Assembly (NCBI GenBank): GCA_020725555.1
Contig: DYEU01000034.1
Span: 124,001-188,000, forward strand
Direction of reading: 5' to 3'
Source: Desulfatibacillum sp.
Lineage (GTDB): Bacteria; Desulfobacterota; Desulfobacteria; Desulfobacterales; SpSt-501
DNA length: 64,000 nucleotides
Positions 1-64,000 of this stretch are shown one piece after another. Under the pieces are notes generated by a model that saw nothing but the letters and a program-made list of their open reading frames with translations, did no database searches and was not told the origin of the DNA. Within the stretch, counting starts at the first letter, position 1; every line of letters starts with the position of its first letter. A program made the translations under genes and the position numbers.

Positions 1-210
1 CTGAACGATTCGGTCCTGCTCATCAACGCCGAGACCATCCAGTCGGTGGAGGCCAACCCCGACACCGTCATCACCTTCCTCAACCGCGACCGCCTGATCG
101 TGAAGGAACCCGCCGAGGAGGTGAGCCGCCGCATCCTGCGCTACCGCCGCGCCGTGAGCGAGCCGCCCCCCCCGGCGGGGGGGTGCGAAGCGCCCCCGCC
201 CGCCGCCTGA
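1..210 (+). CDS. flbD: FlbD/SwrD-family flagellar protein (5' end missing)
   Basis: The window opens inside this frame. The visible 69 residues carry the FlbD signature: the 'INAETIQSVEANPDTVITF' stretch at the start, then 'RLIVKEPAEEVSRRIL'. The family consists of short proteins encoded beside motA/motB and fliL in many flagellar clusters; their molecular role is poorly defined (linked to stator or flagellar power in Bacillus). The C-terminus is an unusual Pro/Ala-rich tail encoded by a C8 run followed by a G7 run. The start codon lies outside the window. Confidence 0.85.
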   Translation: MNDSVLLINAETIQSVEANPDTVITFLNRDRLIVKEPAEEVSRRILRYRRAVSEPPPPAGGCEAPPPAA

Positions 211-304
211 GGCGCCGGCGGGGGCCCTTGGGCCCGCAAGCGGCACGCCGCCCCGTCAAGCCCTTGACTCCGGGACGGGCGGGGCGGCTTTACGCCGCCG
301 CAGC

Positions 305-340
305 CGGCTTCCCGGGACGACCCGGGGGGAGCCGCTTTTT
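305..340 (+). terminator. intrinsic terminator after flbD
   Basis: CGGCTTCCCGGG pairs with CCCGGGGGGAGCCG around an ACGA loop, and CTTTTT follows directly. The stem is about 12 bp with one T-G wobble and a small bulge. It lies downstream of flbD and before the sigma-54 promoter of fliL, where an operon boundary is expected. Confidence 0.65.
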
Positions 341-377
341 GCGCCTATCCCGCCGTTCCCGGCCGTTTTCCCCTCCC

Positions 378-393
378 TGGCACAGTCCTTGCT
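378..393 (+). promoter_or_regulatory. sigma-54 promoter of the fliL operon
   Basis: TGGCAC-N5-TTGCT matches the sigma-54 -24/-12 consensus at every defined position with exact spacing. The transcription start should be near 404, about 85 bases before the fliL ATG. Sigma-54 control of the fliLMNOPQR-flhB block needs an enhancer-binding activator of the FleQ/FlrC/FlgR type. Confidence 0.88.
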
Positions 394-487
394 CATCTTC
401 CCTAGCGCAAGACGCCAAGCGCGCGGGCCTTTCCGGCCCCTGGGCCCGGGAGGGAAGGGCGGGACAACCCGCGGCGGAGGAACGGAC

Positions 488-955
488 ATGTCGAACAAGC
501 TCTTGACCATCCTGGTGGGGGTGCTCTTTCTCTTCGTCCTGGGGCTGGGCGGGGGTCTGTTTTTGATCTGGCAGAAGCTCGGCCACCTCCAGGGTGCGGG
601 CGATGCCGCCCAGGCCGCCGCCGAGGCCGAGAAGGCGAAGACCGAGCCGGCGGGGAAACTCGTCTCGCTCGAGACCTTCGTTGTCAATCTCGCCGACCCC
701 GGCGGGAACCGCTACCTCCGCGTCACCATGGATCTCGAGGTGAGCGGCGGAAAGGCGGCCGAGGAGGAGTTCGCCGCCCGCATCCCGCACCTGCGGGATG
801 CGGTGCTCATGATCCTGCCCACCAAGCGCTACGCCGACATCAGCACGACCGAGGGCAAGACCGCCATGCGCGAGGAGCTCGCCCAGGCCCTGAACGGGCT
901 TCTCGCCAAGGCCCGCGTGAACCGCATCTATTTCAAGGAATTCGTCATCCAGTAG
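488..955 (+). CDS. fliL: Flagellar basal body-associated protein FliL
   Basis: This 155-residue single-span inner-membrane protein forms rings around the stator and supports motor torque. A short cytoplasmic start is followed by one membrane helix (about residues 5-27), an Ala/Glu-rich linker, and the periplasmic FliL domain from about residue 55 ('LETFVVNLADPGGNRYLRV' and the terminal 'VNRIYFKEFVIQ'). The ATG at 488 follows GGAGG by 7 bases; an in-frame upstream ATG at 389 would overlap the sigma-54 promoter and is rejected. It is the first gene of the fliL-flhB operon. Confidence 0.96.
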   Translation: MSNKLLTILVGVLFLFVLGLGGGLFLIWQKLGHLQGAGDAAQAAAEAEKAKTEPAGKLVSLETFVVNLADPGGNRYLRVTMDLEVSGGKAAEEEFAARIPHLRDAVLMILPTKRYADISTTEGKTAMREELAQALNGLLAKARVNRIYFKEFVIQ

Positions 956-973
956 CCGGCCGCGAAACGCGCC

Positions 974-1960
974 ATGCCCGACCAGATCCTCAGCCAGGAA
1001 GAAATCGACGCCCTCCTCTCGGCGATGGACCGGGGGGACGTCGACCTCGAGCCCGCCAAGGGGGAAAGCGAGGCCAAGCCCTACAACCTGACCTCGCAGA
1101 ACATCATGCTGCGCGACCAGTTCAGCGCGCTCGAGGAGGTCTACGACAAGTTCGGGGCCCTGCTCACCGGTTCGCTCTCGGCCCTGCTGCAGCGCAGCGT
1201 CGAGGTCGCGTTCGTCTCCACCGAGATGGTGAAGTACCAGGAATGCATCAGCGCCTTTTCCGCGCCGACGAGCTTCATCATCTTCTCCATGGAGCCGCTC
1301 ATCGGCTCGGCGCTTCTGGCGATCGAGCCGAACCTCGTCTTTTCCCTGATCGACATGATGTTCGGCGGCAAGGGCAAGCCCCTCAACCGCGTGCGGGAGT
1401 TCACCGCGGTCGAGCAGCGCATGATCCTGCGCCTGGCGGGCGAGATTCTCGAGCAGCTGCAGCAGGCCTGGCGGCTCGTCCACCCCGTGACGATCGGCAT
1501 CAAGAAGACCGAGACCAAGCCCGACTACGTGCATCTGGTGTCCCCGCACGACATGATGGTCGTGATCGTCTTTTCCATCAAGAGCAAGGAGTACACGGGG
1601 AACCTGCATTTCTGCATCTCCTACCTGATGCTCGAGCCGATCAAGGACAAGCTCTCCCACAAGTACCTGCGCGAGCGGGACATCGAGAACACCTGGAGCC
1701 TCCCGCTGCAGCGGCTGATCCGCGAGGTGCCGGTGACGCTCGTCGCCGAGCTCGGCCGCACCCAGGCCACGATCGGCCGCATCCTGAGCCTCCAGGTGGA
1801 CGACGTGCTGATGCTGCCGACCGGGCCCGAGGACGCGATCGTCCTCAGCATCGATCACGTGCCCAAATACCTGGCGTACCCCGGGGTGATGAAGGGCAAC
1901 CGGGCCGTTGAGATCGCATCCCGGATCCTGCCCCCGGGGGAAGGCGAGGCGCACCCATGA
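974..1960 (+). CDS. fliM: Flagellar motor switch protein FliM
   Basis: FliM (328 aa) is the central C-ring protein that receives CheY-P and sets rotation direction. The N-terminal CheY-binding helix 'ILSQEEIDALLSAM' is intact (about residues 5-18). A CheC-like middle domain and a C-terminal SpoA (FliN-like) domain follow. Length matches the family. Its last codons overlap the fliN start by 4 bases (ATGA), indicating translational coupling. Presence of the CheY-binding motif fits the cheY at 22439. Confidence 0.98.
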   Translation: MPDQILSQEEIDALLSAMDRGDVDLEPAKGESEAKPYNLTSQNIMLRDQFSALEEVYDKFGALLTGSLSALLQRSVEVAFVSTEMVKYQECISAFSAPTSFIIFSMEPLIGSALLAIEPNLVFSLIDMMFGGKGKPLNRVREFTAVEQRMILRLAGEILEQLQQAWRLVHPVTIGIKKTETKPDYVHLVSPHDMMVVIVFSIKSKEYTGNLHFCISYLMLEPIKDKLSHKYLRERDIENTWSLPLQRLIREVPVTLVAELGRTQATIGRILSLQVDDVLMLPTGPEDAIVLSIDHVPKYLAYPGVMKGNRAVEIASRILPPGEGEAHP

Positions 1961-2295
1961 CCACGGCGAACGAAACCCGGCCGCCCGCCGACGGCGGCGC
2001 GGCCTCCCCTTCCCCGGGCGCCGGCGCCCCGGTTGCGGGGAACATGGAGTTCATCCTGGACATCCCTCTCGAGGTGACCGTCGAGCTCGGGCGGACGAAG
2101 CTCCTGGTCCACGAGCTCCTCAAGCTCGGCCAGGGGTCGGTGATCGAGCTGACCAAGCTCGCCGGCGAGACCCTAGATGTCCTCGCCAACCAGAAGCTGA
2201 TCGCCCGCGGGGAGGCCGTGGTCGTGAACGAGAAGTTCGGCGTGCGCCTGACCGAGGTGGTGAGCCCCATGGAGCGGATCGAGAGGCTGCGATGA
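1957..2295 (+). CDS. fliN: Flagellar motor switch protein FliN
   Basis: FliN (112 aa) forms the lower C-ring with FliM and helps dock export substrates. A Pro/Ala-rich head (about residues 1-28) precedes a standard SpoA domain: 'LDIPLEVTVELGRTKLLVHE', 'VIELTKLAGETLDVLANQKL' and 'ARGEAVVVNEKFGVRLTEV'. It overlaps fliM by 4 bases, and its stop overlaps the fliO start at 2292. Confidence 0.98.
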   Translation: MTTANETRPPADGGAASPSPGAGAPVAGNMEFILDIPLEVTVELGRTKLLVHELLKLGQGSVIELTKLAGETLDVLANQKLIARGEAVVVNEKFGVRLTEVVSPMERIERLR

Positions 2296-2666
2296 GCGCC
2301 GCACCCGACTTCTGGCCCTCGGCCCTCAAGATGCTCGCCTCCCTTGCCCTCGTCCTGGGAGGGCTGCTCGGCGTCCTCGCCCTGTTGCGCCGCCGGGTCC
2401 GCGAGCGCGCGGCGGGCTCCCCCGGCGGGCTGCTGCGCGTCGCGGCCTCGCAGCCGCTCGGCGTGAAGCACCGCGTGGTCCTGCTCGAGGCGCCCGGCTG
2501 CGCGCTCGTCGTCGGCGTTTCCCCGGAGCAGGTCTCGCTTCTGGCGCGCCTCGAGGAGCCCGAGGTGCTCGAGCGCATCCGCGCCCAGCCCCCGGCCGAG
2601 GCCGCTTCCTTTTTCGAGCACCTCTCGCGGGTGACCGCGGGCTGGCGGGGGGGAGGCGGGGCATGA
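2292..2666 (+). CDS. fliO: Flagellar biosynthesis protein FliO
   Basis: This 124-residue protein has one membrane helix near the N-terminus (about residues 10-32), followed by a basic 'LLRRRVRERA' and a small cytoplasmic FliO domain ('LGVKHRVVLLEAPGCALVVGVS'). FliO assists FliP assembly in the export gate. The ATG overlaps the fliN stop, and its own end overlaps the fliP start by 4 bases. Confidence 0.9.
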   Translation: MSAAPDFWPSALKMLASLALVLGGLLGVLALLRRRVRERAAGSPGGLLRVAASQPLGVKHRVVLLEAPGCALVVGVSPEQVSLLARLEEPEVLERIRAQPPAEAASFFEHLSRVTAGWRGGGGA

Positions 2667-3415
2667 AGGCGGCCTTGCGGGTGCTGCCCGCCCTGTTCCC
2701 GCTTCTTCTCCCGGCCGCGGCCGCGGCCGCATCCCCGCCGGTCGCCCCCGCCCTGAGCCTGGGGGTGGGGGCGGCGGACGACCCGGCGCGCACCACCGTC
2801 GTCATGCAGATCTTCCTGCTGATGACGGTCCTGTCGCTCGCCCCGGCGCTGCTCATCCTGCTGACCTCCTTCACGCGCCTGGTGATCGTCCTTTCGCTCG
2901 TGCGGCGCGCCCTCGGCACGATGCAGCTGCCGAGCAACCAGATCGTGATCGGGCTGGCGCTCTTTCTCACGGCCTTCATCATGACGCCCGTCTGGCAGCA
3001 GGTGAACCGCGAGGCGCTCCGGCCCTACCTGGACCGGGAGATCAGCGGCGAGGCCGCCCTCGAGCGGGCCGCGGTGCCGCTTCGCGAGTTCATGTTCCGC
3101 CAGACGCGGGAGAAGGACCTCGCGCTCTTCGTCGAGATCGCCGGCCTGGAGCGGCCCCGCAACCGCGCGGAGGTGCCCACGAGCGTCCTCATCCCGGCCT
3201 TCGTCATCAGCGAGGTGAAGACCGCCTTCGAGATCGGGCTGCTGCTCTACGTCCCGTTTCTCATCGTCGACATGGTCGTCGCCGCGGTGCTCCTCTCCAT
3301 GGGGATGATGATGCTGCCGCCGGTGATGGTGTCGCTGCCCTTCAAGCTGCTGCTCTTCGTCCTGGCCGACGGCTGGTACCTCCTGGTCGGCTCGCTGGTG
3401 AGAAGCTTCTCGTGA
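2663..3415 (+). CDS. fliP: Flagellar export gate protein FliP
   Basis: FliP (250 aa) forms the core of the type III export gate with FliQ and FliR. An N-terminal signal peptide (about 1-24) precedes the FliP domain, including 'LTSFTRLVIVLSLVRRALG', 'LPSNQIVIGLALFLTAFIM' and 'VLIPAFVISEVKTAFEIG'. The C-terminal membrane segments contain the Met-rich 'LLSMGMMMLPP' that lines the closed gate. The start overlaps fliO. Confidence 0.98.
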   Translation: MKAALRVLPALFPLLLPAAAAAASPPVAPALSLGVGAADDPARTTVVMQIFLLMTVLSLAPALLILLTSFTRLVIVLSLVRRALGTMQLPSNQIVIGLALFLTAFIMTPVWQQVNREALRPYLDREISGEAALERAAVPLREFMFRQTREKDLALFVEIAGLERPRNRAEVPTSVLIPAFVISEVKTAFEIGLLLYVPFLIVDMVVAAVLLSMGMMMLPPVMVSLPFKLLLFVLADGWYLLVGSLVRSFS

Positions 3416-3431
3416 ACGGGGGGAGGGGGCG

Positions 3432-3701
3432 ATGACGGCCGATTTCCTGACCGGCTTCTTCTACGAGGCGATCCAGGTGACGATCCTTCTTGCTGCGCCG
3501 ATGCTGGTCGCGGGGCTCGTCGTGGGCCTCCTGGTGAGCATCTTCCAGTCGGTGACTTCGATCAACGAGATGACCCTCACCTTCATCCCGAAGATGCTCG
3601 CCGTGGCCGCCGCGCTGATCTTCTTTTTCCCCTGGATGATGCAGACGCTGGTCGGCTTCACCGAGCGGATCTTCCTGGGGATGAACCAGTTCATCCGCTG
3701 A
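3432..3701 (+). CDS. fliQ: Flagellar export gate protein FliQ
   Basis: FliQ (89 aa) is a two-helix membrane protein of the FliPQR gate. The family hallmark 'LVVGLLVSIFQSVTSINEMT' is present (about 34-53), followed by 'LTFIPKMLAV' and a second hydrophobic segment. The ATG at 3432 has a GGGGGAGGGGG-like purine tract upstream. It lies between fliP and fliR as in most bacteria. Confidence 0.98.
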   Translation: MTADFLTGFFYEAIQVTILLAAPMLVAGLVVGLLVSIFQSVTSINEMTLTFIPKMLAVAAALIFFFPWMMQTLVGFTERIFLGMNQFIR

Positions 3702-3717
3702 GTGCCGCGGGCGGGCC

Positions 3718-4488
3718 ATGCTGACGATCTCGCTCACGCTCGCCGAGCTGCAGGGGTTCCTGCTCGTCTTCCTGCGGACGGGGGCGTTTCTCCTGGCGAT
3801 CCCTTTCTGGAACGGCGCGGGGCTGCCCGTGCTCTTCCGGGTCGGCTTTGCGCTGGCCGCGAGCCTGCTCCTTGCGCCGCGCCTGGGGCCGGGGGCGCTG
3901 CCCTTCGCCGCGGATGTCTTACGGCTCGGGGTCGCCGCCGCGGGCGAGGTGATGGTGGGGCTGCTCGCCGGCGTGGCGATCCGGGTGATCTTCGAGGCCG
4001 TCCAGCTCGCGGGGGAGCTCGCCGGCTACCAGATGGGGCTGGCGATCGCCGAGGTGCTCGACCCCACGACCGAGGACCAGGTCCCGCTGCTCGGGCAGTT
4101 TCTCTCCCTGGTCGCCACCCTGGTGTTTCTTGCGACCCACGGGCACCACGCCCTCATCCGCACCCTGACCGAGAGCTTCACGATCCTGCCGCCGAACGGC
4201 TTCCACGCCGAGGCGGCGACGATCGACCGGCTGGCCCGGCTCACGGCCGAGGTCTTCGGCAACGGCCTGCGGGCCGCCGCGCCGGTCGTCGTCGCCCTCG
4301 TGCTCGCCACCGTGGCCTTCGGCGTGGTCGCCCGCACCGTGCCTCAGATGAACATCTTCGTGGTCTCGCTCCCGCTCAACATCGCCCTCGGCCTCGTGCT
4401 GCTGGGGCTCACCCTGCCGCATCTCGTCGGCTACCTCGCGGAGCTCTTCGCCGGCGCGCCGCGCCACATGCTCCAGCTTTTGCGCTAG
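3718..4488 (+). CDS. fliR: Flagellar export gate protein FliR
   Basis: FliR (256 aa) is the single-copy gate subunit of the FliP5Q4R1 complex. The sequence is largely hydrophobic, with several membrane segments and the conserved 'VMVGLLAGVAIRVIFEAVQLAGE' region (about 78-100), 'GYQMGLAIAEVLDPTTE', and the terminal 'MNIFVVSLPLNIALGL'. It follows fliQ by 16 bases and precedes flhB by 9. Confidence 0.97.
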   Translation: MLTISLTLAELQGFLLVFLRTGAFLLAIPFWNGAGLPVLFRVGFALAASLLLAPRLGPGALPFAADVLRLGVAAAGEVMVGLLAGVAIRVIFEAVQLAGELAGYQMGLAIAEVLDPTTEDQVPLLGQFLSLVATLVFLATHGHHALIRTLTESFTILPPNGFHAEAATIDRLARLTAEVFGNGLRAAAPVVVALVLATVAFGVVARTVPQMNIFVVSLPLNIALGLVLLGLTLPHLVGYLAELFAGAPRHMLQLLR

Positions 4489-4497
4489 GAAAGGGCC

Positions 4498-5571
4498 ATG
4501 GCCGAGACCGCGGGCCAGGAGCGTACCGAGCGCGCGACGGCCAAACGGCGCCAGGAAGCCCGCCGCCGCGGCCAGGTGGCCTTGAGCCGCGAGATCCCCT
4601 CGACCCTCATGCTCTTCACCCTGCTCGGCGTCCTGGGGCTCGGCGGGAGAGATCTCCTCGAGCGCGCGACCCGTCTCGTCGCCGGGATCTACGCCCGGCT
4701 GCACGCGCTGCGCCTGGAGCGCGTGGAAGACGCCTCCGCCCTCCTGACCGAGCTTGCGGCCGAGGTGTTCGCGCTGTTGCTGCCGGTTTGTCTCCCCCTG
4801 CTCGCCGCGGGGTTTCTCGGCAACGTCTTCCAGATCGGGTTCGAAGCCCACGCCGAGGCCCTCCAGCCCCGCTGGTCGAAGCTGAACCCCATAGCCGGCC
4901 TGAAGCGGATCTTCTCGCTGCGCGGCGCCGTCGAGCTCGCCAAGTCGGTGGTCAAGATCGTTCTCGTGGGGTCGGTCGCGGGGGCGGTCGTCTGGGGCCT
5001 GCGCGAGGAGCTGCCGACCCTCGTGCGCCTCGACCTCGGCTCGGTCTGGGGCTTTGCGGCCGAGGCGACGCTGCGTATCCTGCTCTTCTCCGGCGTCGCC
5101 ATGACGCTCCTGGCCGCTCTCGACACGCTCTACCAGCGCTGGCAATACGAGGAAAGCCTCAAGATGACCAAGCAGGAGGTCAAGGACGAACGCAAGCAGG
5201 CCGAGGGCGACCCGGCCGTGAAGGCGCGCATCCGCAGCATCCAGCGCCAGGTCGCCTACCGGCGCATGATGGCCGAGGTCCCGCGGGCCGACGTCGTGGT
5301 CACCAACCCCACCCATCTCGCGATCGCCCTGCGTTTCGACCCCCAGGTCATGGCGGCCCCGCGCGTGGTCGCCAAGGGCGCCGACCACGTCGCCGAGCGC
5401 ATCCGGGAGATCGCCTCCGAGCACGGCGTGCCGATCGTCGAAAACCGACCGCTCGCGCAGTCCCTTTTCCGCCTAACCGACATCGGCGACACGATCCCGG
5501 TCGAGCTCTACCGCGCCGTGGCCGAGGTGCTGGCCTACGTCTACCGCCTGAAGGGCCGCCGGCGTCCCTGA
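4498..5571 (+). CDS. flhB: Flagellar export switch protein FlhB
   Basis: FlhB (357 aa) switches export specificity from rod/hook to filament substrates. A basic N-terminus ('ERTERATAKRRQEARRRGQV') is followed by four membrane segments and the cytoplasmic domain. The autocleavage site NPTH is intact at residues 270-273 in 'VVVTNPTHLAIALRFD'. The C-terminal 'IVENRPLAQSLFRL' helix is standard. It ends the fliL operon; a 339-base gap with its own sigma-54 element separates it from flhA. Confidence 0.98.
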   Translation: MAETAGQERTERATAKRRQEARRRGQVALSREIPSTLMLFTLLGVLGLGGRDLLERATRLVAGIYARLHALRLERVEDASALLTELAAEVFALLLPVCLPLLAAGFLGNVFQIGFEAHAEALQPRWSKLNPIAGLKRIFSLRGAVELAKSVVKIVLVGSVAGAVVWGLREELPTLVRLDLGSVWGFAAEATLRILLFSGVAMTLLAALDTLYQRWQYEESLKMTKQEVKDERKQAEGDPAVKARIRSIQRQVAYRRMMAEVPRADVVVTNPTHLAIALRFDPQVMAAPRVVAKGADHVAERIREIASEHGVPIVENRPLAQSLFRLTDIGDTIPVELYRAVAEVLAYVYRLKGRRRP

Positions 5572-5625
5572 ACGGGCCCCCGCATCCGCCCCCGCAGCCT
5601 TCGTCAGGGCCCCGGCGGCCAGCGC

Positions 5626-5641
5626 CGACAAAAAATTGTCG
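5626..5641. repeat. inverted repeat CGACAA-AAAA-TTGTCG
   Basis: This is a perfect 6-bp palindrome around an A4 loop in the flhB-flhA gap, AT-rich against its surroundings. There is no T tract on either side, so it is more likely a protein-binding site or weak hairpin than a terminator. Confidence 0.5.
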
Positions 5642-5844
5642 CCGGCGCCGGTGGGTCTCCCCGGCCGGGGATCGGAACCTCGCGGCCTCCACCGCCGCTT
5701 GGGCGTGGCGGGGGAGCGGATCCCCCAGATCTTGGGTGGGATAAGCCGGGTTTCCCGAAGGGCGATGTCGGGATCGACACATCCACAAGAAATTCCAACG
5801 CCGGCGCCCGTGCCGCGGCCGTGCCGCGGCCGGGCTCGGATGCG

Positions 5845-5860
5845 CGGCATGGAAAATGCA
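5845..5860 (+). promoter_or_regulatory. sigma-54 promoter of the flhA operon
   Basis: CGGCATG-N4-ATGCA keeps the invariant GG and GC at exact -24/-12 spacing (GGCATG, four bases, ATGC) with 12 of 14 core positions matching. The start point would be near 5871, 40 bases before the flhA ATG. It lets flhA-flhF-flhG-fliA be transcribed separately from the fliL operon. Confidence 0.68.
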
Positions 5861-5910
5861 CAAACCAGTGGCCTGATGCGACGGAGCGATCCTGAACGGA
5901 AACGGCGGTC

Positions 5911-8022
5911 ATGACGGCACTGGAGGCGACCCCCCTGCGCGCGGCGCTGCCGCGGATCTTCAAAGGCTCGGACTTCGGCCTCGGAGCGGCCGTGGTGGGG
6001 ACCCTCGTCTTCATGGTGATCCCGCTTCCGCCCTTCGTCCTCGACCTCCTGCTTTCCTTCAGCATCACGCTCGCGCTGGTCATCCTGCTGGTCTCGATGT
6101 ACGTCCAGAAGCCTCTTGAGTTCTCCGTCTTTCCCTCGGTCCTGCTTTTGGCAACACTCTTCCGGCTCACCCTCAACATCGCCACCACGCGCGCGATCCT
6201 GTTGAACGGCCACGAGGGGGCCGCGGCGGCCGGAAACCTCATCCGGTCCTTCGGCGGCTTCGTGGTCGGCGGCAACTACGTGGTCGGCCTCATCGTCTTT
6301 GCGATCCTCGTGGTCATCAACTTCGCGGTGATCACCAAGGGCGCCGGCCGCATCGCCGAGGTCGCCGCGCGCTTCACCCTCGATGCCATGCCCGGCAAGC
6401 AGATGAGCATCGACGCCGACCTGAACGCCGGGTTCATCACCGAGCAGGAGGCGCGCGAGCGCCGGGAGCGGCTCGCGCGCGAGGCCGAATACTACGGCGC
6501 CATGGACGGCGCCAACAAGTTCGTCCGCGGCGATGCCGTGGCGGGCATCCTGATCACCCTGATCAACATCTTCGGGGGGCTGGCGATCGGGGTCTTTCAA
6601 AAAGGGATGGGCTTTTCGGCCGCCGCGCAGAACTACACCGTGCTCACGGTGGGCGACGGGCTGGTGTCGCAGATCCCGGCGCTCGTGATTTCGACCGCGG
6701 CCGGCATCATCGTCAGCCGGGCGGGGAACGAATCGAGCCTGGGCGGCGAGATGGCCTCCCAGATCCTCTTCCACCCCCGGCCGCTCGGCATGGCCGCGGC
6801 CGTCCTCTTCGGGTTCGCCCTGGTGCCGGGTCTGCCGACGCTGCCCCTGCTCACCCTGTCCGCCGGCTCGGGCCTGCTCGCCTGGAAGCTCGCGGCCGCG
6901 CAGAAGGGGGCCGCGCTCGCCGCCGCCGAGGAGCGCGCCGCCGCTTCCGCCGCGCCTGCCGCGGAGGCCTTCACCGCGCCCCCGCCGGTCGACGTGCTCG
7001 CCGTCGAGGTCGGCTACGGCCTGATCCCCCTCGTCGATGCCCGCCAGAACGGCGAGCTCCTCGAGCGCATCAAGGCGATCCGCCGCCAGCTGGCGCTCGA
7101 GCTGGGGGTGGTGCTGCCCCCGGTGCACATCCAGGACAACATGCAGCTCAACCCCGGCGAGTACCTCATCCTGCTCAAAGGCAACGAGGTCGCCCGCGCC
7201 GAGCTGATGCCGCAGTTCCACCTGGCCCTCAACCCCGGCGGCGCCGAGGGCGAGCTCGATGGGGTCGCGACCCGCGAGCCGACCTACGGCCTGCCCGCGA
7301 CCTGGATCCGCGAGTCCGCCCGGGAGGCCGCCCTCGCGCAGGGCTACACCGTCGTCGACGCCGTGACGGTGCTCACGACGCACTTCTCGGAGACGATCCG
7401 GCGCCATGCCCACGAGCTGCTCGGGCGGCAGGACGTCCAGCGCATGCTCGAGCCCCTGCGGCAGTCGCACCCCAAGGTGGTGGAGGAGCTCGTCCCCAAC
7501 CTGCTCTCTTTAGGCGCGGTGGTGCGGGTGCTCCAGAACCTGCTTCGGGAGCAGGTTCCGATCCGCGACCTGCTGCAGATCCTGGAAACGCTTGCCGACT
7601 GGGCGCCCGTCACCAAGGACACCGACGCCCTGACCGAGCACGTGCGCCGGGCGCTCGGCCGGACGATCACCCGCCTGCACGCCTCGGCCGACGGCACGAT
7701 CACGGCCATCACCCTGGGCGCCGACACCGAGCAGGCGCTGCTCGAGGCCCTGCAGCGCGGGGAGGCGGGCCGGGTTTTGGCGATCGACCCCGGGACGGCC
7801 AAGCGCATGATGAACAGCCTGGGGCGCCAGATCGAGCGCGCGGCCGCCCGCAACGTGCAGCCGGTCGTGCTTTGCTCGGCGGCGGTGCGGCCGGCCTTCA
7901 AGCGGCTGGTCGACCGCTTCCTGCCCAACCTGAGTGTCCTCTCCTACGAGGAGATCCTGAACACCGTGGAGATCCGTTCGATCGGATCGGTGGAGTTGAG
8001 CGATGCGCATGAAGCGATTTGA
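5911..8022 (+). CDS. flhA: Flagellar export apparatus protein FlhA
   Basis: FlhA (703 aa) is the export-gate protein that couples proton flow to secretion and docks chaperone-substrate pairs. The first half holds about eight membrane segments, with the FHIPEP signature region 'FTLDAMPGKQMSIDADLNAG' and 'FVRGDAVAGILITLINIFGG'. An Ala-rich linker (about 330-360) leads to the cytoplasmic C domain. Length is typical. The last 20 bases overlap the flhF start. Confidence 0.98.
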   Translation: MTALEATPLRAALPRIFKGSDFGLGAAVVGTLVFMVIPLPPFVLDLLLSFSITLALVILLVSMYVQKPLEFSVFPSVLLLATLFRLTLNIATTRAILLNGHEGAAAAGNLIRSFGGFVVGGNYVVGLIVFAILVVINFAVITKGAGRIAEVAARFTLDAMPGKQMSIDADLNAGFITEQEARERRERLAREAEYYGAMDGANKFVRGDAVAGILITLINIFGGLAIGVFQKGMGFSAAAQNYTVLTVGDGLVSQIPALVISTAAGIIVSRAGNESSLGGEMASQILFHPRPLGMAAAVLFGFALVPGLPTLPLLTLSAGSGLLAWKLAAAQKGAALAAAEERAAASAAPAAEAFTAPPPVDVLAVEVGYGLIPLVDARQNGELLERIKAIRRQLALELGVVLPPVHIQDNMQLNPGEYLILLKGNEVARAELMPQFHLALNPGGAEGELDGVATREPTYGLPATWIRESAREAALAQGYTVVDAVTVLTTHFSETIRRHAHELLGRQDVQRMLEPLRQSHPKVVEELVPNLLSLGAVVRVLQNLLREQVPIRDLLQILETLADWAPVTKDTDALTEHVRRALGRTITRLHASADGTITAITLGADTEQALLEALQRGEAGRVLAIDPGTAKRMMNSLGRQIERAAARNVQPVVLCSAAVRPAFKRLVDRFLPNLSVLSYEEILNTVEIRSIGSVELSDAHEAI

Positions 8023-9361
8023 GGCCCCGTCGATGACGGAGGCCCTGCGCAGGATCCGCGAGGAGTTCGGGCCCGACGCCGTCATTCTCTCCGCCCGGAG
8101 CCTGCGGCGCTTTCCGGGAGCCTTCGGCCTGTCGCGGACGACGCGGGTCGAGGTGACCGCCGCGGTCGACGCGGAAGGCTGGGCACCCGCGCCACCGGCC
8201 GCGCCCGCCGGCCTTTCCGAAGGGGAGGCCGGATCGGGGCGCCGGGGCCTTCTGCCCGCCCTCCAGGCCCACCTGCGCGGCCTGGGAAGCCGCGGGAGGC
8301 CCGCCGCCGCGGCCGGTCGCGCCGCAGCCTGCGGTGAAACGCTTCATCGCGCCTTCGTCACGGGGGGGGTCGACCCCGAGATCGCGGAGCGCTGGGTCGA
8401 TCGGCTCGCCGGCGCACCGGAGGCGAATGAGAGCGCGCCGCCCGCACGGCTGCAGGCCGCGGCCGCCGCGCTCCTCGCCGAGCTCGGGTTTGCGGAGGCC
8501 AAGCCCGCCGATGCGGCGCCGCGACGCTCGGCCTTCGTCGGGCCGGCGGGGGCGGGCAAGACGACCCTCGTCGCCAAGCTCGCCGCCGCCGAAGTGCTGC
8601 GGCAGGGAAGGCGCCTTGCGCTCCTCAGCCTCGACGACCGGCGCGTCTGCGGGGCACAGGAGCTCTCCGCCTTCGCCGCCGCGCTCGGCGTGCCGTTTGC
8701 CGCCGCCCGCTCGGGCCCGGAGGCCGCACGCGCTCTCCAGGGCTGGTCGGAGATCGACTGGGTCTTGATCGACACCGCCGGGGTGGCCCCGGACGAGGAG
8801 GATCGGCTTCGCGAGACCCTGGGGCTCCTTGCGGCCTCCGGCTGCACGGATACCCACCTGGTTCTGCCCGCGGGGTTGCGCGACGCCGATTGCCGCCGGG
8901 TGGTCGGACGCTTCGCCCCCCACGGAATCGGCGCGCTCGCCTTCACCCGACTCGACGAGACGGCGTTTCCGGGGGCCGTCCTCAACGCCGCGCTCGCCTT
9001 CGGCCTGCCGGTCTCCTGGATCGGCACCGGCCGGCGGATCCCGGAGGACCTGGCCGAGCATCCCGCGGCGTGGCTCGTGGAGCGGCTCTGGCCGGAGGAA
9101 GCGGGCGACCGTGCGGGGGCGGCGCCGCGCCGGGCCCCGGAGGCCGCGGCCGCGTGGGTCGCCAACCGCAACTCCGAGCTCTACCACCGGGAAGGCTGCC
9201 CATGGGCCCGGCGCATCAAGGCCGAACACCTGCTGCGTTTCGAGACGGCCGCCGCGGCCGAGGCGGCGGGGTACCAACCCTGCCGCACCTGCATGGCCGG
9301 GGGGGAGGCGGCCGCACCGGAGATGGCCGCGGTCCGGCCGCGCTGTTCGGTGCGGCTCTGA
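8003..9361 (+). CDS. flhF: Flagellar placement GTPase FlhF with C-terminal Cys/His module
   Basis: FlhF (452 aa) is an SRP-type GTPase that marks the site of flagellar assembly. The N-terminal 'RMKRFEAPSMTEALRRIREE' is typical. G1 is 'GPAGAGKTT' (about 179-187), G3 'IDTAGV', G4 'TRLDE' in place of TKLDE. From about residue 384 an added domain is seen: 'WVANRNSELYHREGCPW' followed by 'GYQPCRTC'. This His/Cys pattern resembles the Ada-type or nuclease-tail zinc modules ('N-S-x-x-Y/F-H-x-x-x-C-x-x-A ... G-Y-x-P-C-x-x-C'). Standard FlhF ends before it. The in-frame G8 run at 8362-8369 does not break the gene. Confidence 0.93.
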   Translation: MRMKRFEAPSMTEALRRIREEFGPDAVILSARSLRRFPGAFGLSRTTRVEVTAAVDAEGWAPAPPAAPAGLSEGEAGSGRRGLLPALQAHLRGLGSRGRPAAAAGRAAACGETLHRAFVTGGVDPEIAERWVDRLAGAPEANESAPPARLQAAAAALLAELGFAEAKPADAAPRRSAFVGPAGAGKTTLVAKLAAAEVLRQGRRLALLSLDDRRVCGAQELSAFAAALGVPFAAARSGPEAARALQGWSEIDWVLIDTAGVAPDEEDRLRETLGLLAASGCTDTHLVLPAGLRDADCRRVVGRFAPHGIGALAFTRLDETAFPGAVLNAALAFGLPVSWIGTGRRIPEDLAEHPAAWLVERLWPEEAGDRAGAAPRRAPEAAAAWVANRNSELYHREGCPWARRIKAEHLLRFETAAAAEAAGYQPCRTCMAGGEAAAPEMAAVRPRCSVRL

Positions 9362-9389
9362 CCGCGGGAGGGGAGGGGAGCGTCCAGGC

Positions 9390-10283
9390 ATGAGCCCGAC
9401 GGTTTCCAGAAAAGTGATCCCGCTTCCCCGGCGGGGAGGCCCCGGCACCGGGGAGCCGCCACCCGGCCGCAAGCGGCCGACGCGGGTCCTCGCCGTGACG
9501 AGCGGCAAGGGCGGGGTCGGCAAGACGAACATCGTCGCCAATCTCGGCTTCACCCTCAGCCGGCTGGGGAAAAAGGTCATGATCCTCGATGCCGACCTGG
9601 GGCTGGGCAACCTCGATGTCCTGCTCGGGATCGCCCCGCGGTGGAACATCTCCCACGTCATCCGCGGCGAGCGCGTGCTTGCGGACATCCTGGCCGAAGG
9701 CCCCGGTCCCATGCAGATCCTGCCCGCCGCCTCGGGGATCCAGGAGCTCACGCGCCTCAACGCCGAGCAGAAACTGCAGCTCTTTTCCGACCTCGACCGC
9801 CTGATCGACGGCGTGGATCTGCTGCTCATCGACACGGCGGCCGGCATCTCGTCGAACGTCATGGACTTCAGCGTGATGGCCCAGGAGATCGTCGTCGTCG
9901 TCTCCCCCGAGCCGACCTCGATCACCGACGCCTACGCGTTGATGAAGGTGCTGTCGCTCAAGTACGCGGAGAAGTCCTGCAAGCTGCTGGTCAACCTTGC
10001 CGCGAGCCCCCGGGAGGCGCGCGACGTGTTCCGCCAGCTCGAGCTGGTCACCGGCCGCTTCCTGGACATCCGCATCGAGTACTGGGGCCACATCCTGCGG
10101 GACGACCACCTGGCCCGCGGGGTCAAGCACCAGCGGCTGGTGAGCGAGCTCTACCCCGAGTCCCGGGCCGGGCGATGTTTCACCGAGCTCGCCCGGCGGG
10201 TGATCGCCACCCCCCCCGCCCACCGGCCGAAAGGGGACACGCACCTCTTCTGGCACCATCTGGTGCGCGGTCATCACCCCTGA
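9390..10283 (+). CDS. flhG: Flagellar number regulator FlhG/FleN (MinD-like ATPase)
   Basis: This 297-residue MinD/ParA-type ATPase works with FlhF to limit flagellar number and, in several proteobacteria, antagonises the sigma-54 activator FleQ. The deviant Walker A 'SGKGGVGKT' is at about 38-46, then 'ILDADLGLGNLDVLLG', 'LLIDTAAGISSNVMDF' and 'VVSPEPTSITDAYALMK'. The start at 9390 follows GGGGAGGGGAG by about 10 bases. An upstream frame is open but overlaps flhF and lacks similarity, so this ATG is chosen. Confidence 0.96.
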   Translation: MSPTVSRKVIPLPRRGGPGTGEPPPGRKRPTRVLAVTSGKGGVGKTNIVANLGFTLSRLGKKVMILDADLGLGNLDVLLGIAPRWNISHVIRGERVLADILAEGPGPMQILPAASGIQELTRLNAEQKLQLFSDLDRLIDGVDLLLIDTAAGISSNVMDFSVMAQEIVVVVSPEPTSITDAYALMKVLSLKYAEKSCKLLVNLAASPREARDVFRQLELVTGRFLDIRIEYWGHILRDDHLARGVKHQRLVSELYPESRAGRCFTELARRVIATPPAHRPKGDTHLFWHHLVRGHHP

Positions 10284-10297
10284 GGGGAGGAGAACCC

Positions 10298-11089
10298 TTG
10301 CGTTACGCGACTTCGGGCATGCCCGCGCCGGCCGGGGAGCGCCGGCCGCGGAACACGGGGCGGAAGCGCTCCGCCTACCGCGAGCAACTGATCCAGGAAT
10401 ACCTGCCCTACGTCAAGCGCATCGTCCAGCGCATCGCCGCCCACCTGCCCTCCACGGTCGAGCTCGACGACCTCATGAACGTCGGGGTCATCGGGCTGAT
10501 TCAGGCCGTCGACCGCTACGACCCGCGGCGGGACAACAAGTTCATGACCTACGCGGCGTTTCGCATCAAAGGGGCGATCCTGAGCGAGCTGCGCTCGCGG
10601 GACTACCTCTCGCGCTCCTCGCGCCGCAAGCTGCGCGAGCTGGAGCAGGCCTGCCAGCGCCTCGAGCAGCGCCTGGGCCGCCAGCCCGAGGATCTCGAGA
10701 TCGCCGGCGAGATGGGGATCGACCTCGAGGAGCTCCACCGCACGCGGCAGATGGCCGGGATCTCCTTCATCAGCTTCGAGGAGCTCGGGGTCGCCTCGCG
10801 CGACGAAAAGGAAAAGCTCACCCAGTTTCTGGTGCAACACGAGGAGGACGCCCTGAGCCGCACCCGGCTCAAGGAGCTGAAGGAGGCGCTCGCGCGGGCG
10901 ATCGAGCAGCTGCCGGAGAAGGAACGGCTCGTGATCACGCTCTACCACCTGGAAGAGCTGACGATGAAGGAGACCGGCAAGGTCCTCAACATCACCGAGT
11001 CGCGCGTGTCGCAGATCCACTCTCAGGCGATCCTGCGGCTGCGGAACAGGCTGCGCAAGGAGCGGCTGATCGAGGACCCCGACGGCTGA
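10298..11089 (+). CDS. fliA: Flagellar sigma factor FliA (sigma-28)
   Basis: This FliA sigma factor directs late flagellar transcription. Region 2 is 'LPSTVELDDLMNVGVIGLIQ' to 'MTYAAFRIKGAILSELRSRD'; region 3 follows; region 4 is 'LPEKERLVITLYHLEELTMK' to 'ESRVSQIHSQAILRLRNRL'. I chose TTG at 10298 (263 aa) because GGGGAGGAG sits 5-7 bases upstream; ATG at 10319 would give 256 aa with no good ribosome-binding site. Two good target promoters are in this window (17013 and 42538). Confidence 0.96.
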   Translation: MRYATSGMPAPAGERRPRNTGRKRSAYREQLIQEYLPYVKRIVQRIAAHLPSTVELDDLMNVGVIGLIQAVDRYDPRRDNKFMTYAAFRIKGAILSELRSRDYLSRSSRRKLRELEQACQRLEQRLGRQPEDLEIAGEMGIDLEELHRTRQMAGISFISFEELGVASRDEKEKLTQFLVQHEEDALSRTRLKELKEALARAIEQLPEKERLVITLYHLEELTMKETGKVLNITESRVSQIHSQAILRLRNRLRKERLIEDPDG

Positions 11090-11126
11090 GGCCGGGCGGG
11101 TGGGCCGCGCGGACGAGGAAACGCCC

Positions 11127-11396
11127 ATGGAACCGGTCCGTTTTCCCCCCTCCATCCCGGCGGCGGCCCGGGCCGAGCGGGTGAAGCCCGCGGAGTCGCG
11201 AAAGGACGCCGGGCGGGAGCACGCCTTTCGGCGCTTCCTCAAGGGCGGCGGCGACGAAGGAAAGGACGAGGGGGAGGGGCCGGGCGGCGGGGCCAAGCCC
11301 CCGCCGGAGGCGGCCCCGGACGAAAAGGCCGCGGCCGCGGCGGCGGGCGATGCGGAAGAACCCACGCGGGGGCGGCGGATCGACATCCGGATCTGA
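11127..11396 (+). CDS. Small hypothetical protein between fliA and the DUF6115-like gene
   Basis: An 89-residue frame preceded by GGACGAGGAA. It is highly charged and low in complexity: a Pro/Arg head, 'KDAGREHAFRRFLKGGGDE', a Gly/Lys/Glu/Pro-rich middle and an 'RGRRIDIRI' end. It has no membrane segment, signal peptide or cysteine. I recognise no family. Its place in the flhA-flgF gap suggests an accessory motility protein, but that rests on position only. Confidence 0.6.
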   Translation: MEPVRFPPSIPAAARAERVKPAESRKDAGREHAFRRFLKGGGDEGKDEGEGPGGGAKPPPEAAPDEKAAAAAAGDAEEPTRGRRIDIRI

Positions 11397-11428
11397 GCCG
11401 CACCCCCCAGGTCACGGAGGGACGAGCG

Positions 11429-11944
11429 ATGTGGGAGGCCATGGTCGGCGGGCGCTGGGAGCTCTGGGCGGCAGGGACCCAGGTTGCGCTCAGCGCCCTG
11501 ATCCTCGCCGTTCTTGTCCTCGGGCGCCGCAAGGGCCGCGGCCTTGCCGCGGCTCCGGCGCCCCGGGCGGGATTCGAGGGCGAGGTGATGCTCCAGGCGC
11601 TTCGACAGCAGGCGGAGCAGTCGCTGTGGATGATCCGCTCCGCCGTGGAAGCCGAGCAGGCGCGGATGCAGGAAATCGTGCGCGCGCTCGAGCGGTGCGG
11701 CCAGGGTTCTCCCGCCGCCGGGGTCGAGCCGGCGTGGGAGCCGCGGCCTTTTCGCTTCGGGGCGTTTGCGGAGCAGGCCGCCGGGGCGGAGGAGCGATAC
11801 GCAAGCCTCCTCGAGCGGACGGCGCGGGGCGAACGCCTCAAGGAGGCGGCGGCCGCCGCCGGGCTCTCCCTCGACGAGGCCGAGCTCGCCCTCAAGGTGC
11901 GCCGCGGCCAGGCCGGGCCGACGAAGGCCGCGGCCCGGAAATAA
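11429..11944 (+). CDS. DUF6115/DUF2802-like membrane-anchored protein
   Basis: This 171-residue protein has one N-terminal membrane helix (about 16-36), a basic stop, a helical segment rich in Gln and Glu (about 50-90), and a C-terminal helix-turn-helix-like repeat ('RYASLLERTARGERLKEAAA' then 'GLSLDEAELALKVRRGQA'). That layout is shared by small proteins in flagellar operons annotated DUF6115 or DUF2802. Function is unknown. It sits between fliA and the flgF promoter. Confidence 0.72.
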   Translation: MWEAMVGGRWELWAAGTQVALSALILAVLVLGRRKGRGLAAAPAPRAGFEGEVMLQALRQQAEQSLWMIRSAVEAEQARMQEIVRALERCGQGSPAAGVEPAWEPRPFRFGAFAEQAAGAEERYASLLERTARGERLKEAAAAAGLSLDEAELALKVRRGQAGPTKAAARK

Positions 11945-12050
11945 TTGCCGCCCGGTGTCCCCGGCCGGAAACGAGGGCCCCGGCGCCGGAGCGCCCCAAG
12001 CGCCGGCGGGCGGCCTTGGCGGGGGAGGTGAGGCGCCTTGCGGGAGCCTC

Positions 12051-12066
12051 AGGCACGGCATTTGCT
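12051..12066 (+). promoter_or_regulatory. sigma-54 promoter of the flgF operon
   Basis: AGGCACG-N4-TTGCT matches the sigma-54 consensus except for the first T. The start point is predicted near 12077, 47 bases before the flgF ATG. It would drive flgF-flgG-flgA-flgH-flgI-flgJ, the rod and ring genes. Confidence 0.85.
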
Positions 12067-12123
12067 TTCTAATCCGGGGGCGGGGCCTCGGGAGAGGCCG
12101 AGTTCCCCGGCGGGAGAACGACG

Positions 12124-12891
12124 ATGAGCGGTGAGATCTACATGGCGGCGGCGGCCGCGCTCGCCTACGAAAAACGGCTCGAGGTCACGGCCGACAACCT
12201 CGCCAACCTCCAGACGGCGGGGTTCAAGCGCCAGGCGGTCTCCTTCCGCGCCTACGCGCTGGATGCGGAGAACAACGCCCGTCAAGTCTTCCCGCCCTAT
12301 CCGGCCGTGTCGGACGGAAGCCGCTTTTGGGTCGCCTACGAGGCACGGGTCGACCCCGCCGCCGGGCCGCTCAAGCAGACCGGGAACCCGCTCGACCTCG
12401 CCCTGAACGGGCCGGGCTTTTTCGCGGTCGAATCCCCCGAGGGCATCCGCTACACCCGCCGCGGCAACTTCACCCTGAACGCCGACGGCGTTCTCGTCAC
12501 CCAGGAAGGCTGGGCGGTCCAGGGCGAGGGGGGAGAGATCCGGCTCGAGGGGGGGCAGGCCGCCGGGGGGAGGGCGATGATCAGCGTGGGTCGGGACGGC
12601 ACCGTGCGGGTGGATGACCGCGACGTGGGCCGCCTGCGCATCGAGGACATCCCGGCCTCGGCCCTCGCCCGTGCCGGAAACGGCTATTTCCTCCCGCCCC
12701 CGGGCGGGGGGCTGCCCCTCGAGGCGGTGGACGTCGCCCAGGGGTTCCTCGAGATGTCCAACGTGGACGCCGTGCGGGGCATGGTGGAGATGATCGAGAT
12801 CCTGCGCGGCTACGAGTCCTACCAGCGCCTGATGCGCGCGGTGGACGAGATGAACGCGAAAAGCGTGAACGAACTGGGCCGCAGCGCGTGA
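12124..12891 (+). CDS. flgF: Flagellar proximal rod protein FlgF
   Basis: This rod protein (255 aa) is built on the flagellar axial fold. The N-terminal '[19 protein letters not shown]' and the C-terminal '[20 protein letters not shown]' helix form the conserved coiled-coil ends. The central '[19 protein letters not shown]' and '[19 protein letters not shown]' are typical of FlgF/FlgG. It is shorter than and distinct from the FlgG that follows, and its gene order identifies it as FlgF. Confidence 0.93.
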
Positions 12892-12943
12892 GCGCCCACG
12901 GGGCGCCCGCGCGCGGCCGCAGAAGATCCGTGGAGGAAACGCC

Positions 12944-13732
12944 ATGATCCGCAGCATGTGGGCCGCCGCTTCCGGCATGCAGGCGCAGAGCCTGAACATC
13001 GACGTGATCGCCAACAACCTAGCCAACGTCAACACGACCGGCTTCAAGCGCAGCCGGGCCGAGTTCCAGGACCTGCTCTACGAAACCATGCAGCCGCCCG
13101 GCGGGTCGACCTCCGAGAACACCCAGGCCCCGACCGGGATCCAGATCGGCCATGGGGTCCGGCCGGTCGCCGTGGCCCGCAATTTCGCCGAGGGGGAGCT
13201 CCAGCTCACCAAGAACGAGCTCGATCTCGCCATCGAGGGCAACGGGTTCTTCCAGGTCACGCTCCCCAACGGCACGACGGCCTACACGCGGGCCGGCGCC
13301 TTCAAGCTCGACCGCGAGGGCCGTGTGGTGACCCCGGACGGCTTTTTGCTGACCCCGGAGATCACCGTGCCGACCGACGCGATCTCGCTGTCGGTCGGGC
13401 TCGACGGCACGGTGAGCGTTCTGGTCGCAGGCGATGCCGCCCCGCGCCAGCTGGGGACGATCCAGCTCGCGCGCTTCCCCAACCCGGCCGGCCTGCAGAG
13501 CATGGGCAAGAACCTCTTCCTGGAGACCGAGGCCTCCGGCGCGGTCATCGTGGGCACGGCGGGCGAGCAGAGCTTCGGCACGATCGCCCAGGGGTTCCTC
13601 GAGATGTCCAACGTGAGCATCGTGGATGAAATGGTGAGCATGATCACGGCGCAGCGGGCCTACGAAACGAACAGCAAGATCGTTCAGGCCTCCGACGACA
13701 TGCTCCAGACGGCAAACAACCTGCGGCGATAG
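12944..13732 (+). CDS. flgG: Flagellar distal rod protein FlgG
   Basis: FlgG (262 aa) forms the distal rod. The N-terminus '[20 protein letters not shown]' and '[20 protein letters not shown]' is close to the family consensus, as are '[19 protein letters not shown]' and the C-terminal '[20 protein letters not shown]'. The start follows GTGGAGGAAACGCC. Length equals the Salmonella protein within two residues. Confidence 0.98.
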
Positions 13733-13753
13733 CCGGGGAGGGAGAACCGCGCG

Positions 13754-14734
13754 ATGCCCACCGTCCTGTTCCGACCGGCGTTTCTTCTTCTGGTCGTGCT
13801 GCACGCCGCGGCGCTCGCCCAGGCCGGCTCCGCGCCCGCCGTCCGGGTGCACATCCCCGCACAGGTCGAGGTGGTCGCGGACCCGATCCGGCTGGGCGAG
13901 ATCGCCCGCATCGAGACGGCCGACCCGCAGGAGCGCGACCGCCTGCAGGAGGTCTCCCTCGGCCGGGCCCCGCTTCCGGGCCGGGAGCGCCGCCTGGAGG
14001 CGGGCTGGATCGCTTCCCGGATCCGCGCCGCGGGGGTCTTGCCGGAGCGGGTCGCGCTCGAGGCGCCGGAGGAGATCGCCGTCCGGCGAGCCTTCGCCGT
14101 GGTGGAGCGCCAGGCGCTCGAGGAGGCGGTCCGCCGTCATGTCGCCGCGCAGGGGGGGGGGGCGGCGCACGGCTTGCGCATCCGCGAGATCCGGGTTCCG
14201 GAGTCGATCGTGGTCCCGCCCGGCGCGCTCGAACTCCGCGTCGCGGGCCCGAAAGGCGGTGAGCTCCTGGGGACCGTGCCGCTCACCGTGATCGTGAAGG
14301 CGGCCGAGGAGCCCGAGCGGCGCTTCCCGGCCGCGGTCACCGTGGAGCGGCTCGTCCCGGTGCTCGTCGCCCGGCGGCCTCTCGGAAGGTTCAAGCCCCT
14401 TTCCGAGGAGGACGTCGCGGTCGCCGAGCGGGATGCCGCCGGGCTGCCGCAGGATGCGCTCGCGCGGCCCGAGGCCGTCCTCGGCCAGAGGGTGAAGCGG
14501 CCGGTCGAGGCGGGGGCCGTGATCACCTCGGATCTGCTCGAGGCCCGGCCCGTGGTCAAAAACGGCGACCGCGTGCGCATCGTCGCCGAGTCGGCCGGGT
14601 TGCGGATCACGGCCTCCGGGGTGGCCCGCCAGCGCGGGGCGGTGGGCGAGATGATCCAGGTGGTGAACCTCGACTCCAACAAGGCCGTCGCCGCCCGGGT
14701 GGTCGACGAGCGCACGGTGCGCATCGAATTCTAG
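13754..14734 (+). CDS. flgA: P-ring assembly chaperone FlgA
   Basis: FlgA (326 aa) is a periplasmic chaperone for FlgI. A signal peptide (about 1-23) is followed by an N-terminal domain and the SAF-type C-terminal domain ('RFKPLSEEDVAVAERDAA', 'VKNGDRVRIVAESAGLRITA', 'AVGEMIQVVNLDSNKAVAAR'). It is longer than the roughly 220 residues of enteric FlgA, as is usual outside the gamma group. A G11 homopolymer at 14152-14162 lies in frame inside the gene; one slipped base would truncate it. Confidence 0.94.
   Translation: MPTVLFRPAFLLLVVLHAAALAQAGSAPAVRVHIPAQVEVVADPIRLGEIARIETADPQERDRLQEVSLGRAPLPGRERRLEAGWIASRIRAAGVLPERVALEAPEEIAVRRAFAVVERQALEEAVRRHVAAQGGGAAHGLRIREIRVPESIVVPPGALELRVAGPKGGELLGTVPLTVIVKAAEEPERRFPAAVTVERLVPVLVARRPLGRFKPLSEEDVAVAERDAAGLPQDALARPEAVLGQRVKRPVEAGAVITSDLLEARPVVKNGDRVRIVAESAGLRITASGVARQRGAVGEMIQVVNLDSNKAVAARVVDERTVRIEF
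14152..14162 (+). repeat. G11 homopolymer within flgA
   Basis: Eleven consecutive G residues encode Gly-Gly-Gly in the middle of flgA. It is the longest mononucleotide run I found in the window; the next are G8 runs in flhF (8362-8369) and in the PP2C gene (about 30395-30402). As read, the gene stays in frame. Confidence 0.9.
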
Positions 14735-14767
14735 CCGCCCGCGACGGGCGTAAGGGAGGAGGGCCTC

Positions 14768-15523
14768 ATGGTCCGAGGATGGCTTCGCGGAATGCGGGTC
14801 GCGGCGCTCTGCGCCGGCCTAACGCTCGCGGCCGGGTGCGCCGCCCGGCAGCCGCTCATCGTGCCGCAGGTGCCCCCGCCGCCGGCCGAGGCCTTCGAGC
14901 GCCAGGCGGCCGAGCGCCAGGCGGCCTATCAGGAAAACTCGCTCTTCACCGACGGCTCGGCGATGACCGGGCTCTTCCAGGACACCAAGGCCCGGCGCGT
15001 GGGCGACATCGTGACGGTCAAGGTCCAGGAGTCCTCCAAGGCGACCAACAAGGCGAACACCAAGACCGCGCGCGACTCGAGCCTCACGGCCGGGATCGAT
15101 GCCGCCATGGGGGTGGACACCTGGTGGCAGGACAAGCTGCTGCGTTGGCTGGGAAGCGACTTCCCCAAGGTCAACCCCTTCGGCGCGGTCTCGGTCAAGG
15201 GCGGCATGAAGAGCGATTTCGAGGGCGACGGCACGACCACGCGCAGCGGGGACCTCACCGCCTACATCACCTGCCGCGTGACCGAGGTCATGCCGAACGG
15301 CAACCTGCGCATCGTGGGCACGCGCGAGGTGCTGGTCAACCACGAAAACCAGATCATCATCCTCTCCGGGACGATCCGGCCGCGCGACATCGGCAGCGAC
15401 AACGTCATCAAGTCGATCTTCGTCTCCGACGCGAAGATCGCCTACAGCGGCTCGGGGGTCGTCGACGACCGCCAGCGGCCCGGCTGGCTGGCGACCTTCC
15501 TGGAGACCGTCTGGCCGTTCTGA
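14768..15523 (+). CDS. flgH: Flagellar L-ring protein FlgH
   Basis: FlgH (251 aa) is the outer-membrane lipoprotein of the L-ring. The signal peptide ends in the lipobox 'LAAGC' with lipidated Cys24. Family features include 'GSAMTGLFQDTKARRVGDIV', 'TVKVQESSKATNKANTKTAR', 'GDGTTTRSGDLTAYITCRVT' and the C-terminal 'DIGSDNVIKSIFVSDAKIAY'. Its presence shows an outer membrane. It follows flgA by 33 bases. Confidence 0.98.
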   Translation: MVRGWLRGMRVAALCAGLTLAAGCAARQPLIVPQVPPPPAEAFERQAAERQAAYQENSLFTDGSAMTGLFQDTKARRVGDIVTVKVQESSKATNKANTKTARDSSLTAGIDAAMGVDTWWQDKLLRWLGSDFPKVNPFGAVSVKGGMKSDFEGDGTTTRSGDLTAYITCRVTEVMPNGNLRIVGTREVLVNHENQIIILSGTIRPRDIGSDNVIKSIFVSDAKIAYSGSGVVDDRQRPGWLATFLETVWPF

Positions 15524-15537
15524 AGCGAGGAAGCCCC

Positions 15538-16653
15538 ATGCGCCGTCGACCCCACCGCGCCCTCGTCGCCGCCCTGCTCGCCCTGCTCGCCCTTCCCGCC
15601 CCGGACGCCCTGGGCGTGCGCATCAAGGACATCGCCACCTTCCGCGGCGTGCGGCCCAACCAGCTGGTCGGCTACGGGCTCGTCGTCGGGCTCGCCGGCA
15701 GCGGCGACAGCACGAGCACCCAGTTCACCCTCCAGTCGATGTCGGCCATGCTGGAGAAGATGGGGGTGACGATCTCCCCCGAGGACATCAAGGTGAAAAA
15801 CGTGGCCGCGGTCATGGTGACCGCGGATCTCCCCCCCTTTTCGCGCGTGGGCTCCCGGCTGGACGCGCTGGTCAACTCGATCGGCGACGCCAAGACGATC
15901 CAGGGCGGCACCCTGCTCCTCACCCCCCTCAAGGGGGCCGACGGCCAGGTCTACGCCGTCGCCCAGGGACCGGTCGCCACGGGCGGCTTCCTCGTGGGCG
16001 GCGGCTCGGGGGACAAGGTCGCCAAGAATTTCCCCACCGTCGGCCGCGTGGTCCAGGGGGCGACCGTGGAGCGGGAGATCCCCTTCCAGCTCAACCAGAA
16101 GGAGGAACTGGCGCTCTCGATCCACAAGCCCGATTTCACCACCGCGGAGCGGGTCGCCCGCGCGATCAACGAGGGGCTGGCGCTCGCGGCGGCCCGGGCG
16201 GTCGACTCCGGGACGATCCAGGTCCAGGTCCCGCCCGAGTACCGCGGCCGGGTCGCCCCGCTCATCGCCCAGATCGAGAACTTCCAGGTCGCCCCGGATG
16301 CGATCTCGCGGGTGGTGATCAACGAGCGCACGGGAACGGTCATCATGGGGGAGAACGTGCGCATCGCGACCGTGGCGATCGCCCACGGCAACCTGAGCGT
16401 CGAGATCAAGCAAACCCCGCAGGTCTCGCAGGCGCTGCCCTTCGCCCCGGGCGGCCGGACGGTCGTCACCCAGGAGTCCCAGACCTTCGTCCAGGAGGGC
16501 CGCGCGCCGCTGCAGATCGTGCCCACCGGGGTGAGCATCGGCGAGGTGGTGCGCGCGCTGAACGCCCTCGGCGTGAGCCCGCGCGATTTGATTTCGATCC
16601 TGCAGGCGCTTCGCGCCGCGGGCGCCCTGCAGGCCGAGCTGGAGATCATGTGA
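15538..16653 (+). CDS. flgI: Flagellar P-ring protein FlgI
   Basis: FlgI (371 aa) builds the periplasmic P-ring. A signal peptide (about 1-25) precedes 'VRIKDIATFRGVRPNQLVGY', 'GLAGSGDSTSTQFTLQSMSA' and 'VNERTGTVIMGENVRIATVA', all family hallmarks. The ATG at 15538 follows GCGAGGAAGCC; the frame stays open far upstream across flgH, but those codons are not FlgI-like. Its stop overlaps the start of the FlgJ-type gene. Confidence 0.98.
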   Translation: MRRRPHRALVAALLALLALPAPDALGVRIKDIATFRGVRPNQLVGYGLVVGLAGSGDSTSTQFTLQSMSAMLEKMGVTISPEDIKVKNVAAVMVTADLPPFSRVGSRLDALVNSIGDAKTIQGGTLLLTPLKGADGQVYAVAQGPVATGGFLVGGGSGDKVAKNFPTVGRVVQGATVEREIPFQLNQKEELALSIHKPDFTTAERVARAINEGLALAAARAVDSGTIQVQVPPEYRGRVAPLIAQIENFQVAPDAISRVVINERTGTVIMGENVRIATVAIAHGNLSVEIKQTPQVSQALPFAPGGRTVVTQESQTFVQEGRAPLQIVPTGVSIGEVVRALNALGVSPRDLISILQALRAAGALQAELEIM

Positions 16654-17015
16654 TGCCCGATCCGCTCCGGGGCGCAAGCCCCGCCCTCGTTTCCCGGGAA
16701 GGACGCCCCTTGCGGCCCGCCGCCGCCCCCGCGGGCCGGGGGGGCGCGGACGAGGGCTTGAAGGCCGCCTGCCAGGAGATGGAGTCGCTCTTCCTCCAGC
16801 ACCTGCTCGGCGAAATGCGCAAGACGATCGATCGCGCGGGCCTCTTCGACGGCGGCCGGGCGGAGGAGCTCTACACCTCGTTTCTCGACGCCGAGCGGGC
16901 GCGCGTGATGGCCTCCTCCGGGGGCCTGGGACTTTCGCGGCTGCTCTACGAGCAGCTCGTCCCCCGGTTATCCGACCGGCCGGCCGGCCCGGGAAGCAGC
17001 CGGCAGTCGGACTAA
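16653..17015 (+). CDS. flgJ: Rod-binding protein FlgJ (N-terminal domain only)
   Basis: This 120-residue protein matches the N-terminal rod-cap domain of FlgJ: 'GLKAACQEMESLFLQHLLGE', 'MRKTIDRAGLFDGGRAEELY' and 'FLDAERARVMASSGGLGLSR'. The C-terminal muramidase domain of enteric FlgJ is absent, as in many deltaproteobacteria, so a separate peptidoglycan hydrolase must open the wall. The ATG shares its A with the flgI stop; a GTG one codon earlier is an equal alternative. Confidence 0.92.
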   Translation: MPDPLRGASPALVSREGRPLRPAAAPAGRGGADEGLKAACQEMESLFLQHLLGEMRKTIDRAGLFDGGRAEELYTSFLDAERARVMASSGGLGLSRLLYEQLVPRLSDRPAGPGSSRQSD

Positions 17016-17040
17016 AGCCGAGGGCGCGTTCTTCCGATAG
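17013..17040 (+). promoter_or_regulatory. candidate sigma-28 promoter of flgN
   Basis: TAAA followed after 16 bases by TCCGATAG resembles the FliA consensus (TAAA-N15-GCCGATAA) with one extra spacer base and two mismatches in the -10. It overlaps the flgJ stop codon and ends 36 bases before the flgN ATG. It would place flgN in the late class. Confidence 0.55.
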
Positions 17041-17076
17041 AGAGCTTGAGCGGCCCGCCTGCCGGGCCCGGGTGCG

Positions 17077-17577
17077 ATGGAGATCGATTTTCGCAGACTG
17101 GTCGCGCTGCTGAAGCGGGAGGCGGAGATCTGCCGCGCCTGGGTCGCGGCTCTCGAGCGCCTGGCGGCGGCCTCCGCGGCCGCTGATCCGGAAGGGGTTT
17201 CCTCGCTGGTCGGCGAGATGAGCCGCCTGCAGCAGCGCATGCGGGAGGCCGAGGGGCTGCGCGGCGAGTGGATCGCGGGGCTGGCGGCGAGCTTGGGGTG
17301 TGCCGCCGCGGAGATCACCCTCCGTCGGGTCGTCCATCTCGCCCCTCCCGTCGAGGGCCGCGTGCTGAGCGATCTGCGCGAGGAGATCTCCGGCCTGCTC
17401 CAGAGACTCCGGGACCTCCAGGGACGCGCGAGCCTGGATTGCCGGAGGGCGGCGGAGCTGGCGCAGGCGCTTTTCGACACCGCCCGGGGCCTTTCCGCGG
17501 GCGGGGTGCGCTACGGCAGCGAGGGGCGTCTCGAGGAAGGCCGCCGGGGCGGGGCCCTCGTATCGCGGGATGCCTGA
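17077..17577 (+). CDS. flgN: FlgN-like chaperone
   Basis: This 166-residue all-helical protein fits FlgN, the export chaperone for FlgK and FlgL. The sequence is rich in Leu, Glu and Arg heptads with no membrane segment ('LVALLKREAEICRAWVAALE' and 'LLQRLRDLQGRASLDCRRAA'). Position after flgJ and upstream of flgK/flgL supports this. Primary similarity within the family is weak, so the name rests partly on context. The last 30 residues are Gly/Arg-rich. Confidence 0.78.
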   Translation: MEIDFRRLVALLKREAEICRAWVAALERLAAASAAADPEGVSSLVGEMSRLQQRMREAEGLRGEWIAGLAASLGCAAAEITLRRVVHLAPPVEGRVLSDLREEISGLLQRLRDLQGRASLDCRRAAELAQALFDTARGLSAGGVRYGSEGRLEEGRRGGALVSRDA

Positions 17578-17616
17578 ACGCAACGGAAATCCGAGGGGTC
17601 AAGGGGGAGTCGGGCG

Positions 17617-20183
17617 ATGAGCAGAAATGAGCGCAACCTCTGCCGGCGGTTGGACGGACTGCGCGAGAGCCTGGAGGAGATGCGGCTCGATGACGCCCAG
17701 GCCTGGCGTGCCGCCGCCTCCGAGATCGAAGGGATCGCCGCAAAGGTCCCGGTTCGGGCCGGTGCCGTGAAATCGCTTCTCAACGCGGCGGCCGGCGCCC
17801 TGAGCCGAATCGGCTGCGGCGCATCCGGCTGCTCGCTCGCCGTGGTGGAGGCGCTCTCCGCGGCGCTCAAGGCCGCATCCGAGGGCATCGCCGGCCAAGC
17901 CGACGCCGCAGCCCTCGCCCGCATCGAAGAGGAGATCCACCGCGTGTGCGCCAACGCCCCCGGCGCCCGGGCGGCATCCGGGGAGCCGGCCGGCGCCGTG
18001 CTCCAGGAGGCGCTCGCCCGGCTGCTTTCGATAGAGCCGGGCGACCCGGCCGCCTGGTCGGCCGAGGCCGCGCTGCTTGAGCCCGTCGCGCAATCGCCCG
18101 ATCTTCCCCCGCGCGGCCGGGAGGCGGCGGCCGAGGCCGCTCGCCTTTGCCGGCAGGAGGCCGCGGCCGCGCCGGATTCGGGCGGCGAAGAGCGGGCGGC
18201 GCGGGTCGCCGCGCTGATCGATGAGGCGCTCGGGACCCTGGAGGAAGAACGCCCGCCGGCCGAGGCGCCTCCCGCGCCTCCCGCAGCCGTGGAGCCCCCC
18301 GCGCCGGAGGCCGCCCCCGCCGCGGCGGAGCCCGAAAACTTCATGCCCCGGGGCGCCGACCCCGATCTCCTCGCCGAGTTCATCACCGAGAGCACCGATC
18401 TCATCCAGAACGCCGAGGAGGCGCTGCTCTCGCTCGAGCACGACCCCGACGACCTTGAGGCCGTGGGCCGCGTCTTTCGCGCCTTCCACACGATCAAGGG
18501 CACGGCCGGCTTTCTCGAGCTCACCCTGATCAACGAGCTCGGTCATCACGCCGAGACCCTCCTCAGCCGGGTGCGGGACGGCGAGATCCGCTACCGCGGC
18601 GGCTACGCCGATCTGAGCCTCCAGGCGCTCGATGCGATCAAGCAGCTGGTCGCCGGGGTCGGCCAGGCCCTGGCCGGAGGGTGCCTCGCCAAGCCCGCGG
18701 GCTACGACCGCCTGCTCGAGGTCCTCAAGGACCCCGAGAGCCACGGCGTCTCCGAGGAGCCCAGCGACGCGCAGGCCCCCCGCATCGGCGACATCCTGGT
18801 GGCGCAGGGAAAGGTGCCGCGCGAGGCGCTCGAGGAGGCGCTCCGGCGCTTCCCGGAGGAAAAGGCCGGGGTCGCGCTGGTCAAGTCGCAGGCCGCGAGC
18901 CTCGCCGACGTGAGCCAGGCCCTGCGCGTCCAGAAGCAGATGCGCGCCGGCGCGACCGCGGTCGAATCCTCGGTGCGCGTGAGCACGCAGCGGCTCGACC
19001 GCCTGATCGACATGGTGGGCGAGCTGGTCATCGCCCACTCCATGGTGGCCCAGGACGCGCTCGTGACCGGGGGCGGCCACCACGGGCTCGCCAAGAAGGT
19101 CGCCCACACGAGCAAGATCGTGCGCGAGCTCCAGGACATCAGCATGTCGATGCGCATGGTGCCGCTCAAGGCGACCTTCAACAAAATGGCCCGGCTCGCC
19201 CGCGACGTCGGGCGCAAGCTCGGCAAGAACGTCGTGTTCGTGACCGAGGGGGAGGACACCGAGATCGACCGCAACCTCGTCGACGTGGTGAATGACCCCC
19301 TCGTGCACATGGTGCGCAACGCCGTCGACCACGGCATCGAGAGCCCCGAGGAGCGCCGCGCCGCCGGCAAGCCCGAGCAGGGGACGGTCAAGATCGCGGC
19401 CTTCCACTCCGCGGGGAGCGTCGTCGTCGAGATCAGCGACGACGGCAAGGGGCTCGACCGCGAGGCGATCCTCGCCAAGGCCCGCGAGCGGGGGCTCGTC
19501 GCCGAGAACGCCGAGCCGAGCGACCGGGAGGTCTTCAACCTGATTTTCGAACCCGGCTTCTCCACGGCCAAGGTCGTAACCGACGTCTCCGGCCGCGGCG
19601 TGGGGATGGACGTGGTCAAGAAGAACATCGAGCTCTTGCGCGGGACGGTGGAGATCCGCTCCGAGAAGGGCAAGGGAAGCGTCTTCCGCATGAGCCTGCC
19701 GCTCACGCTGGCCATCATCGACGGCATGGTGATCCGTGTCGCAAGCGAGACCTACGTGCTGCCGACGATCGCGATCGTGCGCTCGGTCAAGCCTGCGGCG
19801 GCCGATGTGCACACCGTTTTCGGGCAGGGCGAGATGCTCCGCCTGCAGGGCCGCCTGATCCCGCTCTACCGCCTGGACGACGTCTTCGGTCTCACCGGCG
19901 CCTGCCGCGACCTCGCTCAGGGGATCGTGGTCGTCGTGGAGGACGGCGAGCGCCAGGCCGGGCTGGTCGTCGACGAGCTCGTGGGGCGCCAGCAGGTGGT
20001 GATCAAGAGCCTGGGCGAGGCGATGAAAAACATCCCCGGCATTTCGGGGGGGCGATTCTGCCGAACGGCCGGGTGGGGCTGATTCTCGACGTGGGGGGGC
20101 TGCTGAAGTTCGCCGCACCGGAACGGCGGGAGGGGCTGCGCGCCGAGGAGGCCGCCTGCCGCCAGCAGGCCGAGGCCGCCTGA
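17617..20183 (+). CDS. cheA: Chemotaxis histidine kinase CheA, C-terminus out of frame by one base
   Basis: CheA autophosphorylates and passes phosphate to CheY/CheB. Residues 1-245 are an Ala-rich helical extension. The Hpt domain begins at about 248 with phospho-site His291 in 'VFRAFHTIKGTAGF'. An 'IGDILVAQGKVPREALEEAL' segment (about 389-408) resembles the MshEN-type motif. Dimerisation ('QRLDRLIDMVGELVIAHSMV'), ATPase (N-box 'HMVRNAVDHGIE' at about 564, 'GRGVGMDVVKKN' at about 660) and CheW-like domains follow. As read, the frame stops at 20082 after 821 residues. A one-base shift at the G7 run 20046-20052 restores the expected 'AILPNGRVGLILDVGGLL' and stops at 20183 (about 855 aa). Either a sequencing error or a slippage site explains this; the protein is otherwise intact. 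Confidence 0.93.
20046..20052 (+). repeat. G7 tract at the cheA frame break
   Basis: Seven G residues where eight are needed to keep cheA in frame. With G8 the codons read Ser-Gly-Gly-Ala-Ile-Leu and continue into the conserved CheA end. Confidence 0.85.
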
Positions 20184-20198
20184 AGCTTAGGGGAAGGG

Positions 20199-21026
20199 GT
20201 GAACCCGGAGATGCAGACCGCGGTCGAGGATCTGAAACCGCACCATTTCCGCAAGATCAGCGAGGTCGTCCACCGCGTGGCCGGCATCCACCTCAAGGAC
20301 GGCAAGGAGGCCCTCGTCCGCGCGCGGCTCATGAAACGGCTGCGGCGCCTGGGCATCGGGCGGGTCGAGGACTATCTCGAGCTGATCGAAAGCGAGCGGG
20401 GGGCGGCGGAGATCCCCGAGCTGGTCGACGTGATGACGACCAACAAGACGCATTTCTTCCGCGAGGCCGACCACTTCGTCTTCCTGCACGAGACCGTGCT
20501 CCCGGCGCTCGCCGGCCGGAAGCTGCGCTTCTGGAGCGCCGCCTGCTCCTCGGGGGAAGAGCCCTACTCCCTGGCCATGATTCTGCGGGAGCATCTCGCC
20601 GACATCGAGCGCCGGGACGTGCGGATTTTGGCGACCGACATTTCGCGGCGGGTGTTGGAAAAGGCCCGCAGGGCGGTCTACCCCGCCGCCGTGCTGGAGG
20701 AGGTGCCCTTCGCGGCCCTGCGCCGCCATTTCCAGGCGCGCCCCGGGTCCCGGCCGGCGGAGGTCGTCGTGGCGGAAGAGGTCCGCCGCCTGGTCCACTT
20801 CGCGCACCTGAACCTGATGGAGCCGTGGCCGATGCGCGGCCCCTTCCAGGTCATCTTCTGCCGGAACGTGATGATCTACTTCGACCGGCCCACCCAGCAG
20901 GAGCTGATCCGGCGCTTCTGGGAGATCCTCGAGCCGGGGGGGTATCTCTTCGTGGGGCATTCGGAGGGCTTGTCGGCCATCCGCCACGATTTCCGCTACG
21001 TCCGGCCGGCGGTGTACCGCAAGTGA
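20199..21026 (+). CDS. cheR: Chemoreceptor methyltransferase CheR
   Basis: CheR (275 aa) methylates chemoreceptor glutamates with SAM. An N-terminal helical domain ('FRKISEVVHRVAGIHLKDGK') precedes the methyltransferase: 'FWSAACSSGEEPYSLAMILR', 'ILATDISRRVLEKARRAVY', 'VIFCRNVMIYFDRPTQQELI' and 'GGYLFVGHSEGL'. GTG at 20199 is preceded by AGGGGAAGG; ATG at 20211 is an alternative. It starts 15 bases after the restored cheA stop. Confidence 0.97.
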   Translation: MNPEMQTAVEDLKPHHFRKISEVVHRVAGIHLKDGKEALVRARLMKRLRRLGIGRVEDYLELIESERGAAEIPELVDVMTTNKTHFFREADHFVFLHETVLPALAGRKLRFWSAACSSGEEPYSLAMILREHLADIERRDVRILATDISRRVLEKARRAVYPAAVLEEVPFAALRRHFQARPGSRPAEVVVAEEVRRLVHFAHLNLMEPWPMRGPFQVIFCRNVMIYFDRPTQQELIRRFWEILEPGGYLFVGHSEGLSAIRHDFRYVRPAVYRK

Positions 21027-21048
21027 GTCGCGCGGGGGACGGGGGCCG

Positions 21049-21522
21049 ATGAACCTCACCGTGATGGTCGGGGACATGAAGACGGGCGCCGCGGGAGATA
21101 CCATCGTGACCCACGCGCTGGGCAGCTGCCTGGGGCTGGTGGTCTACGACCCGGTGCTGAAGATCGGCGGGCTGCTCCACGCCATGCTGCCGCTCTCCAG
21201 CATCAACCCGGAGAAGGCGCAGGCGAACCCGGCCATGTTCGTCGACACCGGGGTGCCGCTGCTGTTCCGGTCGCTCTACGAACAGGGGGCCCTGAAATCG
21301 CGCCTCCAGGTGAAGGCGGCGGGTTGCGGGGCGCCCATGGGGCGAAACGAGGTCTTCAAGATCGGGGAGCGGAACTACACCGTGCTGAAGAAGCTCTTGT
21401 GGAAAAACAACATCCTGCTCGCCGCCGAGGACGTCGGCGGCAGCCAGAGCCGGACGCTGCACTTCGACCTCGCAACGGGCGAGGTCGTGGTCGCCAGCAA
21501 CGGGACGCGCAAACCCCTGTAA
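21049..21522 (+). CDS. cheD: Chemoreceptor deamidase CheD
   Basis: CheD (157 aa) deamidates receptor glutamines and in some bacteria is the partner of CheC. The catalytic Cys27 ('THALGSCLGLVVYD') and His44 ('GGLLHAMLP') are present, as is the Thr-bearing 'VDTGVPLLF' region and 'KAAGCGAPM'. No cheC lies nearby; a CheX-like phosphatase is encoded 1.3 kb downstream. Confidence 0.97.
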   Translation: MNLTVMVGDMKTGAAGDTIVTHALGSCLGLVVYDPVLKIGGLLHAMLPLSSINPEKAQANPAMFVDTGVPLLFRSLYEQGALKSRLQVKAAGCGAPMGRNEVFKIGERNYTVLKKLLWKNNILLAAEDVGGSQSRTLHFDLATGEVVVASNGTRKPL

Positions 21523-21552
21523 GCCGGGGTTGCGGAAATGAGGCCGGGCGCC

Positions 21553-22392
21553 ATGCGGCTCGAAGAGATCACGCGATCGGTCGATACCTTGCCCGCCATG
21601 GGCGGAGCCGCCCTCCGGGTGCTCGCCCTGATCGAGGACGCCCAGGCCAGCGCGGCACGGATCGAGAAGGCCCTGCGCGAGGACCCCGGGGTGACGGCGA
21701 ATCTCCTGCGGCTCGCCAATTCGGCCTACTTCGGCATCCCGTCGCGGATCGGTTCGTTGCGTCAGGCGGTGAGCCTCCTCGGGCTGCGGCGGGTGACCCA
21801 GATGGTCGTCGCCGCTTGCGCGGCCGCGGTCCTGCAGCGGCCGGTGGAAGGCTACGACCTGCCCGCGGGCGAGCTCTGGCGGCACTCGCTCGCCGTCTCG
21901 GTGGCGGCCGAGGGGCTCGTCCGGGAGCTCGGCATCGGGGCGGGCGAGGAGATCTTCACCGCGGCGCTGCTCCACGACGTCGGCAAAATCGTGCTCGGCC
22001 GGTTCGTCTGCGAGGAGATGGCGCGGATCGAGGCCGCGCTCGGCCGGGGACTCACCTTCGAAGAAGCCGAGACCGCGGCCCTCGGCGTCGATCACGCGGC
22101 CGTGGGCGCCGATCTGCTGGCGCGGTGGGCGCTCCCGGCCGACATCGTCTATGCCGTGCGCTGGCACCACGACCCCGACCGGGCCCCGGCGAGCCACCCC
22201 ATGCTCGACGTGGTGCACGTCGCCAACGTCCTGTGCCGGATGATCGGGATCGGCCTTGGCCGCGAGGGGCTGCAGACCGAGCCGTCGGAAACCGTGACCC
22301 GCAGGCTCGGGGTCGGGACCGGCCACCTGGAACGGGTGGCCAGCCGCACGCTCCAGTGGGCAAACGAGCTCGCCCAAGCGCTCGCCGCGTGA
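21553..22392 (+). CDS. HDOD domain protein
   Basis: About 279 residues made almost wholly of one HDOD domain, an HD-related fold common in signalling proteins that usually lacks catalysis. Visible landmarks are 'LPAMGGAALRVLALIEDAQA', 'NLLRLANSAYFGIPSRIGSL', 'AVSLLGLRRVTQMVVAA' and 'FTAALLHDVGKIVLGRF'. I chose ATG 21553 (GAGG 8 bases before); ATG 21538 is possible. It is the first of three HDOD proteins in the window and sits within the chemotaxis genes. Confidence 0.9.
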   Translation: MRLEEITRSVDTLPAMGGAALRVLALIEDAQASAARIEKALREDPGVTANLLRLANSAYFGIPSRIGSLRQAVSLLGLRRVTQMVVAACAAAVLQRPVEGYDLPAGELWRHSLAVSVAAEGLVRELGIGAGEEIFTAALLHDVGKIVLGRFVCEEMARIEAALGRGLTFEEAETAALGVDHAAVGADLLARWALPADIVYAVRWHHDPDRAPASHPMLDVVHVANVLCRMIGIGLGREGLQTEPSETVTRRLGVGTGHLERVASRTLQWANELAQALAA

Positions 22393-22438
22393 GGCGCGGC
22401 GGGAGGGACACGAACGGGAAAGATGCCGAGAGGGTTCG

Positions 22439-22820
22439 ATGGCGGTCAACGTTCTCATCGTCGATGACAGCGGCGTCATGCGATCCATGATCCGCAAGGC
22501 GATCGAGCTGAGCGGGCTGGCGGTCGGCGAGGTCCACCAGGCCGAAAACGGCCGCGAGGGGATGAAAATCCTCGACGCCTGTTGGATCGACCTCGTCCTC
22601 GTCGACATCAACATGCCGGTGATGAACGGGGAGGAAATGATCGCCGCCATGCGCGCGCGCGAGGAATTCCGCGCGATCCCGACCGTGGTGGTCTCCACCG
22701 AGGGGAGCCGCACGCGGATCGACCGGCTGGAGAAGGCCGGGGCGCGCTTCATCCACAAACCGTTTTCGCCGGAGAAACTGCGCGACACGCTGAAGGATCT
22801 CCTGGGAAGCGAGGTGTTCC

Positions 22821-22828
<8 letters not shown>
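22439..22828 (+). CDS. cheY: Chemotaxis response regulator CheY
   Basis: A stand-alone receiver of 129 residues with Asp9/Asp10, phospho-acceptor Asp56 ('LVLVDINMPVMNGEEM'), the Thr/Ser in 'VVVSTEG' and Lys in 'FIHKPFSPE'. Context among cheD, cheX and cheB, plus the CheY-binding motif of FliM, supports the motor output role. It overlaps the next gene by 8 bases. Confidence 0.95.
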
Positions 22829-25776
<2,948 letters not shown>

Positions 25777-25796
25777 TCACGCGGCAAGGAGGCCCC

Positions 25797-26708
25797 ATGA
25801 GGATCACCCAGACCATGATGGCCCGGATGTTCACGGGCGCGCTCAGGCGCCAGACCCAGGCGATGATCGTGCAGCAGGAGCGGATCGCGACCCAGAAGCG
25901 CATCAACCGCCCCTCCGACGATCCGGCCGGTGCGGGGCGGGCGCTCTCGGGACGGGCGGCGCTGGCCGGCCTCGAGAAGTACGCCTCCGGCATCCAGCAG
26001 GGGAAGAGCCGGCTCGAATTCAACGAGGAAACCCTCAAGCTAATCGGCGATCTCGTCCGGCAGGCCCGGCGCACGGCCGAGGAAAAAAGCGCCGGCGGGG
26101 TGAGCGCCGAGGAGCGGGCGCTGGCCGCGACCACGATTCAAGAGATCGCCGACCAGGTCCTGCAGCTCGCCAATGCGCGCTGGAACGGCGACTATGTCTT
26201 CGGCGGGGACCGCAAGGATGCCGCCCCCTTCGTGCGGGACGAGGACGGAAACGTCACCTACCGCGGCGAGCGCGGCGAATTTCTCATCCCCCTGCCGGGC
26301 GGCGGGCGGGTCGCCGTGGACGCCGACGGCCGCAACTATTTCCAGAACGCAGGCGCCGGCGGGGTGAATCTCTTCGACGCGCTGCGCGACCTCGTCGCCG
26401 GCCTCGAGAATCCCGATTTGGCGGAGGGCACGGTGCAGATCCGCGCCGTGATCGAGCCCCTGGAGCGGGCCGAGGTGCAGCTGCGCAACAAGCGCGCCGA
26501 GGTTGCGCCCCAGGCCTATCGCCTTCAGGCGACGGGGGAGCACCTTGCGCGCGTGCGGGCGGCCGTCCAGGCGGCGATCGGCCGCGACGAGGACGCCGAT
26601 GTGGCCCAGGCGATCGTCGAGCTGAAGAACCTCGAGGTCGCCTACGAGTCGACGCTGGCCGCGGCCTCGCGGATTTTGCAGCCCAGCCTGGTCGACTTCC
26701 TGCGGTAG
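25797..26708 (+). CDS. flgL: Hook-filament junction protein FlgL
   Basis: FlgL (303 aa) is the second junction protein. The N-terminus 'MRITQTMMARMFTGALRRQT' with 'KRINRPSDDPAGAGRALSGR' and the flagellin-like C-terminus 'IVELKNLEVAYESTLAAASR' identify it. The ATG at 25797 follows AAGGAGG by 5 bases; a TTG at 25773 overlapping the flgK stop is open but less likely. It ends the chemotaxis/late flagellar run; no flagellin gene is visible in the window. Confidence 0.93.
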   Translation: MRITQTMMARMFTGALRRQTQAMIVQQERIATQKRINRPSDDPAGAGRALSGRAALAGLEKYASGIQQGKSRLEFNEETLKLIGDLVRQARRTAEEKSAGGVSAEERALAATTIQEIADQVLQLANARWNGDYVFGGDRKDAAPFVRDEDGNVTYRGERGEFLIPLPGGGRVAVDADGRNYFQNAGAGGVNLFDALRDLVAGLENPDLAEGTVQIRAVIEPLERAEVQLRNKRAEVAPQAYRLQATGEHLARVRAAVQAAIGRDEDADVAQAIVELKNLEVAYESTLAAASRILQPSLVDFLR

Positions 26709-26740
26709 GAAAGGCCGGGCGCGGCCGGGGGATCGAGAAG

Positions 26741-27214
26741 ATGAGGAGTGGTTTGGGCATTGCCGGGGTCCTGATGCTCGCGGGGGCGCTCACCCTCGCC
26801 CCCGGGGGAGTCGCCTTCGGCCTTGACGGGGCCGCGGTGCTGCGCCTCAAGCAGGCCGGCGTGAGCGACGAGACGCTCGCCGTCCTGGCGCGCGAGAAGG
26901 CGATCGAGACCGGAGCCTTCAGCGTCGAGGAGATCGTCGCCCTCAAGGCCGCCGGCGTCGGCGAGGAGACCCTCCGGGCCGTGATCGCCTCGGGGTCCTT
27001 CCTCCGGGACCGCACGCCCGTCGTTTACGGCCGGGGGGTGCGGCCGATCCGCCTGAGCACGGTCGAGGATTTGCTGGCGCTCAAGGAGGCGGGCTTCTCG
27101 GACGAGGTGCTCCGGGCCGTGATCGCCGCCGGGAGCGCCGCAAACGAGCGGGAGCGCGAGGAGGCCCTGCGGGTGCTCGAGGGGCTGGGGATCTGGATCG
27201 ACGGCCGGAGGTGA
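26741..27214 (+). CDS. Small exported protein with a repeated helix-turn-helix unit
   Basis: A 157-residue protein with a signal peptide (about 1-26). The mature part carries three copies of a roughly 20-residue unit: 'VLRLKQAGVSDETLAVLA', 'IVALKAAGVGEETLRAVIA' and 'LLALKEAGFSDEVLRAVIA', each followed by a short linker. No cysteines or catalytic motif are seen. I recognise no named family. It ends 4 bases into the next frame if the upstream GTG of the kinase is used, so it may be co-translated with it. Confidence 0.75.
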   Translation: MRSGLGIAGVLMLAGALTLAPGGVAFGLDGAAVLRLKQAGVSDETLAVLAREKAIETGAFSVEEIVALKAAGVGEETLRAVIASGSFLRDRTPVVYGRGVRPIRLSTVEDLLALKEAGFSDEVLRAVIAAGSAANEREREEALRVLEGLGIWIDGRR

Positions 27215-27243
27215 GCCGCGGCCGTCGGGGGAGGAATCCGTCC

Positions 27244-28512
27244 GTGGAGCGTTGGGCGAAAAGCTCGGCCCGGTCGGCGGGGAGGGAGGATGCGCCGGCT
27301 TGCGCCGCCGGGGCCTGCGAGGATCTCCTCGAAGAGCTTCCGATCCTCGTGATCGGGCTTGCCGACGACCTGCGGGTGACCCGCTGGAACCGGCAGGCGG
27401 GAGAGCTTCTGGGAAAGCCGGCCGCCGAGGCCCTCGGCCGGCCGCTCGGCGGGCTCGCCTTGGGGATCGATGTCGGCCGCCTGCGCCGGGGGCTTGAGCA
27501 GTGCCCATCGCGCGGGGGGTGCCTGCGCCTCGAAGAGCTCGCCTGCAGGCGGCCCGACGGCCGCGAGGGGCTGCTCGGGCTCACCATCCACCGGCTGCGC
27601 GGCCAGGACCCGGCCGGAACGGTTTTCGTCGTCGTCGGCGCGGACATCACCGAGCGCAAGCTCCTCGAGCGGCAGCTCGCCCAGGCCCAGAAGCTGCGCT
27701 CGATCGGCCAGCTCGCCTCCGGCATCGCCCACGAGATCAACACCCCCACGCAGTACGTGGGGGACAACGTCCGTTTTCTGCAGGAGGCCTTTGACCGGCT
27801 CCTCGAGCTCCTGGGCGTGCAGGACGAGGTGATCGCGGAGCTCTGCGCCGCCTGTGGGACGGCCGCCCCCCGGCGCCTGGCCGAATCCCGCGCGCGGGCC
27901 GACGTGGGCTACCTCCGGGAGGAGGTTCCGGCCGCCGTGCGGCAGACGCTCGAGGGCGTGGAGCGCATCGCGCGCATCGTGCGGGCGATGAAGGACTTCG
28001 CCCACCCCGGGCGGCGCGAGCGGGCTCCGGCCGACGTGAACCGCATCATCGACACCACGATCACCGTGGCCCGCAACGAGTGGAAGTACGTGGCCGACGT
28101 GGAGACGGCGCTCGACCCGGCGCTCCCACCCGTGGTCTGTGACGCGGCCGAGATCGGGCAGGTGGTCCTCAACCTCCTGATCAACGCCGCCCACGCGATC
28201 GAGGATCGCCTGCGGCGGGACCCCGCCGCCGGCAAGGGCCGGATCCGGATCGAGACCCGCTCCGCCGGGGACCGCGCCGTGATCCGGGTCGAGGACTCCG
28301 GCTGCGGCATCCCCCCCGAGGTCCGCTCCCGCGTCTTCGACCCCTTCTTCACCACCAAGGAGGTCGGCCGGGGGACGGGCCAGGGGCTCGCCCTGTGCCA
28401 CGCGGCGGTCGTCGAGCGTCACGGCGGGAGGATCGACTTCCACTCCGAGGTCGGCCGGGGGACGGCCTTCACGATCGAGCTGCCCTTCGGCCGGCCGGAG
28501 GAGGACCCATGA
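27244..28512 (+). CDS. PAS-containing sensor histidine kinase
   Basis: About 422 residues with no membrane segment. A PAS domain (about 25-140, 'LPILVIGLADDLRVTRWNRQ') carries several Cys. HisKA has His163 in 'SIGQLASGIAHEINTPTQYV', and the ATPase domain shows 'LNLLINAAHAIED', 'VEDSGCGIPPE' and 'GTGQGLALCHAAV'. GTG 27244 has GGGGGAGGAA upstream; GTG 27211 is an alternative. It overlaps the next gene by 4 bases and probably phosphorylates one or both response regulators that follow. Confidence 0.93.
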   Translation: MERWAKSSARSAGREDAPACAAGACEDLLEELPILVIGLADDLRVTRWNRQAGELLGKPAAEALGRPLGGLALGIDVGRLRRGLEQCPSRGGCLRLEELACRRPDGREGLLGLTIHRLRGQDPAGTVFVVVGADITERKLLERQLAQAQKLRSIGQLASGIAHEINTPTQYVGDNVRFLQEAFDRLLELLGVQDEVIAELCAACGTAAPRRLAESRARADVGYLREEVPAAVRQTLEGVERIARIVRAMKDFAHPGRRERAPADVNRIIDTTITVARNEWKYVADVETALDPALPPVVCDAAEIGQVVLNLLINAAHAIEDRLRRDPAAGKGRIRIETRSAGDRAVIRVEDSGCGIPPEVRSRVFDPFFTTKEVGRGTGQGLALCHAAVVERHGGRIDFHSEVGRGTAFTIELPFGRPEEDP

Positions 28513-29735
28513 GCGAGCCGGGATCCCGGGCCACGGTGCTGTTCGTGGACGACGAACCCCTCGTGCTGCAGGGGCTCCAGCGCATGCTGCGCCCCGAGCG
28601 GGACCGCTGGGACATGCACTTCGCGGCGAGCGCCGAGGAGGCCCTGCGGCTCATGGCCGAGAGCCCCTTCGACGCCGTTGTGAGCGATCTGCGCATGCCC
28701 GGGATGGACGGCGCGGAGTTCCTCGCGTGCGTGATGGAGCGCTCGCCCCAGACGGTGCGCATCGTCCTCTCGGGCGAGATGGACCGCGGCCTCATCTTCA
28801 AGACCGTCCAGTGCGCCCACCAATACCTCGCCAAGCCCTGTCAGCCCGACGCCCTCAAGTCGGCTCTCGAGCGGGCGCTCGCGCTGCGGCGGATGATGGG
28901 CGACCGACGGCTCAAGTCGCTTCTGCCGCAGCTCTCCTCGCTGCCGAGCCTCCCGGCGCTTTACTTCGAGATCCTCTCCGAGATCCAGGCGCCGAACGCC
29001 TCCTTCAAGCGCGTGGGCGAGCTGATCGCGCGCGATGTCAGCCTGAGCGCGAAGATGCTCCAGATCGTGAACTCGGCCTTCTTCGGGCTGCCGCGCCGGA
29101 TCGCCGACATCGCCGAGGCCGTCTCGCTGCTGGGCTTTGACACGGTGAAGGGGCTGGTCCTCTCGGTCAAGGTCTTCTCGCAGTTCGAGGTCGGCCGCAT
29201 CCCGGCGCGCTGGCTTGAGGAGCTCTGGCGGCACAGCAGCCAAGTCGGGCTGTTCGCCCGCGGGATCGCCCTGTCCGAAAAGCTTCCACGGCGCTCCCTC
29301 GACGAGGCCTTCACCGCGGGGCTCCTCCACGACGTGGGCAAGCTCATCTTCGCCCAGAATTTCCCCGACGCCGCCGTGGAGATGATCGCGTCCGCCGCAA
29401 CGCGGCCTCTCTGGGAGGTCGAAAGCGAGCGCTTCGGGGTCTCCCATGCCGAGCTCGGGGCTTACCTCCTGAGCCTCTGGGGGATCGGCGAGGAGGTGGT
29501 CGCGGCCCTCGCCCACCACCACCGGCCCCCCGAAGCCGGAACCCCCGGCCGCGTGGTGGGCGTCGTCTACGCGGCAAACGCCCTCGAGCACCGGCTAGGT
29601 CCCGGCGACGCACCCGGGGCCCCGGCCGCGGCGCTCGGGCTCGAGGTGTGCCGCCGGCTCAACATCGCGGGGCGGATCTCCGCCTGGGAGGCGATCTGCC
29701 GCAAACTCTCCGCGGAGGAGCGGCTCCATGCCTGA
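28509..29735 (+). CDS. Response regulator with HDOD output domain
   Basis: A 408-residue fusion: receiver (1-125; 'ATVLFVDDEPLVLQGLQRML', phospho-Asp in 'AVVSDLRMPGMDGAEF', Lys in 'YLAKPCQPDAL') and HDOD domain (about 145-345; 'QIVNSAFFGLPRRIADIAEA', 'FTAGLLHDVGKLIFA'). HDOD outputs are signalling scaffolds of uncertain activity. It overlaps both neighbours by a few bases, so the three proteins are likely made together. Confidence 0.94.
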   Translation: MSEPGSRATVLFVDDEPLVLQGLQRMLRPERDRWDMHFAASAEEALRLMAESPFDAVVSDLRMPGMDGAEFLACVMERSPQTVRIVLSGEMDRGLIFKTVQCAHQYLAKPCQPDALKSALERALALRRMMGDRRLKSLLPQLSSLPSLPALYFEILSEIQAPNASFKRVGELIARDVSLSAKMLQIVNSAFFGLPRRIADIAEAVSLLGFDTVKGLVLSVKVFSQFEVGRIPARWLEELWRHSSQVGLFARGIALSEKLPRRSLDEAFTAGLLHDVGKLIFAQNFPDAAVEMIASAATRPLWEVESERFGVSHAELGAYLLSLWGIGEEVVAALAHHHRPPEAGTPGRVVGVVYAANALEHRLGPGDAPGAPAAALGLEVCRRLNIAGRISAWEAICRKLSAEERLHA

Positions 29736-30873
29736 GCGGGTGCTCATCGTGGACGACGACCCCCTGCTGCTCGCCTCGCTGCGGCGGCAGTTCCGCCGCC
29801 GGCTGGACCTCGACACCGCGGCGAGCGGCGAGGAGGGGATCCGCGCCGTCCGGGAGCGCGGGCCCTTCGCGGTGGTCGTCACCGACTATTGCATGCCGCG
29901 GATGAACGGGGTCGAATTCCTTAAGCAGGTGCGGCAGCTCGCCCCCGAGACGGTGCGGGTCCTGCTCACCGGAAGCGCCGACCTGAACGCCGCCGTCCGC
30001 GCCGTGAACGAGGGGAACATCTTCCGCTTTCTCCTCAAGCCCTGCCCCGCCGAGTCCCTGCAGGAAGTCCTTGAGGAGGGGTTCCGTCAGTTCCGCCGCA
30101 CGCGCAAGGAGCGCAAATTCAGCCGGCGCACCCGGCGCTGGCTCGCCGAGGCCATGGAGGTGCAGCAGGGCTTTTTCCCCTCCGGCGGCAACCGGGAAAC
30201 CGGCCTCGACATCGCCGGCCGCAGCTGCTTCTGCGACCCCACGGGCGGCGACTACTACGATTACTTCGACGTCGGCCGCGAAGGGCGCCGCCGGGTCGCC
30301 CTCGCCGTGGGCGATGTCTCCGACCACGGGTTGCCTTCGGCGCTCCTGATGGCGAGCGCGCGGGCCTTTCTGCGCGAGGCGGCGGCACACGCGGGGGGGG
30401 CCGCAGCGGTCGTCTCCGAGGTGAACCGGCAGTTCAGCCGCGACGTCCACACCTCGGGGCGGTTCATGACGCTGTTTTACGCCGAGATCGAGCCGGATTC
30501 GCGGCGGCTCACCTGGGTGCGGGCGGGGCACGAGCCGGCCTGGCTCTACGATCCGGAAAAGGACCGCTTCGAGGAGCTGGCCGGGGAGGGGGGGCTTCCG
30601 CTCGGGGTGCTCCCCGAGGCGGGCTACGCCGAGTACCAGCGCGGCTATTCCCCGGGGGAGATTCTTCTCGTCGCCACCGACGGCATCTGGGAGGCGCAAA
30701 ACCGCGCGGGGGCGTGCTTCGGCAAGGCGATCCTCAAGGACCTGGTCCGGGCGCATGCGCACCGCGGCGCGGCGGAGATCCTCGGCGCCGTGCTCGAGGA
30801 GCTCGAGCGCTTTCTTCGCCCGCTTGCGATCCAGGACGATGCGACCCTGCTCGTGGCGCGCCTGGAGGTGTGA
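29728..30873 (+). CDS. Response regulator with PP2C (SpoIIE-type) phosphatase output
   Basis: A 381-residue fusion: receiver (1-120; 'RVLIVDDDPLLLASLRRQFR', Asp in 'VVVTDYCMPRMNGVEF') and a PP2C/SpoIIE domain with metal-binding 'PTGGDYYDYFDVG', 'VGDVSDHGLPSALLMASARA' and 'ILLVATDGIWEAQN'. Such proteins dephosphorylate anti-sigma-factor antagonists, but no STAS or anti-sigma gene is nearby. An in-frame G8 run lies near 30395-30402. Confidence 0.94.
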   Translation: MPERVLIVDDDPLLLASLRRQFRRRLDLDTAASGEEGIRAVRERGPFAVVVTDYCMPRMNGVEFLKQVRQLAPETVRVLLTGSADLNAAVRAVNEGNIFRFLLKPCPAESLQEVLEEGFRQFRRTRKERKFSRRTRRWLAEAMEVQQGFFPSGGNRETGLDIAGRSCFCDPTGGDYYDYFDVGREGRRRVALAVGDVSDHGLPSALLMASARAFLREAAAHAGGAAAVVSEVNRQFSRDVHTSGRFMTLFYAEIEPDSRRLTWVRAGHEPAWLYDPEKDRFEELAGEGGLPLGVLPEAGYAEYQRGYSPGEILLVATDGIWEAQNRAGACFGKAILKDLVRAHAHRGAAEILGAVLEELERFLRPLAIQDDATLLVARLEV

Positions 30874-31089
30874 ATGCCCCCTGCGCGCCTCGACTGCCGC
30901 CGCTGCCGCCACTACGCCGTCACCTGGGACGAGCGCTTCCCCCACGGCTGCCGCGCGATGGGGTTCAAAAGCGCACGCTATCCCGCCGACGAGGTGCTCT
31001 CGGCCACGGGCGGCGAGCCCTGCCGCCTCTACGAGCCCAAGACGCCGACGCCTCCCCGGCCGCCCCAAGGAGGCGTCCGGCGCATCTGA
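30874..31089 (+). CDS. Small Cys-rich protein (four-Cys, zinc-ribbon-like)
   Basis: A 71-residue protein starting directly after the previous stop. It shows 'LDCRRCRHYAVTWDERFPHG' followed by 'CRAMGFKSARYPADEVL' and a later 'GGEPCRLYEPK'. The C-x2-C ... C ... C layout and conserved Trp-Asp suggest a metal-binding fold seen in small uncharacterised proteins of deltaproteobacteria. Function unknown; overlap-level spacing ties it to the REC-PP2C gene. Convergent with the AAA gene. Confidence 0.8.
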   Translation: MPPARLDCRRCRHYAVTWDERFPHGCRAMGFKSARYPADEVLSATGGEPCRLYEPKTPTPPRPPQGGVRRI

Positions 31090-31138
31090 GCCATCCGGGG
31101 ATCGCTTGCGCGGCGGGGATCCCGGGCTGCGCTCCCGC

Positions 31139-33340
31139 CTAGAAGCCGATCGCGGGCTTCGGGGACTTCTCGTTTTTTAGCCGGGACTCGGCCTCGAGCT
31201 CGCGGATCCAGGCCGCGGGGTCCGGGCCGGATGCGGCGCCCAGAGCGTATCGATCCCGGACCCGCGCGAAATCCGCCGGCGTGAGCCGGCCGATGCGCCG
31301 CAGGGCGGCAACGCCGGCCGGGTCGAGCGGTTTCCGGGTGAGGGGCGCAAGGAGCTTGCGATAAAAGATGAGGTTTCCTTCCGCGGTGAGGTAATCGAAG
31401 CGGACCGTCAGGGTGAAGCGCCGGATCGCCGCGGCGTCCAGTTCCTTCATCCGGTTGGTCGTGCAGATCAGGATCCCCCGGAAGGTGTCCATCTGCGCGA
31501 GAAACTCGTTCACGAAGGTGATTTCCCAGGTGCGCCGCGCCAGGTCCCGGTCGGTCAGCATCGAATCGACCTCGTCCACGAGAAGAACCGCTCCGGCGCG
31601 TTGCGCTTCCTCGAAGGCATCCCGGACGTTCCGTTCCCCTTCGCCGACCCACTTGCTTTGAAGATCGCTGTAGCGGCGGCAGTGGATGTCGCGCTCGAGC
31701 CCGGCGGCGAGGTGGCGGGCGAGCGCGGTTTTCCCCGTTCCCGGCGGCCCGGTGAAGAGCAGGTTGAGGTTCCGGGGGCGCGCCGTTCCCCGCCGCAGGA
31801 TCTCATCGAACCGCCGGAGACGATCCCGCAGCACCTCGACCTCCACGTCCAGGTTCAGCCCTTCGGTCGTGTACTCCTCCTCGCCCGGCGTGCGCTCCGG
31901 GGCACGCCAGCCCCGGTTCGTTTTCAGCCGCACGCAGGCATCTAGGGAAAGCCGCAGGCATTTTTTGAAGGCCGCGGCGGAGCCCCCGGCGGAGAGGCGC
32001 GCGGCCTGCAGCGCGGCGGCGATCTCCCCGGTGCTCAGGGGGTAGGCGGCGGAAAGCGCGTCGATTTCGGGTGCCGAGAAGAAGGAGGCCGCGCGGTTTT
32101 CCCGGAGGAGACGGTGCCACATGCCGATGCGGCCGCCGCGGCTCAAGGGGCGGAACTCCAGGCTGAACGCGAAGCGCCGCAGGACGGATTCCTCGATGGC
32201 GTCGATGTGGTTGGTGACCCAGAGGACCCGCGTGCCGGGCTCTTCCAGCAGGTGGTTCAGCCACCCCTTGTCCTGGGTTTCACCGCGCAGGGTCCATGCG
32301 CTTTCGGTGTTGAGCAGGCTGTCGGCCTCATCCACGAGGACGACGGAGCCCCTTCCCCCGTTGGTCATGCTCAGGCAGGAGGTCAGGGCCCCACGCCGTT
32401 CGCGGGAGGTGGCCTCCTCCCGGAAGAGGACCTCGTAGGCCGGGTCGTTCAGCTCCTTCAGCAGGGCGCGGGCGAAACTCGTTTTGCCGCTCCCCGGCGG
32501 GCCGTAGAGGAGAACGTGGACCGCCTGCCGGCGTTTCTTCCCGAGCAGGCGCAACAGATGCCTCACGGTTTCCTGCCCGACCCCGTGGGAGGCGAGCGGA
32601 ACCTCGGCGGCGGGGATCTCGCGGAAACCGCGTTGCTCGTCGGGGGTTGGGCTCGCAAGCACAAGAAGGTTGCGGAACCAGTCGCAGAGATCCACCTGGT
32701 CGAGGCTCAGGTCGATCACATCGAGGCGGTTCAACCGGTCCAGGGCCGAGGCGAGCTCGGAAGGCGGGATGTGGAGCAGCGAGAGAAGCTCGCTTCGGCC
32801 GCGGAAACGATTGCACTTCAGGTGGTCGATCAGAAAATCCTCCGCTTCGCCGAAGCTTTCCACGATAAACAGAAAGGTGATCAGCCGGAGCTCGGCCGGG
32901 TTCAGCCCGAAACGCCTCTTGAGCCGGTCCAGGTGCGCCTCGAGCGCCGATTTGGCGTCCGGCCGCGACGGCGCGTCCTTGAGCAGGCCGAGCAGGCGGC
33001 GCAGCGCGCGTGCGCGGGCGAGGGCCCCGGTTTTTTTCAGGGCTTCGAGGATCGCCTCGGCGACGATCGCCGGGTCATCGGCATCCTCGTCCAGGGTTTC
33101 CCGCAGCTCACCGAGCCGCGGTGCATCGATCCCCTCAAAGAGGATGCCGGCGACGTCTCGCGGATCGCGCCTCGTCACCCAGAAGAAAAATTGCAGGGTT
33201 TCGCGGTCGACGCTTCGCCTGCGGGCGAGATGGCGCTCGAGATAGCGCCGGCAGGTGTCGCGGATGAACGCGTCGTCCGCCTGGGAATCGCCGAGTGCGC
33301 CGTCCGGGCTCAATCTTTTGCGTTTTCCGTCGATAGGCAT
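31139..33340 (-). CDS. Tandem AAA+ ATPase of unknown function
   Basis: A 733-residue protein. The N-terminal about 250 residues are helical with no signature I know. AAA module 1: Walker A 'YGPPGSGKTSF' (about 279-289), Walker B 'VVLVDEADSLL'. AAA module 2: Walker A 'FTGPPGTGKTAL' (about 529-540), Walker B 'VLLVDEVDSML', sensor 'ICTTNRM'. Both have full catalytic motifs. The start at 33340 has AAAGGAGG 6 bases upstream. It is divergent from a WYL regulator across an 87-base gap containing an inverted repeat. This arrangement is common for stress or defence loci; target unknown. Confidence 0.9.
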   Translation of the reverse strand: MPIDGKRKRLSPDGALGDSQADDAFIRDTCRRYLERHLARRRSVDRETLQFFFWVTRRDPRDVAGILFEGIDAPRLGELRETLDEDADDPAIVAEAILEALKKTGALARARALRRLLGLLKDAPSRPDAKSALEAHLDRLKRRFGLNPAELRLITFLFIVESFGEAEDFLIDHLKCNRFRGRSELLSLLHIPPSELASALDRLNRLDVIDLSLDQVDLCDWFRNLLVLASPTPDEQRGFREIPAAEVPLASHGVGQETVRHLLRLLGKKRRQAVHVLLYGPPGSGKTSFARALLKELNDPAYEVLFREEATSRERRGALTSCLSMTNGGRGSVVLVDEADSLLNTESAWTLRGETQDKGWLNHLLEEPGTRVLWVTNHIDAIEESVLRRFAFSLEFRPLSRGGRIGMWHRLLRENRAASFFSAPEIDALSAAYPLSTGEIAAALQAARLSAGGSAAAFKKCLRLSLDACVRLKTNRGWRAPERTPGEEEYTTEGLNLDVEVEVLRDRLRRFDEILRRGTARPRNLNLLFTGPPGTGKTALARHLAAGLERDIHCRRYSDLQSKWVGEGERNVRDAFEEAQRAGAVLLVDEVDSMLTDRDLARRTWEITFVNEFLAQMDTFRGILICTTNRMKELDAAAIRRFTLTVRFDYLTAEGNLIFYRKLLAPLTRKPLDPAGVAALRRIGRLTPADFARVRDRYALGAASGPDPAAWIRELEAESRLKNEKSPKPAIGF

Positions 33341-33383
33341 GTGAGGCCTCCTTTCCGCATCTGCGGCAAGGATCGCCCGCCAT

Positions 33384-33402
33384 CGTTCCATAGTGCGGAA
33401 CG
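33384..33402. promoter_or_regulatory. inverted repeat between the AAA and WYL genes
   Basis: CGTTCC-N7-GGAACG is a perfect 6-bp inverted repeat in the 87-base divergent gap, a plausible operator for the WYL protein. No clear -10/-35 pair was assigned. Confidence 0.5.
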
Positions 33403-33427
33403 CAAACACAAAGTGGAGCATCGACGA

Positions 33428-34486
33428 TTGGCAGCAAAAATCAGCACGTACCGCACCTACGGCGAAAAGCTCGTCAGCCTCTTCGCCCGGCTGCTCTTTT
33501 CTCAGGAAAGCCACTCCCTGACCGACCTCGCCCGCCTGCTGGGCTGCTCGAAGCAGACCGTGCTGCGCCTGATCGACGACATCCGCCGGGCCTACAGCGT
33601 GGACATCGAGGAGACGATCCGGGAGCGAAGGAAATATTTCCGCCTGAAGAAGCGATCGCTCGGCGGCCCGGCCGTCCCCCTGACGGCGGAGGAGCTCACG
33701 ACGCTGCAGATGTGCCGGGCGTTCACGGCCCATTTGCTCGGCCCGGAGCTGGCCCGGGAGGCGCTGCGCGGAATCGAAAAGAGCGCCGCCCTCTCGCCCG
33801 CGGGCCGCAAGGAGTTCCTGGAGCCCTTCGCGGTCTTGCCCTTCGGGGCGATCGACTACCGGGCGCACGCGGAGACGATCCGCCGCCTGCGGCAGGCCAT
33901 GGAGGAGCATCGGGTCTGCCGCGTGAGCTACCGCCCGGCCTATGAGGGCGTGGTGAAGGAGTATCGGATCGAGCCGCTCAGGATCTTCTCCTTCCGCGAT
34001 TGCCTCTACCTCGCGGCCCGAAGGGTCGGACCCCCGGGGGCGAGAGGAGGGCGGCCCGCCCACGATCCGCTCCTGGCAATCCACCGCATGCAGAAGATCG
34101 AGCTGACCGATGCCCGCTTCCGCCCCCCCCGGGATTTCGACTTCGAGAGCCTCTACCGGGACGGTTTCGGGATCCTCCGCGGAAACCCGGTGCGCATCGA
34201 GGTCGAATTCCGGGGCTGGGCCGCGAAGTACGTGTCGGAGAGAATCTGGTCGAAAGACCAGAGGATCCGATCCTGCTCCCGGGATGCCGTGAGGCTCAGC
34301 CTGACGGCGGGGTCGGTCGCGGAGACGATCTCCTGGCTGCTCTCGTTCGGCGACGGCTTCACCCTCAAGAAACCTCGGAGGATCCGAGCCCGCGTGGTGG
34401 CGGCCGCCCGACAGATCATCGCCAATCATCAAGACGGCCTCTCCCGCGGCTCAGGGAGGAGGGCGGTTTTCCCAGCAAACGGGTAA
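33428..34486 (+). CDS. WYL-domain transcriptional regulator
   Basis: About 352 residues: an N-terminal winged helix (about 12-75; 'SLTDLARLLGCSKQTVLRLI' then 'DDIRRAYSVDIEETIRERRK'), a WYL domain (about 165-250, 'RVSYRPAYEGVVKEYRIEPL' with 'FSFRDCLYLAARR') and a C-terminal WCX-like extension. WYL proteins bind nucleic acid or ligand and often regulate defence genes. TTG at 33428 has GTGGAG 10 bases upstream; GTG at 33413 is an alternative. Likely controls the divergent AAA+ gene. Confidence 0.88.
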   Translation: MAAKISTYRTYGEKLVSLFARLLFSQESHSLTDLARLLGCSKQTVLRLIDDIRRAYSVDIEETIRERRKYFRLKKRSLGGPAVPLTAEELTTLQMCRAFTAHLLGPELAREALRGIEKSAALSPAGRKEFLEPFAVLPFGAIDYRAHAETIRRLRQAMEEHRVCRVSYRPAYEGVVKEYRIEPLRIFSFRDCLYLAARRVGPPGARGGRPAHDPLLAIHRMQKIELTDARFRPPRDFDFESLYRDGFGILRGNPVRIEVEFRGWAAKYVSERIWSKDQRIRSCSRDAVRLSLTAGSVAETISWLLSFGDGFTLKKPRRIRARVVAAARQIIANHQDGLSRGSGRRAVFPANG

Positions 34487-34662
34487 GGCGCGCCCCGGGC
34501 CTTCCGGCGTGCCGGCAGGCGAAACGATGGCGGGGAGTGCGCCATGGCGCCCGGCGATCGAGGGGGTTCCCCTACGGCATGGCGGTGTCGGCGGCCCTGG
34601 GGCGTTTCGGCCTGCTCTTGCGGCACGTGCCCCGATCGGTCCTGTGCCCGGGGGGCGGCGGC

Positions 34663-35568
34663 TCAAGATGCCGGCGGGTGTTCTTCCCGCGCCGTGTGAG
34701 CCGCCGCGGTCCCGTCCGATCGCGCGGCGATCTCGGTCAGGACCTGAAAGGTGCGTGCCGCGCTGCGGTGGCGCACGATGGATGAGGAGGTGACCCCCGG
34801 CTCCGGGGGCGGCGGCCCCCCTGCCGGGGAAGCGGGGGGGGCGTGGGGGATCAGGACATAAGGCTGCCGGTGGGAGCCGGTGACTTCCTTCAGCCAGCGG
34901 GCGGTCGCGGCGATCTCCTCGGGGGTCAACGTGCGGAGGCCGCCTGACGCGGTCTCCCCCGGCGCGGGGCAGGCGACCACCGTCTCGAAGCGGTACTCGG
35001 GGAACCGGGTGACCCGGACCATGGACGCCTCGATTTCCTCAAGGCCGACCGTTTCCCCGAGCACCTCCCGGTGCACCTCCGGCGGCCCCCAGAGCCGCAT
35101 CACGACCCGGTCGGCGAGACCGCGGGCGAGCAGGCCCTCGAGCAGAGCGGCGTTTCGTCCGTCGGTGGCGATCTCGAGCCTGACGCCCTCGCGTTTGAGA
35201 AAGGCGAGCACGGCGAAGAGATCTTCGGCCGCCGCCGCGTCGCCCGCCGCGATCGCGATGCCCGCGGCCCAGCCGCGGGGGGATGCCGCGTAGCGGAAGA
35301 AGGGGTCCAGCCGCGCCCCCGCCTGGAGCCAGGCGAGGACGGGCGCCACCCCTTGGCGGATCGCCTCCCCGTCGACCAGGACGGGGAACTCGACGCCCTC
35401 GCGCCCGCGGACGATCCGGTCGCGGTGGGCGCGGTAAAACGCCGCGAAGCGGGCCTTGTCCTCGCCCAGGGCGTCTTGTTCCTCGCAGGGGATTGCCCGC
35501 GCGCGCAGGAATTTCTTGACCAGGGCGCAGCGGCTGCAGCCCGTTACCGAAAAGAGGGTGAGTCCCAT
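34663..35568 (-). CDS. Glutaredoxin-like domain fused to a cluster-less NrdG-like domain
   Basis: A 301-residue protein. The N-terminal about 80 residues look like a glutaredoxin with C11-x2-C14 in 'FSVTGCSRCALVKKFL'. From about residue 95, 'LFAVLAFLKREGVRLEIATD', 'LLARGLADRVVMRLWGPPEV' and 'TRFPEYRFETVVACP' resemble the second half of anaerobic-NTP-reductase activating (radical SAM) proteins, but no C-x3-C-x2-C cluster motif is present. The tail is Pro/Ser-rich. ATG 35568 has CGGAG upstream and follows the arylsulfotransferase-like gene by 20 bases. Confidence 0.62.
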   Translation of the reverse strand: MGLTLFSVTGCSRCALVKKFLRARAIPCEEQDALGEDKARFAAFYRAHRDRIVRGREGVEFPVLVDGEAIRQGVAPVLAWLQAGARLDPFFRYAASPRGWAAGIAIAAGDAAAAEDLFAVLAFLKREGVRLEIATDGRNAALLEGLLARGLADRVVMRLWGPPEVHREVLGETVGLEEIEASMVRVTRFPEYRFETVVACPAPGETASGGLRTLTPEEIAATARWLKEVTGSHRQPYVLIPHAPPASPAGGPPPPEPGVTSSSIVRHRSAARTFQVLTEIAARSDGTAAAHTAREEHPPAS

Positions 35569-35588
35569 GCCGGCGTCTCCGGGTTCCG

Positions 35589-37034
35589 CTACGGGGTTCG
35601 GTCCCCGAGGTCGGTCCGGACGCACAGGGCGGCATCCGGCCGGTAGGGCAGCACCCCGGGGACCTGGACCACGCGGCGCGGCCCCGGGGGCGAGGCGCCC
35701 GGGACGCGGAAGCGCGTGACGTCGATCCGCTCGACCGGCTGCTCGCGCGGCGGGTCGAGCTGCGGCACCCAGGCGTAGGGGAGGCGGTAGGCGCGGTAGA
35801 TCATGTTGATCTTCAACATCCGGCCCCAGTAGGGGCTGATGTACTCCCAGACGATCTCGTGGTCGGCCGTCACTTCGATCAGCCGTCCGCCGGAGCCCTC
35901 GGTGATCAGCGTGTTGCCGTTCGGCAGGCGCTGGGCCGAGCTGATGAAGGGGCTGTAGAAGCGGTTGGCGTCGACGGGGAACGCGAGGCCCGCCTCGACG
36001 GGGGAATATTGCCAGACGACCTCGAGGGTGAGCGGGTCGATCTCGAGCACGCGCGAGTAGTCCCGGAGCGCATTGCGGAAGCCCATGGGGGAGCCGGGGT
36101 TGGGGCTGCCGTAGCCGGCCCAGCCGCCGTTGTCGAAGAGCAGGATGTTGCCCTCCCCGGGCAGGCCGCGGGGGATCATGTGGGCGTGGTGCTGGCCGAT
36201 GATCCAGCCGAGCCTCCGCAGCGCGGGGGTCTCGTCATAGTAGGGGCCGAGACGCCAGACGATGCGGCCGGTGTTGCGGTCGACGATGGCCGTGATGTTC
36301 GTCTCGCGCGCGCACCAGATCAGGTTGTCGGGGTGGAAGCGGCCGTCGCCGGCGTCGAACCAGCGGTTGGGGCCGAGGAGCGAGAGCGAGTTGATGTGCA
36401 TCCAGTCGCCGATCCCGCCCCCGGTTTTCAGCCAGTTGGGGTTGCGGAAGAGGAGGTTCCGGGCGTCCTCCCGAAAGCCCAGTTCCTCGAAATGCTCGTT
36501 GCAGACCCATTCCCAGACGACGTCCCCTTCCCAGTCGACCTCGAGGATCGTGTCATCGAGGAGCGGTTTGTCGCTGATTTCCGGGTTGCGCACGTTCTTG
36601 TGCGCAAGCACCATCGTGAAACCGCCGTCGACCCGCGGGTCGAGACCCGGCGCGTAGTAGCCCACGGGGTTCCCCTCCCGCTGGTAGTCGTGGTGCTGGC
36701 GCGCCATCCACTGCGGTTCCTCGCCCGGGTCCTCGATGTATTCGTAGCGGTGGAAGCGCCAGACCACGTTCCCGTCCCAGTCCACCTGCACGAGGTCGAT
36801 CCCGTCCTGGCTGCCGAAGGCGGTGTTGCGCTCGCCGGTGCTGCCGATCAGGTGTCCGCCGGGGAGCACGCGGTTGGGCATGCCGTGGAGCTCCTTCCAG
36901 AGCTGGACCTCGCTGCCGTTCATGTCGATCAGGAGCGCCCCGACCTCTTTCGCCTGGAAGATCGTGTAGCCGTTCCAGCACCGGGACGGGTCGTAGAGGG
37001 TGACCCCCGTGGGGTAGACGCTGGGATAGGTCAT
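35589..37034 (-). CDS. Arylsulfotransferase (ASST)-like beta-propeller protein
   Basis: A 481-residue protein with repeated 'VDWDGNVVWRF', 'VDWEGDVVWEWVCNEHF' and 'RNTGRIVWRLGPYYDET' blades and 'QHHAHMIPRGLPGEGNILLF', typical of the ASST family, which moves sulfate between phenols through a His intermediate. Several conserved-looking His are present. No signal peptide is seen, unlike periplasmic E. coli-type enzymes, so it is probably cytoplasmic. It follows the tctA-like gene in the same direction. Confidence 0.85.
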   Translation of the reverse strand: MTYPSVYPTGVTLYDPSRCWNGYTIFQAKEVGALLIDMNGSEVQLWKELHGMPNRVLPGGHLIGSTGERNTAFGSQDGIDLVQVDWDGNVVWRFHRYEYIEDPGEEPQWMARQHHDYQREGNPVGYYAPGLDPRVDGGFTMVLAHKNVRNPEISDKPLLDDTILEVDWEGDVVWEWVCNEHFEELGFREDARNLLFRNPNWLKTGGGIGDWMHINSLSLLGPNRWFDAGDGRFHPDNLIWCARETNITAIVDRNTGRIVWRLGPYYDETPALRRLGWIIGQHHAHMIPRGLPGEGNILLFDNGGWAGYGSPNPGSPMGFRNALRDYSRVLEIDPLTLEVVWQYSPVEAGLAFPVDANRFYSPFISSAQRLPNGNTLITEGSGGRLIEVTADHEIVWEYISPYWGRMLKINMIYRAYRLPYAWVPQLDPPREQPVERIDVTRFRVPGASPPGPRRVVQVPGVLPYRPDAALCVRTDLGDRTP

Positions 37035-37056
37035 CGACGGTTTCTCCTCGGTTCTC

Positions 37057-38556
37057 TCATTGCTCGAAGGCGCGGCTGCGGCGTTTGCGGATGCCGGGCA
37101 GCGCCATGGCGATCAGCAGTCCCGCCGTCAGGGCGAGAAAGAGAAGCGAAAGCGGGCGGGTGAAAAAGATCGCGGGGTCGCCCCGCGAAAGGAGCATCCC
37201 GCGGCGCAGGTTTTCCTCCATCATCGGCCCCAGGACGAAGCCCAGGATCAAGGGGGCCGGTTCGCAGTCGAGCTTGTGCAGCACGTAGCCGAACAGCCCG
37301 CAGAAGGCGGTCAGGGCGATGTCGAAGGTGTTGTTGTTCACGCTGTAGAGGCCGATGCAGCAGAAGACGAGGATTGCGGGGTAGAGCAGCCGGTAGGGGA
37401 TGCTGAGCAGCCTCACCCAGACGCCGATCAGGGGCAGGTTGAGCAGGACGAGCATCAGGTTGCCGACCCACATCGAGGCGATCACGCCCCAGAAGAGGGA
37501 GGGGTTGCTCGTGATGACGCGGGGGCCCGGCTGGATGCCGTGGATCATCATCGCCCCGGCCATCATCGCGAGCACCACGTTGGGCGGGATGCCCAGCGTG
37601 AGCAGGGGGACGAAGGAGGTCTGCGCGGCGGCGTTGTTCGCCGACTCCGGGCCGGCGACCCCGCGGATGTTGCCCTTGCCGAACGTCTCCGGCTCGCGGG
37701 AGCACTTCTTTTCGACCATGTAGGCGGTGAAGGAGGAGAGGATCGCCCCGCCGCCCGGAAGAATCCCGAGAAGCGAGCCGACCAGGGTGCCGCGCAGCAC
37801 GGCCGGGGCGGAGTCCCGGATCTCCTTGCGGCTCAGCCAGAAGCCGCTGATCCGGGCCTTCAGGATATCGCGCGCCTCCCTCGTTTCCAGGCTGGAGATG
37901 ATGTCGCAGATGCCGAAGAGGCCCATCGCCAGGGAGACGAAGCCGAGCCCGTCGGCCAGCTCCGGGATCCCGAACGTGAAGCGGTGGGCCCCGCTGGTGA
38001 CGTCGGTGCCGATCATCCCGAGGAGCAGGCCCAAAACGATCATGCCGACGGCCTTGATCAGGGATCCCGAGGCGAGGACCACCGAGCCGACCAGGCCGAA
38101 GAGCATGAGCGAAACATACTCCGCCGGCCCGAAGCGGAAGGCGAGCTCGGCGAGCGGGACGGCGAGCAGCGCAAGCACCACGGTTGCGAAACACCCGGCA
38201 ACGAAGGATCCCAGGGCGGCGATCGTGAGGGCCGTCCCCCCGCGTCCCTGGCGGGCCATCTGGTGGCCGTCGAGGCAGGTGACCACGGAGGAGGCCTCGC
38301 CCGGGACATTGACCAGGATGGAGGTCGTGGAGCCCCCGTATTGCGCGCCGTAGTAGATGCCGGCCAGCATGATCAGCGCCGAGACGGGAGGCAGGGCGAA
38401 CGTGGTCGGCAGGAGGATGGCGATGGTCTGCACCGGTCCGATCCCGGGCAGCACGCCGATCAGCGTGCCGATGAGCGCGCCGGTCAGGCAGTAGAGAAGG
38501 TTCATCGGTGAGACGGCGGTCTCAAAACCGAGGGCGAGGTTGGCAAGCAGTTCCAT
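37057..38556 (-). CDS. tctA: Tripartite tricarboxylate transporter large membrane subunit (TctA)
   Basis: TctA (499 aa), about 11-12 membrane segments. Family hallmarks: 'GVLPGIGPVQTIAILLPTTF', 'AGIYYGAQYGGSTTSILVNV', 'GILPGGGAILSSFTAYMVEK' and 'RGVAGPESANNAAAQTSFVP'. It carries the substrate taken up with the TctC binding protein, driven by an ion gradient. Complete and of normal length. Confidence 0.96.
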   Translation of the reverse strand: MELLANLALGFETAVSPMNLLYCLTGALIGTLIGVLPGIGPVQTIAILLPTTFALPPVSALIMLAGIYYGAQYGGSTTSILVNVPGEASSVVTCLDGHQMARQGRGGTALTIAALGSFVAGCFATVVLALLAVPLAELAFRFGPAEYVSLMLFGLVGSVVLASGSLIKAVGMIVLGLLLGMIGTDVTSGAHRFTFGIPELADGLGFVSLAMGLFGICDIISSLETREARDILKARISGFWLSRKEIRDSAPAVLRGTLVGSLLGILPGGGAILSSFTAYMVEKKCSREPETFGKGNIRGVAGPESANNAAAQTSFVPLLTLGIPPNVVLAMMAGAMMIHGIQPGPRVITSNPSLFWGVIASMWVGNLMLVLLNLPLIGVWVRLLSIPYRLLYPAILVFCCIGLYSVNNNTFDIALTAFCGLFGYVLHKLDCEPAPLILGFVLGPMMEENLRRGMLLSRGDPAIFFTRPLSLLFLALTAGLLIAMALPGIRKRRSRAFEQ

Positions 38557-38577
38557 GGGGCGCCGTCGGCCTTGCGC

Positions 38578-39045
38578 TCAAGGGGAAAGGAGCCGGAAGG
38601 AGGGCCCGAGGGGGATCGGAAACTCGAGACAATAGACGAACACCGCGACCACGACGGCGACGAGCGCGGCGGCGTTGATCAGCGTCTCCCGCCAGCGGAA
38701 CTCCTGGCTGGCGAGGCTGGAGACCACGACCAGGAGTGCTGTGGAGAGAAGAAGCCCAAGCGGGATCAGCAGCTGGCTGAAGAGGAGGACCGAGGAGAGA
38801 ACGATCAACAGCGGCTTTGCGTTGACGGCGGGCCACCCGCCGCGGGCGGGCGCGGGCCGCAGTCCCCTCACGACCAGCACCCCGCCCAGCAGGGAAAGCA
38901 GCGAGCCGAGCGCGAAGGGAAAATAGCCGGGCCCCATGCGGGCGGCGGTCCCGAGGTGCACGCCGAGCGAGAGCGCCATGGCCCCCAGGCCGAAGGCGAC
39001 AAAGAGCGCCCCTGTAAGAAGATCCTTGGGTCGGGTGATCCGCAA
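38578..39045 (-). CDS. tctB: Tripartite tricarboxylate transporter small membrane subunit (TctB)
   Basis: TctB (155 aa) with four membrane helices and little conserved sequence ('DLLTGALFVAFGLGAMALSL', 'MGPGYFPFALGSLLSLLGG'). It starts with TTG at 39045 behind GGGGGAG. Lies between tctC and tctA, the family's normal order for this type. Confidence 0.9.
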   Translation of the reverse strand: MRITRPKDLLTGALFVAFGLGAMALSLGVHLGTAARMGPGYFPFALGSLLSLLGGVLVVRGLRPAPARGGWPAVNAKPLLIVLSSVLLFSQLLIPLGLLLSTALLVVVSSLASQEFRWRETLINAAALVAVVVAVFVYCLEFPIPLGPSFRLLSP

Positions 39046-39142
39046 GCGCGATGCTCCCCCCGGCCCGGATCCCGCGGCACCCCCGCGGCCCGGGCCGGGT
39101 CCGAAAACGGTGCGGCCTTTGAGGAGGGCCTGCGCGGCCGGT

Positions 39143-40105
39143 TCACTCCGCCTTGAAGCCCGAAGCCCGGATGATCGGCACCCAGCGTTCGCGGTCTTTC
39201 TTGAAGAGGGCCGCGGCCTCCTCGGGGCTCGAGCCGACCGGGTCGCTTCCCAGGCCGCGGATTTTTTCTGCCACGTCCGGGGCCTGAACCGCCTTGGCGA
39301 TCGCTTGGCTCAGCTTTTCGACCACGGGCTTGGGCGTCTTGGCCGGGGCGACGATCGCGTTCCAGCCGACCCCCTCGATCTCGGGGAACCCCTGTTCCTT
39401 GAAGGTGGGGATGTCGTCCCGTTTCCGGGCGGCCCCCGCGGTGGCGAGGATGCGGATCTTCTCCGGGTGGTAGGCCGACTGCGCGTCGTAGGCGTCCACC
39501 CCGATCGGGATCTGGTTGCCGATCAGCGCGGTCACGAGCGGCCCGGAGCCGTTGTAGGAGGAGTGGACCATCTCGACCCCGGCCGCCTTGGCGATCATCA
39601 GGCCGAAGAAATGCGGCAGGCTGCCGGCCGCCGGGGACCCATAGTTGGCCTGGTTGGGGTTTTTGCGGACCCAATCGATCAGCTCCTTCACGTTCCGGAT
39701 CGGCGAGGCCGCCGGGACGGAAACGCAGAACTGGTAGGTCTGGATCACCGACACCGGGACGAAGTCCGTCTCCGGGTCGTAATTGAGCTTGGAGAAGACG
39801 ACGGGGGCGACCACGAAGAGGGCCGGGTTCACCACGAGGAGCGCGGAGCCGTCGGCCGGCTGCCCTTTGGCGTATTCGGTGCCGATGCGGCCGCCGGCCC
39901 CGGCCTTGTTTTCGACGATGACCGTCTGTCCGAGCGCGTCCTTGAGCTTGTCGGCGATCAGGCGCGCCACGACGTCCGAGCCGCCGCCCGCCGGGTAGGG
40001 GACGATGATCTTGATGGGGCCCTTGATCTCCTGGGCGTCGGAGGCGGGAAGCCCGACGAGCCCGACGATCGCCGTTACAAGTACCCAACCGATCAGCCTG
40101 CGCAT
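39143..40105 (-). CDS. tctC: Tripartite tricarboxylate transporter binding protein (TctC/Bug family)
   Basis: A periplasmic binding protein of 320 residues: signal peptide (about 1-23), then 'IKIIVPYPAGGGSDVVARLI', 'TVIVENKAGAGGRIGTEYAK' and 'NYGSPAAGSLPHFFGLMIAK', all Bug-family hallmarks. The ligand is probably a carboxylate; the conserved Asp of the pocket is in 'IGVDAYDAQSAY'. ATG 40105 has AGGAGG 6 bases upstream; more distal starts are not signal-peptide-like. First gene of the minus-strand operon tctC-tctB-tctA-ASST-Grx. Confidence 0.96.
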   Translation of the reverse strand: MRRLIGWVLVTAIVGLVGLPASDAQEIKGPIKIIVPYPAGGGSDVVARLIADKLKDALGQTVIVENKAGAGGRIGTEYAKGQPADGSALLVVNPALFVVAPVVFSKLNYDPETDFVPVSVIQTYQFCVSVPAASPIRNVKELIDWVRKNPNQANYGSPAAGSLPHFFGLMIAKAAGVEMVHSSYNGSGPLVTALIGNQIPIGVDAYDAQSAYHPEKIRILATAGAARKRDDIPTFKEQGFPEIEGVGWNAIVAPAKTPKPVVEKLSQAIAKAVQAPDVAEKIRGLGSDPVGSSPEEAAALFKKDRERWVPIIRASGFKAE

Positions 40106-40152
40106 GAAGCACCTCCTGGGTTGCGTTTGCCGGCGCTGCATCCCCTCCGGCC

Positions 40153-40201
40153 TTGACACCGGTTTGGACTAACGTTAGACAAATCGGAGGGAGCCTGTCA
40201 A
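40153..40201. promoter_or_regulatory. divergent tctC/regulator promoter with central operator
   Basis: Two perfect TTGACA -35 boxes face each other: 40153-40158 on the plus strand and 40196-40201 on the minus strand. Between them lies a near-palindrome (40163-40184) centred on CTAACGTTAG with flanking TTTG/CAAA, overlapping the weak -10 positions of both promoters. This is where the FadR-type regulator at 40239 would be expected to bind and shut both sides. Confidence 0.7.
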
Positions 40202-40238
40202 GCGGGCTTCCGGGTCTCCGGCGGGAGGGGAGGCGACC

Positions 40239-41000
40239 ATGGCCTTTGCGCCCGTGCGGCAAAAGCGCATCGCCGCCGAAATCGTGGGGCAGCTCAAGGC
40301 CGCCCTGCTTTCCGGGCGCTTCAAGCCGGGGGAGCGGCTGCCCACCGAGCGCGAGTTGACGAACCGGTTCCGCGTGAGCCGGGTCGTCGTGCGCGAGGCG
40401 CTTAGGGAGCTCGAAATCACCGGCCACGTGCGCATTCTCCAGGGGCCGAACGGCGGGGCCTACGTCACCGGGGGGTCCACCGACCCGATCCAGCGGGCCT
40501 TTCTCGACATGTTCCGCTACGGAAAGCTCTCGGTCGCCGAGTTGATCCGCAGCCGCAGGATCATCGAGTGCGAGACGGCCCGGCAGGCGGCGCGCCGCAT
40601 CCGGAGCCGCGCGGCGCGGCGGCTCGAGGAGGCGCTCGCCGCCGAGCGGGAGGAACGCGGCACCCACGCGGACTTCGTCTCCAGCCGGATCGAGATCCAC
40701 CGCATCCTCGCCCGCGAGAGCGGAAACCGCCTGCTCGAGGTCCTGGCGGGCGCCCTGCTGCGCCTCACGGCGGAGGTGATCCTCGTGGTCAAACCGCCGC
40801 AGCAGGTCATCCACCGCCCCGAGGAACACGCCGCGATCGTGCAGGCCGTCGTTTCCGGAGACCCCGAATCCGCCGCGGAGGCGATGGGGCGGCACCTCGA
40901 GCGGATGGGCCGGCGGCTCGCGCGGCTCGAGGGCGCCTACCGCCGCAAGATGGCCCGGGCGGCCTCCTCCGGTTCGGCGGCCCCCCCCGGGATCGCCTGA
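40239..41000 (+). CDS. GntR-type regulator, FadR/FCD subfamily
   Basis: A 253-residue regulator: winged helix (about 8-75; 'LLSGRFKPGERLPTERELTN', 'FRVSRVVVREALRELEITGH') and a helical FCD ligand domain with likely metal ligands in 'SRIEIHRILARES' and 'HRPEEHAAIVQAVVSGDPES'. It is divergent from the TctC-B-A operon and just upstream of an enolase-superfamily gene, so it likely senses the transported acid. Confidence 0.94.
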   Translation: MAFAPVRQKRIAAEIVGQLKAALLSGRFKPGERLPTERELTNRFRVSRVVVREALRELEITGHVRILQGPNGGAYVTGGSTDPIQRAFLDMFRYGKLSVAELIRSRRIIECETARQAARRIRSRAARRLEEALAAEREERGTHADFVSSRIEIHRILARESGNRLLEVLAGALLRLTAEVILVVKPPQQVIHRPEEHAAIVQAVVSGDPESAAEAMGRHLERMGRRLARLEGAYRRKMARAASSGSAAPPGIA

Positions 41001-41009
41001 GGAGGCCGG

Positions 41010-42119
41010 GTGCGCATCGCCGGCGGCTCCGCGATCCCGATCCGCATTCCCCTGAACGAGCCCTTCCGGATCGCCTCCGGGAGCCTGACCCACTCCAACC
41101 ACGTGCTCGTCCGGCTTGTCGATCGCGACGGCCGTGTCGGGTGGGGGGAAACCACGACCTTTCTCGAGGTCTACGGCTGCGACCAGGCCGGCCTCGCCCA
41201 CATGGTGGAGGCCCACTTCATCCCGGCGGTCGTCGGCCTGGACCCCCGGGACCCGCGGGCCCTCCACGAACGCCTGGAGCGGGTCGCCCCGTTCAACCGC
41301 ATGGCGAAGGCGGGGATCGACCTGGCCGCGCACGATCTCCGGGCGCGGGCCGAGGGCGTTCCGCTGCATCGGCTCCTCGGGGGCCGCCGCGTGGAGCGCG
41401 TGCCCTTGACCGGCGTCATCGATCTTCTGCCGCCCGCGGAGGCCGCCGCCGCCGCGCACCGGGTTTCCTCCGGCTTCGCCACGCTCAAGATCAAGATCGG
41501 GTCCGACCCCCAGGACGACCTGCGCCGCGTGGCCGCGGTGCGGGAGGCCGTGGGCCCCCGGGTCCGCCTGCGGGTCGACGGCAATTGCGGCTATGACCGG
41601 ACCTCCGACCTGGCGGTCTTGCCCCGCCTGGAGGAGTTTTCCCTGGAGTGGATCGAGCAGCCCTTGCCGCGCTGGGACCTCGAGGGCATGGCCCGGCTTG
41701 CCCGCAGGCTGAGGACGCCGCTGGCCGTGGACGAAAGCGCCGCCTCGGTCCATGGCGTCCGGCGCGCCATCGAGGCCGGCGCCGCCGCCGTGGTGAACGT
41801 CAAGCTCGCCAAGTGCGGCGGCCTGTTCCCCTGCCGGGAAATCGCCGCGTTATGCCTCTCGGCCGGGGTTCGCTGCGTTCTCGGCGGCGGCCTCGAGGCC
41901 GCAACGGGCACCGCGGCCGGCCTGCATCTCTACGCTTCTACGCCGCCCCTGGAGTCGGCGGCCGAAATCGGGGGGCCCTGGCTCTATGGCGACGACGTGG
42001 CGGCAAGGCTGCCCCAGGCGGTCGCCGGGGCGATGGCTCTCCCCGAGGGGCCGGGGATCGGCGTCGAGCCGGACGAGGGAAAAATCGCCCTCTATCGCCC
42101 CCGCCGCCGGGAGCCCTGA
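41010..42119 (+). CDS. Mandelate racemase/muconate lactonizing family enzyme (enolase superfamily)
   Basis: A 369-residue enzyme with the full catalytic set: 'LKIKIG' Lys pair, metal ligands Asp in 'LRVDGNCGY', Glu in 'EWIEQPLPRWDLEG' and Asp in 'AVDESAAS', and Lys in 'VNVKLAKCGGL'. The KxK plus second Lys arrangement is that of the MLE/dipeptide-epimerase group (cycloisomerase, epimerase or o-succinylbenzoate synthase type). Substrate cannot be told from sequence. GTG start behind GAGGAGG. Likely in the same regulon as TctABC. Confidence 0.92.
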   Translation: MRIAGGSAIPIRIPLNEPFRIASGSLTHSNHVLVRLVDRDGRVGWGETTTFLEVYGCDQAGLAHMVEAHFIPAVVGLDPRDPRALHERLERVAPFNRMAKAGIDLAAHDLRARAEGVPLHRLLGGRRVERVPLTGVIDLLPPAEAAAAAHRVSSGFATLKIKIGSDPQDDLRRVAAVREAVGPRVRLRVDGNCGYDRTSDLAVLPRLEEFSLEWIEQPLPRWDLEGMARLARRLRTPLAVDESAASVHGVRRAIEAGAAAVVNVKLAKCGGLFPCREIAALCLSAGVRCVLGGGLEAATGTAAGLHLYASTPPLESAAEIGGPWLYGDDVAARLPQAVAGAMALPEGPGIGVEPDEGKIALYRPRRREP

Positions 42120-42234
42120 CGGAGGGTTCCTCGGGGGCGGACCCCGGCGAGGCAGACGCCCCGCCTTCGCTTCGGGGGCGGCCAAAAGAATGACCCTGCC
42201 AGGGGGGGTGGCCTGACAGGGCCAATCGGAGGTG

Positions 42235-42264
42235 GGAATGAAGGAAAGGAGGAAACTTCATTCC
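42235..42264. repeat. inverted repeat GGAATGAAG / CTTCATTCC
   Basis: Perfect 9-bp arms around a 12-base loop GAAAGGAGGAAA. In RNA of the plus strand the loop would display a Shine-Dalgarno-like AAAGGAGG, a layout known from CsrA/RsmE-type or anti-SD-type RNA elements. No start codon follows at suitable spacing. Confidence 0.75.
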
Positions 42265-42537
42265 GGTTTGACGAGAGATTAAGCAAACCCAATGCCAACG
42301 AACAAAGAATTTGCCCCAAAAAGATCCCCGCGAAGGGCTTTTCGCCGTCAAGCCGTTTTGATTCCAAGAGGTTAACCCATCGTCCCGTCCCGTTCCGCTT
42401 TCCGCCCGGATGCTCGGAAATCCTCGCCGTGATGGGCCCCGGCAGCGGGGTTTCCGCCAAAATTTTGACTTCGCGTCGGAATTCCGGCGCCCGCGGGCTT
42501 CCGATGGAAAGGGGAGGCGGCCGGCCGCGATGGGCCA

Positions 42538-42564
42538 TCAAGTTTCGCCGGCAACGGCCGATAA
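42538..42564 (+). promoter_or_regulatory. sigma-28 (FliA) promoter
   Basis: TCAAGTTT-N11-GCCGATAA matches the FliA consensus at 15 of 16 positions with exact spacing. Transcription should begin near 42571, 24 bases before the ATG at 42595. It is the best sigma-28 element in the window. Confidence 0.9.
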
Positions 42565-42594
42565 GAAGAGAGAACCTGCGGAGCGGAAGGGGCC

Positions 42595-43332
42595 ATGGTG
42601 GAATCCCGGAGGGTCTTGAGCGTGTCCCAGGCGGCGGCGCTGTGCGGGGTCGGCCGCACGACCGTCGGCTACTGGGTGCGCTCGCGCAAGCTCTATGCCC
42701 GGCGTGCGGGGAGAAGCTTCGAGATCCCCGTCGCGGACCTCCTGCATTTCCTGGCGAGCGAAGGCCACCCCATCCCGCCGGAGCTCGAAAACGGCGGCGG
42801 CCAGCTTCCGGCCTTCGGGACCTTCCGTCCCTGCTGGGAGTACTGGGAAGAGGACCCGTCGGGGCACCGCTGCGCGCGCTGCGTGGTGCACGAGCGCCGC
42901 ATCGCCGACTGTTTCAGCCTGCGGCCGAGCGGGGCCGCCGCCTGCCCGGGGAGCTGCCGCGACTGCCGCTACTTCCGCGCCATGGTCGCCGTGCGCCTGC
43001 AGTTCATCCACCAGATCGCAGCCCCGGCGGCCGTGTTCAAGGGCCTGACCCTCTGGGGGGGGAACGCGGCCTGGGCGGAGCTCTGCGGGCTGCCTGCGGA
43101 GCGCCTGACCGGGCTTGGCCTGGAGACGATCCTCCATCCCCGCTCGCTAGCGGTGCTGGTGGGGCTGCTCAAGAAGGCCGAAGCGGGCCTCTCCCCGGGG
43201 TCTTTCCCCGAGCCGCTCTGCATCGTGACCCCCGCGGGGGGCGAGCGCCCGGTCGCCGCCGCCCTCTACCCGCTCCGGGAACCCGAGGGCGCAACCCTCT
43301 GGCTGGCGGGGCGGCCCGGGGGCGGCGGCTGA
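42595..43332 (+). CDS. Excisionase/MerR-like HTH protein with Cys cluster and PAS domain
   Basis: A 245-residue protein. Residues 8-55 form a DNA-binding-like helix-turn-helix ('SVSQAAALCGVGRTTVGYWV' then 'VADLLHFLASEG'). Residues 80-124 hold seven Cys (80, 93, 96, 106, 117, 121, 124) in 'PCWEYW', 'HRCARCVVHE' and 'CPGSCRDCRYF', suggesting an Fe-S cluster or zinc. Residues 135-243 look like a PAS domain. It could be a redox-sensing regulator made only when FliA is active. No exact family name is known to me. Confidence 0.75.
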   Translation: MVESRRVLSVSQAAALCGVGRTTVGYWVRSRKLYARRAGRSFEIPVADLLHFLASEGHPIPPELENGGGQLPAFGTFRPCWEYWEEDPSGHRCARCVVHERRIADCFSLRPSGAAACPGSCRDCRYFRAMVAVRLQFIHQIAAPAAVFKGLTLWGGNAAWAELCGLPAERLTGLGLETILHPRSLAVLVGLLKKAEAGLSPGSFPEPLCIVTPAGGERPVAAALYPLREPEGATLWLAGRPGGGG

Positions 43333-43420
43333 AACGGCATTTCCCGCTTCCGCCGGCGAGGGGACCTCGTCCCGGGCCCTCTCGCGGAAGCGCACCGTGA
43401 GTCGAAAGGAGCCGACGGAG

Positions 43421-43933
43421 ATGATCGAAGAGCACAGGGCGATGAGCCAGGCGGTCGCCGCCATGGGCGAGCGCGAGGGGAAATACCTCACCTTCTCGCT
43501 TGCGGGCGAGGAGTACGGGATCGGGATCCTCAAGATCAAGGAAATCATCGGCATGATGCCGATCACGGCCGTGCCGCGCACCCCGGAGTTCATCAAGGGC
43601 GTGATCAACCTGCGCGGCAAGGTGATCCCGGTGATGGATCTGCGGTTGCGCTTCGGGTTGCCGGCGATCGACTACACCGAGCGCACCTGCATCATCGTGG
43701 TCGAGATCGCGGGCCAGGCGGGGACCGTCCAGGTGGGCATCGTCGTGGATGCGGTCTCCGAGGTGCTGAACATCAAGGCCGAGGACATCGAGGCGACCCC
43801 GTCCTTCGGCGGCCGGATGAAGACCGACTTCATCCTCGGCATGGCCAAGATGAACGGCGGGGTGAAGATCCTGCTCGACATCGACCGCGTGCTGGGCAGC
43901 GAGGAAACGCAGCTCCTCGCCGAAGCCGCCTGA
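43421..43933 (+). CDS. cheW: Chemotaxis coupling protein CheW
   Basis: CheW (170 aa) links receptors to CheA. Typical strands: 'KYLTFSLAGEEYGIGILKIK', 'ITAVPRTPEFIKGVINLRGK', 'VIPVMDLRLRFGL' and 'VGIVVDAVSEVLNIKAEDIE'. ATG 43421 has AAAGGAG upstream; GTG 43397 is possible. It is apart from the main che genes and sits in the FliA-promoted operon. Confidence 0.97.
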   Translation: MIEEHRAMSQAVAAMGEREGKYLTFSLAGEEYGIGILKIKEIIGMMPITAVPRTPEFIKGVINLRGKVIPVMDLRLRFGLPAIDYTERTCIIVVEIAGQAGTVQVGIVVDAVSEVLNIKAEDIEATPSFGGRMKTDFILGMAKMNGGVKILLDIDRVLGSEETQLLAEAA

Positions 43934-43964
43934 GCGCGCGGGGCGGGCGAGGAGGGCTCGCCGC

Positions 43965-45065
43965 ATGCTCTTTTCCTTCCATCGCCGCGAGGCCGCGACC
44001 TCCCCGGAGGCCGACCGCGAGGCCGAGCTCGCCCGGGCCCGGGAGCTCGGCGATTTCTTCCGGCTCGCCGCGCGGGCCGCGCTCGAGTACCTGCGCGGGT
44101 TCGTGCTCGACCTGCGCGAGATCGGAAGCGAGCGTTTCCAGGCCCGCCTGCTCGAGCTCGGCGAGACCCTGGGCGCGGAGGACCGGGTCGGCAGGCTGCG
44201 GTCGGCCTGGGAGTCGGCCGGCGAGGCGATCGGCTCCTTCGCCGAGCGCCAGAAGGCCTACCTGCGCGACCGCGAGGCCGAGCTCAAGCAGATCATCGAC
44301 ATCCTGACCCGGGCGATGGCCGCGGTCGACCTCGAAAACCGCGACTACAACCGCAGCCTGCTCGAGCACGGAAAACGCCTCGAGGACCTCACCCTCCTCG
44401 ACGACATCAAGAAGCTCAAGGCGGCGACCCTCCAGGAGGCGGCCCAGCTGCGGGAGGCCGTGCGCGAAAAGGAGGCCCGGGACCAGCGCCGCATCGAGTC
44501 CCTCTCGCGGCAGGTGCAGGCGCTCGAGCGCGAGCTCGAGGTCGTGCGGCGGGAAGCCGAGTGCGACGCCCTGACCGGGGTCCTCAACCGCCGCACCTTC
44601 GACCGCGCGCTCGCCGACTGGGTGAGCCGCAGCACGGCCCGGCCGCAGGAGTTCTGCCTGGTTCTCGTCGACATCGACGATTTCAAGATCGTCAACGACA
44701 CCTACGGCCACCTGGCAGGCGACCGCATCCTGTGCACGGTCGCGCGCAAGTGCGGCCAGGTCCTGGGGGCGGGGGACCTGCTCGCCCGCTACGGCGGCGA
44801 GGAGTTCGCGATCCTGCTCGACGGGACTTCCCTCCGCGGCGGCATGAAAAAGGCGGCCCGCCTCTGCGGCGCCGTCGCCGCGGCGCGCTATGTCCTCGAG
44901 GAAGCCCCCGTCGAGCCGGGGCTCAGGCTCACGGTCAGCGCCGGGGTCGCCGCCTGGCGGCCGGGCGACACGGCGGCCGCGATCATCGAGCGCGCCGACC
45001 GCGCGCTCTACCGGGCGAAAAAGACGGGGAAGAACCGCGCCGTGTCCGAAAGGGACGCCGCCTGA
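43965..45065 (+). CDS. Diguanylate cyclase (GGDEF) with coiled-coil N-terminus
   Basis: A 366-residue cytoplasmic protein. Residues 20-200 are helical, with a long charged coiled coil (about 95-198). The GGDEF domain (about 200-355) has 'DALTGVLNRRTFDRALADWV', 'VLVDIDDFKIVNDTYGH' and the active-site 'RYGGEEF' (275-281), so c-di-GMP synthesis is expected. The product-inhibition I-site RxxD is replaced by G268-x-x-D271, so feedback at this site is probably lost. Second gene after cheW in the same operon. Confidence 0.94.
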   Translation: MLFSFHRREAATSPEADREAELARARELGDFFRLAARAALEYLRGFVLDLREIGSERFQARLLELGETLGAEDRVGRLRSAWESAGEAIGSFAERQKAYLRDREAELKQIIDILTRAMAAVDLENRDYNRSLLEHGKRLEDLTLLDDIKKLKAATLQEAAQLREAVREKEARDQRRIESLSRQVQALERELEVVRREAECDALTGVLNRRTFDRALADWVSRSTARPQEFCLVLVDIDDFKIVNDTYGHLAGDRILCTVARKCGQVLGAGDLLARYGGEEFAILLDGTSLRGGMKKAARLCGAVAAARYVLEEAPVEPGLRLTVSAGVAAWRPGDTAAAIIERADRALYRAKKTGKNRAVSERDAA

Positions 45066-45073
45066 GGACGCGC

Positions 45074-45089
45074 TTGCACGGAAATTGCT
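45074..45089 (+). promoter_or_regulatory. sigma-54-like element upstream of the 45139 gene
   Basis: TTGCACG-N4-TTGCT fits the sigma-54 consensus in 10 of 11 defined core positions; the first G of the -24 GG is T. It is followed by a hairpin (GCTTTCCTTC / GAAGGAAGGC, 45087-45110). It lies in the gap between the GGDEF gene and the next gene. The missing G lowers confidence. Confidence 0.4.
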
Positions 45090-45138
45090 TTCCTTCGGGG
45101 GAAGGAAGGCGCTCGCCCGGAGCGGAAGGAGCCGCGCG

Positions 45139-45591
45139 ATGAAGATTTCCTTTGACCCGCACCCGAAACCCGCCACCCCCCCCGAACCGGCCTCCGCTGC
45201 GCCCCGCAGCCGGGAGACCGGCTTTGTCGATCTTCTCGAGCGCGCCCTGGGGACCCCCCCCGGGCCGTCCGCCCCGGCTCCCGCCCCCGGCCTCGAGATC
45301 GCCTTTCGCCGCGCGGCCCCGGTGCCCCCGGCGGCCGAGGTGTGCGACCGCGCCGAGGAGATCCTGGAGGGCCTGGAGACCTACGCCGCGCGGCTTGCCG
45401 ATCCCGCGGCCGGGTTGCGCGAGCTCGACGCCCTGCTGGGGGGCCTCGAGCGCCGCTGCCGGGGGCTCGTTTCGCTGGCGGAGGGGCTGCCGGCGGAATC
45501 CGGGACGCTCCGCGAAATCGCCGCGCGGGTGGTCCTCGCGGTCGAAAGCGAGAGGTTCCACCTCCACCGCGGGGATTATCTCGCCGCCTGA
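45139..45591 (+). CDS. Hypothetical helical protein in the motility signalling operon
   Basis: A 150-residue protein with a Pro/Ala-rich N-terminus (about 1-60) and a helical C-terminus ('VCDRAEEILEGLETYAARLA', 'LLGGLERRCRGLVSLAEGLP'). No membrane segment or catalytic motif. The start has GGAAGGAG 9 bases upstream. I recognise no family; small proteins of this kind accompany flagellar genes in deltaproteobacteria. Confidence 0.75.
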   Translation: MKISFDPHPKPATPPEPASAAPRSRETGFVDLLERALGTPPGPSAPAPAPGLEIAFRRAAPVPPAAEVCDRAEEILEGLETYAARLADPAAGLRELDALLGGLERRCRGLVSLAEGLPAESGTLREIAARVVLAVESERFHLHRGDYLAA

Positions 45592-45606
45592 GCGCGGGGT
45601 GGCCCC

Positions 45607-46518
45607 ATGCCGCTCGAAGCCGCAGCCGCCCCCCCGCCGGCGCTCGGCCGCATCCGGGCCCACATCCTGCGCATGACCGGGCTTTCCACGACGGCGATGA
45701 AGGTGCTGCGCACCTGCAACGAGCCCGGCGTGTGCGCCAACGACTTGAACCGCGTGATCGCCCTCGACCCCGTGCTGACCGGCCGGGTCCTGCAGCTCGT
45801 CAACTCCGCCTACTACGGGCTGCCTTCCAAGGTGAACTCGCTCACCCGCGCGATCATCCTGCTCGGGTTGAACACGGTGAAGAACCTCGTCCTCTCCTTC
45901 GCCGTCTTCGAGGTCTTCTCGCGCCATGACGCCTTCCGCGTCTTCTCCGCCGACCGCTTCTGGGAGCATTCGCTCGCCGCGGCCGCGGCGGCGCGGCTGC
46001 TCGCCGAGCGGAGCGGGTTGCCGCTGGCCGAGCGCGAGGAGCATTTCGTCGCCGGCCTGATGCACGACATCGGCAAGATCCCCCTCAACCACCTCTTCCC
46101 GGACGCCTACCGGCAGGCGGTGCGGGAGGCCTCGGCCGGCGGCTGCGGGATCCGCAGCGGCGAGAAGAAATGGATCGGCGCCGACCACTGCCGCGTGGGC
46201 CTGATGATCGCCCGCAAGTGGGAGCTGAGCGAGGAGCTCTCCGCCGCGCTGGCGGCCCACCACCCGGAGGGGGAGGCGGAGGAGGGGAAGGCCGCGCCGG
46301 CCGGGGGCGGGGTCGCCCGGGCGGTCGCCCTGGCCGATCTGCTCGCGCACCGGCTGGGGGCGACCCTTCCCGGCGGGCCGAGCGTGGAGGCGGGGGGCCT
46401 GGAAGAGCTCGCCCTCGGCTTTGCGCTCACCGCGGGCGAGCTCGAAGGCCTCTCCGGCCGGGTCGCCGGGGAGGTCGAGAAAGCGAGGATCTTCCTTGAA
46501 ATCGCCGCCCGCAACTGA
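45607..46518 (+). CDS. HDOD domain protein
   Basis: A 303-residue HDOD protein ('LNRVIALDPVLTGRVLQLVN', 'SAYYGLPSKVNSLTRAIILL', 'FVAGLMHDIGKIPLNHLFPD'). It is shorter in its output part than the REC-HDOD at 28509 and has no other recognisable domain. The third HDOD gene in the window. Its 3' end overlaps the next gene by 23 bases. Confidence 0.92.
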   Translation: MPLEAAAAPPPALGRIRAHILRMTGLSTTAMKVLRTCNEPGVCANDLNRVIALDPVLTGRVLQLVNSAYYGLPSKVNSLTRAIILLGLNTVKNLVLSFAVFEVFSRHDAFRVFSADRFWEHSLAAAAAARLLAERSGLPLAEREEHFVAGLMHDIGKIPLNHLFPDAYRQAVREASAGGCGIRSGEKKWIGADHCRVGLMIARKWELSEELSAALAAHHPEGEAEEGKAAPAGGGVARAVALADLLAHRLGATLPGGPSVEAGGLEELALGFALTAGELEGLSGRVAGEVEKARIFLEIAARN

Positions 46519-47440
46519 GGTCCTGCGCGTCACCTTCTGGGGGGTCCGCGGCTCGATTCCCGTGCCGGGCGCGCACACCGCCCGCTACGGCGGGGAGACC
46601 CTCTGCATCGGGGTCGAGGTCCCGGCGGCGGGGCGCCTCCTCGTCCTCGACGCGGGCTCGGGCCTGAGGCGGCTTGGCGAGGCCCTGGTGCAGAGATCGG
46701 GCGGCGACGGGGGCATCGCCGTCGATCTCCTCCTCTCCCACACCCACCTCGACCACATCCTGGGGTTTCCCTTCTTCCAGCCGCTCTACCGGCGGGACAC
46801 GCGGGTCACGCTCTACGGGCCGGCGATCTCGCTCCAGGACCGCCTCGAGGAGGTGATCGGCGGGCAGATGTCCTACCGCTACTTCCCGGTGCGGCAGGTC
46901 GAGCTGGCGGCCGACGTCACCTACGTCGACTGGCGCGAGGGGACCTACGACTTGGGCGACGGGATCCTCGTCTCGGCCGCCTACCTGAACCACCCGCTGC
47001 TGTGCCTGGGCTACCGCATCGCCTGCTCCGGCCGGGTGCTCTGCACCGCCTTCGATCACGAGCCCTTCCGCAACGTCTTCGTGACCGACCCGGCGGACCC
47101 GCGCTACGACGAGCTCATGGCGCGCGAGGGCGAGGCCGCGGCCGCCGCGGCCGAGGAGCGCCTGTCCGCCTTCTTCCGCGGGGCCGACCTGCTGATCCAC
47201 GACGGCCAATACACCGAGGAGGAGTACCTGGCGGGCCGGGTCGGCTGGGGGCACTCCCCGATCGAGGGCGCGATCCGCACGGCCGCCGCGGCCGGGGTGC
47301 GCCGGCTCGCCCTCGTGCACCACGACCCCGGCCGCAGCGACGCCGAGCTCGCGCGGCTGGAAGCCCGGCTCGGCGGCGGGCGGGAGCCCGGCGGGCCGGA
47401 GGTGATCTTCGCCCGCGAGGGGCAGGTCGTTTCGCTGTGA
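46496..47440 (+). CDS. MBL-fold metallo-hydrolase
   Basis: A 314-residue metallo-beta-lactamase-fold protein. It opens with 'VTFWGVRGSIPVPG' and 'TARYGGETLCIGVEV', then has the metal motif 'LLLSHTHLDHILGFPFFQPL' and further ligands in 'AYLNHPLLCLGYRI', 'TAFDHEPFR', 'LIHDGQYTEEEY' and 'GHSPIEGAIRTA'. Close relatives are of cAMP-phosphodiesterase/PhnP type with unknown substrates; a cyclic-nucleotide target is possible. TTG 46496 behind CGAGGA is the likely start. Confidence 0.85.
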   Translation: MKSPPATEVLRVTFWGVRGSIPVPGAHTARYGGETLCIGVEVPAAGRLLVLDAGSGLRRLGEALVQRSGGDGGIAVDLLLSHTHLDHILGFPFFQPLYRRDTRVTLYGPAISLQDRLEEVIGGQMSYRYFPVRQVELAADVTYVDWREGTYDLGDGILVSAAYLNHPLLCLGYRIACSGRVLCTAFDHEPFRNVFVTDPADPRYDELMAREGEAAAAAAEERLSAFFRGADLLIHDGQYTEEEYLAGRVGWGHSPIEGAIRTAAAAGVRRLALVHHDPGRSDAELARLEARLGGGREPGGPEVIFAREGQVVSL

Positions 47441-47460
47441 GGGACGCCGGGAGGCCCGCC

Positions 47461-47952
47461 TCAGAGCCGGGAGACGCTCCGGGCGAAGGCGGGGTCGGCG
47501 AGCAGCCGTTTGGCGAACTTCACGTACTTCGAGGTGATCGTGCGCACGGCGAGCTGGAGCGCGTAGGGCTTGACGGGCTTCTCGAGGAGGTAGGTCACGT
47601 CCGAGGCGAGGCACATGTCCACCACGTCCTCGCTCGCCCGGCCGCAGATCATGATCGCATCCTCGTGCGCCGCGGGGAAGCGTTCCTCGATCGAGTCGAG
47701 GAAGAAAAAGCCGCTCGTCCCGTTCAGGAAGACGTCCACGACGAAGATCGCCACCCCCGCCTCGCGGCCGCGGCACCAGGCGAGCGCCTCCTCGGGGCGG
47801 CTGAAGGCGAAGACCTCGCCCCAGGTGTAGAAGCCTGCGATCATCTCCTGGAGCACCGCAGCGATCCCCGGGTCGTCGTCGAGGACCAAGACGTCGAGGC
47901 CCTCGCTGCGGCCCGCGGCGCGGCGCTCCCGCGGCGTCGGCGCGATCTTCAT
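47461..47952 (-). CDS. Stand-alone receiver-domain protein
   Basis: A 163-residue response regulator with one receiver domain: 'LDVLVLDDDPGIAAVLQEMI', a phospho-Asp in 'VAIFVVDVFLNGTSGF', and Lys in 'YLLEKPVKPYALQL'. A short C-terminal helix follows with no output domain. The ATG overlaps the NtrC-type gene stop by 4 bases, so the two are co-translated. Confidence 0.9.
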   Translation of the reverse strand: MKIAPTPRERRAAGRSEGLDVLVLDDDPGIAAVLQEMIAGFYTWGEVFAFSRPEEALAWCRGREAGVAIFVVDVFLNGTSGFFFLDSIEERFPAAHEDAIMICGRASEDVVDMCLASDVTYLLEKPVKPYALQLAVRTITSKYVKFAKRLLADPAFARSVSRL

Positions 47953-49349
47953 GAGGTCTTCCCCTCCCGGTCGGCGATGCGGTATTTCTCGATCTTGCGG
48001 TAGATCGTCGAGACGTTGATGCCCAGGATGCGCGCCGCCTGCGGCCGATTGCCGCCGGTCGCCTGGAGCACGCGCTCGATGTGGCGGCGCTCGACCTCCT
48101 CGAGCGTGAGCAGCTCGACGCGCTTGCGGCGCTCGGGGCCCTCGTAGGGCAAAAGCGAGCGCATGGAGTCGAGCGAGAGCCGTTTGCCCTTCTCCAGGAG
48201 AACCGCGGCCGCGATCATGTTCTCGAGCTCGCGCACGTTGCCCGGGAAGGAATAGCCGAGCAGCCGCTCGCAGAGATCCGGCTCGAGGTCGGCGATCTTC
48301 TTCTGGTTCGCCCCGGCGTGGACCTTGAGGAAATGCCGGGCGAGCGGCAGGATGTCCTTGCTCCGCTCCCGCAGCGGGGGGATGCGGATGTTGTAGGTGT
48401 TGATGCGGTAGAAGAGGTCCGCGCGGAAGCGGCCGCGCAGGATCTCCTCGGAGATGTCGCGGTTGGTCGCGGCGATGATGCGCACGTCGACGTTGCGCAC
48501 CTCGGTGCTGCCCAGGCGGTAGAATTCCCGCTCCTCGATCACGCGCAGCAGTTTCGCCTGCAGCCCCGGGTCGAGCTCGGTGATCTCGTCCAGGAAGAGG
48601 GTCCCGCCGTTTGCCGCCTCGAAGAACCCGCGCCGCTCGGCCGCGGCGTCGGTGTAGGCCCCCTTGGCATGCCCGAAGAACTCGTCCTCGAAGAGGGTCT
48701 TGCTGAAGGAGGCCATGTTCACGGCGTAGAAGGGGTGCTCGGCGCGGCGGCTCAGCTGGTGGATCACCCGCGCGATCATCTCTTTTCCGGTCCCGGACTC
48801 GCCGCTGATCACGACGTTGTAGTCCGTGCCGGCCACCGCCTCGACCTGGTGGAAGACGACCGCCATCGACTCGTCCTCGGCGATCAGGCGGCTGAAGGCC
48901 TCGGGGTGCTTCAGGTTCTCGAAGACGCGCTTGCGGCCGATCTGGGAGATCTGGCTCTGCAGGCGGTGGCGCTCGAGGTGGCTCTGCACGAGCGCGGTGA
49001 GCCGCTCGGGCTCGATCGGCTTGACGAGGTAATCGCCTGCGCCCGCGCGCATGGCGCGGACGGCGGTGGCGACGTCGTCGAGCGCGCTCACCACGATGCA
49101 GTCGGTCTCCGGGAACTCGTCCTTGATCCGCCGGAGCAGGTCGAGCCCGCCCAGGTAGGGCATGACGAGATCGAGCAGCACGAGCGGCGGCCGGTGCGTG
49201 CGGAGGATGTCGAGCACGCGGCGGCTGTCCGAGACGAGCGCCGGCTCCGGCAGCCCGGCGCTGAGCAGTGTGGCCTGGATGCTGTGCAGGAGCCCCTCGT
49301 CGTCGTCGACCACGAGCAGGGCGGGCGGCGTTGCCGGAATCGATTCCAT
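47949..49349 (-). CDS. NtrC-family sigma-54 activator with altered GAFTGA loop
   Basis: A 466-residue protein: receiver (1-125; Asp in 'PPLVLLDLVMPYLGGL'), AAA+ domain (about 150-385; Walker A 'GESGTGKE', Walker B 'GGTLFLDEI', 'PFYAVNMASFSKTLFEDEFF') and a Fis-type HTH (about 425-462, 'GGNRPQAARILGINVSTIYR'). The sigma-54-contact loop reads GAYTDA (residues 230-235, bases 48645-48662) in place of GAFTGA. It is the only sigma-54 activator in the window and a candidate for the flagellar sigma-54 promoters. Confidence 0.94.
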   Translation of the reverse strand: MESIPATPPALLVVDDDEGLLHSIQATLLSAGLPEPALVSDSRRVLDILRTHRPPLVLLDLVMPYLGGLDLLRRIKDEFPETDCIVVSALDDVATAVRAMRAGAGDYLVKPIEPERLTALVQSHLERHRLQSQISQIGRKRVFENLKHPEAFSRLIAEDESMAVVFHQVEAVAGTDYNVVISGESGTGKEMIARVIHQLSRRAEHPFYAVNMASFSKTLFEDEFFGHAKGAYTDAAAERRGFFEAANGGTLFLDEITELDPGLQAKLLRVIEEREFYRLGSTEVRNVDVRIIAATNRDISEEILRGRFRADLFYRINTYNIRIPPLRERSKDILPLARHFLKVHAGANQKKIADLEPDLCERLLGYSFPGNVRELENMIAAAVLLEKGKRLSLDSMRSLLPYEGPERRKRVELLTLEEVERRHIERVLQATGGNRPQAARILGINVSTIYRKIEKYRIADREGKTS

Positions 49350-49402
49350 GGTCTCCCCGCGGTGCGGAAGATCGGCGGGCCGGTGCCGGCCCGCTAAATT
49401 TC

Positions 49403-49432
49403 ATTGTAGTATGACGCGGCGTTTGGCGTCAA
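49403..49432 (-). promoter_or_regulatory. sigma-70 promoter of the NtrC-type gene
   Basis: On the minus strand TTGACG (49427-49432) and TACAAT (49403-49408) are spaced by 18 bases, matching 5 of 6 and 5 of 6 consensus positions. The gene begins at 49349. The surrounding 40 bases are AT-rich for this genome. Confidence 0.78.
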
Positions 49433-49457
49433 GCGGACCGGCGCCGGAAACGGTTAG

Positions 49458-49483
49458 AAAAATGTTTGATAACAGCCAGTTAT
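49458..49483 (-). terminator. possible weak terminator of the rmlD-like gene
   Basis: On the minus strand ATAAC-TGGCT-GTTAT (49469-49483) forms a 5-bp hairpin and a T5 run follows 6 bases later (49458-49462). The stem is short and AT-rich, so it may instead be a binding site. Confidence 0.4.
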
Positions 49484-49489
49484 GGCAAT

Positions 49490-50413
49490 TCAGGGTTCGC
49501 CCGGACGTCCGGCGCCGGCGCCCCGGCGATCCTCGAGGAGCCGTTCCACGACCGGCGTGAGGCTCTCCGCCCAGGGGGTGCGGCGCAGGCCGAAGACGGC
49601 CTCGATCCTGCGGCAGTCGAGGACGGAATAGGCGGGCCGCCGGGCGGGGGTGGGGTAGGCGGCGGTGGGGATGGGGACGACGCGCACGCCGCGGGCGAAC
49701 CCGCGTTCTTGCAGGAGATCGACGATCTTGCGGGCGAACCCGTACCAGGTGGTCGCGCCCTCGCCGCAGTAGTGGTAGAGGCCCCAGGGGAAGATGGCCT
49801 GGGCTTCCTGCCTCAGCCGCTTCACGATCGCGGCGATCGCCTCCGCGAGATCGGCCGCGCTGGTGGGGCAGCCGTGCTGGTCGTCCACGATGCGCAGCTC
49901 CGGCCGCTCGGCGGCGAGCCGGAGCACGGTCTTCACGAAGTTCACCCCGTGGGCGCTGTAGAGCCAGGAGGTGCGGACGACGAGGTGGCGCGGGCACAGG
50001 GCGCGCACCGCCTCCTCGCCCGCGGCCTTGCTTCGGCCGTAGACCCCCAGCGGGTTGACCGGGTCGTCCTCGTGGTAGGGCGCGGATTTCGTGCCGTCGA
50101 AGACGTAGTCGGTCGAGACGTGGATCAGGGCCGCCCCGGTGTCGCGGCAGAGCCGGGCAAGATGGGCCGGGGCCTCGGCGTTCACGGCGAAGGCGGCCGC
50201 GGCCTCGCTCTCGGCGCGGTCGACCGCCGTGTAGGCCGCGGCGTTGATCACGAGCTGCGGCCGGTTCTGCCGCCAGAAGGAATCGATCTCCCCGGGCCGG
50301 GCGAGGTCGAGCTCCTCGGGCTCCGGGGCGGCGAGGGCGAAGCCCGCGGCCGCAAGGCGCGGGCGAAGCTCGCAGCCGAGCTGGCCGCTCGCTCCGGTGA
50401 GCAGAACCCTCAT
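49490..50413 (-). CDS. rfbD: dTDP-4-dehydrorhamnose reductase (RmlD/RfbD)
   Basis: This NAD(P)-dependent reductase (307 aa) makes dTDP-L-rhamnose. Nucleotide-binding 'LLTGASGQLGCEL', then 'VINAAAYTAVDRAESE', 'HVSTDYVFDG' and the catalytic Tyr/Lys in 'NPLGVYGRSKAAGEEAVR', plus 'PTSAADLAEAIAAIV'. No other rml genes are nearby. It overlaps the ADP-ribosylglycohydrolase gene by 4 bases. Confidence 0.96.
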   Translation of the reverse strand: MRVLLTGASGQLGCELRPRLAAAGFALAAPEPEELDLARPGEIDSFWRQNRPQLVINAAAYTAVDRAESEAAAAFAVNAEAPAHLARLCRDTGAALIHVSTDYVFDGTKSAPYHEDDPVNPLGVYGRSKAAGEEAVRALCPRHLVVRTSWLYSAHGVNFVKTVLRLAAERPELRIVDDQHGCPTSAADLAEAIAAIVKRLRQEAQAIFPWGLYHYCGEGATTWYGFARKIVDLLQERGFARGVRVVPIPTAAYPTPARRPAYSVLDCRRIEAVFGLRRTPWAESLTPVVERLLEDRRGAGAGRPGEP

Positions 50414-51336
50414 CGCGGCCGCCCCCGCTCGATTGCCTCGAGGAGCTCCCGGATCTCGGGCTCAGCTTTCATCCCGGGGACCCAGCGGCCGTCCACGGCC
50501 TCCGGCCCCTTCCAGGCCCCGAACACCATGCCGGCCGCCAGCCCGCGCGCGGCGGAGTCGCCCCCGGCCATGACGTTCTCGATCAGGCCCCGGACCGGGT
50601 CTTCCTCCCAGCGGGCGATGAGGTGGACGGTCGCGGGAAAGGCGCTTGCGACCCGGCAGTCCTGGCCGAACCCGAGGACGGCGGGGAGGGTCTCCTGGGA
50701 GGCGCTCGCCAGCCCCTCGCGGATCCAGCGCCGGAAGACCGGCTCGATTTCCGGGTCCTCGGCCATCCGGGCGAGCGCCTCCGAAGGCCGCGTCCCGCCG
50801 AGCGCCTCACGGCCCAAGCGGGCGAGCAGGCCCGCGGCCGCGACCGCCTGCGGGTGGTTGTGGGTGAGGGCGGTCTGGCGCCGGGCGGCGGACAAGAGCT
50901 CCCCGGGCCGGTCGCGCAGCGCGAAGACGAGCGGCGCGATCCGGGCCGCGCCGCCCAAGTCTTCGGAGTCGGATCCGGCCGCGGCGGGCGGTTTGCCGGC
51001 GGCGAGGTTCTCGAGCGTCTTCCGCGTCGCCCCGTCGAGGTAGCCCGTGTAGTTCCGAAAGAGCGCCCTCCAGCTTCGGGAAAAGGGCTCCTCCGCGAAG
51101 CCCCCCTGCTCGGCGAGCGAGCGCAGGAGCACGAGGGCCTGGTCGCCGTAGTGGGTGAACTCGCCCCTGCGGCGGTGGGGGTGATAGGTCGGCGGCCGCG
51201 GGTCGACGAGGTCCTCGATGCGGCCGAACTCGCGGCGGATGCGTTCGGGGTCGTAGATCCAGTGCGCGCCGAGGGCGAGGGCGTCGGCGGCGAAGGAGGC
51301 GATCACCAGGAACCGGGCGCGGATCGCTTCGCTCAT
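50410..51336 (-). CDS. ADP-ribosylglycohydrolase-family protein
   Basis: A 308-residue protein of the ADP-ribosylglycohydrolase fold: 'FAADALALGAHWIYD' near the start, 'GEFTHYGDQALVLLRSLAEQ', 'TALTHNHPQAVAAAGLLARL' and the C-terminal 'VMAGGDSAARGLAAGMVFGA'. The acidic Mg-ligand positions are partly altered ('GDSAARG' in place of GGDTDT), so activity on ADP-ribose is uncertain. It overlaps both neighbours, forming an operon with rfbD and a small gene. Confidence 0.88.
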   Translation of the reverse strand: MSEAIRARFLVIASFAADALALGAHWIYDPERIRREFGRIEDLVDPRPPTYHPHRRRGEFTHYGDQALVLLRSLAEQGGFAEEPFSRSWRALFRNYTGYLDGATRKTLENLAAGKPPAAAGSDSEDLGGAARIAPLVFALRDRPGELLSAARRQTALTHNHPQAVAAAGLLARLGREALGGTRPSEALARMAEDPEIEPVFRRWIREGLASASQETLPAVLGFGQDCRVASAFPATVHLIARWEEDPVRGLIENVMAGGDSAARGLAAGMVFGAWKGPEAVDGRWVPGMKAEPEIRELLEAIERGRPR

Positions 51337-51683
51337 GGTTCCTCGTAGGGAAGGGGTTTGTACTCGGACCGCAGCCGCTCGAGCGTCTCGTCCAGCTCGC
51401 CGGGGGAGAGCACCCCCTTCTGGATGAGGAGCCGGATCAGGGCCTCGAGGTGGAGCGCGGTCGAGACGACGAGTTCCTCGACCCGGCGGCCGTCTTCGAG
51501 CCGGCCGCCGGCGCCGGCCTCGGGCTCGCCCGCCGGCGGCTCACGCCGGCGGCGGTCCTCGCCCCGTCTGCGTTCGGGCCCCTCCCAGGGGGCCTTGATC
51601 CAGCGCCGGTTCAGGCCCGAGCGCCGCTCGGCGGGCTGCCGGTTGGCCGGGGGGCCGGCCTGGCCGAAACGATGAAACGCCAT
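51333..51683 (-). CDS. Small charged protein upstream of the ADP-ribosylglycohydrolase gene
   Basis: A 116-residue protein. Arg/Pro-rich N-terminal half with two 'E-R-R-x-G' motifs ('AERRSGLNRRW', 'GPERRRGEDRRR'), and a helical C-terminal half ('LVVSTALHLEALIRLLIQKG', 'VLSPGELDETLERLRSEYK'). Family unknown; the 'ERRSG-x-x-RR' motif recurs in small deltaproteobacterial proteins. Start has AAGGAG 7 bases upstream. First gene of its operon. Confidence 0.78.
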   Translation of the reverse strand: MAFHRFGQAGPPANRQPAERRSGLNRRWIKAPWEGPERRRGEDRRRREPPAGEPEAGAGGRLEDGRRVEELVVSTALHLEALIRLLIQKGVLSPGELDETLERLRSEYKPLPYEEP

Positions 51684-51728
51684 CGCTGGCTCCTTCTTCG
51701 CCCGAAGGCCCAAAGAATTTACTCGTTC

Positions 51729-51757
51729 AGCATAGTATGAAACCCCGCAGCCGTCAA
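51729..51757 (-). promoter_or_regulatory. sigma-70 promoter of the 51683 operon
   Basis: On the minus strand TTGACG (51752-51757) and TATGCT (51729-51734) with a 17-base spacer. It is divergent from the plus-strand promoter at 51775. Confidence 0.72.
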
Positions 51758-51774
51758 AACGGCCCCGGGGTTGC

Positions 51775-51803
51775 TTGCAAGTCGGCCGCCTCGGGGATAA
51801 GAT
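51775..51803 (+). promoter_or_regulatory. sigma-70 promoter of the DUF4412-like gene
   Basis: TTGCAA (51775-51780) and TAAGAT (51798-51803) are separated by 17 bases. The leader to the ATG at 51880 is about 70 bases. Confidence 0.7.
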
Positions 51804-51879
51804 AACACAAGTGCCGGTATGGCGCAGCGGCCTTTCCGCAAGGCTTTTGTGAGCGCATAACCGAATGAGGAGGACTCTC

Positions 51880-52587
51880 ATGCATCGCCGCGGGCTTTTC
51901 GTCGTCGTGTTCCTCTTGGGGTCGTTTCCGGTCCTGGCGGGGACGGCTTCGGCGCAGAAAATCACCGACTTCACCGCGCTCCAGGTGACGCTTTCGCCCG
52001 AGGGCAAGACGGAGCACGAAAGCCCCATCTACGCCCTGGGCGGCAAGCTCCGCATCGAGAACGTCATGCCCGAGGCCGAGCAGAAGCTCGTGATGATCTA
52101 CCGGCCGGACAAGAAAAAGATCGTTTACCTCAACCCCGAGCGCAAGAGCTTTTTTGAAAGCGAGGCGGACGAGGCCGAACTCGGCAAGCTGGGGGCCGCC
52201 TACATCAAGGGCAAGAAGGAAAAGGATCTCGGCGAGGAAGCGGTGGGCGGCTATGCCTGCCGCAAGAAGGAAATCGAAACCGAGATCGAGGTGATGGGGT
52301 TCCGCAAGCGCTACAGCACGCTCGTCTGGCAGTCCCCGCGCTTCGACATGCCGCTGCGCACCCGCGGGGAGGGCGGCGAGACGACCGAGCTGCGGAACAT
52401 CCGGCCGGGAAAACCCGCGGCCGCCCTGTTCGAGGTCCCCGCCGGGTATGCGCCGGCGGGCAGCCTGATCGAGCTCATGGGGGAGGAGGCCCCGCCCGCG
52501 CCGCCGGCGAAGGGCGGGAAAGCCCCCTCCTCGGGCTTCCCGATCGAGCTGCCCCCGGGCTTCAAGATCCCGATGCCCAAACCGTGA
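51880..52587 (+). CDS. Exported DUF4412-like protein
   Basis: A 235-residue exported protein with a signal peptide (about 1-25, ending 'GTASAQ'). The mature part reads as a lipocalin/outer-membrane-lipoprotein-sorting-like beta domain: 'GGKLRIENVMPEAEQKLVMI', 'KKIVYLNPERKSFFES', 'VGGYACRKKEIETEIEVMGF'. The C-terminus is Pro-rich. ATG 51880 follows AGGAGGA; ATG 51865 is less likely. Function unknown; DUF4412 proteins are periplasmic or lipid-associated. Confidence 0.8.
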   Translation: MHRRGLFVVVFLLGSFPVLAGTASAQKITDFTALQVTLSPEGKTEHESPIYALGGKLRIENVMPEAEQKLVMIYRPDKKKIVYLNPERKSFFESEADEAELGKLGAAYIKGKKEKDLGEEAVGGYACRKKEIETEIEVMGFRKRYSTLVWQSPRFDMPLRTRGEGGETTELRNIRPGKPAAALFEVPAGYAPAGSLIELMGEEAPPAPPAKGGKAPSSGFPIELPPGFKIPMPKP

Positions 52588-52603
52588 GGGGAGGCCTCGT
52601 TCC

Positions 52604-53590
52604 GTGTACGCCTCCCGCTACGGGCTCGCACGCGAGCCCTTCAGCATCCAGCCCGACCCCGCCTTCCTGTGGCTGAGCGCGAAGCACGGCGAGGCGCTCG
52701 CGACGCTGAAGGAGGGGATCCTCGAGCGCGACGGGCCGGTCGTCGTGACCGGCGACATCGGCACGGGCAAGACGACCCTCATCCGCCATCTCGTCCGCCT
52801 GGACGAGGTGGCGGCGATCTTCGTCACGGTTCACGACCCCGATCTGACACCGCTCGACTTCCTCAATCTCCTCGCCGTCGAGTTCGGCATCGAGGGCCGC
52901 TTCGAGAGCCGGGAGGCGTTTTCCGCGCGGCTGCGGCATTTCCTGCTCGAGGCCTTCTCCTCCTACCGCAAGGTCCTCGTCATCATCGACGAGGCCCAGC
53001 GGCTGAACGCGGAGCTCCTGCGCGAGGCGATCGACCTCGCCCGGCTCGAGCTCGCCGGCCGCCGCATGCTCAAGGTCTTCTTCCTGGGGCAGCTCGAGTT
53101 CGACCGGCTGCTCGCCCGGGAGGAAAACCGCGATCTACTCGCCGCCGTGAGCGCCTACTACCGCCTTGAGCCCTTCACGGCCGAGGAGACCCGCACCTAC
53201 ATCGGGCACCGGCTCGCCGTCGCCGGCCGCAGCGCGCCGCTCTTCACCGACGAGGCCCTGGCCGAGATCCACCGCCTCACGCGCGGCGTTCCCCGGCTGA
53301 TCAACATCCTCTGCGGCCACGCCCTGCTCTACGGCTTCGGCGCCGACCGGGACACGATCGGCCTCGACACCGTCCGCGAGTGCACGCGCGACCTCACGGT
53401 CGCACTCGAGCTCGAGGAGGGCGCGGAGGAGGCCGCGCCGCCGGACCCCTCGCCCGTCGCGCAGGCGATCGCCGCGCGCCGCGCCGCGGCCCTACCCGCG
53501 GGGCGGGGCCGAAGAAGAAGGCTTCTTCTGGTTACCGCGATCGCGCTCTCGGCCCTGGCCTTGGCCGCCCTCGGCATCGCCCTGCGGTGA
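52604..53590 (+). CDS. ExeA/GspA-type AAA ATPase with C-terminal membrane anchor
   Basis: A 328-residue ATPase starting 'YASRYGLAREPFSIQPDPAF', the ExeA family entry motif. Walker A 'GDIGTGKTTL' (about 49-58), Walker B 'LVIIDEAQRL', and 'LTRGVPRLINILCGHALLYG'. A single C-terminal membrane helix (about 303-326) and an Arg-rich segment follow, but no peptidoglycan-binding domain. GTG start. The last 99 bases overlap the RNA methyltransferase gene on the other strand. Confidence 0.92.
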   Translation: MYASRYGLAREPFSIQPDPAFLWLSAKHGEALATLKEGILERDGPVVVTGDIGTGKTTLIRHLVRLDEVAAIFVTVHDPDLTPLDFLNLLAVEFGIEGRFESREAFSARLRHFLLEAFSSYRKVLVIIDEAQRLNAELLREAIDLARLELAGRRMLKVFFLGQLEFDRLLAREENRDLLAAVSAYYRLEPFTAEETRTYIGHRLAVAGRSAPLFTDEALAEIHRLTRGVPRLINILCGHALLYGFGADRDTIGLDTVRECTRDLTVALELEEGAEEAAPPDPSPVAQAIAARRAAALPAGRGRRRRLLLVTAIALSALALAALGIALR

Positions 53591-54745
53591 GGGCGGGCGC
53601 GATCCTTCGTAGAGATCGAAGGCCGCCAGGCGGCCGTCCAGCCCGCCGGCCCGGAGCGGCTTTCTCCAGGTGGGCCGCAGGCCCAGGTGCGGGAGCAGGC
53701 TGCGGTCGCCGAAGTAGATGAACGCCCGGGCACCCGCACAGCGTCGCTTCAGGAAATCCCCCAAACTCTTGTAGAAGGCGGGAAGGGTGCTTTTCTTCCC
53801 GAGACGGACGCCGTAGGGCGGGTTGCAGACGATCACCTTGCCCGCGAGGTCCCGCCGGCGGCGGACATCGATCCGCTCGAGCGCCACGGACTCCCCGTAG
53901 GGGAGGCTGCGCAGGTTCTCCGCGGCGCAGGCGACGGCCTCGGCGGCGATGTCGCTCCCCGCGATCCGTCCCTCGGGAAGCGGCCGGATCTGGCGGTCGG
54001 CCGCCTCCTTCACCTCGCGCCAGCGCCGGGCGTCGAAGTCGGGCAGCCGCTCGAAACCGAAGCGCCGGCGGAGGTAGCCGGCCGGGATGCGGCAGGCGTG
54101 CATCAGCGCCTCGGCCAAGAGCGTCCCCGAGCCGCACAGGGGGTCGACGAGCGGCCGTTCGCCGTCCCACTCCGCGAAGCGGATCACCGCCGCGGCCGTC
54201 GTTTCCTGCATCGGCGCCTCGAGAGCGCGCTTGCGGTAGCCCCGGCGGTGGAGCGGCCCGCCCGAGGTGTCGAGGCTGATCACGGCGCGGTCGTTTTCGA
54301 TGAAGACCCCGATCCAGACATCCGGGTCGATCCGCTCGACGTCCGGCCGCGTGCCGCACTCCTGCCGGAAGGAGTCGACGATCGCGTCCTTGACACAGAG
54401 GGCGGCATAGCGCGAGTGCCGCATCCGGCTGTTCACCAGGTTGGCGAAGACGGCGAAGCGCTGCTCGACGCCGAAGAGCTCCCGCCAGGGGACATGGCGC
54501 GCCTGGCGGTAGAGGACCTCCGGCTCGTGGCAGGCGAAGGCGGCAAGGGGGGCGAGCACGCGCGAGACAAGGCGCGACTGGTAGTTGATGCGGTAGAGGG
54601 CCGACCGGTCGGCCTCGAAATACAGGCCCCGGAAGGTGGCCCGCAGGTTCCGGGCGCCGAGCTGCCTGAGCTCCTCGGCGCCCGCCTCTTCGAGCCCCTC
54701 GGCGATCATCGCGAAGTAGCGGTCGTTCTGCTGGTAGAGAAACAC
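53492..54745 (-). CDS. THUMP-domain RNA methyltransferase (RlmL N-terminal/Trm14-like)
   Basis: A 417-residue SAM-dependent RNA methyltransferase. THUMP domain (about 50-165), then 'GYRKRALEAPMQETTAAAVI', SAM motif 'LVDPLCGSGTLLAEALMHAC' and catalytic 'VIVCNPPYGVRLG'. This matches the m2G-forming half of RlmL (23S rRNA G2445). The C-terminal about 30 residues lie antisense to the ExeA-type gene and look low in complexity, so the true stop may have drifted into the overlap. Confidence 0.93.
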   Translation of the reverse strand: MFLYQQNDRYFAMIAEGLEEAGAEELRQLGARNLRATFRGLYFEADRSALYRINYQSRLVSRVLAPLAAFACHEPEVLYRQARHVPWRELFGVEQRFAVFANLVNSRMRHSRYAALCVKDAIVDSFRQECGTRPDVERIDPDVWIGVFIENDRAVISLDTSGGPLHRRGYRKRALEAPMQETTAAAVIRFAEWDGERPLVDPLCGSGTLLAEALMHACRIPAGYLRRRFGFERLPDFDARRWREVKEAADRQIRPLPEGRIAGSDIAAEAVACAAENLRSLPYGESVALERIDVRRRRDLAGKVIVCNPPYGVRLGKKSTLPAFYKSLGDFLKRRCAGARAFIYFGDRSLLPHLGLRPTWRKPLRAGGLDGRLAAFDLYEGSRPPSPQGDAEGGQGQGRERDRGNQKKPSSSAPPRG

Positions 54746-54781
54746 CGCGGATCCCCCGTGGCCGAGCCACAGCGCCGTCGG

Positions 54782-55324
54782 TCACCCCCGCGTCCAGGGC
54801 GTTCCCCAGCGCTCGGCGTGGGCCTGGCCCCAGGGGAGCGACTCGCGCGCGTGGGGTGCCTTTTCCTCGGCGGGGTAGCCCAAGGCCACGATCGCCTCGA
54901 CCTGGAGGGCGGCGGGGAGACCGAGCAGCCCCGCCACGTAATCGCGCGCCGGGGTTCCGGCGGCATGGAGCCGCTCGCGGATCTGGACCCAACAGCTTCC
55001 CAGGCCGAGCGATTCGGCCGCAAGCTGGATCAGGGTCGCCGCGATCGAGGCGTCCTCGACCCAGACGTCGGATTTGCCGGGGTCGGCGCAGACCACGATC
55101 GCGGCCGCGGCGTCCCGCAGGAAGGCGGAGCCGTGCTCCTTCGCCGCGGCGAGCTTCTCGAGCATGGGCCGTTCGCGAACGACGATGAATTCCCACGGCC
55201 GGGTGTTGCGCGAGGAGGGGGCGCGAAGCGCGGCCTCGACCAGTTGGTCGAGGGTTTCCTTGGCGACGGCCTTCGGCTGAAAGCGGCGGATGCTGCGGCG
55301 TTTTTCGAGAAGCGGAAGGATCAT
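54782..55324 (-). CDS. Nitroreductase-family protein
   Basis: A 180-residue FMN-dependent nitroreductase fold: 'LEKRRSIRRFQPKAV', 'LVEAALRAPSSRNTRPWEFI', 'VVCADPGKSDVWVEDASIAA' and 'AESLGLGSCWVQIRER'. The C-terminal 'EAIVALGYPAEEK' is typical. Such proteins reduce nitro groups or quinones; substrate unknown. Start at 55324 has AGGAGG 9 bases upstream. Confidence 0.93.
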   Translation of the reverse strand: MILPLLEKRRSIRRFQPKAVAKETLDQLVEAALRAPSSRNTRPWEFIVVRERPMLEKLAAAKEHGSAFLRDAAAAIVVCADPGKSDVWVEDASIAATLIQLAAESLGLGSCWVQIRERLHAAGTPARDYVAGLLGLPAALQVEAIVALGYPAEEKAPHARESLPWGQAHAERWGTPWTRG

Positions 55325-55423
55325 GGCGGTTTTCCTCCTGGGTGCAGGGATGGGATGGGGCACTGTAGCGCAAAACCGGGCGGCGATGAAGCGCTTTCGC
55401 GCCGCTTGCGGCCCGGCCGGGAA

Positions 55424-55452
55424 TTGACTTGGTCTTGCCGATCGGGCATCCT
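55424..55452 (+). promoter_or_regulatory. sigma-70 promoter of the ExeA-SPOR gene
   Basis: TTGACT (55424-55429), 17 bases, CATCCT (55447-55452). An inverted repeat GGCGCGC / GCGCGCC (55465-55471 with 55483-55489) lies just downstream in the leader. Confidence 0.6.
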
Positions 55453-55504
55453 CCGGCGAAAGACGGCGCGCGGCGGAAACGAGCGCGCCGCAGGCCGATT
55501 CCCC

Positions 55505-56866
55505 ATGTTCCTCGAGCGCTTCGGATTCCAAGAGCATCCCTTCCCGGACGGCCCCGACCCCGCCTGCCTCTTCGTCGGCCGGACCCAGGAAGAGGCGCTG
55601 GCCCACCTGCGCTACGCCGTCTCCGAGGGCGAGGGGTTCTCGGTGATCACGGGCGAGCCCGGCGTGGGGAAGACCACCCTTTGCCGCGCCTTCGCCGGCC
55701 GCCTGCAGGGGGAGCACGAGGCGGCCCTCCTCTCCGGCCCGCTGCGCACCCCGGCCGAGTTCCTCTCCGCCCTCAACCGGCAACTCGGGGTTGCGGCACC
55801 CTCGGCCCGCGCCGGCGACCAGACCGGCGCCCTGAACCGCTTTCTCATGGAGCGGAAGATCGCCGGCCGCCGGGTCGTGGTGCTCATCGACAACGCCCAG
55901 GATCTTCCGCCCGCGGTCCTCGAGCAGGTGCGCCTGCTCTCCAACCTGGAAACCACGCGCGACAAGCTCATCCTCATCGTGTTGATCGGGGACCCCGGAC
56001 TCGAGGCGCTGCTCCACTCGCCGAAGCTCCGCCAGATGGGGCAGCGCGTCTCGGTCGCCTGCACGCTCGGCCCGCTCGACGAGCAGGAAACCGGCGCCTA
56101 CATCGCGCACAAGCTCGCCTGCCGGCCCCCCCGGGTCCCGCTCAGCTTCCCGGCCGAGGCCGTGCACTGGGTGTTCCGCTCCTCGGGCGGGATCCCGGCC
56201 AAGGTGAACCAGGCCTGCACGGCCGTGCTGAACGCGGTCTGCCAAGCGGGCCTCCCCGCCGTGGGGGGCGAGATGGCCCGCGCGGCGCTCTTCGGGCCGC
56301 CCCCGGCGCCGCAGGCGTTTTTGCGCAAGGCCGCGGCCCACCTGGGAGGCGGGAGGCCCTTCGCGGCGGCTTTCGCGGCGGCCGGGGTGCTGGCGCTCGG
56401 CGTTCTTTTTTTCTCGCTTCACGGCGGGCAGCCGACGTTGCCGGCGGGGGACGCCGCCGTGGTCAAGGCGCTCCCGGAGGAGGAAACAAGGGCTGCGGAG
56501 GAAGGCGTGTGGACCGCCGCCTCCCCTGCGGAGAACCCCGGGCCGCACCCCGCCGATGCCGCGCGCGTTGGGACCGAGGCCCGGGGACCGTCCTCTCCGC
56601 CTTCGGCCGCGGCGGCTTCCGGGTTGTCCTGGTCGGTCCAGGTCGGGGCGTTCCTTCAGCCGGAAAACGCCCGCCGGGCCGCCTCCGAGCTCTCGGGCCG
56701 CGGCTGGCCTGCGCGCATTTCCGTTTTCCGCGACGGCAAGGGCCGAACCTGGCACACGGTGCGCATCGGCGACCATGCCGATCGCGGCAAGGCCGAGGCC
56801 CAGGCCGAGGAATTTCTGCGCCGCGAGGGAAAACCCGTCGTGGTGCGACCCTACGGTGCGCTGTAG
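55505..56866 (+). CDS. ExeA-type AAA ATPase with SPOR domain
   Basis: A 453-residue protein. It opens 'FLERFGFQEHPFPDGPDPAC' (ExeA family), Walker A 'GEPGVGKTTL' (about 52-61). Walker B reads 'VVVLIDNAQDL' with Asn130 in place of the usual catalytic Glu, so ATP hydrolysis may be lost. A membrane helix (about 293-313) is followed by a periplasmic Pro/Ala linker and a C-terminal SPOR domain (about 378-453, 'WSVQVGAFLQPENARRAASE'), which binds denuded peptidoglycan at the septum. Confidence 0.93.
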   Translation: MFLERFGFQEHPFPDGPDPACLFVGRTQEEALAHLRYAVSEGEGFSVITGEPGVGKTTLCRAFAGRLQGEHEAALLSGPLRTPAEFLSALNRQLGVAAPSARAGDQTGALNRFLMERKIAGRRVVVLIDNAQDLPPAVLEQVRLLSNLETTRDKLILIVLIGDPGLEALLHSPKLRQMGQRVSVACTLGPLDEQETGAYIAHKLACRPPRVPLSFPAEAVHWVFRSSGGIPAKVNQACTAVLNAVCQAGLPAVGGEMARAALFGPPPAPQAFLRKAAAHLGGGRPFAAAFAAAGVLALGVLFFSLHGGQPTLPAGDAAVVKALPEEETRAAEEGVWTAASPAENPGPHPADAARVGTEARGPSSPPSAAAASGLSWSVQVGAFLQPENARRAASELSGRGWPARISVFRDGKGRTWHTVRIGDHADRGKAEAQAEEFLRREGKPVVVRPYGAL

Positions 56867-56894
56867 GCGGAACCCCACCCTGCGAGGAGGTTGG

Positions 56895-57107
56895 ATGATG
56901 GCTCAGGCTCCCCTTCCCAAGCAACCGATCGTCGAGAAGTGCACCGGCTGTGAACACATCGAGGACGGCCACTGCCGCATCTGGGCGGTACCCGCCGCCA
57001 AGTGGCGCACCGGGAGCTGCCCTTCCGCAACGCACGTCAAGCCCGAGGTGAAGGTCCCCGAGCAAAAGGTCCGCGTCGGGCAGCAGAAGCAGAGGAAGAA
57101 CAAGTAG
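56895..57107 (+). CDS. PxxKW-family cysteine-rich protein
   Basis: A 70-residue protein with 'VEKCTGCEHIEDGHCRIWAV' followed by 'PAAKWRTGSCPSATH', the defining PxxKW motif of this small Cys-rich family. Four Cys suggest zinc or Fe-S binding. Function unknown; the family is typical of Desulfobacterota, which supports the lineage guess. Strong GAGGAGG precedes the ATG-ATG start. It converges on the tRNA gene. Confidence 0.93.
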   Translation: MMAQAPLPKQPIVEKCTGCEHIEDGHCRIWAVPAAKWRTGSCPSATHVKPEVKVPEQKVRVGQQKQRKNK

Positions 57108-57114
57108 GAAAGGC

Positions 57115-57190
57115 TGGTGCCCCTGGCAGGAATTGAACCTGCGGCCAACGGATTAGGAATCCGCTGCTCTATCCGCTGAGCTACAGGGGC
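57115..57190 (-). tRNA. tRNA-Arg (anticodon CCT)
   Basis: Read on the minus strand: acceptor GCCCCTG pairs with CAGGGGC, D arm GCTC/GAGC, anticodon arm GCGGA-TTCCTAA-TCCGT (CCT, arginine AGG), T arm GCAGG/CCTGC, discriminator A and an encoded CCA. All stems fold; length 76 with CCA. Confidence 0.97.
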
Positions 57191-57593
57191 GGCGCACGCG
57201 CATGCCGGTGAAGGGGTGAACCCTTGGGCCCGGGGGCCATGCCCCCCGAGCCTACGGATCCTTACACCAATTCCGGCCGGCTCTCAAGGCAGGCCTTAGC
57301 TTGCGGCTCCAGGGTACCGCGGGCCTTCCCGCCCTGGTTTCCCGCAACGCCACCGCCCCGTCCCACGCTTCCCGTTTCCCCCTGCGTCGGGGCTTCCCCC
57401 TGAAAAACCCCCGCCGCCGGCCGTATGGACCTTCCGAATGCGGGCGCGGCTTCCCTTGAAGCCAGGCCGCCGCCCCTTTCCGCGTGCGGAGTTTTTTCTC
57501 GACCTGTGACCGGATCTGTCATTGCGGCCTGGTATCCTGGGGCCGTAACCGAACGGTGTGTTCGAAGGACCCTCTGCTGGAAGGAGGCACGCC
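57191..57593. other. intergenic region between tRNA-Arg and the ARPP-1 gene
   Basis: About 400 bases without a supported gene. It contains a GGGGGC-CAT-GCCCCC hairpin near 57230-57246 and mostly C-rich plus-strand sequence. Open frames here have no ribosome-binding site or recognisable product. I could not find a strong promoter or attachment-site repeat of the tRNA end. Confidence 0.6.
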
Positions 57594-58586
57594 ATGAAGC
57601 AAATCGTCCTTTCCTACCTGGACGGCCTGCGGGCCGGAGAGGCGCAGCGACACGAAAACCTGGTGATGGTGCCGCTGCTTTCCGATGTTGACGACGGGCT
57701 GGGGTATATCACCCTGGCCGAGGCGCTCGCTGCGGGGCAAATCGAGATCCGCGAGGTGAGCGAGGCGGGTTCGGTGCCGGAGCTTCGCGTGGTGAACCGC
57801 GCCGAAAATCCGGTCCTCATCCTGGACGGGGAGGAACTCGTCGGCGCAAAGCAAAACCGCGTCGTGAACACCACGATCCTCGTCCCGGCGCGCTCCGAGA
57901 TCGTCATTCCGGTCAGCTGCGTCGAGCAGGGCCGATGGTCCTACAGCGGCAAGCTCTTCCGGACCACCTCCCGCGTGCTCAACTCCCAGGCCCGAAGCAT
58001 TAAGGCCCATACCGTCTACGCGTGCCTGCTATCCCAGGGCACCTTCCGCGCCGACCAGGGGGCGATCTGGGCCGGGGTCGAGCGGCTTGCGGAGATGCAC
58101 GACGCGGTTTCCCCCAGCATGGACCTGGACTTCGTCTATCAAAAAAAGGCGCCCGCCCTGGAGGACTATGCAAGCCGCCTTGCCCCTTGCGCGCGCCAGG
58201 TCGGCGCGGCCTTCCTCGCCGGTGGCCGCTTCATGGGGGTCGACGCCTTCGGCCGGGAAGGGACCTTGCGGAAGGTGTTCAAGGGCCTTGTGGAAAGCTA
58301 TGCCCTCGACGCCCTGTCTGCGGAAAAAACGGAGGAACCCCCGGGCGCCGCAGAGGAGAAGGTCAAGGCCCTGCTCGAGGAAGCCAAAGCCGCACCGTTC
58401 GAGGAGCGCCCTTCGGTGGGCCTGGGAACCGATCTGCGCCTGCAGACCGGGAACCTGACCGGCTTTGCCCTGGGGCACGAGGGAAAGCTTGTGCATCTTG
58501 TGCTTTTCCCCCGGGACGAAAGCAGCAAAAGCTTCGCGTCGGGTTTCTTCCTGAGGCCTTCGCTTCGCCGGCGGCGGTACCGGTGA
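57594..58586 (+). CDS. ARPP-1 domain (DUF6569-like) protein
   Basis: A 330-residue protein. Signature stretches: 'YITLAEALAAGQIEIREVSE', 'GSVPELRVVNRAENPVLILD', 'GEELVGAKQNRVVNTTILVP', 'ARSEIVIPVSCVEQGRW'. This is the ARG-and-rhodanese-phosphatase-associated protein domain, predicted by genomic context in the literature to act in ADP-ribose or nucleotide-related systems. Its role is not proven. Start has AAGGAGG 7 bases upstream. Confidence 0.83.
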   Translation: MKQIVLSYLDGLRAGEAQRHENLVMVPLLSDVDDGLGYITLAEALAAGQIEIREVSEAGSVPELRVVNRAENPVLILDGEELVGAKQNRVVNTTILVPARSEIVIPVSCVEQGRWSYSGKLFRTTSRVLNSQARSIKAHTVYACLLSQGTFRADQGAIWAGVERLAEMHDAVSPSMDLDFVYQKKAPALEDYASRLAPCARQVGAAFLAGGRFMGVDAFGREGTLRKVFKGLVESYALDALSAEKTEEPPGAAEEKVKALLEEAKAAPFEERPSVGLGTDLRLQTGNLTGFALGHEGKLVHLVLFPRDESSKSFASGFFLRPSLRRRRYR

Positions 58587-58756
58587 AGGCGATGAAGGGG
58601 GGCGGTGCGCCGGCTCGGCAGCGGAGCGGGCTTCCTGGGGTTTTCCCCGCAGGAGCCGGCCGCCGCGGCGGCGCCCCCCTTGCGCCACGGGAAGGGCACT
58701 GCGTCTGCACGCTCGATCCTTTCCTCGGAGGACCCTGAAATTCCCTGGAGGTGCCC

Positions 58757-59803
58757 ATGAGACCGAACCCGTTTCTTTCGACCCGTTCCCTGTGCGGCGG
58801 CCACGAGGAAGATCATCTGACCGAGTTCTGGGCGGCCGCGCTCGATTCCTGCCCGGCGTTCCGCGAAGGCTATGCCCGCTTTCTCCTCGCGGCCCATGCG
58901 GCGAGGCGCGGCTGGGGTGCGGTGCACATCGAGTCGGTGGCGACCCAGGTCGATTTCCGGGGCAATGTCCCGGATCTCGTTCTCGGGCTCGCCGCGGCCG
59001 GGGGCCGCAGCTTCCGCGTCGCCGTCGAGCACAAGATCTTCGCCAAGGAATCCCGCAGCGGGCGTTCCCAGGAGGTCGACGAAGAGGGGGTCGCCGGACA
59101 GCTTTTGCGCTACCTGGCGGTTCCCGAAATCGACGGGGTCGCCTTTGTGCGCGTCTGGCCGCAGGCGCTGGATCCCCGGGTGCTCGATCACGAGAAATAC
59201 ATCCGCCCCGCCGAGGCCCTGCATTTTCTCTGGTGGCATTTCTACCCCGTGCTGGAAGCTTGCGCCGGCGAATGCCCGGCGGTGCGTTGGCTGAGGGAGG
59301 GGTTCGCACGGGACGGGCTCACCCCGCCGCTGGGGACCGTTCCGCCGCTTCATGTCCCGGGGGATGACGAGCGGGAGCGCGAAAACCGCAGGGAATTCGC
59401 CAAGCTGATGGAGCTTGCGGCCGTGCGGGCGGCGGAGGCCGGGTGGCGCACGAATTTCGACCAGCACGGGGCCGAGCTCTACCTGCGCAAACACCCCTCC
59501 TCCTGGGCTCAACGGGTGCTGTTCAGCGGCATCGGTCAGCCGCGGGCCGGGGCCCGGCGGCAGACCGGCCTGCGGGTCTGGGTGACACCCCGCAAGGGGG
59601 AGGAGGAGGGCGCGCTTGAGCGGCTGCGGCCGGCGGTCGCCGCCGGTCTTTTCCGCAGCCCGCCCGAGCTTCACCGGCATCCGAACGGCACGGTGGAATT
59701 CTGGGCCGCCTTGAGCGAGCTTCTCGCCGGCGCGGAGGAGGCGGAGGCGATCCGCGCCCGGTTTTCATCGCTCGCCGAAGCCGTTCTCGGCTGCCTGCGG
59801 TGA
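58757..59803 (+). CDS. PD-(D/E)XK nuclease-superfamily protein
   Basis: A 348-residue protein with the nuclease core: Asp73 in 'NVPDLVLGL', then Glu91-x-Lys93 in 'FRVAVEHKIFAKESRSG', and the alpha helix 'VAGQLLRYLAVPE'. It resembles the PDDEXK_4 group of uncharacterised DNA nucleases. The C-terminal 150 residues carry no domain I can name. Start ATG 58757 has GGAGG. The next operon starts 150 bases downstream with its own promoter. Confidence 0.8.
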   Translation: MRPNPFLSTRSLCGGHEEDHLTEFWAAALDSCPAFREGYARFLLAAHAARRGWGAVHIESVATQVDFRGNVPDLVLGLAAAGGRSFRVAVEHKIFAKESRSGRSQEVDEEGVAGQLLRYLAVPEIDGVAFVRVWPQALDPRVLDHEKYIRPAEALHFLWWHFYPVLEACAGECPAVRWLREGFARDGLTPPLGTVPPLHVPGDDERERENRREFAKLMELAAVRAAEAGWRTNFDQHGAELYLRKHPSSWAQRVLFSGIGQPRAGARRQTGLRVWVTPRKGEEEGALERLRPAVAAGLFRSPPELHRHPNGTVEFWAALSELLAGAEEAEAIRARFSSLAEAVLGCLR

Positions 59804-59854
59804 AAGAACGCGGCACCGGACCCCCGCGGACCGGTTGGGCCCAGGCCTTGAGGG

Positions 59855-59883
59855 TTGATTCGCCACGGGAGATTTTTTATTCT
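59855..59883 (+). promoter_or_regulatory. sigma-70 promoter of the terminal ATPase/FtsK operon
   Basis: TTGATT (59855-59860), 17 bases, TATTCT (59878-59883). The region is AT-rich for this genome (GATTTTTTATT). The ATG at 59955 lies about 65 bases downstream of the predicted start. Confidence 0.65.
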
Positions 59884-59954
59884 GCCGGGGCGTCACCCCG
59901 AGCCCTGGCCTGAACCCCTTTTCCTCAACCTGCCGTTCGCTGTGGGAGGCGCCG

Positions 59955-60710
59955 ATGGCATCCCGGAACCCCGCCGCTGCGCGCGCGGCGGTTTTGGAGC
60001 GGCTCAAGGCGGCCGGCCCTGCGGGGCTCGCCAAGGGAAAACTCCTCGAGCGCCTCGGCTCCCGCGGCGAGGAGGCCCTCAAGGCCCTTCTGGCCGCGGG
60101 TGGCGTCGCCAACCTGGGAACCCGAAGTCGCCCCCGTTTCGTTCTGCCCGAGCATTTCCGCCCCCTCGAGCGCGCCTGCGAGCACATCGAGAAAAAAGCC
60201 CTCGGGCCCAAGGCGGCCGCGGAGGGGGCGCTTGCGCTGTTCACCCGCGAGGAGCTGACCCGCGGCCTGACCGGCGAGCCGAAGAAGAAGATCCCGGAAG
60301 CCTTCGCGCGGCTTTTTTCCGAGGCCCGGCTTTTGCGCTGCAAGAGGGGCCGGAACCTCTATCTCATCCACCGCGAGCACCTGCGCCATCTTGTCGCCCG
60401 GGAGGGCCGCACGGAGCCTCACCGGGCGCCCGCGCCGTACCCGCCGGTCGTTTGCGAGCGCGAGGCGGTTCTTTCCGCCTACCGCCGGCTCAGGGAAAAA
60501 AGCGGCTTCAGCCACGTCGAGATCGCCGCTCTCGCGCGCGAGGCCGGCTGCCCGCTTGCCCCCCTCAAGGAGTTCATCCTCTCCGAGAGCCGCGCGGGGA
60601 GGGCCGTCCTGGGCCTGGGCGACTGGTCGCTTTCCACGGAGGAGACCCGGGCCGGGGCCGTCGAGCTTCTCGGCCGGCCCCATCTCCTCGTTTCCTTCGA
60701 AACCGGGTAG
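59955..60710 (+). CDS. Winged-helix-like protein of the terminal operon
   Basis: A 251-residue protein of small helical repeats that looks like tandem winged helices: 'AAVLERLKAAGPAGLAKGKL', 'LFTREELTRGLTGEPKKKIP' then 'LYLIHREHLRHLV', and 'REKSGFSHVEIAALAREAGC'. No catalytic motif. It has a Shine-Dalgarno GGGAGG and is 7 bases before the ATPase gene. I do not know the family; DNA-binding is an inference from the wHTH-like pattern. Confidence 0.7.
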   Translation: MASRNPAAARAAVLERLKAAGPAGLAKGKLLERLGSRGEEALKALLAAGGVANLGTRSRPRFVLPEHFRPLERACEHIEKKALGPKAAAEGALALFTREELTRGLTGEPKKKIPEAFARLFSEARLLRCKRGRNLYLIHREHLRHLVAREGRTEPHRAPAPYPPVVCEREAVLSAYRRLREKSGFSHVEIAALAREAGCPLAPLKEFILSESRAGRAVLGLGDWSLSTEETRAGAVELLGRPHLLVSFETG

Positions 60711-60717
60711 GCGGACG

Positions 60718-62769
60718 ATGATCGCGAACCCCTTCGAGCAGGCCATCGTGACCGAGCCGCGGCGCGTTTCGGCCTCGGTTCCGGGGTTGAACGAAGAGCC
60801 CCTCGAGCGCCTGTTGCAGCTGGTGGAGGCGCTTTGCGGGGCGGGGCTGCCGCGGGACGCACGCTCCCCGGGGGCGCGCCTGCTCGTGTCCCCTGCTCCC
60901 GGCTATGGCAAGTCCCACCTCATCGGCCGTCTCTTCGGCCGCCTCGAGGGCCGGGCGACCCTGGTCTACCTCAGGCCCTACACGAACCCCGCCTCCTGCT
61001 GGCGCTCGATCCTCACCAAGACCGTGCAGGAGATGGAATTCCCCGAATCCGCAGGCGCCTCGCCCCTCGAGGCGGAGACCCAGCTCGAGGCCTTTATTCA
61101 CGGCGTCCTGGTCCGGATGGCGGTGAACGGCCTGCGCCGGGGGGTGATCGCCAGCCGCGATCCGCAAACCCTCATCGCCTACCTCGAGGGCGCCTGCGCC
61201 GCGGAGCTTTGCGCCAACGAGACCTGGAAGAGCCTCCTGCGGCGGCGGAGCGGAGCCTTCGCCGAGCTGCTCAGGCGGCAGCTCCATGAGCGCGGCCTCC
61301 ACCTCCGCGCATCCCCGGCGGGCTGGCTGCACGTGCTCGTCCACTTCGCCTACGGCGGCCGGGACCGGCCGGAGCTGCGCCGGGCCTGCCTCGACTGGCT
61401 CAAGGCCTCCGGCGTGGACGACGAGGAAGCCCAGGCGATCGGCCTTCCGCCCGCCGACCGGCCCCCCTGGGACCTCGCCGGCGAGCAGGCCGAGGAGCTG
61501 GCGCGGGCCCGCCTCGCCGATCTCTGCATGCTGGCCGGCTTCTTCCGCCCCTTCGTCTTCTGCTTCGATCAGACCGAGAACTACGCCGCCACCCCCGAGC
61601 TTGCGGCAAGCCTCGGCCTGGTGGTGGAGGGGCTGACCGCGGAGTGCGTCAACCAGCTGACCCTCCTCACGGCGAACCTGACCCCTTGGGTGAACGGCGT
61701 TCTCCCCCACTGGCAGGATGCCCACAAGGACCGCATCGTGAAACCCTACCTCGAGCTCAAAGGGGTCAACCGCGGCCAGGCGGCCGAGCTGGTCCGGCTG
61801 AGGCTCGCGGCCTCCGGCGCCCCCGAGGCGATCGCCGCGCGCCTGGTCGAGGACGCCTTTCTCGAGCGGTTTTTCGCCGAAACCTCCTTCCTCAACGTCC
61901 GGGACTTCCTGCGGCGCTGCGGCGAGCGTTTCGAGGAGCTTGCGCGGCGGCCGGATGAGCCGCGGCGGAAGCCCAAAGAACCCGCGGTCGAGGAGTTCTA
62001 TCGCGCCCGCCTCGAGAAGATCCGCGCCCAGCCGCGGCGCCGCGTCTTCAACCCCGATGCGCTCTTCTGGTTCGTGAAACACACGGCACCCGAGGGCTGC
62101 AGGCCCCTCCAGACCCGGAGCCGCTATCTTCTGCACGGCTGGGAGCGGGGGGGAAGAAAGGTCTATTTTGGCCTGGAGGCGGGCCACCACCCCAGGCGCT
62201 GGCAGGCGATCGTGAGGGAGGGCGAAGCGTTGAACGCCGCAGCCCCCGGCTGCAAGCTCGTCTTCTTCCGCACCCCGGACCTGCGGCCGGTCCCCGGCGC
62301 GCGCTGGAAAACCGCCTCCGCCATTCAGGCCGCGCGCGGCGCCTTTCTCCACCTGTTCCCCCTCGACCCCGAGGAGCTCAGCCGGGTCTATGCCGCCCAC
62401 GACCTCCACCTCGACGCCGTGGAAGGCGACATCCCGCTTTCCCTGGAGGAGGCGACCGCGTTTGTCAAAGCCGAGCTCCGCCCCCTCTGGGAGCGCGTGC
62501 TCGATCCGGCGCCCGAGAATTGGGGCGCCCCGGGGCCGCCCGCCGCGGCGGAGCCGGCCGCCAAGGAGCCGGGCTCTTCCCTCAAGGCGCGGCTGCGCGA
62601 GCTTCTGCGCCGCGAAAAATTCCTCAGCCTCCAGGAGACCCTCGAGCGCCTCCATCCGCCCGCGACCCCCGAGGAGATCCACAGCGCCCGGGCCGCGATC
62701 CCCGAGATCCAGGCCTACGACGGACCGCGGATGACCGTCTTTCAATGGCGTCCCGGCCGGAAGGGCTGA
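60718..62769 (+). CDS. Large P-loop ATPase of unknown system (BREX/PglY-like layout)
   Basis: A 683-residue protein. The P-loop is 'SPAPGYGKSHLIGRLFGRLE' with Lys65 and the Walker B is 'PFVFCFDQTENYA' with Asp284. This GxGKSH plus FDQxE style is seen in large ATPases of phage-defence systems. The C-terminal third ('KVYFGLEAGHHPRRWQAIVR', 'KLVFFRTPDLRPVPGARWKT') is unassigned and may be a nuclease-like or protein-interaction domain. Operon spacing is 7 bases upstream and 10 downstream. Function is inferred from context only. Confidence 0.75.
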   Translation: MIANPFEQAIVTEPRRVSASVPGLNEEPLERLLQLVEALCGAGLPRDARSPGARLLVSPAPGYGKSHLIGRLFGRLEGRATLVYLRPYTNPASCWRSILTKTVQEMEFPESAGASPLEAETQLEAFIHGVLVRMAVNGLRRGVIASRDPQTLIAYLEGACAAELCANETWKSLLRRRSGAFAELLRRQLHERGLHLRASPAGWLHVLVHFAYGGRDRPELRRACLDWLKASGVDDEEAQAIGLPPADRPPWDLAGEQAEELARARLADLCMLAGFFRPFVFCFDQTENYAATPELAASLGLVVEGLTAECVNQLTLLTANLTPWVNGVLPHWQDAHKDRIVKPYLELKGVNRGQAAELVRLRLAASGAPEAIAARLVEDAFLERFFAETSFLNVRDFLRRCGERFEELARRPDEPRRKPKEPAVEEFYRARLEKIRAQPRRRVFNPDALFWFVKHTAPEGCRPLQTRSRYLLHGWERGGRKVYFGLEAGHHPRRWQAIVREGEALNAAAPGCKLVFFRTPDLRPVPGARWKTASAIQAARGAFLHLFPLDPEELSRVYAAHDLHLDAVEGDIPLSLEEATAFVKAELRPLWERVLDPAPENWGAPGPPAAAEPAAKEPGSSLKARLRELLRREKFLSLQETLERLHPPATPEEIHSARAAIPEIQAYDGPRMTVFQWRPGRKG

Positions 62770-62779
62770 AGAGGGGGCC

Positions 62780-64000
62780 ATGGAGGCGATCGGCGTATCC
62801 GCCCTCTGCCGGGCCTGCCTCGACCCCGCCTTCCGCGAGCGGCTGGCCGCGGGGGAGAACCCTCCCACGCGGCACTTCACCCCGCCCGGCGAGATCCCCC
62901 GCTACGGCCGCCTCTTCCACAACCTGGTTGAGCGCTACACGGACTGGCTCGCCGAAAGGGAGGAGGCCGAAGCGGAGAGCGATCCCCTCGCGCTCTGGGG
63001 GCAGCTCTACGAGCGGTTCGCCGCACGGCGGCTCGAGCGGATCTGCCGCGGCGGCAAAACCGATTCGGCCTGGCATCTCGCCTCCGCCCTCAAGGCCTTC
63101 TGCGCGCATCTGACCGCGCTGCGGCGGGAGCGGAACCCGCGGGGCGGCTGGCGCGGGCTTTTCCTTGCCAGCGAGGTTCCCCTCCAGGCGATCCCCGTCC
63201 CCGCGGGCCGCCGCACGGTATGGCTCTCCGGGAAGGTCGACGCCGTGCGCGCCCTGCCCGATGGCGCGCTCGAAATCGTCGACTACAAGCTGACCCGCGG
63301 CGAGCGCATGAAGCAGGATCTCCTCCAGCTCGCGATCTACGCCCGCATGCTCGGGATCGCCAACCCCGGCCGCCCCTGCGAGGGCGTTCTCGAGTACTAC
63401 GAGCCCGGCCTCGAGGAGGTGAGGGCTGCGGCGAAAGATCTCGAGGCGATGTTCGAGGACGTCGTCTCCCCGGTCCTGGAGCGCCTCGCCGGCGGGCCCC
63501 CCGCACCGCGGGCGCCGGACGCTTCGCCTGCCGGGGCAGGGGCCGTGCCGCAACCGGGGGATCACTCCGCCGCCATCCGGGATGGCTACTTGCGCTTCGG
63601 CCTTGCGGTCGAGGTGACCGGGAGGCGCGAGGCGCCCCAGCTTGTGCGCTACGAGGTCAAACCCGGACCCGGGGTCAAGGTCGCCGCGCTCGCAAGCCGC
63701 GCCGAGGACCTGAAAGTCGCGCTTTCCCTTCCGCTTCTCCCCGTGATCGCCGCCGGCGCGGGCCGGGTCACGATCGACATCCCCCGGGAGCGGCCGCTTC
63801 CCGTTTTCTGGCGCGAGGTCGTGGAATCCCCCGAGGTCCGGGGGCACGCCGGCCCGGTCGCCTTTCCCGTGGGGGTGGGGATCGAGGGCCGGCCGATCGT
63901 CTGCGACCTCGCCGACCCCAACACCTGCCATGCCCTGGTCGCCGGTGCGGCCGGGGCCGGCAAAAGCGAGCTCCTGAAAAGCATCGTCGCCACGCTCGCG
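62780..64000 (+). CDS. RecB-type nuclease fused to an FtsK/SpoIIIE translocase (3' end missing)
   Basis: An open frame of 407 codons to the window edge. N-terminal half: RecB/Cas4-type PD-(D/E)XK nuclease with His in 'RLFHNLVERY', Asp154 in 'SGKVDAVRALPDG', Glu165/Asp168/Lys170 in 'EIVDYKLT' and 'DLLQLAIYARML'. From about residue 275, FtsK alpha/beta-domain hallmarks: 'VRYEVKPGPGVKVAALASRA', 'VTIDIPRERPLPVFWREVVE', 'HALVAGAAGAGKSELLKSIV' with Walker A Lys395. This is the FtsK, not the HerA, form. A nuclease and a DNA translocase in one chain suggest directed DNA cleavage. It follows the ATPase by 10 bases. Confidence 0.88.
   Translation, partial: MEAIGVSALCRACLDPAFRERLAAGENPPTRHFTPPGEIPRYGRLFHNLVERYTDWLAEREEAEAESDPLALWGQLYERFAARRLERICRGGKTDSAWHLASALKAFCAHLTALRRERNPRGGWRGLFLASEVPLQAIPVPAGRRTVWLSGKVDAVRALPDGALEIVDYKLTRGERMKQDLLQLAIYARMLGIANPGRPCEGVLEYYEPGLEEVRAAAKDLEAMFEDVVSPVLERLAGGPPAPRAPDASPAGAGAVPQPGDHSAAIRDGYLRFGLAVEVTGRREAPQLVRYEVKPGPGVKVAALASRAEDLKVALSLPLLPVIAAGAGRVTIDIPRERPLPVFWREVVESPEVRGHAGPVAFPVGVGIEGRPIVCDLADPNTCHALVAGAAGAGKSELLKSIVATLA

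What the first reader, a model, noticed from the sequence alone, without database searches (positions are those of the whole stretch)
59855..64000. Operon of winged-helix protein, P-loop ATPase and RecB-nuclease/FtsK fusion: candidate uncharacterised DNA-defence system
Seen: three tightly spaced genes (gaps of 7 and 10 bases) behind one promoter. The last fuses an apparently active RecB-type nuclease (D154, E165, D168, K170) to the FtsK alpha/beta and motor domains. The middle gene is a large ATPase with GYGKSH and FDQTE motifs. Known: nuclease plus HerA/FtsK pairs and large ATPases occur in anti-phage and plasmid-exclusion systems. Inferred: this set recognises and degrades foreign DNA. I know no named system with this exact order and fusion.
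Basis: partly seen in the sequence, partly recalled or inferred. Interest (0 to 1): 0.78.

Follow-up and report, generated by a model that had tools for sequence, protein, structure and literature searches.

The report
Nuclease-motor DNA-capture operon, predicted defence
Three linked bacterial genes make a DNA-binding protein, a loader-type ATPase and a DNA-pumping motor fused to a nuclease; the set recurs in other bacteria and closely fits a published but, as far as I saw, untested class of predicted anti-invader DNA-capture systems.

Summary
The operon is real. A protein with three predicted winged helices, an ATPase and a nuclease-FtsK fusion lie 7 and 10 bases apart; past the window a fourth gene (DUF2130) follows after 12 bases. 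AlphaFold and fold searches make the ATPase an Orc/Cdc6-type AAA+ protein with a predicted C-terminal winged helix and, before it, a restriction-enzyme-like region without the catalytic motif. The third protein joins a RecB/Cas4-type nuclease to an FtsK alpha domain and motor; H, D, D/E, K, Q, Y residues are kept in all 7 aligned homologues. The trio is contiguous in 8 genomes of the phylum (7 with an FtsK motor, one with a TrwB/HerA-type motor); ATPase and nuclease-FtsK adjoin on a conjugative cyanobacterial plasmid. It is rare: nuclease in 6 of 395 genomes, own included. This closely matches the Orc/CDC6 branch of 'HerA/FtsK capture systems' predicted in 2024 (PMC10853773). Most likely the winged-helix and Orc/Cdc6 proteins place the complex on invading DNA and the motor feeds it to the nuclease. 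Nothing here shows this experimentally. RecB-type nuclease, DUF2130 and caspase partners are not mentioned in that paper's main text.

The parts
59955..60710 (+). 251-aa DNA-binding-type protein; predicted as three winged-helix domains (about residues 2-67, 67-141, 166-251)
   Evidence: ORF; AlphaFold2 model pLDDT 83.5, pTM 0.45; best matches are winged helices, SelB array Z 9.3, rmsd 9.1, 166 aligned; profile built on 15 relatives matches 7 trio loci that trained it and G134, which did not, at 6.5e-9
60718..62769 (+). 683-aa Orc/Cdc6-type AAA+ ATPase: AAA+ core about 60718-61968, restriction-enzyme-like region about 62053-62424, C-terminal winged helix about 62581-62748 (the last two from secondary structure)
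   Evidence: AlphaFold2 pLDDT 84.4, pTM 0.77; Orc/Cdc6 at Z 14.3-13.2, TnsC 13.9; Foldseek top hit BrxC E 6.8e-4; family alignment of 18; [DE]xK in 1 of 18 rows in the strand concerned
62780..64000 (+). 608-aa nuclease-FtsK fusion, cut by the window (its stop lies 606 bases beyond): RecB/Cas4-type nuclease about 62780-63514, FtsK alpha about 63572-63784, motor from about 63815
   Evidence: PDDEXK_1 1.1e-13, FtsK_alpha 1.6e-8, FtsK_SpoIIIE 2.2e-38; phmmer to solved DNA translocase FtsK (2iuu) 5.2e-58; conserved residues
58751..59803 (+). 350-aa gene upstream, possibly part of the same block; looks PD-(D/E)XK-like by eye only; among the trio loci found only in this genome and its closest relative
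   Evidence: ORF; no Pfam, PADLOC or NCBIfam match up to E 1; 82% identical in L022/L024, no match in the other trio loci

Best explanation
An anti-invader DNA-degradation machine of the Orc/CDC6 branch of the predicted 'HerA/FtsK capture systems'. Proposed working: the triple winged-helix protein and the Orc/Cdc6 ATPase (with its own C-terminal winged helix and a dead restriction-enzyme-like region that may bind DNA) bind or encircle incoming plasmid or phage DNA and load the FtsK ring; the motor pumps the duplex to the N-terminal RecB/Cas4-type nuclease, which degrades it. DUF2130 here may be an added nuclease (inference). Shown: gene order, domains, conserved catalytic residues, recurrence, patchiness, one plasmid copy, exchange of the motor in two genomes. 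Inferred: complex formation, target choice, degradation, and defence itself.
For: Domain make-up fits the published class: Orc/Cdc6-type AAA+, multi-winged-helix protein, FtsK with alpha domain plus nuclease, as described in PMC10853773. That paper reports motors taken from different sources; here G062 and G134 carry the same kind of nuclease and ATPase with a motor that matches TrwB (7.9e-13, 1.7e-9) and HerA DUF87 (1.3e-8, 9e-9) rather than FtsK (3.3e-5, 4.7e-5). Nuclease residues kept in 7 of 7 aligned. Trio contiguous in 8 genomes: G000, G003, G024, G030, G053, G083, G104, G134. All 6 of 395 phylum genomes with the nuclease (own included) also carry the ATPase family, 5 of them adjacent, while the ATPase is in 9 of 297. 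ATPase and adjoining nuclease-FtsK on a plasmid of Pseudanabaena typed conjugative. Within the genus 2 of 7 genomes have the ATPase, own included (three of the five without are 80-87% complete).
Against: No functional test. Trio loci inspected mostly sit beside housekeeping genes (ClpB, RuvABC/LigA, GroEL; names read by eye). The window's nuclease part has no match in phages; viral-contig scans gave no ATPase relative, and in the 80 FtsK loci kept of a capped list the nuclease model met no FtsK gene. For the window's trio PADLOC recognises only the FtsK and Cas4-like parts; relatives of the ATPase get weak mixed hits. The restriction-like region was judged by secondary structure, not by its own fold search. 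Self/non-self discrimination is unexplained: none of the four genes is a DNA-modification gene by the scans run, and the contig ends about 300 bases after DUF2130.
Confidence: 0.66

Rival explanations
1. A DNA-repair end-processing machine: the Orc/Cdc6-like protein loads the FtsK-nuclease at broken ends, which are resected as by AddAB/RecBCD or HerA-NurA.
For: The nuclease is of the AddB/RecB/Cas4 type; two of seven aligned homologues keep CPR and CxxCx5C cysteines typical of iron-sulphur nucleases (the Pseudanabaena one too, by eye); loci lie among ordinary genes, in G083 near ruvABC, radA and ligA by eye.
Against: Rare and patchy (6 of 395; 2 of 7 in the genus). Of 10 genomes with the nuclease-motor fusion, 4 have a RecB over the curated cut-off (G000, G003, G030, G050) and 3 more have long RecB pieces at contig ends (G062, G104, G134), so it is not a simple substitute there; G024, G053 and G083 show only weaker matches. 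A copy is on a plasmid.
Confidence: 0.17
2. A maintenance or transfer device of mobile elements (segregation, dimer resolution or incompatibility) domesticated on chromosomes.
For: FtsK and Orc/Cdc6-type ATPases serve segregation and replication (general knowledge); one copy on a plasmid typed conjugative; motors of TrwB coupling-protein type in two genomes; a ParA-like gene, by eye, near one pair-plus-caspase locus (L031).
Against: Most copies inspected are on contigs with chromosomal-looking genes (by eye); an active-looking nuclease does not suit maintenance of one's own replicon.
Confidence: 0.1
3. The winged-helix and Orc/Cdc6 pair is the real unit, a sensor that works with interchangeable effectors (nuclease-motor, caspase, others), and killing the cell rather than degrading DNA is the usual outcome.
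For: Pair without FtsK beside it in five loci (L028, L029, L030, L033, L035); a caspase gene follows the pair in G017 (249 bases) and G024 (40 bases); presence of the nuclease-motor needs 4 changes on the ATPase tree, 3 forced by supported branches.
Against: In the window's lineage ATPase and nuclease-FtsK stay together (G000, G003, G024), and only two caspase neighbours were seen.
Confidence: 0.07

Closest known systems
HerA/FtsK capture systems, Orc/CDC6 class (Rakesh, Aravind, Krishnan 2024, PMC10853773; abstract and sections 21, 22, 26 read whole)
   Same: Orc/Cdc6 AAA+ with an inactive restriction-enzyme-like domain before a C-terminal winged helix (here predicted); FtsK with FtsK alpha in one set and other motors in another; active nuclease; in a subset a further gene with 2-4 winged helices
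   Different: Their text names an AbiJ-type and a second, unnamed REase family and a 3'-5' exonuclease fusion, and has no RecB, Cas4, DUF2130 or caspase. Figure drawings and supplements were not available to me, so the unnamed family may be this one.
DndFGH and SspFGH phosphorothioate-linked restriction (SspH; PMC8092258, passages read)
   Same: FtsK-like C-terminal motor (SspH model matches P0003 265-603, 4.8e-56), Walker ATPase partner, three genes
   Different: SspH models are 1,400-1,766 positions and DndH about 1,700 residues with many other domains; here 608 aa, and the match is confined to the last 350 positions of the SspH model
BREX and BREX-related capture (BRC) systems (PMC12839542, abstract and passages read)
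   Same: BrxC is the top Foldseek match of the ATPase and BrxC_BrxD matches 3 of 18 relatives weakly (best 0.004); BRC joins an Orc/Cdc6 ATPase to HerA/FtsK
   Different: No PglZ, BrxA, BrxB, DUF6079 or DUF4007 match in the five proteins scanned
AddAB / RecBCD / Cas4 nucleases
   Same: Nuclease domain type and, in two of seven aligned homologues, iron-sulphur-type cysteines
   Different: Motor is FtsK, a duplex translocase, not an SF1 helicase
Cellular FtsK
   Same: Alpha and motor domains
   Different: A nuclease fills the N-terminal part and no gamma domain is found; G000 has a separate FtsK-like frame of 917 aa on C21

Membership tests
HerA/FtsK capture system, Orc/CDC6 class | Orc/Cdc6-family AAA+ ATPase | tested here: met
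   Model residues 1-417 align to Orc/Cdc6 at Z 14.3 (7jgr, rmsd 3.6, 241 aligned) and 13.6 (1fnn, rmsd 3.7, 244 aligned); TnsC 13.9 and general AAA+ (p97 12.5) are near, so the clade call rests on 1-2 Z units
HerA/FtsK capture system, Orc/CDC6 class | Inactive REase domain between AAA+ core and C-terminal winged helix | tested here: inconclusive
   Helix/strand order at 446-569 and 622-677 fits and [DE]xK is missing from the strand concerned in 17 of 18 rows, but the region was not folded and searched alone
HerA/FtsK capture system, Orc/CDC6 class | HerA/FtsK motor, in one set with FtsK alpha, drawn from different sources | tested here: met
   FtsK_SpoIIIE 2.2e-38, FtsK_alpha 1.6e-8 in P0003; TrwB/HerA-type motor in G062 and G134
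HerA/FtsK capture system, Orc/CDC6 class | Active REase, of one of two families | tested here: inconclusive
   Active-looking PD-(D/E)XK nuclease present; whether it is one of the paper's two families cannot be told from the text
HerA/FtsK capture system, Orc/CDC6 class | Further gene with 2-4 winged helices related to DndG (subset) | tested here: inconclusive
   Three winged helices predicted; relation to DndG itself not tested
SspFGH | SspH of about 1,400-1,766 aa | tested here: not met
   608 aa; SspH model PDLC02806 matched only at 1412-1762 of 1766
SspFGH | sspBCD modification genes nearby | not tested
   Only five neighbouring proteins were scanned, without an Ssp hit apart from the motor
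BREX / BRC | PglZ and BrxA/BrxB-like partners | tested here: inconclusive
   None among the five proteins scanned; the contig ends about 300 bases after DUF2130; in G003 the next three genes downstream give no informative Pfam match
AddAB/RecBCD | SF1 helicase fused or paired with the nuclease | tested here: not met
   Motor domain is FtsK; a full recB lies elsewhere in G000
Cellular FtsK | C-terminal gamma domain and N-terminal membrane part | tested here: not met
   No gamma match and a nuclease at the N-terminus (no membrane-segment prediction was run). On the tree the trio motors lie outside a supported group of 29 other FtsKs; one origin of the 9 trio rows is not rejected (p-AU 0.173)

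The most novel reading that the evidence does not exclude
A distinct variant in which a RecB/Cas4-type nuclease is fused directly to a captured FtsK (or TrwB/HerA-type) motor and loaded by a winged-helix/Orc-Cdc6 pair, making a translocating duplex-DNA nuclease for incoming DNA; the same pair serves elsewhere as a sensor with exchangeable effectors, including caspases.
Probability: 0.3. Interest if true: 0.62.

Novelty: new member of a known kind. Interest (0 to 1): 0.45.

Why it matters
HerA/FtsK capture by the Orc/CDC6 branch is a published prediction; I saw no experimental test of that branch among the papers listed, which were not exhaustive. This operon is a compact form with motor and nuclease in one chain and clear catalytic residues, so the idea (a DNA pump that feeds foreign DNA to a nuclease) can be tested by simple cloning and point mutants. 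It also shows the set in relatives of sulphate-reducing bacteria and on a cyanobacterial plasmid, and the same nuclease with a different motor.

Tried and rejected
Rejected: housekeeping FtsK; SspFGH/DndFGH proper (only the motor matches); simple RecBCD substitute. Cyanobacterial plasmid FtsKs H5-H17 match only the motor (40 of 877 records listed); of two inspected, one has a phage terminase gene nearby, the other mostly hypothetical genes. The Methylosinus plasmid holds a 226-aa ATPase fragment beside IS6 elements. The other plasmid searches with trio relatives gave no match. P0005 as a trio part: absent from the other trio loci. Empty-site comparison: in G001 and G002, whose sequence reaches that far, the ExeA/methyltransferase flank is kept while trio, P0005 and DUF2130 are missing; G004, G005 and G006 could not be judged. 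A cross-phylum genome survey could not be run. A first print of residue numbers read a gapped row and was replaced. My longest-ORF gene maps miss genes in G+C-rich loci; tblastn was used there. A profile search of solved structures with the ATPase family gave nothing below 0.027. One search held an awkward search phrase and listed no paper.

Full report
What is there. The window is G000:C32:124001-188000, and the contig goes on for 2,204 bases to 190204. On the plus strand lie a 251-aa gene (59955-60710), a 683-aa gene (60718-62769) and a 608-aa gene starting at 62780 that ends 606 bases past the window; gaps are 7 and 10 bases. A 427-aa gene with a DUF2130 domain (7.6e-64) follows 12 bases later. 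A 350-aa gene ends 151 bases upstream.

Third protein. Pfam finds PDDEXK_1 (1.1e-13), FtsK_alpha (1.6e-8) and FtsK_SpoIIIE (2.2e-38) and no gamma domain. That is the RecB/Cas4 pattern (pattern recalled; the Cas_Cas4 Pfam model matches the G083 protein at 1.4e-5). The G083 and G030 proteins also have CPR and CxxCx5C cysteines of the iron-sulphur type, the other five of the seven do not. Walker A (389-396) and D492-E493 are intact.

Second protein. For P0002 itself the libraries give only weak hits (AAA_16 at 0.019); relatives reach 2.1e-10 for AAA_16. An AlphaFold2 model (pLDDT 84.4) aligns over residues 1-417 to Orc/Cdc6 proteins at Z 14.3-13.2 and to TnsC at 13.9; general AAA+ proteins such as p97 follow at 12.5. 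Foldseek's best match is BrxC (6.8e-4). Residues 446-569 have a helix/strand order like a restriction-enzyme core, and [DE]xK is missing from the strand concerned in 17 of 18 relatives; residues 622-677 look like a winged helix. These two assignments rest on secondary structure.

First protein. The model (pLDDT 83.5, pTM 0.45) shows three winged helices; best matches are winged-helix arrays such as SelB (Z 9.3) and single winged-helix domains. Z values near 8-9 show a fold, not a family.

Conservation. A contiguous winged-helix/ATPase/nuclease-motor set occurs in G000, G003, G024, G030, G053, G083, G104 and G134; the first seven helped to train the winged-helix and nuclease models used, G134 did not. 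In G134 the contig ends inside the motor. In G134 and in G062 (ATPase end and nuclease-motor at a contig edge) the motor is not of the FtsK type: it matches TrwB (1.7e-9, 7.9e-13) and HerA DUF87 (9e-9, 1.3e-8) better than FtsK (4.7e-5, 3.3e-5). G050 has the winged-helix/ATPase pair 8.1 kb from the nuclease-FtsK. FtsK_alpha reaches its cut-off in G000, G083, G030, G024, G053 and Pseudanabaena, falls just short in G050 and is not found in G104, G062 and G134. On Pseudanabaena plasmid pPSE7367.01, typed conjugative, the ATPase (1.5e-46) and nuclease-FtsK (6.7e-28) adjoin a 266-aa gene in the winged-helix position that my winged-helix model did not recognise.

Surveys, the window's own genome counted: nuclease profile in 6 of 395 phylum genomes (E 1e-10); ATPase profile in 9 of 297 (E 1e-20); P0002 in 13 of 58 closer relatives (E 1e-3) and in 2 of 7 genomes of the genus, of which three lacking it are only 80-87% complete. 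DUF2130 is in the same 2 of 7 and in no other trio locus examined. The window's nuclease part has no match in the phage collection. Plasmid searches otherwise gave a Methylosinus fragment, no match, motor-only FtsKs among the 40 of 877 records listed and one weak Synechococcus ATPase.

Evolution. The motor tree has 40 rows: 9 trio, 27 from phylum genomes, 2 viral contigs, 2 cyanobacterial plasmids. The 27 and the viral two form a supported group without any trio row; the two plasmid FtsKs group with the Pseudanabaena trio motor. The 9 trio rows do not form one clade in the free tree, but one clade is not rejected (p-AU 0.173; long branches present; the G062 motor was too different to enter). 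On the ATPase tree, nuclease-motor presence needs 4 changes, at least 3 forced by supported branches. Both trees group G000/G003/G024 and G104/G053/G050; on the ATPase tree each group also takes in a relative without a seen FtsK. G083 and G030 pair on the motor tree and fall in one clade with pair-only ATPases.

Context. Five winged-helix/ATPase pairs have no FtsK beside them and two have a caspase gene after them. G104 has PADLOC candidate genes PDC-M21A/B and PDC-S05 about 2-4 kb off; the ClpB-like gene (name by eye) beside the G024 trio also scores PDC-M37B 3.8e-39, as AAA proteins may. Other loci lie among ordinary genes, read by eye. Ten genomes with the fusion were tested for RecB: 4 are over the cut-off, 3 have long pieces at contig ends, 3 have weaker matches only.

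Comparison with the known. Sections 22 and 26 of PMC10853773 (read whole) describe neighbourhoods with an Orc/CDC6 ATPase carrying an inactive REase before a C-terminal winged helix, an active REase, HerA/FtsK from different sources (one set with FtsK alpha) and, in a subset, a protein with 2-4 winged helices, and propose that they intercept invading DNA. PMC12839542 (abstract and passages) repeats this theme and adds BRC systems. This operon meets two tested features of that class and is unsettled in three. The main text of PMC10853773 has no RecB, Cas4, DUF2130 or caspase; its figures and supplements were not seen. My literature searches listed no paper on this exact fusion (one library of open papers).

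Verdict. A real, conserved operon; a probable new member of a predicted anti-invader class, with no experiment here. Defence is an inference.

Noticed in passing
L031 2452-6582; L027 772-4400: Winged-helix/Orc-Cdc6 pair followed by a caspase gene (Peptidase_C14 with a peptidoglycan-binding domain in L031), 249 and 40 bases after the ATPase.
   Followed up: partly
L162 1468-3504; L163 1-1455: The same kind of nuclease is fused to a TrwB/HerA-type motor instead of FtsK in G062 and G134.
   Followed up: partly
L026 996-3878: The G012 ATPase frame runs on into a histidine-kinase-like C-terminal half (HATPase_c 4.7e-5 in one member of A1, presumably this one) with a STAS-like small gene beside it (by eye).
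   Followed up: no
L179 4292-8429: Opposite-strand SWIM protein and helicase (matches DpdE 1e-129 and ZorD 2.2e-129 models) next to the plasmid trio.
   Followed up: partly
L186 6458-10424: Synechococcus plasmid: an AAA ATPase with a DEDDh-like N-terminus and weak likeness to the plasmid Orc/Cdc6 protein, followed by TIR and macro-domain genes.
   Followed up: no
window 52604-53590 and about 55500-56866: Two ExeA-like ATPase genes around a divergent rRNA-methyltransferase-like and a nitroreductase-like gene (names by eye); parts of the block are kept in G001 and G002 while the downstream trio is not.
   Followed up: partly
window 57594-58586: ARPP-1 domain protein (3.6e-94), shared with G003 (67%); of the five other genomes of the genus only G002 has a short match.
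   Followed up: no
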